Virus record (IMG/VR): IMGVR_UViG_3300032086_000581
Location: 1 to 23,605 of that record
Reading direction: 5' to 3' (one strand)
Length of the DNA stretch: 23,605 nucleotides
Source of the DNA: a virus
Part shown: in pieces, positions 1 to 23,605 of the stretch
How positions within the stretch are numbered: position 1 is the stretch's first letter
Layout: each line of letters begins with the position of its first letter
Translations under genes and position numbers: made by a program
Notes under the pieces: generated by a model
The model's database searches: none
What the model was told of the DNA's origin: nothing
Seen by the model: only the letters and a program-made list of their open reading frames with translations

Positions 1-346
1 TGTCTTTAATTAATTTAACACTTGTTCCTGTTTCACCGTCAGCAGGTGAAAAGTTAGTTGTTGCGTCAAAAAATCTCTCACTTGTAAATGAATTGTTATA
101 GGCACCTAGTTTAGCATTTGAAGCCAAGTTTAAGTCTGTGCCTGGTAGTTCTTGTTCGTTATTAGTTCTAGCATATACATTGAATATCATGTAATGCCCA
201 TTTGCGTCTAATAAATCTAATGGATATTTTAATACTGAGCTGTGTAAATTTTTACCTAAAGGTGTGTTTTTATTACTTGTTGCACCACCTGTATTTAAGT
301 CTTTTGCTGAAACTGAAAAATCGCTATTTCCTGCTACTCTTGCCAT
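1..346 (-). CDS. 48: Baseplate tail-tube-cap-like protein (T4 gp48-like), 5' part only
   Basis: The window cuts this gene: 115 codons from ATG at 346 run off the low-coordinate edge without a stop. The N-terminal part holds a motif around residues 37-55 (LKYPLDLLDANGHYMIFNVY) that I associate with gp48-type tail tube cap proteins of marine T4-like phages. gp48 sits on the baseplate hub and starts tail tube polymerisation. Its position after a gp26-like gene and a tape-measure-like gene matches the T4 order 26-51-27-28-29-48-54. It begins 5 nt after a late box with no Shine-Dalgarno sequence, suggesting a leaderless late mRNA. The gp48 assignment is inference from motif and order; it could be another baseplate protein. 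Confidence 0.55.
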   Translation of the reverse strand, partial: MARVAGNSDFSVSAKDLNTGGATSNKNTPLGKNLHSSVLKYPLDLLDANGHYMIFNVYARTNNEQELPGTDLNLASNAKLGAYNNSFTSERFFDATTNFSPADGETGTSVKLIKD

Positions 347-351
347 ACTAC

Positions 352-359
352 TATTTATC
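352..359 (-). promoter_or_regulatory. Late promoter box GATAAATA, leaderless spacing
   Basis: On the minus strand GATAAATA is followed by exactly 5 nt (GTAGT) and then the ATG at 346. T4 late promoters (TATAAATA) start transcription about 6 nt downstream, which would be the A of this ATG. The same box, spacer and first codons recur at 4683-4690. Confidence 0.65.
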
Positions 360-363
360 TATT

Positions 364-1884
364 CTAATAGACGTTTTTTAATGATGATACAGTATTGTCT
401 AGGTTTTTAGTGTTCATTTTACCTAGTACATTCGTTGTATTAGCGTTTTGAATTGTGTTAGTAGGCGCTGTGATTATATTGTTTTGCATTTGATTATCAG
501 GTAACAATTTTTGCAACATATTTTCTAAATTGTCTGTTTCTAAAGTTGTTCTAACCACAGTTCTTTTTGAGTCTATGTTTACTATATCTTTCATATTGTC
601 AGGTTTAACAACTTCTTCAGCTGATGTTTGTACAACACCATCTATTTCTTTTTCTGCGTTCTTAATATCTTTTGCAGCCAAGGCAGCGTCTATACCTACA
701 CTTGCAGCTGTTCCTGCACCTGGTATTGTACTAGCTGCACCAGAGGCAACTTCCATAGCTGCGCCTGATATATCACCTGACATTAAACGACCTATACCAA
801 AACCTATACCTGCAATTGCACCAATAATAGGTATTTTCTTAATAGCAGATTTAAGTAATGTCTTACCTAATATTTTAGAACCTGCCTTTTTACTTGCTGA
901 TTTCGTTGCCTGATCAGCACCTTTTTTACCAAAAAACTTACTTGCTAATTTAGTGCCTCCTACGCCTGCAGCTACACCTCCGCCTACTGCGGCTGCCCCA
1001 CCAACACCTTCAGCAAGGTCACCCATTATGCCTTCTTCACTATCTACTAATCTTTGTAATAACTCTTTTGACTCGTATGTATCTTCAGCAATCATTTCCC
1101 ACAGATTTTTAGTCTCTTCGTATCTGTCTTGTTCAATTGCTCTTTGTTCTTCTATATTTTCTTCACTAGCAGCAGTTTGTTGTACTGCAGCTGCTCTAGG
1201 TGTTTCAGACGCAAATATATCACGTCTACCTGGTTGTTCGTTTCTTTCTTCTATTGTCTCTTCTAATGCAGCTGATGGTTGTTCAAGTCCACCACCTGCA
1301 ACTTCATCCTCAATACTACGTCTTGCCTCTCTAGCAATGTCTTGAGCCTTTCTTCTTTCTGCTCTTCTAACTTCTTCTTCACCTGCTTCTATTCGTTCTA
1401 TCTTACGTGTGATAGCAGTACCTAAAATAGGAATACCACCTAGTGTTCTAGCTGCAAGTTTAAGAGGTTTAAATTGTTTTGCTAAATCTCTAAATGCAAG
1501 TTTAGTTCTTAATAAAGGACCTGCAATTGAATTTAACTCTTCTACAACAGGCTGTACCACTTTTGCAATGTATGTGGCTTCTGTATCAGTAAATCTACCT
1601 TTGTCAACACTACCTGGTAATTCAGATAATAATGTTGAATACTTTTCTATTGTGTCTTTTAAAAATGTAAAATCATTATCAGCAATAGCGTCTAATTGAC
1701 CTTGAAAGTTTTGAACAACAGATACAGCAGCATTTGATATACCTTCTCTTCGTATAAATTCTTGCCCTAACTTTTCTTCTTTTTGTATTTGTAATGAAAA
1801 TGTTTGTGCAGCTTCTGATATTGCTACAGTATCTTTGTCTTGTCTTTTCTTTTGCTCTGCTAGTAATTGACTAAAGTTTGCCAT
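364..1884 (-). CDS. Tape-measure-like / baseplate hub protein (gp29 position)
   Basis: A 506-aa protein. The N-terminal half is helical and charged (an R/E/A-rich stretch around residues 160-220). The middle (about 290-400) is glycine- and alanine-rich and hydrophobic, with repeated GIGFG/GAGTA-type segments that look membrane-active. The C-terminus is polar and N/T-rich. Coiled coil followed by a hydrophobic domain is typical of tail tape measure proteins, and it lies between the gp26-like and gp48-like genes where T4 has gene 29 (590 aa). I do not see a diagnostic gp29 sequence motif, so the role rests on architecture and order. There is no clear Shine-Dalgarno before ATG at 1884, which follows the upstream stop by one nucleotide. 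Confidence 0.5.
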   Translation of the reverse strand: MANFSQLLAEQKKRQDKDTVAISEAAQTFSLQIQKEEKLGQEFIRREGISNAAVSVVQNFQGQLDAIADNDFTFLKDTIEKYSTLLSELPGSVDKGRFTDTEATYIAKVVQPVVEELNSIAGPLLRTKLAFRDLAKQFKPLKLAARTLGGIPILGTAITRKIERIEAGEEEVRRAERRKAQDIAREARRSIEDEVAGGGLEQPSAALEETIEERNEQPGRRDIFASETPRAAAVQQTAASEENIEEQRAIEQDRYEETKNLWEMIAEDTYESKELLQRLVDSEEGIMGDLAEGVGGAAAVGGGVAAGVGGTKLASKFFGKKGADQATKSASKKAGSKILGKTLLKSAIKKIPIIGAIAGIGFGIGRLMSGDISGAAMEVASGAASTIPGAGTAASVGIDAALAAKDIKNAEKEIDGVVQTSAEEVVKPDNMKDIVNIDSKRTVVRTTLETDNLENMLQKLLPDNQMQNNIITAPTNTIQNANTTNVLGKMNTKNLDNTVSSLKNVY

Positions 1885-1887
1885 TTA

Positions 1888-2163
1888 TTATTTCTGTATA
1901 TTTGTTTTTTTACCGTTTACGTATAATCCAAACCATGCAGCCCCAGCACCAACTACTACTGATACTAACCCTGCCTGTGCGTTATTTGGATTTTCTAATG
2001 CCATAAACCAAGTCACTACTTCGTAAAATGCAAAACCGTAAAGTATCATCATAAGTCTAGGCACAGTTCTCCAGTTTGATAAAAATTGTGGTAATTCTTC
2101 TTTTAAAAACCACCATACCCATTTGATTGATCCAGTGACTTTTTCTTTGATTTCTAAGTTCAT
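1888..2163 (-). CDS. Small two-helix membrane protein, holin-like
   Basis: This 91-aa protein has an amphipathic, tryptophan-rich N-terminus (residues 1-30), a hydrophobic helix around 34-56 (LMMILYGFAFYEVVTWFMAL) and a second around 64-82 (AGLVSVVVGAGAAWFGLYV), ending in a basic tail. Size, two helices and charged C-terminus fit small phage holins, and similar proteins occur in the tail regions of marine T4-like phages. The start ATG overlaps, as ATGA, the stop of the -1 frame that extends gp26, implying translational coupling. No lysis gene is adjacent, so holin function is only a suggestion. Confidence 0.5.
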   Translation of the reverse strand: MNLEIKEKVTGSIKWVWWFLKEELPQFLSNWRTVPRLMMILYGFAFYEVVTWFMALENPNNAQAGLVSVVVGAGAAWFGLYVNGKKTNIQK

Positions 2164-2348
2164 CTTCTTTGTCTCTCTTTTAGTTTCTGATTTTCATCTT
2201 TAATATGCTGTATCAACATATCAATATATATTTCCCTTTCCCATGGTAACATATGTTCTAATTCTGTCAATGAATATTTATGATGTTGCATTAACAGAAA
2301 ATTCACACGATAAAAATTTTCTAGGTTTTCATGTGAAAGGGTAATTAA
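2160..2348 (-). CDS. -1 frame extension of gp26 (probable frameshifted tail assembly chaperone, gp51 position)
   Basis: Right where gp26 ends, a run of eight T lets ribosomes slip into the -1 frame, which stays open for about 62 codons and stops with TGA overlapping the ATG of the next gene. The peptide contains NFYRVNFLLMQHHKYSLTE, then LEHMLPWEREIYIDMLIQ, and a charged tail. It looks like an ordinary conserved coding domain, not random sequence. Reading could also start internally at ATG 2291, giving a 43-aa protein, but the coding-like part begins upstream of that Met and no Shine-Dalgarno is evident. Known precedent: lambda gpG/gpGT-type tail chaperones use a -1 frameshift at the same genomic position, next to the tape measure gene. 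Frameshifting here is inferred from sequence. Confidence 0.65.
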   Translation of the reverse strand, partial: LITLSHENLENFYRVNFLLMQHHKYSLTELEHMLPWEREIYIDMLIQHIKDENQKLKERQRR

Positions 2349-3040
2349 AAAAAATCAGCTGCACCGTTAAATGTCAACGCAAACTTTTTGCCTGATTTAG
2401 GGTTTTCATACTCAATCTTATGACTTATTTTAGGCATATTATTGAAAAACTCCATCAGTTGTTTGTATTGTTTTTGCGTTAAACTGTTAACATATTCGTC
2501 TAATTCTTCTTCGGTAATATTGTTTCTATCGTAAACATCTTCACCTTTGTAAATTGTTTTAATAGAATCTTTAAGCAAACTAAAATTGTTTTCTGTTTCA
2601 GACTTTGTGTTTGTATATGACATAATTGTAGGATATTGTAAGATCACACCATAACCTGATTCAAATTCTACTTTGTTGTCAGGTTTATTTGTTGTGTCTA
2701 TCTTAATATCTTCTAAATTTAGTTCATAATCAACCACTTGTTTATCATCATCAGGACATTTTAGTTTTAATTTAATTACCTCACCAACTGACTTACCTCT
2801 AATCTTTAAGTACAATGCCTCAAAGTCAAAGATAGGTAGTTTAGAAACATCAATATTATCAAACACACAAGCCTGAACCGTGTCTATGATAGATTGTCTT
2901 ATCTCTTCATCATTATTACTTTCTAATGCCATTAGCATAACTTTTTCTTCTTTTACAAGAAAAGGTCTATACTGCACTAATTGACCATTAGAAGGAAGTT
3001 TAGTTGAATATTTTGGTACCTCGTTTATTGGTAACGCCAT
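2345..3040 (-). CDS. 26: Baseplate hub protein, T4 gp26-like (T4_baseplate family)
   Basis: A 231-aa protein beginning MALPINEVPKYSTKLPSNG with an early YRPFLVKEEKVMLMALES motif typical of gp26-type proteins of marine T4-like phages (T4 gp26 is 208 aa). In T4 this is a baseplate hub component or assembly factor. A C-terminal helix-rich region includes LDEYVNSLTQKQYKQLMEFF, followed by a predicted beta section. It lies downstream of the tail-tube-like gene and upstream of the tape-measure-like gene, the canonical order. The gene ends inside a T8 tract that probably directs -1 frameshifting into a C-terminal extension. ATG at 3040 is preceded by AAGGAG a few nucleotides upstream (minus strand), which supports the start. 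Confidence 0.75.
   Translation of the reverse strand: MALPINEVPKYSTKLPSNGQLVQYRPFLVKEEKVMLMALESNNDEEIRQSIIDTVQACVFDNIDVSKLPIFDFEALYLKIRGKSVGEVIKLKLKCPDDDKQVVDYELNLEDIKIDTTNKPDNKVEFESGYGVILQYPTIMSYTNTKSETENNFSLLKDSIKTIYKGEDVYDRNNITEEELDEYVNSLTQKQYKQLMEFFNNMPKISHKIEYENPKSGKKFALTFNGAADFF
2348..2354 (-). promoter_or_regulatory. Putative -1 frameshift slippery heptamer T TTT TTT
   Basis: In the gp26 frame the end reads GAT TTT TTT TAA, so the heptamer T TTT TTT fits the X XXY YYZ rule and the stop codon follows directly. After a -1 slip, translation continues through the extension down to 2160. I see no strong downstream stem-loop, only a short TTTCA/TGAAA inverted repeat. Confidence 0.6.
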
Positions 3041-3060
3041 TATGTTTCACTCCTTATTAT

Positions 3061-4053
3061 TTAAAAGAATGGTGGAAATACTCTACCACCAAACACTCTC
3101 CCTATCGGGAATCTTGTTTTAATTTGATTCAATACATCACGGCCCGCTCTTCTTATTTCAGGTGGCAACTTACTTATGATACCACCAAACGGTCCTCTAA
3201 ATCTAGCATCCTTTATCTCACCAACACCATCTATATCACCCTCAAATTGTGTATCTTCATTACTTCTTAAATTTGCGTTTGATCTCCAATATCTGTAGTT
3301 AAAGGTTACTTGTTGTCTTGCTATTTGATCTTTGTTTCCGTATGATAATTCTATCGGTGCAATAATTTTAGGATATGCCTCTATTAATTCTACATAATAT
3401 CCACTTAATGTTAAATTAGCAAGTGGTCCATAATTACTAACACCATCAACTTTAGTATTCGTTGTTTCATTTTTATTTTCATGTAAAGGATAAATTAATA
3501 CTCTACCTGTATATTCATCATAGAAATTTAAATTGTATGTTCTATTGTTTACTATTAAATTTTGCCAAGACTCAAATACAACTCTTTCTGATAACTCACT
3601 GTCTAACATAAAAGATAAATTCATTGTACCAAACTCTAATCCTCTAGCAATGTTTCTTTCTGGACCATAGAATTGATTTGCTGCTGTATCAGTTATTGTA
3701 CGTTCTGGCAATTGAGCTGTATCACAAAAGAAAAATAATCTCTCTCTTAAATTGTTTTTAGTTTGATTTAAAAATTGAAAATCTGTCTCATATTCTATAA
3801 ACTCCATACCTTGTAGAGTTTCACTTGTAAATGTTTTAGGAAATTCTAATACTACTAAAAACTTGGCAGGTCTGTAGAAGCCTTCAGCGCCTGCAACCAT
3901 AGACCTAAACTTATTAACTGTTGTATTTCTATTAGGCTTTCTATTGTTTAATCTTTTTCTTGCCTTGTCAGGATCAAAACCTTTATCTCTTGGTAAACCT
4001 ATTCGTATATCAAAAGGACCTGGTATAGGTAATCGTTGTCTAATTATTGCCAT
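3061..4053 (-). CDS. 54: Tail-tube-like baseplate protein (T4 gp54-like; gp19 fold family)
   Basis: 330 aa, close to T4 gp54 (320 aa), the baseplate protein that primes tail tube assembly. Visible tube-fold signatures are FLVVLEFPK (about 64-73), CDTAQLPERTITDTAANQ (about 108-125), a LNFYDEYTGRVLIYP segment and an AYPKIIAPIELSYGNKDQI strand pair followed by a FNYRYW motif. These match the gp19/gp48/gp54 tube-protein family pattern. A basic N-terminus and C-terminus flank this core. The ATG at 4053 overlaps a 27-codon upstream ORF and is preceded by GGAAG. Whether it is gp54 or gp48 cannot be settled by eye; the gene cut by the window edge at 1-346 looks more gp48-like. Confidence 0.65.
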   Translation of the reverse strand: MAIIRQRLPIPGPFDIRIGLPRDKGFDPDKARKRLNNRKPNRNTTVNKFRSMVAGAEGFYRPAKFLVVLEFPKTFTSETLQGMEFIEYETDFQFLNQTKNNLRERLFFFCDTAQLPERTITDTAANQFYGPERNIARGLEFGTMNLSFMLDSELSERVVFESWQNLIVNNRTYNLNFYDEYTGRVLIYPLHENKNETTNTKVDGVSNYGPLANLTLSGYYVELIEAYPKIIAPIELSYGNKDQIARQQVTFNYRYWRSNANLRSNEDTQFEGDIDGVGEIKDARFRGPFGGIISKLPPEIRRAGRDVLNQIKTRFPIGRVFGGRVFPPFF

Positions 4054-4123
4054 CTTTATCTTCCCATGCCTCTGGACATATTTGTTTCATTGCTTCTATA
4101 ATTTCTTCTACTGTATAAGTCAT
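4040..4123 (-). CDS. 27-codon micro-ORF between virion genes
   Basis: ATG at 4123 overlaps the upstream stop as TAATG and the ORF ends 14 nt inside the tube-protein gene. The peptide, MTYTVEEIIEAMKQICPEAW then EDKDGNN, is amphipathic and acidic with protein-like composition. It fills an otherwise non-coding gap exactly and is coupled at both ends. I do not recognise a family. It may be a true microprotein or a translational coupling device; no strong Shine-Dalgarno is visible. Confidence 0.5.
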   Translation of the reverse strand: MTYTVEEIIEAMKQICPEAWEDKDGNN

Positions 4124-4677
4124 TAAATAAACTTTCTACTGTCAGCATAAACTCTACTATCAGGTGCCTTTTGAAATCTTTGTACAGGTAGATGAATAGC
4201 AATAGGTGCCTCATCTGCATTAATTCTTAAAAAACCTGTTCTTAATTGACTATACAAATATTTCTTAATCGTAGGTTTTACTATCTTAATTCTTTTTACA
4301 TCATCATAGGTTACATCAAACTTTGTATTCTTATCAAATCTTTGGTCAGTTGCTGTAGCCTGCATACGTTCTAATAATCTAAATCTTAATAATGGTGGTA
4401 GATAATGAAAGTTCATACCCATAAAACCACCTGATATACCCTCTAGTGGTAATACTAATGGGAATATATCATAATATGGTAGTGTTCGTTTTAACTTTGG
4501 GTCATAACCAAATAAGTTTAATCTACCTACACTTGGTCTTGCATTTAACTTACCTTGTCTAAACAATTGTCTAGCTGTAGCGTTGCCTGCTATTCTTTGT
4601 ACTTGACCTCTATACCAAGAATTAGACCTATCAGTATTACCTTTATTTAGTTTGATTGTGTCAAAAACACTTGCCAT
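4123..4677 (-). CDS. Conserved 184-aa virion-region protein of T4-like marine phages
   Basis: A soluble 184-aa basic protein. Its recognisable core (about residues 54-105) runs LFGYDPKLKRTLPYYDIFPL then VLPLEGISGGFMGMNFHYLP, followed by PLLRFRLLERM. I associate this YDPK-LPYYD-GxNxHYLP pattern with a structural or baseplate-associated protein widespread in marine T4-like phages, but I cannot assign a T4 gene number. It sits between gp4 and the tube-like protein. A late box lies exactly 5 nt before the ATG at 4677 with no Shine-Dalgarno, predicting a leaderless late transcript. DNA end protector (gp2) and baseplate hub are alternatives I considered but cannot support. Confidence 0.6.
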   Translation of the reverse strand: MASVFDTIKLNKGNTDRSNSWYRGQVQRIAGNATARQLFRQGKLNARPSVGRLNLFGYDPKLKRTLPYYDIFPLVLPLEGISGGFMGMNFHYLPPLLRFRLLERMQATATDQRFDKNTKFDVTYDDVKRIKIVKPTIKKYLYSQLRTGFLRINADEAPIAIHLPVQRFQKAPDSRVYADSRKFI

Positions 4678-4682
4678 ACTAC

Positions 4683-4690
4683 TATTTATG
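4683..4690 (-). promoter_or_regulatory. Late promoter box CATAAATA, leaderless spacing
   Basis: CATAAATA is followed by GTAGT and then ATG at 4677. The 16 nt from ATAAATA through ATGGCA match the box before the gene at 346. The spacing places the start of transcription at the A of the start codon. Confidence 0.7.
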
Positions 4691-4696
4691 CACTAT

Positions 4697-5164
4697 TTAA
4701 AATGCTTTTAAGTGATCTTCGGTCAGTATTTTGAAGGAAAGATTACGCTTTTTGCACCATGCAAATGCTGTTGACCATTTACGTCTATTGGTTTCATATG
4801 TCAGTAAGGCACGTTTAAAATATGCCGATTTGATTTTACCAGGTTGTGGTTTGCGTGTTTGATATTTTGGTTTGATTTCTATTAGAAACTTTTTAAATGT
4901 GTTATTTGGTTGTTTAACTTTCATAAAGAAGTCAGGATAATATCTATGAGGCCTGTTATCTGCACCTCTATATGGTATGGATATCTCTTCACTTCCCCAT
5001 TCTACAATCTCTCTGGTCTTATCACAATAGACCATAAATCTCTTTTCCCAACTTGACCTGTAAATAATATTCTTTACATTACCTTTATACTTTTGTGGGT
5101 TCATAGGCTTAAACAAGCCTTTGTATGCTCGTCTATCTATGTTTGGTAATCTTTTGAATTTCAT
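4697..5164 (-). CDS. 4: Head completion protein gp4 (T4 gp4/gp50), nuclease fold
   Basis: 155 aa, matching T4 gp4 (about 150 aa), which completes DNA-filled heads before tail joining. The family has a TnsA-like PD-(D/E)XK fold. The motif residues are visible: YRSSWE with E40, the YYPDFF motif with D78, and LIEIKPK with E96 and K98. The N-terminus is basic (MKFKRLPNIDRRAYKGLF). The catalytic pattern is intact, so the nuclease fold is likely functional. The ATG at 5164 has no clear Shine-Dalgarno and lies 7 nt downstream of a strong hairpin that follows gp32, so expression may depend on processing or read-through. Confidence 0.85.
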   Translation of the reverse strand: MKFKRLPNIDRRAYKGLFKPMNPQKYKGNVKNIIYRSSWEKRFMVYCDKTREIVEWGSEEISIPYRGADNRPHRYYPDFFMKVKQPNNTFKKFLIEIKPKYQTRKPQPGKIKSAYFKRALLTYETNRRKWSTAFAWCKKRNLSFKILTEDHLKAF

Positions 5165-5171
5165 TTTGGTG

Positions 5172-5191
5172 GGGTGGCGTCACCGCCACCC
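5172..5191 (-). terminator. Strong GTGA-loop hairpin between gp32 and gp4
   Basis: On the minus strand an 8-bp perfect stem GGGTGGCG/CGCCACCC closes a GTGA tetraloop (GNRA type). It lies 24 nt after the gp32 stop and 7 nt before the gp4 ATG. There is no U-tract downstream, so it is not a classic intrinsic terminator; it may protect the gp32 mRNA 3' end or attenuate transcription. Confidence 0.6.
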
Positions 5192-5215
5192 TTTGAGAAA
5201 GTTTTGAGAGATAGA

Positions 5216-6112
5216 TTACTCGTCTTCAGCTAACTTACTAAAATACGATAATGATTCATCATCATCGGTAGACGAGGCTTTCTCCACAGAACCATTGGCA
5301 GATGTAGGTACGCTATTACTAGCAGGTGGGAGGTCTATATCTGCAACAGATTCCGTGCTTCTTGTTCCTGTAAGCACCCTATTCAGTTTCTCTTTGAGTT
5401 CGTCATAGGATTTAAAATTACTAGGATCAATGAAGGACTTTAGAGCATATTGAGACTTCCACACTGTGTCAATCTCTTCGTCAGTAGGTTTGATTTTACT
5501 AACTTGCTCAAATTCTGATTTATCATAGTTCCAATAACCATCAACTTTTCTGATTTTTAGTTTGAAGTTTGCACCTTCCCAAAAATCAAATGGGTTAACA
5601 GCCTTTTCATCTTCAAATGCTGGGTTCATTGCTTCTGTAATTTTATCAAATATCTTTTTACCGAATTTAAATAAAAATACTTTACCCTCATTTTCAGGAT
5701 GTTTAGGATCAGAAACAACTAGAATATTAGAATAGTAAGATAATTTTCTTTTTCTTTTTCTAGCAATTTCTTTATCGGCTTCTATGCCTGTGTTCCATAG
5801 TCTAGTGTTCTCTTCACTAACTGGATCTTTTTTGTTTAATGTTGTTAAACTATTTTCAATATACCATTGACCACCTGGACCTTGAAATGCGTGATTCCAA
5901 ACTCTTTGCCATGGCATATCTTCACCTTCTACAGCAGGTAAAAATCTTAACACAGCATAGCCATTACCAGATTTATCTAATTCTGGTTTCCAGAATCTAT
6001 CGTCTTGGTATTTGTTTTCTGTTTTTGGTTTGTCTTGCGATTTCTCTAATTGTTTTGTTAGAGCGTCAAAATTAGACTTTGACCTTTTTAGTTCTTCTAA
6101 TGCGTTTGACAT
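5216..6112 (-). CDS. 32: Single-stranded DNA-binding protein gp32
   Basis: 298 aa (T4 gp32 is 301). It coats ssDNA during replication, recombination and repair and interacts with the gp59 loader encoded nearby. Domains visible are a basic N-terminal region, the core OB-fold section with NGYAVLRFLPAVEGEDMPW (about 50-68), GPGGQWYIENSLTT and VFLFKFGKKIFDKI, and an acidic C-terminal tail (DDDESLSYFSKLAEDE), the usual protein-interaction tail. Unlike T4 gp32, the whole protein contains no cysteine: where T4 has the His-Cys3 zinc site this one has ENSLTTLNKKDPVSEEN. AAGGAG (6123-6128) precedes ATG at 6112. Two promoters and a repeat-bearing leader lie upstream. Confidence 0.92.
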   Translation of the reverse strand: MSNALEELKRSKSNFDALTKQLEKSQDKPKTENKYQDDRFWKPELDKSGNGYAVLRFLPAVEGEDMPWQRVWNHAFQGPGGQWYIENSLTTLNKKDPVSEENTRLWNTGIEADKEIARKRKRKLSYYSNILVVSDPKHPENEGKVFLFKFGKKIFDKITEAMNPAFEDEKAVNPFDFWEGANFKLKIRKVDGYWNYDKSEFEQVSKIKPTDEEIDTVWKSQYALKSFIDPSNFKSYDELKEKLNRVLTGTRSTESVADIDLPPASNSVPTSANGSVEKASSTDDDESLSYFSKLAEDE

Positions 6113-6161
6113 TGTATATATTCTCCTTGTATATATTGTTGTATGTATTAATGTATATATT
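6113..6161 (-). promoter_or_regulatory. gp32 leader with three AATATATACA repeats (likely autoregulatory operator)
   Basis: The leader carries three exact copies of AATATATACA plus one degenerate copy (AATACATACA). The last two flank the Shine-Dalgarno and abut the start codon. The sequence is A/T-only apart from the C of each repeat and should be unstructured. T4 gp32 represses its own translation by cooperative binding to an unstructured A/U-rich leader; this leader looks like the counterpart. Function is inferred. Confidence 0.6.
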
Positions 6162-6165
6162 AGTA

Positions 6166-6300
6166 TTATTTATGCTTCTTTTTCCACTCATTGTAACCTT
6201 TTACCCAATTTTTTTGAGGTGTGGTTTTAATTCGTGTTTTTATCTTATCACATAAATTACTTATAACATCACATAGTTTATAAATTATATTATCGAACAT
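6166..6300 (-). CDS. 44-aa ORF upstream of gp32, leaderless start
   Basis: ATG at 6300 is 6 nt downstream of a perfect TATAAT, so a transcript from that promoter would start at or beside the ATG. The peptide starts MFDNIIYKLCDVISNLCDKI and ends in a basic W/K-rich tail (WVKGYNEWKKKHK). It resembles no family I know. The stop codon overlaps the late box of gp32. The ORF fills the gap between the DUF115-like gene and gp32 and has reasonable amphipathic composition. It may be a real small protein or an upstream ORF that tunes gp32. Confidence 0.5.
   Translation of the reverse strand: MFDNIIYKLCDVISNLCDKIKTRIKTTPQKNWVKGYNEWKKKHK
6167..6174 (-). promoter_or_regulatory. Late promoter box CATAAATA for gp32
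   Basis: CATAAATA followed by ATACT predicts a transcript starting at 6161, exactly at the first AATATATACA repeat, leaving a 49-nt leader with Shine-Dalgarno. T4 gene 32 is also transcribed late as well as earlier. Confidence 0.55.
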
Positions 6301-6306
6301 AATTAT

Positions 6307-6335
6307 ATTATATCACTTCTTAGTCATTTTGTCAA
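6307..6335 (-). promoter_or_regulatory. Consensus sigma70 promoter upstream of the 44-aa ORF and gp32
   Basis: TTGACA (6330-6335), a 17-bp spacer and TATAAT (6307-6312), all perfect consensus. The -35 lies within the last codons of the upstream gene. Six nucleotides separate TATAAT from ATG at 6300. Confidence 0.85.
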
Positions 6336-7194
6336 GCATTTCTGCCTGAGTTATATAAGAAAGTCTTCCGTCTTTTCTCCACTTGTCCCATTCACTTATT
6401 GGTTGATTTGTAGGTTTGTCATCTTTTGCCTCATTGACTTTGTAAAATGTGACATCTTTATTCCAATCCATAAGCGTATACCATTGATTAACCCAATTTG
6501 TGTGAGGTGTTGGTGTGCTTTCTTTTGGTACATAATGTTTTGTGCCTGCATATATATTATTAACTTTAAGACTATCACTTACTAAATCATGTCCTATTAA
6601 ATAAACTTCTTTTGGTTTTTCAATTTGCATTGCTACAAATCCAGCAGTTGCGCCACAAGCCCAACCGTGATCTTTAGCCTCTGGTTTTACATCTTTCAAA
6701 CCATGTGATTTATCATTAGGACCTATCCATGAAACGTGTATTTGGGAAGAATTTATTTGTTTTTGTATAACCTCTTTAGGTCTGCCACTATGTGTCTTTT
6801 GTGCTTGACGTAATATACCCACCATACCTTTCATATTTGTTCCGTGTATAACAAACTCTTCGGCCTGGTCTTTATATTCTTTATTGTCCCTTACTATATC
6901 AAACTGAGATAACTCCTCTAACTCGTCATTACTAATTAAACCATTAACAACTGATTCATATGTCATTTTAGGTAGTTTAGTCCAGTTTCTAAAATAACAA
7001 GGTTTCTTATACGCAAACCCACTATGATATATTTCGTGTGATATTCCACTATCAACAGCACACAATACATCTATGTCATCTGGATTAGTTCTATAAATGG
7101 CATTGCAACCATATACCTTACCATAATTTTTAAGTACAGATATATCTAACTGCAATCTACTTTTACCATTACCTAATAAAAATACTTTACTCAT
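6313..7194 (-). CDS. DUF115/MAF-like Rossmann protein (possible glycosyltransferase-type)
   Basis: 293 aa. The N-terminus MSKVFLLGNGKSRLQLDISV with GNGKS and then YGCNAIYRT (about 28-37) resembles the nucleotide-binding start of the DUF115/motility accessory factor and 6-hydroxymethylpterin-pyrophosphokinase-like Rossmann families. A later WACGATAGFVAMQI...EVYLIGHD segment (about 178-203) is the second conserved block of such proteins. It may modify sugars or lipid-linked substrates, but no reaction can be assigned. TAATG coupling links it to the upstream gene. Its stop lies directly beside the -10 of the gp32 promoter. Confidence 0.5.
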   Translation of the reverse strand: MSKVFLLGNGKSRLQLDISVLKNYGKVYGCNAIYRTNPDDIDVLCAVDSGISHEIYHSGFAYKKPCYFRNWTKLPKMTYESVVNGLISNDELEELSQFDIVRDNKEYKDQAEEFVIHGTNMKGMVGILRQAQKTHSGRPKEVIQKQINSSQIHVSWIGPNDKSHGLKDVKPEAKDHGWACGATAGFVAMQIEKPKEVYLIGHDLVSDSLKVNNIYAGTKHYVPKESTPTPHTNWVNQWYTLMDWNKDVTFYKVNEAKDDKPTNQPISEWDKWRKDGRLSYITQAEMLDKMTKK

Positions 7195-7382
7195 TAATTA
7201 GAGAACCAATTTAAATATATTAGATATGGTACTAAAATAGGATATACAATATGTTCAATTAGTTCATATATGACTAACAAAGTTAAAGCAATTGCCCATA
7301 TTTTACTAGTCTTTGCTTTTTTAGAAACATATCCAAAGACTTTACTATGCCATTGTCCTATCTTATTTACTAATGTTTTCAC
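7194..7382 (-). CDS. Small single-pass membrane protein, GTG start
   Basis: 62 aa with a basic N-terminus (KTLVNKIGQWHSKVFGYVSK) and a long hydrophobic stretch around residues 28-55 (WAIALTLLVIYELIEHIVYP). It starts with GTG at 7382, with a strong AAGGAGGT upstream on the minus strand, inside the end of gp59 (20-nt overlap). It is followed by TAATG coupling to the next gene. Family unknown; topology suggests an inner-membrane protein. Confidence 0.6.
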   Translation of the reverse strand: MKTLVNKIGQWHSKVFGYVSKKAKTSKIWAIALTLLVIYELIEHIVYPILVPYLIYLNWFSN

Positions 7383-7980
7383 TAAAAACCTCCTTCATTA
7401 TAAATTTACATTTAGTTCTATTAAACTTTATAAACTGTTTTAACTTGGCAATCTTAGATGAGATTTCAGGCCATATAACAGTTTCAGAAATTTCTTTATC
7501 CCAATTTTTACTAAACGAAAAAATCTGATCCATGATGATGAGTGTCTGTATTGAGATTTGTTTTGAAAGAAATAACCGTAGCAATCTTGGATGTTGCCCA
7601 CTAGATACGCTAAAGACATCATCAAAAAGAATACGACTGTCACTAATAGCATTACTAATGCGTACCACATCGCTTCTAAAATTGTATGTAAAACTCTCAT
7701 TATATTTTCGCCATTTATTATATGTTGTTTCTCCATCTGCTCTAACTAAATCTCCTATCCATGTCTTAGAATTATTTGCAAAGTTAGCCACAAAGTAATC
7801 AAGTAGTTCGTCAGGTTTGTATTTAGTAACCAGTTTATGAAAAAAGAACCTGTCATTTCTTTTAAGAAACGTATTAAATGATGAGTTGACTTTTGCATTG
7901 TGTTTAAAAAAGTCGTAATTATCTGTTGAAAAATGTAATTTAATTGCAAGATATAATTTATAAGCTTCATAACTGTTCAT
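7363..7980 (-). CDS. 59: Replicative helicase loader gp59
   Basis: 205 aa (T4 gp59 is 217). gp59 loads the gp41 helicase on gp32-coated forked DNA. Family features match T4: the start EAYKLYLAIKLHFSTDNYDFF corresponds to T4 VYKLYLMIKQHMNGKYD, then RNDRFFFHKLVTKYK (T4 RRDKYFFQKLSEKYK), and NSKTWIGDLVRADG (T4 NQDAWIGDISDAD). The protein is helical and basic at its C-terminus. It overlaps gp33 by 4 nt (ATGA-type), reproducing the T4 33-59-32 neighbourhood. Confident by motif and context. Confidence 0.9.
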   Translation of the reverse strand: MNSYEAYKLYLAIKLHFSTDNYDFFKHNAKVNSSFNTFLKRNDRFFFHKLVTKYKPDELLDYFVANFANNSKTWIGDLVRADGETTYNKWRKYNESFTYNFRSDVVRISNAISDSRILFDDVFSVSSGQHPRLLRLFLSKQISIQTLIIMDQIFSFSKNWDKEISETVIWPEISSKIAKLKQFIKFNRTKCKFIMKEVFSENISK

Positions 7981-8198
7981 ATAGGAAGTTTACCTGTTGT
8001 ACTTTTTTGCACTAAGTTCAGGTCTTCGGCTTCTATTTTTAACTTTTCTTTTAGAGATTTATTAATAAGAGAATTGATGGTGCCTGTATCTAAACCATTC
8101 TGTTCACAATAATGTAATACAGCATCCATATAAGATATTTTTTTAGTCTTTACTAAATCTTCAATAATCAATCCAAATTTCTTACTATTTAATAACAT
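7977..8198 (-). CDS. 33: Late transcription co-activator gp33
   Basis: 73 aa, shorter than T4 gp33 (112 aa) but like the gp33 versions of marine T4-like phages. The core ISYMDAVLHYCEQNGLDTGT (about 21-40) is the recognisable gp33 motif. gp33 binds RNA polymerase and connects the gp45 sliding clamp with the late sigma gp55, so its presence fits the NATAAATA late boxes in this window. It precedes gp59 with a 4-nt overlap. ATG at 8198 lies 5 nt after a TATAAT and has no Shine-Dalgarno, so its own mRNA would be leaderless. Confidence 0.85.
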   Translation of the reverse strand: MLLNSKKFGLIIEDLVKTKKISYMDAVLHYCEQNGLDTGTINSLINKSLKEKLKIEAEDLNLVQKSTTGKLPI

Positions 8199-8203
8199 AC
8201 TTT

Positions 8204-8231
8204 ATTATAACATATTATAGGGGAGAGTCAA
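8204..8231 (-). promoter_or_regulatory. Sigma70-type promoter of gp33, -35 inside a hairpin
   Basis: TTGACT (8226-8231), 16-bp spacer, TATAAT (8204-8209), then 5 nt and ATG. The -35 sequence is formed by the loop and first stem bases of the hairpin at 8221-8239. Start of transcription would be at or near the ATG. Confidence 0.7.
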
Positions 8232-8239
8232 CCTCTCCC
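8221..8239 (-). terminator. Hairpin after the small lipoprotein gene
   Basis: Minus strand GGGAGAG, 5-nt loop GTTGA, CTCTCCC: a perfect 7-bp GC-rich stem 6 nt after the stop at 8246. No U-run follows; instead the downstream strand forms the gp33 promoter. Confidence 0.6.
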
Positions 8240-8245
8240 GTATAA

Positions 8246-8437
8246 TTACTTAGCGATTTGATCGCAATTAGTTTTGTCGGCTGGTACGCCTGTTTTTTTA
8301 TCGTATAACCAAACGTATGAGTATATAACTTTGTCTTCTTTTACAGCACACTTTTTACCAAATGAAAGTCTTGGTTCTTTAACAGAACAAGCACTTAGCA
8401 AAACACCTGCAAATAATATTGTTAGTAATGTTTTCAT
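8246..8437 (-). CDS. Small lipoprotein
   Basis: 63 aa. Type II signal peptide MKTLLTILFAGVLLSAC with lipobox LSAC, so Cys17 would be lipidated and about 47 residues exposed in the periplasm. The mature part has two more cysteines (KKCAVKEDK and KTNCDQIAK) that could form a disulfide, and a YSYVWLYDKKTG segment. AAAGGAT precedes the ATG. It follows another exported protein gene by 8 nt. No family recognised. Small phage lipoproteins often act in superinfection exclusion or lysis (o-spanin), but there is no i-spanin partner visible. Confidence 0.7.
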   Translation of the reverse strand: MKTLLTILFAGVLLSACSVKEPRLSFGKKCAVKEDKVIYSYVWLYDKKTGVPADKTNCDQIAK

Positions 8438-8445
8438 TGTATCCT

Positions 8446-8775
8446 TTATTCAATGTTTGTATTATTAAATGTGTGAAACAATAAACATCTTTCGCCGCCA
8501 TCAGGCACATCAATTGACGTTAATACTTCATCATCATTGTTTTTATATATAGTCACCATATAAACTGCTTGTCCATTAGGTTGAGAACCAGCTCTACCTA
8601 AACTTATCTCAACAGCCTTAAATTTATGGTCTTTAATGTATCTATCTGTCTCTTCAATTGACCCACATAAAGCAGGTATCTCAACAAAATAGAAGCTGTA
8701 AGTTCCTGTATTATATCGTTCAGCAAAAGCTGTTGTGCTGAACAATAATATTATTAGTGTTAAAATCTTTTTCAT
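8446..8775 (-). CDS. Exported periplasmic protein, unknown family
   Basis: 109 aa with a clean type I signal peptide, MKKILTLIILLFSTTAFA, cleaved after AFA. The mature domain has two cysteines (ALCGSIEE and GERCLLF), beta-rich segments (TYSFYFVEIP, AVEISLGRAG, AVYMVTIY) and no membrane helix. AAAGGG precedes the ATG. It shares a transcript with the small lipoprotein below. No function can be assigned; export suggests an envelope role during infection. Confidence 0.65.
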   Translation of the reverse strand: MKKILTLIILLFSTTAFAERYNTGTYSFYFVEIPALCGSIEETDRYIKDHKFKAVEISLGRAGSQPNGQAVYMVTIYKNNDDEVLTSIDVPDGGERCLLFHTFNNTNIE

Positions 8776-8858
8776 ATATCCCTTTAGCTGTTATGGTCGC
8801 AAGTAGGATTGTTTAACTCACCTTTTTGACTAGTCTCCGAATTTCTATTGACCTGCTA

Positions 8859-9578
8859 CTATTTAGTAATTTGAGTCAACTTTTCTTTGTTTCTTAATAG
8901 AAAATCTGTCGTGTGTTTATAGAATAGCTCTTGGTGTTCTTTTATTTTATCTTCGCCATGCACCCACTCTTGTACAAAACCATCTTCACAAGCAGCTAAA
9001 ATAACTGTCTGTACTATTTTTTTACTTGGATATAACTCTTCAAACATCTTAGCATATGCTGAAGTTTGTAAAAAGTTACCATAATTATATTCTTCGTCTC
9101 TTCTTTTTGTTGAAGTTTTAAAATCAATAATTGATAATTTACCTTTATACTCAGCAACACAATCAACTTGACCTGCAACTCCTAATTCTTTTGAGTATAG
9201 GTATTCCTCTAAGCAATGAATATTATCTATTCTTGCCAAATAAGGTTTAATGATTCTAAACAATCCTAAAGCGGTTACGTTAGTTGTACCTACGTTCTTT
9301 TCATCAGCATTGTTTAAATGATTTTCTACTAGTTTATGTGTTGATTTACCTCTATTTGTAGCTGACACAGAAATGTAGTTGGCCATCTTTTCACCAACTG
9401 ATTGTCGCCACGCTTCTATTTTTGCTTTTCTTTCAGGTATCGCACCTAAGATTGAAGTCACCGAGGGCATATTAACACCATCAATGGTGTAATATCTTAT
9501 GCCCTCTAAATTCTTACCTTTTACTCCTATTGCTTTAGGAAGTACACTCTCCTCAAGTTTTACATGATTAAATGCCAT
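8859..9578 (-). CDS. PD-(D/E)XK nuclease (RecB/Cas4-like exonuclease family)
   Basis: 239 aa. The catalytic set is visible: an N-terminal RGKSTHKLVE motif (H81), GVAGQVDCV with D139, LSIIDFKTS with D152 and K154, and the RecB-type QTSAYA motif (Q171). This is the pattern of phage single-strand or 5' exonucleases related to RecB/Cas4 nucleases, acting on DNA in recombination, repair or host DNA breakdown. No helicase domain and no cysteine cluster for a Cas4 Fe-S site is seen. AAAGGATAATT precedes ATG at 9578. It has a perfect sigma70 promoter just upstream. Confidence 0.75.
   Translation of the reverse strand: MAFNHVKLEESVLPKAIGVKGKNLEGIRYYTIDGVNMPSVTSILGAIPERKAKIEAWRQSVGEKMANYISVSATNRGKSTHKLVENHLNNADEKNVGTTNVTALGLFRIIKPYLARIDNIHCLEEYLYSKELGVAGQVDCVAEYKGKLSIIDFKTSTKRRDEEYNYGNFLQTSAYAKMFEELYPSKKIVQTVILAACEDGFVQEWVHGEDKIKEHQELFYKHTTDFLLRNKEKLTQITK
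8860..8867 (-). promoter_or_regulatory. Weak late-like box ACTAAATA
   Basis: ACTAAATA then GTAGC resembles the late boxes at 352 and 4683 (…AAATAGTAG). It overlaps the nuclease stop codon, and the 80-base gap to the next ATG (8776-8858) holds no ORF. It could start a leadered late transcript for the two exported proteins. Confidence 0.3.
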
Positions 9579-9608
9579 AATTATCCTTTATTGTGTTCAT
9601 AATATATT

Positions 9609-9637
9609 ATTATATAATATTATTTGTTTATTGTCAA
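9609..9637 (-). promoter_or_regulatory. Consensus sigma70 promoter of the nuclease gene
   Basis: TTGACA (9632-9637), 17-bp spacer, TATAAT (9609-9614), directly after the stop of the M15 peptidase gene. The first ATG downstream (9600, 8 nt after TATAAT) opens a 10-codon ORF, MNTIKDNYGI, that overlaps the nuclease start; the AAGGAT inside it serves the nuclease ATG at 9578. Confidence 0.85.
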
Positions 9638-9639
9638 GC

Positions 9640-10158
9640 TCAATCACCAATAAGTGAATTATTGACATCTTCAGTAGTAGGACCAGTAGTTTTTGAGTAT
9701 TCTTTTTGATATACAGTTCTACCATCAGCGCTTCTAAACGCTCTTAAATACTCTCTTCTATTGTCCTCATCATTTTTGTAGGAGCAATGGACCCAACCAG
9801 AATTAGGTTCTTCTGGTTTCCAAAACTCTAATATACATTGGTCAAAATTAAGGTTGTCAACTATCCAGTCGGCAACTTCCTTATTTGACACACCAAAAAT
9901 TTCAAAGTCAGCTGCACACCCATCGGCGTGTTGTGAATTAAGACTTGAACCTATGGCAATACATAATTCTCCTGATCTAAAGCCTGATGATACAGAAACC
10001 ACTTTACCAAAGTGATCTCTAACAGGTTGAAGTATGTTAGTTGCTAGTCGTTCAAGGTTTGTAATGTGATCCTCGTTAGGGTTATTATTGATACCCTTAC
10101 GAACAGCTGTGTCGCTCTTAATAAGTTCTTTAAGAGTGAAGTTTTTGCTTAATCGCAT
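9640..10158 (-). CDS. Peptidase M15-family endolysin (D-Ala-D-Ala type carboxypeptidase fold)
   Basis: 172 aa. M15A-like zinc peptidases cleave peptidoglycan peptides. The metal and catalytic residues are present: SQHADGCAADFE gives H77 and D84, and GWVHCSY gives H124. SSGFRSGELC (about 57-66) is the conserved preceding motif, and the start FTLKELIKSDTAVRKGINN matches phage M15 endolysins. There is no signal peptide, so access to peptidoglycan would require a holin; candidates are the small membrane proteins elsewhere in the window. AAAGGAT precedes the ATG. Confidence 0.8.
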   Translation of the reverse strand: MRLSKNFTLKELIKSDTAVRKGINNNPNEDHITNLERLATNILQPVRDHFGKVVSVSSGFRSGELCIAIGSSLNSQHADGCAADFEIFGVSNKEVADWIVDNLNFDQCILEFWKPEEPNSGWVHCSYKNDEDNRREYLRAFRSADGRTVYQKEYSKTTGPTTEDVNNSLIGD

Positions 10159-10303
10159 ATAGTTTATCCTTTGCTTGTAGTTTTATTTTTTTAAGTGTCC
10201 TTATGTTAAACCAAGAAGTTCCTGAACGGTCTGTTTTTCTTTCTTGTTCTAAATTATTAACCTCTCTTTTCAAATCTTTATGATGTGTTTTTTGTGGTAA
10301 CAT
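10130..10303 (-). CDS. 57-aa DUF465/YdcH-like small coiled-coil protein
   Basis: ATG at 10303 is preceded by GAGAGGATAATT and follows the upstream stop by 2 nt; the end overlaps the endolysin gene by 29 nt. The peptide is charged and helical: THHKDLKREVNNLEQERKTD near the start and TLKKIKLQAKDKLYAIKQKL near the end. The spacing of the conserved H-x2-L-x3-V-x2-LE and LKK-x-KLxxKDxL parts resembles the YdcH/DUF465 helical hairpin, whose function is unknown. Similarity is by pattern only. Confidence 0.6.
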   Translation of the reverse strand: MLPQKTHHKDLKREVNNLEQERKTDRSGTSWFNIRTLKKIKLQAKDKLYAIKQKLHS

Positions 10304-10305
10304 AA

Positions 10306-10704
10306 TTATCCTCTCGTTAGTTTTAACAGTTTATCCATCTGTGCCTTGATAATAGGACCTCTATTAGGCCAATGAATATACGGTTCATTTGATTTAGATA
10401 GGTTGTATAAAAATGGCAATACAACTTTCTCTATTTCTTTAAATCGTGCTTTTACATCTGCGTCTTGTAGTTCTTTTGTCACAGTATCTTTTTCGGCCAC
10501 AATCTGCATTACTTCGTTCATCATTGATTTAATTGATGAAACATCCGATTTAACTTTTGCTAATTCAATATTTGTTCCCTCTAAAGCTTTTGTATCAACA
10601 GCAGGTGTTGATTGAGTCTCAGCGGGTTTACTTGACACAGGAGTAAAACCAAAGTCAACGCTTGTGTCAAACTCTCTCATAAAATCTGGTAAATCATTGC
10701 TCAT
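10306..10704 (-). CDS. Conserved marine T4-like phage protein, unknown function
   Basis: 132 aa. A disordered N-terminus rich in S/T/P (residues 1-40) is followed by a coiled-coil stretch (about 45-85) and a C-terminal motif EPYIHWPNRGPIIKAQMDKL. I associate the IHWPNR motif with hypothetical proteins common in marine T4-like phages. There is no membrane segment or enzymatic motif. Strong AAGGAGGT precedes ATG at 10704, which lies inside the end of the upstream gene (11-nt overlap). Confidence 0.6.
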   Translation of the reverse strand: MSNDLPDFMREFDTSVDFGFTPVSSKPAETQSTPAVDTKALEGTNIELAKVKSDVSSIKSMMNEVMQIVAEKDTVTKELQDADVKARFKEIEKVVLPFLYNLSKSNEPYIHWPNRGPIIKAQMDKLLKLTRG

Positions 10705-11110
10705 AGCTTTCTACCTCCTTTTTCATTTTTAAATGTTTAAGTTCGTTTTGTAATTCTAATTTTTCTTGCGTAATTTCTTTTAATTGTTTTGCTGTTTCAA
10801 TAGATTTTTTTGTAGTGTCGTAGGCGTGTTGTTTAATAGACTTCTTTGTTTTAATAGTGGTTAATAAATCTACTCCGTTATAAGTTTTTGCATATACACT
10901 ATTACTAGCAGCGATACCTGCACCTGAAGATAACAAGGCAAACTCACCACAACTAGTTAAAGACAATCCCATTATAGTGGGCAGGATTATCTTTTTAAGG
11001 ACATTCCTGCCCTTTGTGAAATACAATGAGCGGATTGACCTACTCGACTCTGGTATACGACCGTTGCGTTTCAGTTGCTCGCTCTGTACTATATTATTTA
11101 GATTTTGCAT
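10694..11110 (-). CDS. Lipoprotein-like protein with odd N-terminal extension
   Basis: 138 aa if read from ATG 11110. Residues 38-54 (VLKKIILPTIMGLSLTSC) look exactly like a lipoprotein signal with lipobox LTSC, followed by a glycine/alanine-rich segment (SSGAGIAASNSVYA) and a long charged helix (about 85-135). A signal starting 38 residues into the protein is unusual; no in-frame ATG, GTG or TTG lies just before the KK. The extra N-terminus is encoded by an unusually GC-rich stretch (11022-11078). Either the extension is real, a non-standard start is used, or the first part is not coding. Lipid-anchored helical proteins near an endolysin could be o-spanin-like; this is speculative. Confidence 0.55.
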   Translation of the reverse strand: MQNLNNIVQSEQLKRNGRIPESSRSIRSLYFTKGRNVLKKIILPTIMGLSLTSCGEFALLSSGAGIAASNSVYAKTYNGVDLLTTIKTKKSIKQHAYDTTKKSIETAKQLKEITQEKLELQNELKHLKMKKEVESYEQ

Positions 11111-11420
11111 TTCTTTTACTTGCCCATTTTTTACGGTGTTTTGCCATTACCTGTTCCGTCTTAATTTGTTTAGTGCTTTTAGTACCCATTTCATTTGCCA
11201 ATTTACTTTGAGGATGTTTCTCAGCAATTTTACTTAATGTTTCTTTCCAACCTTGATCACTTCTATAACTCATACCAGATACACCAGCAACAATATTAAC
11301 CTGAGTAATAATCTGTCTAACATTGTTATTCTTTTTTAAATAAGATTCCATTTCAGATATGGTCATGTAATCCGTCCAAACTTTACCAGTTTTTTTGTTT
11401 TCAAATGTATATGATGGCAT
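11094..11420 (-). CDS. Conserved marine phage protein with MPSYTFENK start (FmdB-like N-terminus without zinc ribbon)
   Basis: 108 aa. The start MPSYTFENKKTGKVWTDYMT followed by ISEMESYLKKN resembles FmdB-type small regulators and a conserved group in marine T4-like phages, but the CxxC zinc-ribbon cysteines are absent. The middle GVSGMSYRSDQGWKETLSKI is also characteristic of that phage group. The C-terminus is strongly basic (KHRKKWASKRNAKSK), suggesting nucleic acid contact. It follows the DUF5856-like gene as TAAATG. Confidence 0.65.
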   Translation of the reverse strand: MPSYTFENKKTGKVWTDYMTISEMESYLKKNNNVRQIITQVNIVAGVSGMSYRSDQGWKETLSKIAEKHPQSKLANEMGTKSTKQIKTEQVMAKHRKKWASKRNAKSK

Positions 11421-11804
11421 TTATTTTAGTGTTAAGTGATACTTTAACTGATTGACGGACTCTAGCATATCCTCTAATATGCTCATAAGGTCGATTTCAG
11501 ACTCGACTTGTTTACTGATAGCCTTGATACTATCTTTTTGTTTTTGTAGCCGTCTATGAAACTCATCGGTTTCAGGTGATATATAATTAGAAACATTAGC
11601 AACAAACTCACTACTAAAACTTATTCTTGCTCGTTTACCTTGATATGTTTCTACAAACCTGTCGTTTAGTTCATTTAATTTTGTGTAATGTTCACCAAAG
11701 GCTTCGTGTTCAGCATAACTTCTAGTTTGCCAATGAGAGGCCTGTATGAAATTTAACCAGTGAATATTCCTATTCACAAACGATTCTATATCTTTATGTA
11801 TCAT
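11421..11804 (-). CDS. DUF5856-like (ferritin/Dps-like helical) protein
   Basis: I place the start at ATG 11804, giving 127 aa beginning MIHKDIESFVNRNIHWLNFI; the 12 codons further upstream are in-frame but overlap the micro-ORF in another frame. The segment ASHWQTRSYAEHEAFGEHYT then LNELNDRFVETYQGK is the characteristic DUF5856 pattern, which resembles Dps/ferritin-like helices with H and E residues, common in marine phages. The second half is a coiled coil. The start is coupled to the upstream stop as TAAG-ATG. Function unknown. Confidence 0.65.
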   Translation of the reverse strand: MIHKDIESFVNRNIHWLNFIQASHWQTRSYAEHEAFGEHYTKLNELNDRFVETYQGKRARISFSSEFVANVSNYISPETDEFHRRLQKQKDSIKAISKQVESEIDLMSILEDMLESVNQLKYHLTLK

Positions 11805-11805
11805 C

Positions 11806-11859
11806 TTAAAAGTGTCCCCAAATCCACAAACCGATTGCAATTACTAATATTGGTTCCAT
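11806..11859 (-). CDS. 17-aa hydrophobic micro-ORF with its own late promoter
   Basis: MEPILVIAIGLWIWGHF is one short hydrophobic helix with a W-x-W end. The ATG lies exactly 5 nt after a perfect T4-type late box TATAAATA and the stop leads directly (TAAG) into the ATG of the DUF5856-like gene. It would be below normal annotation limits. It may be a real membrane microprotein or the leaderless initiation point that feeds the next gene by coupling. Confidence 0.5.
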   Translation of the reverse strand: MEPILVIAIGLWIWGHF

Positions 11860-11864
11860 TATTA

Positions 11865-11872
11865 TATTTATA
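11865..11872 (-). promoter_or_regulatory. Perfect T4 late promoter box TATAAATA
   Basis: TATAAATA followed by TAATA and then ATG at 11859, the same 5-nt spacing as the boxes at 352, 4683 and 14379. It overlaps the stop of the ArfA-like gene. Confidence 0.7.
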
Positions 11873-11975
11873 CTTTCTTTTTTCTTTTAAAACTGCCTTT
11901 ACCTTTTTTAGGTTTAACAACTCTAGGCTTAAATTTTGGTGTTCTAACTTGTTTTGCTATCGGATTGTGTTTCAT
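11868..11975 (-). CDS. arfA: ArfA-like alternative ribosome rescue factor, 35 aa
   Basis: ArfA lets RF2 release ribosomes stalled on mRNAs lacking a stop codon. The peptide aligns without gaps to E. coli ArfA residues 14-42: N, I, P, F, R, V, K, then KKGKGS, an aromatic, R and K match (here RVVKPKKGKGSFKRKKK; E. coli RVEKNKKGKGSYMRKGK). ArfA functions in the mRNA channel through this basic tail while its N-terminal part contacts RF2; this version lacks the first ~10 residues and E. coli's hydrophobic C-terminal end, which is normally removed anyway. GAAGG precedes ATG at 11975, which lies 32 nt inside the upstream gene. Assignment is from motif memory; short basic peptides can mislead. Confidence 0.65.
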   Translation of the reverse strand: MKHNPIAKQVRTPKFKPRVVKPKKGKGSFKRKKKV

Positions 11976-12537
11976 TTTTTATACCTTCAGCAAACCAATC
12001 AGGCATTTTAGCAGGTGATTTCCATGTTGCAAATCTAACTTTTTTCATAATATAATATTTACGATAACTAGCAACACTGTCACCTGGAACTATACATTCA
12101 TCAGGCATTGCTGGTGTTGCGTCTGTACCTATTGCATTTAAATTAGCATTGTTAGGTGGTTCTTTTAGCAAGTCTTTTAGTTTTGCTATTGACACATGGT
12201 CAACTGTTTTGTTATATCTTTTTTTGTATTCTTCGTTTAGTGCCATCATGTGGTTGTATAACCATCTGTAATTATAAGCAGACTTCATAACCCATTGTGT
12301 ACTAGGGTGTCTTAACCAACCTGCTTTGTAAATGATTGCTTCTTCGTTAGGATTATCTAATCGCCATCTTTTTATTTTACGACCATTTTTTGTTTTGTCA
12401 TAATATTCTTTACCGTCTAATACTCTTTTTACTGTACATAACATTTGAGCAGATTCTAATATCATTTTAATAACGTGTTTATCACAGGACATTTCTGCTG
12501 CCTTGACAGGATCTTTATCTAAGTAAAATATATTCAT
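11944..12537 (-). CDS. Conserved marine phage protein, MNIFYLDxDPVKAA family
   Basis: 197 aa. The start MNIFYLDKDPVKAAEMSCDK then HVIKMILESAQMLCTV belongs to a family I recognise from many marine T4-like phages, with conserved C, D, K and H (CDKHV), WLRHPSTQWV (about 75-84) and a C-terminal MPDECIV...SYRKYYIMKK..FATW block. The conserved polar residues suggest an enzyme, possibly a nucleic-acid-acting one, but I cannot name a reaction. TAATG couples it to the preceding small gene, and the ArfA-like ORF starts inside its end. Confidence 0.65.
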   Translation of the reverse strand: MNIFYLDKDPVKAAEMSCDKHVIKMILESAQMLCTVKRVLDGKEYYDKTKNGRKIKRWRLDNPNEEAIIYKAGWLRHPSTQWVMKSAYNYRWLYNHMMALNEEYKKRYNKTVDHVSIAKLKDLLKEPPNNANLNAIGTDATPAMPDECIVPGDSVASYRKYYIMKKVRFATWKSPAKMPDWFAEGIKNETQSDSKTS

Positions 12538-12719
12538 TAATGTACCAACCTATTCATTACATAACTCATTAATTTATATTCTTTAGCAAGGTCTATCAAT
12601 TTGTGATACCACATTGCTTTAAAATCATCATTGTTAGCATTTTTACAAGCATAAGCTAATGCTTTTAGTCTTCTTACCTCTATCGGTATATGTACTTTTA
12701 TGTCTTCTACTGTTTTCAT
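12537..12719 (-). CDS. 60-aa protein with a leaderless promoter
   Basis: Starts MKTVEDIKVHIPIEVRRLKA and continues ALAYACKNANNDDFKAMWYH, a helical soluble protein. The frame is open to 12791, but ATG 12719 is the better start because a perfect TTGACA/TATAAT promoter ends 6 nt before it, leaving no room for a Shine-Dalgarno. It is TAATG-coupled to the next gene, so it heads the operon that includes the ArfA-like gene. Family unknown, though similar small proteins accompany the MNIFYLD family gene in marine phages by my recollection. Confidence 0.65.
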   Translation of the reverse strand: MKTVEDIKVHIPIEVRRLKALAYACKNANNDDFKAMWYHKLIDLAKEYKLMSYVMNRLVH

Positions 12720-12725
12720 ACTATT

Positions 12726-12754
12726 ATTATATAATAAACCACGTATCTTGTCAA
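12726..12754 (-). promoter_or_regulatory. Perfect sigma70 promoter, leaderless spacing
   Basis: TTGACA (12749-12754), 17-bp spacer, TATAAT (12726-12731), 6 nt, ATG. Located just after the stop of the oxygenase gene. Confidence 0.88.
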
Positions 12755-12765
12755 GCACTATTTTT

Positions 12766-13428
12766 CTATATTTTCCGTCTTTTTTCGTCATATCCTACAA
12801 AATGTGTTATGGCATATCTGCCCCATTTGTCTTTACGTGAATCATCAATGACTTTTATTTCATCAACGCCATGTGAGTAAAAACTAGGTATGATAACCAT
12901 TCTATTATTTTTAAGTTGTATTGTTGAGTATGGTTCTCTTTCGTTTTGTTTTGTATAAAGATGTAAATTACCGCCAAAAAAGTTCTTAGGTGTTTTATAT
13001 AACCATATTAAAATTGTAAAATGACTTGAGTCAATATGTGGTTTGTAATAATGTTTATCCTCATAATAAGATATTAAAGTGTCACTGTAATTTGTAATAC
13101 TGAAATATCTATAAAGATCATATGGTGATTCACTAAACGCTTCTTTTAGACCATTATGTACATCTTTATGTTTAAATAATTCTGTTGCTTTAAATATCAG
13201 TGACCTTGATGATCCAAATTGTGTATATACATCACCCATAGGTATTGACATTTTATCACCTACAAACTTACCATCTATGATTGCTGTAGTGTTCTCATGT
13301 ACCGATTGCATTTGTGTATGAGAATAAAAATCTAATTCTTTCCAAACACCTTCTAACAAGTATTTGTCATAGAAGTCATCTACAACTAAATGTGGTAATA
13401 GTTTATCTTTGACAGGTTGTATTATCAT
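12766..13428 (-). CDS. 2OG-Fe(II) oxygenase (prolyl-4-hydroxylase-like)
   Basis: 220 aa. The iron ligands are visible: HYYKPHIDSSH gives H131 and D133, IIPSFYSHGVDEI gives H186, and the 2-oxoglutarate-binding arginine is likely R204 in GRYAITHF. FFGGNLHLY is the conserved strand between them. Marine T4-like phages commonly carry such dioxygenases; substrates are unknown (protein prolyl residues, nucleobases or lipids have been proposed for relatives). It follows the coiled-coil membrane protein gene by 6 nt. A second, different family member lies at 14624-15166. Confidence 0.8.
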   Translation of the reverse strand: MIIQPVKDKLLPHLVVDDFYDKYLLEGVWKELDFYSHTQMQSVHENTTAIIDGKFVGDKMSIPMGDVYTQFGSSRSLIFKATELFKHKDVHNGLKEAFSESPYDLYRYFSITNYSDTLISYYEDKHYYKPHIDSSHFTILIWLYKTPKNFFGGNLHLYTKQNEREPYSTIQLKNNRMVIIPSFYSHGVDEIKVIDDSRKDKWGRYAITHFVGYDEKRRKI

Positions 13429-13434
13429 TAATTA

Positions 13435-14373
13435 TCACTTCTTATCATTCCAATCATAAATTTGATTTAATTTTAATTTAATCTCATCTGGATTAAGTGA
13501 CGTAAAATCAGACGCCATAATTCTTCTAAAATCTCTTTGTTTTTTTTTGTACCTTTTTGTGTTCTTTTCTAGTCTCTTTAATTTGTTTTGTATTCGTTCA
13601 TCATTTTTAGCTTTTGTTAAACTTCTTTTACTCTTCCATTGTCTTAAAGATATATTAGCAGCAATCAATAATAATACAGCAAGTGGGTCAAAAACAAATA
13701 TAAGTATTAGTATGATTATTCTAACAGCAGAGTCAAAATGATCTTTTGCATTATCACCATAAATCAACTCAGCAACATACTTTAATGGTCCCACATCCGC
13801 TTCTAATTTTAATTGTTCTATGGTTATTGACGATTTGGAATTGTTCAAATTCGCTATTTTTTCCATTGCTTCGTTTATTGATTTATTCAACAGGTTTCGT
13901 TCTTCTTCTTGTTTCTTTCGCTCTTTTAATCCCCTACTAACATATTCTTTGTCAATATAAACATCAAGTGCTTTATCTAACTGATTAAGCGTTCTTTCTG
14001 ATCTTTCAATTATCATTTCCTCTTGTTTAATTTGTTTATCAATTAATAATATTTTTTCTGTATTACCTGCTGTAGGTTTAACTTGATCAAGGTGTGCCTT
14101 TGATAAGAACCCAAAGATACCCATAGACGTTATAAAAATTAAAACTATGATGGCTGTAAATAGATATGCCTTTAATGTTTTAGGAATGTCTGAGCGCCAG
14201 TTATGATATAACCAACTGGCCGCAACTAACTTACCTACTTCTAATGCTGAACCCATTGCAATAATAGGTACGGCTGCACCAGCAAATAATGTTGCAAGTC
14301 CTAATATAGAATAACCAGCTGCAATTAATGAAATTGCAATTGCACTTATAAATGTTAGTATTGTTAAAAACAT
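13435..14373 (-). CDS. Membrane/coiled-coil protein conserved in marine T4-like phages
   Basis: 312 aa. Predicted helices are at about 3-22, 27-45 and 70-92, then a cytoplasmic or periplasmic coiled coil (about 105-195), then a fourth helix in a well-conserved block AELIYGDNAKDHFDSAVRII then LILIFVFDPLAVLLLIAANI (about 202-244), and a very basic C-terminal tail. The FDPLAVLLLIAAN motif recurs in membrane proteins of marine phages by my recollection and is slightly like DUF4407. Large size plus late promoter suggests a role in the envelope late in infection. Its ATG is 5 nt after a late box, without a Shine-Dalgarno. Function unknown. Confidence 0.65.
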   Translation of the reverse strand: MFLTILTFISAIAISLIAAGYSILGLATLFAGAAVPIIAMGSALEVGKLVAASWLYHNWRSDIPKTLKAYLFTAIIVLIFITSMGIFGFLSKAHLDQVKPTAGNTEKILLIDKQIKQEEMIIERSERTLNQLDKALDVYIDKEYVSRGLKERKKQEEERNLLNKSINEAMEKIANLNNSKSSITIEQLKLEADVGPLKYVAELIYGDNAKDHFDSAVRIIILILIFVFDPLAVLLLIAANISLRQWKSKRSLTKAKNDERIQNKLKRLEKNTKRYKKKQRDFRRIMASDFTSLNPDEIKLKLNQIYDWNDKK

Positions 14374-14378
14374 AATAT

Positions 14379-14386
14379 TATTTATG
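14379..14386 (-). promoter_or_regulatory. Late promoter box CATAAATA, leaderless spacing
   Basis: CATAAATA followed by ATATT and then ATG at 14373. The box overlaps the stop codon of the gene upstream. Confidence 0.65.
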
Positions 14387-14627
14387 ATAACCAGTTATAT
14401 ATTGCTCTGATAGCAAGAATTAAATACATTAACTCCATCAATGCTCTAGGTATATCTTTATCTTTAATACCCATGTAAATCCATATTGAACAACTACATG
14501 AAGCAATTGCCCAACCTATCCACTGTGTATTCGGTTCTGCATTTGATAGTATGTAAGCACCAAACATTGCAAGTACAAAACCTAACCATCGCCAACCATC
14601 TATACCTGTGTAATATCTTATTTTCAT
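14382..14627 (-). CDS. Small three-helix membrane protein
   Basis: 81 aa with hydrophobic segments at about 13-29 (WRWLGFVLAMFGAYILS), 34-53 (TQWIGWAIASCSCSIWIYMG) and 60-80 (ALMELMYLILAIRAIYNWL). Helix spacing and the GW..AS..IWIYMGIK pattern resemble one half of PnuC-type nicotinamide riboside transporters or related small phage membrane proteins; this is a loose resemblance. ATGA overlap with the oxygenase gene upstream. Confidence 0.6.
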   Translation of the reverse strand: MKIRYYTGIDGWRWLGFVLAMFGAYILSNAEPNTQWIGWAIASCSCSIWIYMGIKDKDIPRALMELMYLILAIRAIYNWLS

Positions 14628-15166
14628 GCTAAATCTATATTTAAAACTATTCTTTTTTTTGTCTCAATTGGATTACAACTTGCGTGTAATACAGAACCAT
14701 CAAACATTAATATTCTACCTTGTTTTGGTGTAATTCTCTTATGTATTTTATTATTGTTAAATAATATTGTATCTCCATCACTATCTAAAACATAATATAT
14801 TAGTACTTTATGTTTAACATTAAAATCTGTATGTGGTTTATTAAAATTATCTTTTGTAAAACCTATTTGTTGCAATAGTAAATTTGCTTTAGCTCTTATG
14901 ATTTTTTTTTCTAACGATAACTCTTTTAATAATGGTTTAATTATTTGATAGTAGTATGGTGATTTAATATTATCGTGTGTGTAAAAGTTATGAGCAAACT
15001 GAATAGTAGTTTTTATATTATTGTCTTTAATTGTAGTTTCATAACCTGGTGTGTCTTCATCTGAATAAAACCATGCAAAATTAGATGAGTCTAAAATAAC
15101 CTTTTTAATTTGTTCTTGTAATTGTTTTGATACTGCATTGTCAAATATTTCATAATTATTTTGCAT
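14624..15166 (-). CDS. 2OG-Fe(II) oxygenase, second copy type
   Basis: 180 aa with KPHTDFNVKH giving H112 and D114, GDTILFNNN in the conserved middle strand, SVLHASCNPIETKKR giving H161 and R172. This is the compact phage form of the prolyl-4-hydroxylase-like family. Sequence differs throughout from the oxygenase at 12766-13428, so it is not a recent duplicate. The start overlaps the end of the DUF2061-like gene. Substrate unknown. Confidence 0.78.
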   Translation of the reverse strand: MQNNYEIFDNAVSKQLQEQIKKVILDSSNFAWFYSDEDTPGYETTIKDNNIKTTIQFAHNFYTHDNIKSPYYYQIIKPLLKELSLEKKIIRAKANLLLQQIGFTKDNFNKPHTDFNVKHKVLIYYVLDSDGDTILFNNNKIHKRITPKQGRILMFDGSVLHASCNPIETKKRIVLNIDLA

Positions 15167-15386
15167 ATTTTGTCCAAGTCTTATCTAAAAAATAATACCA
15201 AACACCATTAATCATAGGTTCTATTACTGCGTCAGCACCTGCTAATGCCCAATCTGCACCAGTAATTAATCTATTAGAAGTCATAGCAATTATTATATGG
15301 CCTATGGTGTAAACTACAGCACGACCTATACTATTGCCTAATATCTTTTTTAATAAATTGTAAATACCGACTTTAAATTCACTCAT
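15156..15386 (-). CDS. DUF2061-like membrane protein
   Basis: 76 aa from the ATGA-coupled start at 15386 (a longer frame reaches 15407). Pattern GRAVVYTIGHIIIAMTSNRL, ITGADWALAGADAVIEP and INGVWYYFLDKTW fits DUF2061, a short two-helix inner-membrane family (R-x2-T..I..ITG..A....EP....YY.HE.W). Its function is unknown. It lies within a run of small coupled genes. Confidence 0.7.
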   Translation of the reverse strand: MSEFKVGIYNLLKKILGNSIGRAVVYTIGHIIIAMTSNRLITGADWALAGADAVIEPMINGVWYYFLDKTWTKYAK

Positions 15387-15547
15387 AGATATTTTTTCTT
15401 GTACCATTTGTAAAATGCTTTATCATTAAAGTATTCTGCAATTGCACTAGCGGGTACTTGGTCACTTCTTATACAATCAGCAACATCCTGATAATCTTTT
15501 ATATCAACTTTATACATTTTCTTTAATTTCATTTTAGATAGAGCCAT
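15383..15547 (-). CDS. 54-aa basic protein of unknown function
   Basis: Start at ATG 15547, chosen because AAGGAGA sits 7 nt before it; the frame is open to 15595. The protein is MALSKMKLKKMYKVDIKDYQ followed by DVADCIRSDQVPASAIAEYF and a YKWYKKKYL tail. It looks like a small helical adaptor. ATGA overlap with the DUF2061-like gene. Confidence 0.6.
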   Translation of the reverse strand: MALSKMKLKKMYKVDIKDYQDVADCIRSDQVPASAIAEYFNDKAFYKWYKKKYL

Positions 15548-15578
15548 AAGAAATCTCCTTCTTTTTTCTTTTTTTAAA

Positions 15579-15749
15579 TTAAACCGTGTCATCACCGTAG
15601 GGATGTATCAGATTTCTGTTTTTCTTATCTTCTAGTTTTAGTCTTTCTTTTTCCTGTAAGTGTTCGTATATTTTAAGTATTATTAATAACCCTAAAATAC
15701 ATATTACACTTGAAGATAACATCATAAACAATCCAAACTCAAACGTCAT
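15579..15749 (-). CDS. 56-aa single-pass membrane protein
   Basis: ATG at 15749 overlaps the muramidase stop as TAATG and is preceded by AAGGAGATTAAAT. One helix at about 8-26 (FMMLSSSVICILGLLIILK) is followed by a charged coiled stretch (EHLQEKERLKLEDKKNRN). N-out/C-in small proteins with such a layout next to a lytic enzyme could be i-spanin or antiholin-like, which is speculative. It overlaps by 17 nt a longer reading of the next gene. Confidence 0.6.
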   Translation of the reverse strand: MTFEFGLFMMLSSSVICILGLLIILKIYEHLQEKERLKLEDKKNRNLIHPYGDDTV

Positions 15750-16519
15750 TATTTAATCTCCTTAGGTTTCTCTTTTGGTATAACTGTATCAGATACTTTT
15801 TCTTTAGGTGGCACTTTTTTCTTAGGTTCATTTACTGCCTTATCTGTTGCCACTGTGTTTTCTAGTTTTCTGACTCTTTCAATTATTCTAATTACTCTTT
15901 CAGCGTAATCAGGTGTAGTTGAAAATTTTGTTAAAGTTTTAATTAACTCAATACCATCCATCTTATTATTAAGCACCAATTGTTTAGTTCTTAACTTTCT
16001 AAACTCGTCATATGCAGGATGATTATTTAATATTCTTACATATTCTTTTACACTAGCACATTTACTAGGAAAGACTCTTACTTGCCATGGATTAGATTTA
16101 GGAAAACCTTTAGGTAACATGCCTGGATGATCACCCCACGTTCTAATACCAAATAAGTTATTACCCTCTATAGCAAATCTACTCGTACCCCAAGCAGACT
16201 CAAGCGCTGCCTGACCCATAATCATTTCAGTAGGTACTCTTTCCATTCTTGGTGTTTCAAAATTTACATAGTCAATACATTTATTCAATGCTTTTACAAA
16301 CTGCACATCATTAACATATTCCATACTAGGTTCTTGTAAACCTAAATCGTTTGCCCATTTAGTATATTCATTTTCAACTGTTATTTTAACTTTGTGTAGT
16401 GTGTAAGGATTAGGATAAAACGAACCTAATAAAAATGTAAATAACAAAATAACAACACCGTATAAAATCTTTTTCCAAAAAGGTATTGTCTTCTTAATTT
16501 TCTCAACTTTTTTTATCAT
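15749..16519 (-). CDS. Membrane-anchored Bax/GH73-like peptidoglycan hydrolase
   Basis: 256 aa. A basic N-terminus and one hydrophobic helix (about 17-33) form an uncleaved or signal-arrest anchor. The central domain has EMIMGQAALESAWGTSRFAI (catalytic Glu likely E107) and GNNLFGIRTWGD, the signature of the Bax/FlgJ-type N-acetylglucosaminidase family, then a conserved SVKEYVRILNNHPAYDEFR helix. The C-terminus (about 225-256) is a K/P-rich tail. It would act on peptidoglycan from the inner membrane, for DNA entry or lysis, alongside the separate M15 peptidase. AAGGAAA precedes ATG 16519; ATGA-coupled to the gene upstream. Confidence 0.78.
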   Translation of the reverse strand: MIKKVEKIKKTIPFWKKILYGVVILLFTFLLGSFYPNPYTLHKVKITVENEYTKWANDLGLQEPSMEYVNDVQFVKALNKCIDYVNFETPRMERVPTEMIMGQAALESAWGTSRFAIEGNNLFGIRTWGDHPGMLPKGFPKSNPWQVRVFPSKCASVKEYVRILNNHPAYDEFRKLRTKQLVLNNKMDGIELIKTLTKFSTTPDYAERVIRIIERVRKLENTVATDKAVNEPKKKVPPKEKVSDTVIPKEKPKEIK

Positions 16520-16791
16520 AGATTTCCTTCTTTTAGATAGCTTTTTAATTTCCTAGTATCCCATTGACTTGTCAGCACATAATGTTTATGGGTAACCTTA
16601 TGTTCATTTATAGGACCTATATAAGGTATATTATATTCTCTTTGAAATATTAGAACACCTTTTAGATATAAAGGTAGCATTACATCTAACATCTTGTCAT
16701 TTTCATCCTTTTTTACTTTAGGTGTTTGAAAATAACCTTTTCCTTTTATAAGACCTTTTACTAAGTCTTTTTGTTTTTTACTTAACTTCAT
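16516..16791 (-). CDS. 91-aa protein of unknown function
   Basis: Basic N-terminus (MKLSKKQKDLVKGLIKGKGY) and an aromatic-rich middle (YNIPYIGPINEHKVTHKHYV). No membrane helix or known motif. GAGGAGG precedes the ATG at 16791, inside the end of the upstream gene. Likely a soluble phage accessory protein translated with the muramidase. Confidence 0.6.
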   Translation of the reverse strand: MKLSKKQKDLVKGLIKGKGYFQTPKVKKDENDKMLDVMLPLYLKGVLIFQREYNIPYIGPINEHKVTHKHYVLTSQWDTRKLKSYLKEGNL

Positions 16792-17062
16792 TTATCCTCC
16801 TCACCATATATTCATATCCATGTTCGCTAAATTTCTTTTGGGTAAATGCAAGTAGTTTATTATCTAAAAGCACTCTATAACTTTTAAATATTTTCTTACT
16901 TGTTTTGCCTGGAAAATTGTCTAATATATCTTTGTGTAGATGGCCTGTGTAGTAAACAACATTATCTTTTTTGCCATCTAAAACTTCGCCAATAATGTTG
17001 ACGCCATTTTTAATTTGTTTCTTTAACCACTCGTCTATATAACTTTTTTCAATTGCTTTCAT
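16778..17062 (-). CDS. 94-aa protein of unknown function
   Basis: A soluble, mildly basic protein with alternating strands and helices: WLKKQIKNGVNIIGEVLDGK, then VVYYTGHLHKDILDNF, then SYRVLLDNKLLAFTQKKFSE. No motif recognised. The ATG at 17062 is preceded only by an A/T-rich stretch with no Shine-Dalgarno and an imperfect late box (TATAAATT) 15 nt upstream. Confidence 0.6.
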   Translation of the reverse strand: MKAIEKSYIDEWLKKQIKNGVNIIGEVLDGKKDNVVYYTGHLHKDILDNFPGKTSKKIFKSYRVLLDNKLLAFTQKKFSEHGYEYMVRRINEVK

Positions 17063-17077
17063 AATATAAAATATAAT

Positions 17078-17497
17078 TTATAATCTTAAACCGACTTTAC
17101 TAACTTTAGGCTCAAACGACCAAAATAATTCATTATGAGCACCAGTGTCACCTAAATTTTGCATTTGATATAAATGTACCATTTCGTGTATTAACGTATC
17201 TAAAAAATCTCTTTTTGTTCTATACTCTGGTCGCATTTCTAATTGATAAAATCTAGTGCCTTTTCTTTTCCACTCCATTGTCACCACTTGACCATAACAC
17301 TTATCTCTAGTTAAGTCTTTTATTTTAACATCCCCAAAACCTGACAACTTTTTTTTAAAAACAACTCTATTAAATTCAGCAAAATACTTTTTAATATCTT
17401 TGTAAGTTGTTTTGTACTTTTTTTTAATAGAGCATTGTCTAGTTATTTTACTTTTTAATTTAGCTGCTTGTGACATCTGTTTTATTTTTCTCTTCAT
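17078..17497 (-). CDS. SprT-like zinc metalloprotease
   Basis: 139 aa. Zinc motif HEMVHLYQ (H104, E105, H108) and a third His (H121) in GAHNELFW, with the family's basic, helical N-terminus and a central GQVVTMEWKRKG strand. SprT-like proteins cleave proteins crosslinked to DNA (as eukaryotic Spartan does) or act as unknown peptidases; similar genes are common in marine T4-like phages. AGG-containing sequence precedes ATG 17497. The C-terminal SprT zinc-ribbon cysteines are absent, giving a compact form. Confidence 0.78.
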   Translation of the reverse strand: MKRKIKQMSQAAKLKSKITRQCSIKKKYKTTYKDIKKYFAEFNRVVFKKKLSGFGDVKIKDLTRDKCYGQVVTMEWKRKGTRFYQLEMRPEYRTKRDFLDTLIHEMVHLYQMQNLGDTGAHNELFWSFEPKVSKVGLRL

Positions 17498-17633
17498 TCT
17501 TTTGCCTGTCCTTATCCTCTTTGTTTAAAAGTATCATACAAGTCAAGCCTGAAAGAATTATTATTACTAATTCTTTAGGGATAAAAGCATAAAGTATTTG
17601 TAGGGCTTCATACATCAAACTAAATACATCCAT
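17460..17633 (-). CDS. 57-aa single-pass membrane protein
   Basis: ATG at 17633 with GAGGGG 7 nt upstream, starting inside the end of the exported protein gene and ending 38 nt inside the SprT-like gene. A helix around 17-36 (FIPKELVIIILSGLTCMILL) is followed by a strongly charged tail (NKEDKDRQKNEEKNKTD). No family. The gap it fills would otherwise be non-coding, and both overlaps suggest coupling. Confidence 0.6.
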   Translation of the reverse strand: MDVFSLMYEALQILYAFIPKELVIIILSGLTCMILLNKEDKDRQKNEEKNKTDVTSS

Positions 17634-17946
17634 TTGAAGACCCCTCTAGTAATTCGCATTTGTATTTTTCATCAGCCTGCAATCTTAAATCAGCAGCAAT
17701 ACCCTCTAACACTGACGGTAAATACTTTTGCAATATAATAATTGAGTCAATAGCAAACTTATGAGCAAGTTTTTCAAGTTCTTGTTCCATAACTTTACTA
17801 TGATCCATATTACCTGTTATAGTTTCTGTAATCACGTGACCTATAACAGCTTCGGTATATTCATTTGCATTTGCATTTGACCACGCATTTGCAAGAGCAT
17901 ATATCCAAAAATAAACAATGAAGAATACTACTACTACTTTTTTCAT
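17620..17946 (-). CDS. Exported protein, unknown family
   Basis: 108 aa from ATG 17946, preferred over the ATG four codons upstream because GGAG sits 6 nt before it. Signal sequence MKKVVVVFFIVYFWIYALAN with probable cleavage near ANA. The mature part is helical (TEAVIGHVITETITGNMDHS, then ELEKLAHKFAIDSIIILQKY) with two cysteines near the end (KCELLEG, NGCI). Likely periplasmic. Function unknown. Confidence 0.6.
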   Translation of the reverse strand: MKKVVVVFFIVYFWIYALANAWSNANANEYTEAVIGHVITETITGNMDHSKVMEQELEKLAHKFAIDSIIILQKYLPSVLEGIAADLRLQADEKYKCELLEGSSNGCI

Positions 17947-17947
17947 A

Positions 17948-18139
17948 TTAGTCTCCATTCTTTAATAGGTAAGCAAGTTCATCATAGTCCGTACTATCAC
18001 AAACAAGACCTAGGTTATCAATATTTTCAATTTGACTAGCAGCGTCATCAAGCGTTAATTCGTTATTAACTAACTTGTCTTTGATACCGTCTAGCTCTTG
18101 TTCTACTTTTGAAGTAGCCCAATCTTTAGTTTTAGCCAT
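17948..18139 (-). CDS. 63-aa acidic protein of unknown function
   Basis: MAKTKDWATSKVEQELDGIK then DKLVNNELTLDDAASQIENI, a helical acidic protein. AAGGA precedes ATG 18139 by 9 nt and lies inside a 9-codon leader ORF (18139-18168) whose ATG is 6 nt after a TATTAT box. First gene of the operon running towards the muramidase. Family unknown. Confidence 0.6.
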   Translation of the reverse strand: MAKTKDWATSKVEQELDGIKDKLVNNELTLDDAASQIENIDNLGLVCDSTDYDELAYLLKNGD

Positions 18140-18174
18140 TAGTGTATGTCCTTTCTTTTGTTATTCATACTTAA

Positions 18175-18203
18175 ATAATATCAGTTTAAGACACATACTG
18201 CAA
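18175..18203 (-). promoter_or_regulatory. Sigma70-type promoter with leaderless mini-ORF
   Basis: TTGCAG (18198-18203), 17-bp spacer, TATTAT (18175-18180), 6 nt, ATG at 18168. That ATG opens MNNKRKDIH and stops as TAATG on the next gene's start. The remaining bases up to 18302 hold the hairpin at 18244-18274 and a possible second weak -10 (TATAAT at 18230-18235). Confidence 0.6.
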
Positions 18204-18243
18204 GCATTATTCCAATTATTTTATATTGAATTATATAGGTATT

Positions 18244-18274
18244 TTAGGGTGCGACAATTTGTCGTGCACCCTAA
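18244..18274 (-). terminator. Hairpin downstream of the DUF6433-like gene
   Basis: A 9-bp stem TTAGGGTGC/GCACCCTAA encloses a second small stem (GACA/TGTC) with a 2-nt bulge. It lies 29 nt after the stop at 18303. No U-run follows on the minus strand, so termination or mRNA-end protection is a guess. Confidence 0.55.
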
Positions 18275-18302
18275 GGTTGTAATCGTATCGAATCAGATAC
18301 AA

Positions 18303-18797
18303 TTATTTAGTATTTTTTAGGAATTTGTCGTTCCAATCAAATGCTTTCTTTACTAGGTCTGCTGTTAAACCATTGTAAATATTAGATAAATTCTTATTCC
18401 TAACATTTAAAAGTAGTTTAGCTTCTTCAGCGTGTAAACCCTCTAGCATTTGAATAAACATTATTTCTCTTTTTGCTTTGTTAAGTCTATTAGCACCTTT
18501 TATAAAGTAATGTAGTCTTCTAGCTTCAGTATGAAGTGTTGTATGTTCAGTACCTGCTGGAGCGTCATTTTCTTTATATGGTGGTGTGCCTTCAGGTAGT
18601 TCCCACACGATTGCAGGATCAAAGGCACCTTTTAAAACTTGTCTCATTGGTGTACTATCATTTTTTCTTAGCACATCAATTTTAGCTTGTTCTGTTTCTG
18701 CTTTATCAAAGTCTCTAAAGATTTCAAAAAATAATGGGGCTGATGAACCTGACATTGCAAGGTTATTCAATCCACTTGTTGTAGTTGTTGTAGGCAT
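18303..18797 (-). CDS. DUF6433-like conserved T4-like phage protein
   Basis: 164 aa. Recognisable conserved pattern: FFEIFRDFDKAETEQAKIDV, then LKGAFDPAIVWELPEGTPPY, TTLHTEARRLHYFIKGANRL and KREIMFIQMLEGLHAEEAKL, ending DWNDKF. I recall this family (DUF6433) as widespread in marine T4-like phages with no known function. Helical, soluble. GAGGAG precedes ATG 18797. A separate transcription unit: terminator upstream, hairpin downstream. Confidence 0.7.
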   Translation of the reverse strand: MPTTTTTSGLNNLAMSGSSAPLFFEIFRDFDKAETEQAKIDVLRKNDSTPMRQVLKGAFDPAIVWELPEGTPPYKENDAPAGTEHTTLHTEARRLHYFIKGANRLNKAKREIMFIQMLEGLHAEEAKLLLNVRNKNLSNIYNGLTADLVKKAFDWNDKFLKNTK

Positions 18798-18818
18798 AAT
18801 TTATTTCTCCTCATTTCT

Positions 18819-18826
18819 ATTTAGTA
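18819..18826 (-). promoter_or_regulatory. Possible late-like box ACTAAATA
   Basis: ACTAAATA then GAAAT, between the terminator of the upstream gene and GAGGAG of the DUF6433-like gene. It deviates from NATAAATA at one position. Plausible late promoter with a short leader; weak. Confidence 0.35.
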
Positions 18827-18835
18827 ATAGAATAA

Positions 18836-18855
18836 GGGCGTTATTTCTAACGCCC
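18836..18855 (-). terminator. Intrinsic terminator of the winged-helix-like gene
   Basis: Minus strand GGGCGTTA, GAAA tetraloop, TAACGCCC: an 8-bp perfect stem, followed by the T-rich TTATTCTATTAC. It lies 18 nt after the stop at 18874. Confidence 0.8.
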
Positions 18856-18873
18856 CTATATGTGTAATCTAAA

Positions 18874-19203
18874 TTACGCATTTTTGTAAGCATACGAAGT
18901 GCCGTATAACTTTTTGATCCCAGCAGCGATTATCGCTTTTGTAGGAACTCCCATTCTGTATGAAGTACCTTTAGCTGTTTTGTTGATATAGATCATATTA
19001 CCTTCTGATCTCAATGTATCAACAAGCGCTCTTGGGCTTGTAAGATCAAATCTGTTTCTTAAAGCTTTCCAAGATACAGACTCACCTTTTGATAAAAGGT
19101 TTAAAACTTTTTGTCTTTTTGACAAAGTTTTTCTGCCTCTTGTTGATTTTCTTTTTGTTTTAGATACAACTTTTGCTGTATCACCGAATAATGATTTAAA
19201 CAT
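18874..19203 (-). CDS. Basic winged-helix-like DNA-binding protein
   Basis: 109 aa from ATG 19203 (AAGGAG 5 nt upstream; a GTG two codons earlier is possible). A very basic N-terminus (KTKRKSTRGRKTLSKRQKVL) precedes a helix-turn-helix-like segment LLSKGESVSWKALRNRFDLT then SPRALVDTLRSEGNMIYIN, ending in a wing-like strand GTSYRMG. This suggests a phage DNA-binding or nucleoid-type protein, conserved in marine T4-like phages by my recollection. Codons are less AT-rich than in its neighbours, as for a highly expressed gene. It is monocistronic with a strong terminator and an inverted repeat in front. Confidence 0.65.
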   Translation of the reverse strand: MFKSLFGDTAKVVSKTKRKSTRGRKTLSKRQKVLNLLSKGESVSWKALRNRFDLTSPRALVDTLRSEGNMIYINKTAKGTSYRMGVPTKAIIAAGIKKLYGTSYAYKNA

Positions 19204-19240
19204 TATCACTCCTTATTATATATGTGCCTCAAATAATAGA

Positions 19241-19267
19241 TTGTATAGTGGCACGTTTACTATACAA
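19241..19267. promoter_or_regulatory. 9-bp inverted repeat upstream of the winged-helix-like gene
   Basis: TTGTATAGT, 9-nt spacer, ACTATACAA: a perfect dyad in the 74-base gap between the stop at 19284 and the gene at 19203. It is about 21 bp upstream of a TATAAT (19215-19220). A second pair, GTGCC/GGCAC, overlaps. It may be an operator or an mRNA hairpin; no U-run supports termination. Confidence 0.6.
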
Positions 19268-19283
19268 AATATTCCAAAGTGCT

Positions 19284-19799
19284 TTATGGAATCTTGTCAC
19301 CCTCATCTTTTTGATGTTTTTTAATTAACTCTTCTAACTTTTTAAGAGTTTCTGGTGGTAAATCTTTTTTCTTTATTTTACTTCTAAATAAAATATCAGA
19401 ATAATCCATTTGTACATAACTTAATTTTTTCTCGTCTTCTTTCTTTAATATCTTGCCGTCAGCAGAAACGCTTTGAGCAACACGATCAACAATATTTTGT
19501 AAACTATGTTTCATACTAAAATCTCTATACAATAATGACTTAATAGATTCCATTACCATAGCAAAATCTTTTTGAAATTCTACATTATCAACCTGTATAG
19601 CGTTTTCATTAAAGACTCTAAACAAATCATCCTGCAATTTTTCAATTATTTTTGATACAAATATCTTTGCCTGTAAATCTTTTATTTCTTTTTTTTGTTT
19701 ATCAGAAATTTTAGACTTAGGTATATCCTGTTTTATTTTAGGAAAGATTAATATATTATCGTCTTTTTTATCTGCCATCATTTGTTTACTTTGGTTCAC
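19284..19799 (-). CDS. Conserved T4-like marine phage protein, unknown function
   Basis: 171 aa if read from GTG 19799; ATG 19781 or 19778 are alternative starts. Charged, helical protein: ILIFPKIKQDIPKSKISDKQ, then a coiled coil, then FQKDFAMVMESIKSLLYRDF and MKHSLQNIVDRVAQSV, a pattern I associate with hypothetical proteins of marine T4-like phages. No catalytic motif. Overlaps the glutaredoxin gene by 14 nt. Confidence 0.6.
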   Translation of the reverse strand: MNQSKQMMADKKDDNILIFPKIKQDIPKSKISDKQKKEIKDLQAKIFVSKIIEKLQDDLFRVFNENAIQVDNVEFQKDFAMVMESIKSLLYRDFSMKHSLQNIVDRVAQSVSADGKILKKEDEKKLSYVQMDYSDILFRSKIKKKDLPPETLKKLEELIKKHQKDEGDKIP

Positions 19800-20058
19800 C
19801 CTTAAAATTACATAGACCTTCGTCTGTTAACTTTTCAACTAATTGATTATAACCACCAACTAATATATCGTCTATTTTAATTTGTGGCATACTTCTAACT
19901 TGTTTGCCAATGTCATCAAACATTTCATTGACATCCTTGAAATCTTCCATTTTCTTTTCTGTGTAATTAAGGCCAACACTTTTGATTAAGTTCTTGGCCT
20001 TAACACAAAAAGAACAATTTAGTTTTGAATAAACTATTATTTTACTGTTCTTGTCCAT
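19786..20058 (-). CDS. Glutaredoxin
   Basis: 90 aa. Active site CSFC (C15, C18) after the first strand KIIVYSKLN, cis-proline P58 in SMPQI and the glutathione-binding GGY (68-70) are all present, so a functional dithiol glutaredoxin is likely. In T4-like phages it supplies electrons to ribonucleotide reductase (T4 nrdC analogue). No reductase genes are in this window. It overlaps the LPP20-like gene upstream by 17 nt. Confidence 0.88.
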   Translation of the reverse strand: MDKNSKIIVYSKLNCSFCVKAKNLIKSVGLNYTEKKMEDFKDVNEMFDDIGKQVRSMPQIKIDDILVGGYNQLVEKLTDEGLCNFKGEPK

Positions 20059-20659
20059 TTGCGATTAACTCCACTTCGTCATATTTCTTCTCAGCAAGTT
20101 TCTTTAACTCGTAAGCGTCAACAACGGTTTCAATAGCATAATCATACATTTTGTTAGCGTCACCGAGTGGTAATCTTAAACCTACCCAAGCACGATAGTA
20201 ACCATTCTTAGTCATAGTCACTTCTTGTTTAAAGGTCTCGTAACCTCTAACAGGTGTATTCTTAATAATATTGACAAGTGTTGTTTCAACATCCGTTACC
20301 ACAGTTTTAGTATTTGTTTTACCTAATTCTGTTGTAAAGATTTTTGCCTTCTTATTCATTTCTCCTTTAATCATATCAGCCATTTCAGCTTTTGCAATTA
20401 AAGAAGCCTTCTCTATTGCAAGTTCAAGGTCTGGTGATACTGAAGTACCAACACCGAATATACACTCTTTATCTTTGTTTTTACCAAATCTAGTAGTGCC
20501 ACATTCTTTTTTAGCGTTGTAGTCATTCATATACCAAGCAGGTACCTTACTTACTACTTTACCTTTTTCTTGTTTTATTGTATAAGTATTTTGAGCACAA
20601 TTTGTTAGTGCCAAACCTACTACTGCAACAAACAATATTTTCATATACTTATTCATCAT
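20042..20659 (-). CDS. LPP20-family lipoprotein
   Basis: 205 aa. A type II signal peptide MMNKYMKILFVAVVGLALTN with lipobox LTNC (C21), then the LPP20-like core: VPAWYMNDY, FGVGTSVSPDLELAIEKASL, AKAEMADMIKGEMNKK and a late RAWVGLRLPL strand. LPP20 proteins are outer-membrane lipoproteins of bacteria; a phage copy would alter the host envelope, perhaps blocking superinfection, but no role is known. A perfect sigma70 promoter and AAGGAGAAGG lie just upstream, so strong separate expression is likely. Confidence 0.75.
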   Translation of the reverse strand: MMNKYMKILFVAVVGLALTNCAQNTYTIKQEKGKVVSKVPAWYMNDYNAKKECGTTRFGKNKDKECIFGVGTSVSPDLELAIEKASLIAKAEMADMIKGEMNKKAKIFTTELGKTNTKTVVTDVETTLVNIIKNTPVRGYETFKQEVTMTKNGYYRAWVGLRLPLGDANKMYDYAIETVVDAYELKKLAEKKYDEVELIANGQEQ

Positions 20660-20801
20660 TTATTACCTTCTCCTTCATATTATACACTAACTCTTGCGTT
20701 TTGTCAACAAGCTGATACTTCTCAACTGTTGCGTTAAATGATTCCCAGTTAAGAGCTAGTAAAACCCAAAGAATCATTATCGTAAATGTAAATTTAATCA
20801 T
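20649..20801 (-). CDS. 50-aa single-pass membrane protein
   Basis: ATG at 20801 overlaps the upstream stop as TAATG, with GGGAGG 7 nt before it. MIKFTFTIMILWVLLALNWE is a membrane helix or signal anchor; the rest is a charged helix (VEKYQLVDKTQELVYNMKEK). It overlaps the LPP20-like gene start by 11 nt. No family. The next operon's promoter is embedded in its coding sequence. Confidence 0.65.
   Translation of the reverse strand: MIKFTFTIMILWVLLALNWESFNATVEKYQLVDKTQELVYNMKEKVINDE
20679..20707 (-). promoter_or_regulatory. Consensus sigma70 promoter of the LPP20-like operon
   Basis: TTGACA (20702-20707), 17-bp spacer, TATAAT (20679-20684). It lies inside the 3' part of the 50-aa gene. Start near 20672 leaves a leader of about 13 nt with AGGAGAAGG. 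Confidence 0.85.
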
Positions 20802-21346
20802 TACATAACCTCCCATTTACCTGTTGGACTCAAACACATAGTACCTGGTCTTTTAAACCATGACGTTGGTCTTGCGTATTTTCTGCAATATACTGGTGCA
20901 TTTGAATCTTTATAATAAAATTCAGCAAATAATTCCCAATAACCAGGTTTCTTTGCCTTTTCTAATTCTATTTGTTTTTTTAACTCTTCAATCTTTTGAC
21001 TCTTTGTAATCCCAAATTTTGTATCTGCACAATGTAATTCTTCTTTTTTAACAATCTCATCACCTTGTTGTTTAATATTGATAGTCACAAAACACCATTG
21101 TCCGTCAGGTGTTAAAAATCTATCTTTCTCTTTACTATACAAAGTGTTATTATCACTTAAACTAATTTTTTCTGCTGTATATGTTTCTAAACCTGTATCC
21201 ACTTTTATAACTTTTGCTTTCTTTAATTGTTTTTCATTTAGGTCGTCTCTTAATCCATCAACATCAGCAAAAGCAATCTTTGATAATGTAATTAATATTA
21301 ATGTATAAAACATCAATTGTAATATTGCCATATAAGGAAATCTCAT
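20801..21346 (-). CDS. Exported protein with C-terminal CxxPxGxW motif
   Basis: 181 aa. An N-terminal hydrophobic segment (about 8-24) ends in KIAFA, a likely signal peptidase site. The mature part has a charged coil (SQKIEELKKQIELEKAKKPG) and four or more cysteines, with WCFVTINI and a C-terminal RPGTMCLSPTGKWEVM. That end resembles the C-terminus of the lipoprotein at 21618-22100 (VACIMPDGRVEIQ), suggesting related periplasmic domains. Function unknown. Follows the DUF3310 gene directly. Confidence 0.6.
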   Translation of the reverse strand: MRFPYMAILQLMFYTLILITLSKIAFADVDGLRDDLNEKQLKKAKVIKVDTGLETYTAEKISLSDNNTLYSKEKDRFLTPDGQWCFVTINIKQQGDEIVKKEELHCADTKFGITKSQKIEELKKQIELEKAKKPGYWELFAEFYYKDSNAPVYCRKYARPTSWFKRPGTMCLSPTGKWEVM

Positions 21347-21621
21347 TAGTTTAGTTTCTCCTTATCAACATCTTCACTACTCATTAATAAAATAACATAG
21401 TGTATCGCCTTTAATAAATCTTTTCTATTTTTACCATCTTTTTTACCATATCTGCAAAGATATTTAATTGCATTTGCCTGGCAAAAATCTTTATCAATAC
21501 CTAGTTGTCTTAACATATCTTGTACTTGAAAACCATCTTTGGTTGTACTGTAATGTTCACCATAAGTAGATTTAATGTAATCAGAAATTTCTTTTATAAT
21601 TTTATCTTCTTTATATTTCAT
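21346..21621 (-). CDS. DUF3310-family protein
   Basis: 91 aa. The block FCQANAIKYLCRYGKKDGKN then KDLLKAIHYVILL is the DUF3310 (SaV-like) signature. These small phage proteins are often annotated as nucleotide kinase-like, without proof. ATGA overlap with the lipoprotein gene upstream. Soluble, cytoplasmic. Confidence 0.78.
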   Translation of the reverse strand: MKYKEDKIIKEISDYIKSTYGEHYSTTKDGFQVQDMLRQLGIDKDFCQANAIKYLCRYGKKDGKNRKDLLKAIHYVILLMSSEDVDKEKLN

Positions 21622-22100
21622 TGTATCTCAACTCTTCCGTCTGGCATTATACACGCAACGCCGAAATTTGTTTTTCTTACTGGCCCACTACTTGCCCATT
21701 GCATTGGCCAAGATGGTGAAATATCTATTGTTGACTCGTAATCTCTACATTTAATAGGACCCTTATACCAAGTTCTAGTTGTTTTAATAATACCACTAGA
21801 TTTTGTTTTAGGATTATACCAATTTGTTATATTAGGTTTGTTAGGTGCCCCAATTAAATGGTCAACAAAATACTTTTTATGATTATTGAAGTCGTCATTC
21901 CATATTTGATCTGCACCGTGAGCAGCGCCTACAACAGCACAAGCCGCAATTGCATATGGATCATCCATAACAGTAGAACAGGTTGCCCCAGCGGTTACTG
22001 ATCCTAGTGTTGCGCCACTAGTAGATACAGCGTAATCTCTAGCAGCACAATTTACTAACAACAAACAACTAATTAATAGCAGTATATTTTTCTTCAGCAT
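21618..22100 (-). CDS. Lipoprotein with glycine-zipper-like and C-terminal conserved domain
   Basis: 160 aa from ATG 22100; the frame is open further to 22163, but MLKKNILLLISCLLLVNC is a proper lipoprotein signal (lipobox LVNC). A small-residue segment follows (TSGATLGSVTAGATCSTVMD, then AIAACAVVGAAHGA), like glycine-zipper/17-kDa antigen lipoproteins, then a C-terminal domain with TRTWYKGPIKCRDYES, WPMQWASSGPVRKTNFG and CIMPDGRVEIQ. It begins 32 nt inside the upstream gene. Probably outer-membrane attached; role unknown. Confidence 0.65.
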   Translation of the reverse strand: MLKKNILLLISCLLLVNCAARDYAVSTSGATLGSVTAGATCSTVMDDPYAIAACAVVGAAHGADQIWNDDFNNHKKYFVDHLIGAPNKPNITNWYNPKTKSSGIIKTTRTWYKGPIKCRDYESTIDISPSWPMQWASSGPVRKTNFGVACIMPDGRVEIQ

Positions 22101-22398
22101 TATCTTTTTGTTCTTCAATTTGTTTTTCAAACATATATTCATCATAAGACTTACCGAACACAACTTTGTAGAAATGATCTAGTGGACTTTCACTTGAATA
22201 TGCCTTAATTAAATTATCAAAATTAATATCTATATTAGAATATTGATTTTTATTACTTTTCTTTGCTTCTTGGTGTGATTTAAGAACAGCGAGTCTATTT
22301 GTAAATACTTCTTCTCTCGGTTCCGATTTCTTTGATTTTGCAATATCTTTTTGTTTTGCAACTTCAAACTCTTTAAATATACTTTGTTTAGTTATCAT
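22069..22398 (-). CDS. Charged helical protein, first gene of an operon
   Basis: 109 aa, very rich in K, E and S: FKEFEVAKQKDIAKSKKSEP, then SNIDINFDNLIKAYSSESPL, and a YEYMFEKQ-like end (YDEYMFEKQIEEQKDNAEEK). No family recognised. GGGAGG precedes the ATG at 22398. A promoter TTGACA/TATACT lies upstream, together with a 12-codon leader ORF (22388-22426). Confidence 0.6.
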   Translation of the reverse strand: MITKQSIFKEFEVAKQKDIAKSKKSEPREEVFTNRLAVLKSHQEAKKSNKNQYSNIDINFDNLIKAYSSESPLDHFYKVVFGKSYDEYMFEKQIEEQKDNAEEKYTAIN

Positions 22399-22436
22399 AA
22401 TTTAAGACCTCCCATGTTTTTGTCATATTTAAGTTT

Positions 22437-22465
22437 AGTATATCAGTTTTTGTCAATATTGTCAA
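22437..22465 (-). promoter_or_regulatory. Sigma70 promoter of the operon from 22398
   Basis: TTGACA (22460-22465), 17-bp spacer, TATACT (22437-22442). A second TTGACA sits inside the spacer. ATG 22426, 10 nt after the -10, opens MTKTWEVLNYDN, overlapping the real start. Confidence 0.75.
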
Positions 22466-22470
22466 CCCTT

Positions 22471-22499
22471 AAAAAAGTCAATAAAATCAACACTTTTTT
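22471..22499 (-). terminator. A/T-rich intrinsic terminator
   Basis: Minus strand AAAAAAGT, 13-nt loop, ACTTTTTT, then AAGG. The stem is 8 bp and ends in a T6 run. It lies 3 nt after the stop at 22503 and just before the next promoter. Weak stem, but good position. Confidence 0.5.
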
Positions 22500-22502
22500 C
22501 AT

Positions 22503-22712
22503 CTAACTAGTAAAATCCATGCCTGATTCTCTTATTTTTTGACATAAATCAGGTCCGTCACTAGATTTTATTACATAATAGTCTTCGGTATTGTCAATTA
22601 CTTTAGATATTATGTTATTTTCTTTAAACCATGTCTCTGCTTTTGCTGAAACAGGTCTGATTAAACAAGTGCCATCATTGGCACTTGTATATACAAAGTC
22701 ACCATTAATCAT
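22503..22712 (-). CDS. 69-aa protein of unknown function
   Basis: Start at ATG 22712, overlapping the upstream stop, with GGA upstream; an ATG four codons earlier is in frame. Protein MINGDFVYTSANDGTCLIRP, then AETWFKENNIISKVIDN and DYYVIKSSDGPDLCQKI. Looks like a small alpha/beta soluble protein with two cysteines. No family. Terminator follows. Confidence 0.6.
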   Translation of the reverse strand: MINGDFVYTSANDGTCLIRPVSAKAETWFKENNIISKVIDNTEDYYVIKSSDGPDLCQKIRESGMDFTS

Positions 22713-22971
22713 TTTTAATTCCAAATGTTGACTTAATTTGAGACCAATTTCTCTTTAATTGAGCCTTACTGTCTGCCCAACCTTCTTTTTGATACTTTTT
22801 CGTCTTCTCCCATTCACTAGTTAAAAAGTCCTGTGTATTAGATGGTAAACTTTTAACATCTTCTACAACTTTAGAAATAGTAATAGGTTTAGTTTCATTT
22901 GCCATTACAGAATTTGCCATAGCAAAAAAACCTAACATCATTAATATAATTAGTGTATATGCACTTTTCAT
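22705..22971 (-). CDS. Exported small helical protein
   Basis: 88 aa with signal peptide MKSAYTLIILMMLGFFAMAN and likely cleavage after SVMA. The mature 60 residues are helical and tryptophan-rich (DFLTSEWEKTKKYQKEGWAD, LKRNWSQIKSTF). ATGA overlap with the preceding gene. Probably periplasmic; function unknown. Confidence 0.62.
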   Translation of the reverse strand: MKSAYTLIILMMLGFFAMANSVMANETKPITISKVVEDVKSLPSNTQDFLTSEWEKTKKYQKEGWADSKAQLKRNWSQIKSTFGIKND

Positions 22972-23270
22972 ACTTTCCTTCCCATTGTTTTAAAATCAGT
23001 AGCGTCTACCAATTGATAATTACCTTTATTGTAAGCGATACTAATTGTTTTACCAGCAGGTAATTGTGGTTTTAATATCTCTCTTTTTACACAATGACCT
23101 GGGATTCTATCACTTGTTGGTATAGAATTTCTTACTTTTAAATCAGGAAACTCAAACGCAAAGTTAGTAGGTTTAATTTTACCTGTTTTGATATTGATAT
23201 TAACACCTAGACTTTTTATCCATGCCCAGTGTTTTCTTTGTAAAACTTTAAAATTTTCTTTTTTACTCAT
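22968..23270 (-). CDS. 100-aa protein of unknown function
   Basis: Start at ATG 23270, coupled to the upstream stop (ATGAGTAA). An earlier in-frame ATG at 23321 lies inside the neighbouring gene and is less likely. Protein MSKKENFKVLQRKHWAWIKS, then a beta-rich part ending ISIAYNKGNYQLVDATDFKT. Soluble, basic. No family. Confidence 0.6.
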   Translation of the reverse strand: MSKKENFKVLQRKHWAWIKSLGVNINIKTGKIKPTNFAFEFPDLKVRNSIPTSDRIPGHCVKREILKPQLPAGKTISIAYNKGNYQLVDATDFKTMGRKV

Positions 23271-23424
23271 TTTCTGATTGTTCGGTTGCCCATTTATCAA
23301 ATTGTTCAACTTCTTTTTCATACTTCTTAATCTTATCATCAACTAATGCACTTGTCAAGTTATTATATGGTATTGATTTTCTTATCTCTTTTAAATCGTC
23401 AATAAATTTTAATAAGTCAAGCAT
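23263..23424 (-). CDS. 53-aa acidic helical protein
   Basis: ATG at 23424 overlaps the previous stop as TAATG, with GAGAGG 6 nt upstream. MLDLLKFIDDLKEIRKSIPY, then KKYEKEVEQFDKWATEQSEN. Overlaps the next gene by 8 nt. Short coiled coil; no family. Confidence 0.6.
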   Translation of the reverse strand: MLDLLKFIDDLKEIRKSIPYNNLTSALVDDKIKKYEKEVEQFDKWATEQSENE

Positions 23425-23605
23425 TATTTACCTCTCATTGATTCGGCTTCTAAATTTATAGCAACGTCAATATCTGACTCTTCTTTATCAATTAATTTAA
23501 TTTTAGTTAAAGGATGTGGATCATTTTCTCCAGCATAAGTGTCTATTCTGACATCACCAAACTCAACTGCTTCATCAAAGGATTGTGTATCGTCATCATA
23601 ATTAA
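23424..23605 (-). CDS. Partial CDS, 3' end only, acidic protein
   Basis: The last 60 codons of a gene entering from the high-coordinate edge: NYDDDTQSFDEAVEFGDVRI, then DKEESDIDVAINLEAESMRG. Acidic, soluble, stop TAA shared with the next ATG. Family cannot be judged from this end. Confidence 0.6.
   Translation of the reverse strand, partial: NYDDDTQSFDEAVEFGDVRIDTYAGENDPHPLTKIKLIDKEESDIDVAINLEAESMRGK

Follow-up and report, generated by a model that had tools for sequence, protein, structure and literature searches.

Organization of the gp26 locus

The window analyzed here is a fragment of 23,605 bases, positions 1 to 23,605 of the IMG/VR record IMGVR_UViG_3300032086_000581, and appears to derive from a marine T4-like phage. 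A search of the window for Rfam families and tRNAs found none. The locus lies on the minus strand and consists of the following features, listed from 5' to 3' along that strand:

3061..4053, minus strand: tail tube or tube initiator protein, directly upstream of gp26 (PF23849, PHROG 45)
2345..3040, minus strand: gp26, the putative short tail assembly chaperone (TAC-N), 231 aa, read in the zero frame (PF12322, PHROG 150, AlphaFold model)
2348..2354, minus strand: slippery heptamer T_TTT_TTT inside a U8 run (2347-2354 on the plus strand), seen in the sequence and conserved in homologues
2345..2347, minus strand: zero-frame stop TAA right behind the slip codons, its position kept across families
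2160..2348, minus strand: -1 extension of 62 codons plus TGA, the gp51 domain or C-terminal part of the predicted TAC-NC (PHROG 634; dN/dS 0.08-0.2 in relatives)
1888..2163, minus strand: next ORF, encoding a membrane-type protein of 91 aa, with an overlap between its ATG and the extension's TGA (PHROG 10198)
364..1884, minus strand: probable tape measure protein, 506 aa, assigned from its position downstream of the chaperone gene

Translation of the minus strand (3040..2345) confirmed that gp26 ends with GAT TTT TTT TAA within a run of eight T's, as the earlier note had described, and that a slip into the -1 frame opens 62 codons (2348..2163) up to a TGA (2162..2160), which shares bases with the start codon of the next gene (ATG, 2163..2161). 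Just 5' of the slip site, the -1 frame is closed by a stop (...RCS*FFLITL...). Upon shuffling of the extension segment, at least 61 codons stayed open in 0.16% of the shuffles. The T8 run at the end of gp26 is the sole one on the minus strand of the window, and gp26 alone among the 43 minus-strand ORFs carries an in-frame T_TTT_TTN no more than five codons from its stop. The predicted junction peptide of the gp26-gp51 fusion in the window is FALTFNGAADFFLITLSHENLENFYR.

A tail tube-type gene thus precedes gp26. The chaperone gene had also been proposed to lie immediately before the tape measure gene; the two are not adjacent, as the 91-aa ORF intervenes, and ORF 364..1884 is the likely tape measure gene by virtue of its position. 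Pelagiphage Mosig has an ORF of the PHROG 10198 family in the corresponding position. The protein encoded by 364-1884 contains a long Ala/Gly-rich hydrophobic stretch, to which its PHROG matches, named as peptidase or endolysin, are confined.

Family assignment and predicted fold of gp26

Profile searches assigned gp26 to PF12322 (T4_baseplate, E=3e-58) and PHROG 150 (baseplate hub, E=9e-72), and a search for relatives in the PDB at the sequence level found none. The AlphaFold model of gp26, with a pLDDT of 86.5, was compared to known structures using Foldseek and VIA-align, and its best PDB match is the HK97 tail assembly chaperone (PDB 2OB9), which superimposes on residues 1-85 of gp26 with a Z of 7.4 over 84 residues and a Foldseek E of 0.53, a Z below 8 being one that may mean a common arrangement only. 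The next matches are the uncharacterized small proteins 3FGX (Z 6.8) and 5IR0 (Z 4.5), followed by unrelated chains from 2.4 down. The predicted model is suggestive of a tail-assembly-chaperone-like fold for the N-terminal part of gp26.

A gp26-like match of 51% identity over residues 1-153 is found inside the 4.9-Mb chromosome of a "Heimdallarchaeota" MAG (L329, CP070695.1) and is possibly a misplaced phage contig. A Porticoccaceae MAG contig (L322, NZEU01000015.1) encodes a chaperone 89% identical to that of the window, and a 188-kb Nonlabens contig (L303, NZ_RMVE01000006.1) may be a T4-like phage genome.

Conservation of the slip site and the -1 frame

Loci drawn from IMG/VR, GTDB contigs and named phages were surveyed, giving 342 sequences including the window; families, 162 in number, were defined by clustering at 85% identity. 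The gp51 domain is present in 331 of these sequences, among which T4 and Aes012 have it in a separate fused gene; the 11 sequences without it include several contigs that end inside the gene. Leaving out T4 and Aes012, all 329 remaining loci have the gp51 domain behind gp26 and in the -1 frame, and in none of them does it lie in frame or in the +1 frame. The motif T_TTT_TTN is located at the junction in 325 of these loci (158/162 families), so that the T run and the open -1 frame, for both of which the earlier note had asked for a check in homologues, are kept in 325/329 and 329/329 loci, respectively. The zero-frame stop is positioned 0-1 codons past the slip site in 156/162 families. Moreover, all 158 families with the heptamer use TTT as the first Phe codon, compared to 69% TTT among Phe codons elsewhere, and the codon preceding it ends in T in nearly all slip-site families.

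The four loci without T_TTT_TTN, all from Ackermannviridae (L044, L045, L047 and L048), have shorter T runs. Their gp51 domain still lies in the -1 frame, and a TTTCA core is common to all four. As this core replaces the heptamer, a single tRNA-Phe codon may serve the slip in these phages.

A sequencing error or a decayed gene in the window contig might split one reading frame into two, and the homopolymer is all that speaks for it; isolates and hundreds of contigs with T runs of differing lengths show the same layout, which refutes this explanation and leaves it a negligible probability. Alternatively, RNA polymerase might slip on the U8 run and generate mixed mRNAs that join the two frames, in line with the runs of 7-9 T's in the window and its close kin. 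However, the run has only 6 T's in 134/162 families, and runs of six T's are generally too short for efficient RNA polymerase slippage.

Signals flanking the slip site

Upstream of the slip site, a Shine-Dalgarno (SD)-like tetramer ends 7-12 nt 5' of the heptamer in 142/162 families, against a background of 6.8% at matched gene positions. The motif results from a conserved Glu-Gly pair, the Glu of which is GAG in 74% of cases compared to 29% elsewhere (p=1e-23); because of this excess of GAG, the nucleotides of the site appear to be selected too. The clade of the window has no SD-like motif upstream of the slip site, but an Asn at that position and a T run of 7-8 bases instead. Across the survey, the absence of the SD-like motif is associated with longer T runs (Fisher p=5e-4, a value that ignores shared ancestry).

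Downstream of the slip site, the RNA of the relatives is predicted to fold more stably than its shuffles (mean z -1.5), whereas the upstream side is not distinguished from them (mean z 0.0). The consensus fold of the window clade contains two predicted hairpins:

2302..2337, minus strand: predicted stimulatory hairpin of 9 bp with an 18-nt loop, 10 nt past the heptamer (clade consensus fold)
2262..2299, minus strand: second predicted hairpin, tentative (clade consensus fold with few substitutions and no covariation)

The first hairpin reaches z=-5.0 against column shuffles in the consensus of eight sequences, in which covariation is absent; it is weak in the window sequence alone (z about -1.5 to -1.9), and one clade member, L016, folds differently and lacks it. 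A consensus downstream hairpin was sought in the three largest cyanophage groups as well, and none stood clearly above shuffles. A search for a single downstream hairpin shared by all relatives likewise found none, the hairpins being clade-specific.

SD-like motifs and downstream hairpins are signals to the ribosome, which further argues against slippage of the polymerase. Because most relatives combine six-T sites with these ribosome-type signals, we infer that the slippage is ribosomal and not transcriptional, and consider polymerase slippage unlikely.

The gp51 domain and selection on the -1 frame

The earlier note had remarked on the protein-like composition of the extension. Searched on its own, the extension hits PHROG 634 ("baseplate hub assembly catalyst") with E=2.7e-28; it is therefore the same domain as the gp51 of cyanophage records. 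In the databases, this stretch appears as a separate gene "gp51" in cyanophage records, and as a hypothetical gene or no gene at all in others. Such records imply a small gene with its own start, which would be translated by coupled re-initiation after the end of gp26. In many cyanophages, an ATG does occur after 3-4 codons of the -1 frame, and the records annotate gp51 from this ATG; initiation might also take place at rarer codons, such as ATT or CTG.

The pattern of substitution points away from a separate start. In families where extension codons 2-14 contain no ATG, GTG or TTG, the dN/dS of these codons in the -1 frame is 0.21 in 42 independent pairs and 0.16 across 140 pairs. Reading these pre-start bases in either of the other frames gives a dN/dS of about 2, and the remainder of the extension gives 0.08. 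Purifying selection on the codons that precede any usual start, in many families with the first ATG, GTG or TTG at least 14 codons in, indicates that they are translated without one, which favors frameshifting over re-initiation. In the window itself, the first GTG is the 15th extension codon and lies within the conserved domain. In the relatives, the SD-like motif is located too far upstream for an ATG 3-4 codons past the slip site to use it, whereas its spacing is the usual one for frameshift stimulation. In addition, the annotated lengths of gp51 differ among records (about 30-60 aa), and the T_TTT_TTN heptamer is left unexplained by re-initiation. Altogether, a separately initiated gp51 is very improbable, and it ranks below ribosomal slippage, as do polymerase slippage and an assembly error.

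Synonymous change in extension codons 1-10 (window 2160-2348 and relatives) is about 0.5-0.7 of expectation, a reduction that probably exceeds the effect of the overlap with the zero-frame stop.

The "gp51, baseplate hub assembly catalyst" of cyanophages and pelagiphages is thus most likely no catalyst in its own right but the part that gp26 gains through the frameshift, and the annotations in several hundred records would be corrected accordingly.

Gene copy number and the genes 26 and 51 of T4

All 19 complete phages of the frameshift type have one PF12322 gene per genome, whereas T4 and Aes012 have two, namely a short gene (26) and a long gene in a single frame (51). A second PF12322 gene fused in frame to the gp51 domain is absent from the 19 complete relatives; it is also absent from the 23.6-kb window record, which is a fragment.

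L036, 5803-6429 and 6480-7229: T4 genes 26 and 51, divergently placed

T4 gp51 combines PF12322 and PHROG 634 in one frame and is the counterpart of the long form, as T4 gp26 is of the short one. The Phe-Phe end has been retained in T4 gene 26, the sequence there being GAG TTC TTT GAG, without a slippery heptamer. The two genes have the appearance of a frameshift pair that has been resolved. In a tree of the short and fused proteins, the T4 copies stand apart on long branches, with frameshift types on both sides; owing to these long branches, the time at which the duplication took place stays unsure in this tree. On balance, we lean slightly towards the single gene with a -1 frameshift being ancestral in the T4 superfamily, with an internal SD and a poly-U heptamer in most lineages and, in the window clade, a longer U run that a downstream hairpin accompanies in most members; the essential T4 genes 26 and 51 would then have been derived by duplication, after which the slip site was lost and one copy was locked in the fused form. 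The lineages would form a natural series, in which recoding signals are exchanged, an SD for a longer U run and hairpin, and are finally superseded by gene duplication in T4.

Two tail assembly chaperones predicted from one gene

The anatomy of the locus, its conservation, the selection on the -1 frame, the fold resemblance and the single copy in complete relatives together make it highly probable that one gene encodes two tail assembly chaperones by a predicted ribosomal -1 slippage. The earlier note had read the locus as a programmed -1 frameshift, and at the level of sequence all that this reading predicts, namely the slip site, the frame, a conserved domain, selection and signals in relatives, was found. 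The majority of ribosomes would terminate at the TAA and release the short gp26 (TAC-N) of 231 aa. In a minority, tRNA-Phe on U UUU UUU would slip one base back, and reading in the -1 frame would yield the gp26-gp51 fusion (TAC-NC) of 293 aa. If the products act as lambda gpG/gpGT do, the short domain may coat the tape measure protein, and the extension may recruit tail tube subunits. A major short product and a minor fused one is the likeliest reading, with their ratio and roles taken from this analogy.

Comparison with known systems

Pairs of the G/GT type make both products in a fixed ratio; the products bind the tape measure protein and are absent from virions. The locus shares with lambda gpG/gpGT a predicted -1 slip shortly before the chaperone ORF ends, next to a tail tube-type gene and near the probable tape measure gene, as well as a long form with a C-terminal extension and, in the gp26 model, an N-terminal fold that resembles a tail assembly chaperone. 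In all 329 loci, the second ORF lies in the -1 frame and overlaps the end of the first, and the selection on codons ahead of any ATG, GTG or TTG indicates that it is read without a start of its own, as is typical of such pairs. By contrast to lambda, the slip site here is a poly-U heptamer with a stop within 0-1 codons and, in most relatives, an SD-like stimulator. The likeliest mechanism in the window, judged by analogy, is of the lambda G/GT kind.

The dnaX gene of E. coli has an internal SD about 10 nt upstream of an A-rich slippery heptamer, followed by a hairpin and an early stop. Most relatives of the window resemble this layout, whereas the window itself has no SD; the two systems also differ in that the heptamer of dnaX is A-rich and its shifted product is the shorter one.

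T4 gp26 and gp51 (Vladimirov, Gautam and Davidson 2022) belong to the same PF12322 family, but they are encoded by two divergently placed genes with no heptamer in gene 26, compared to one gene with a frameshift in the window. PMC10885494 credits Vladimirov et al. 2022 with the observation that, in some T4-like phages, the short form and the fused form have a gene each. The earlier note knew of no such frameshift in the T4 group, which appears to be wrong, as PMC12846349 attributes to Vladimirov et al. 2022 a description of poly-T signals for a -1 shift in the chaperone genes of T4-like phages. According to PMC12846349, the chaperone gene of phage Adele (Vandenendeviridae / Andersonviridae) likewise has a -1 frameshift at a T-rich slip motif and a downstream ORF misannotated as a separate gene; it differs in phage family and in its motif, GTTTTT. 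Given these accounts, the present case is a well-supported example of a known mechanism; possibly new here are the wide range of loci surveyed, the test for selection, the SD-like and hairpin signals around the slip site, and the contrast between one and two copies.
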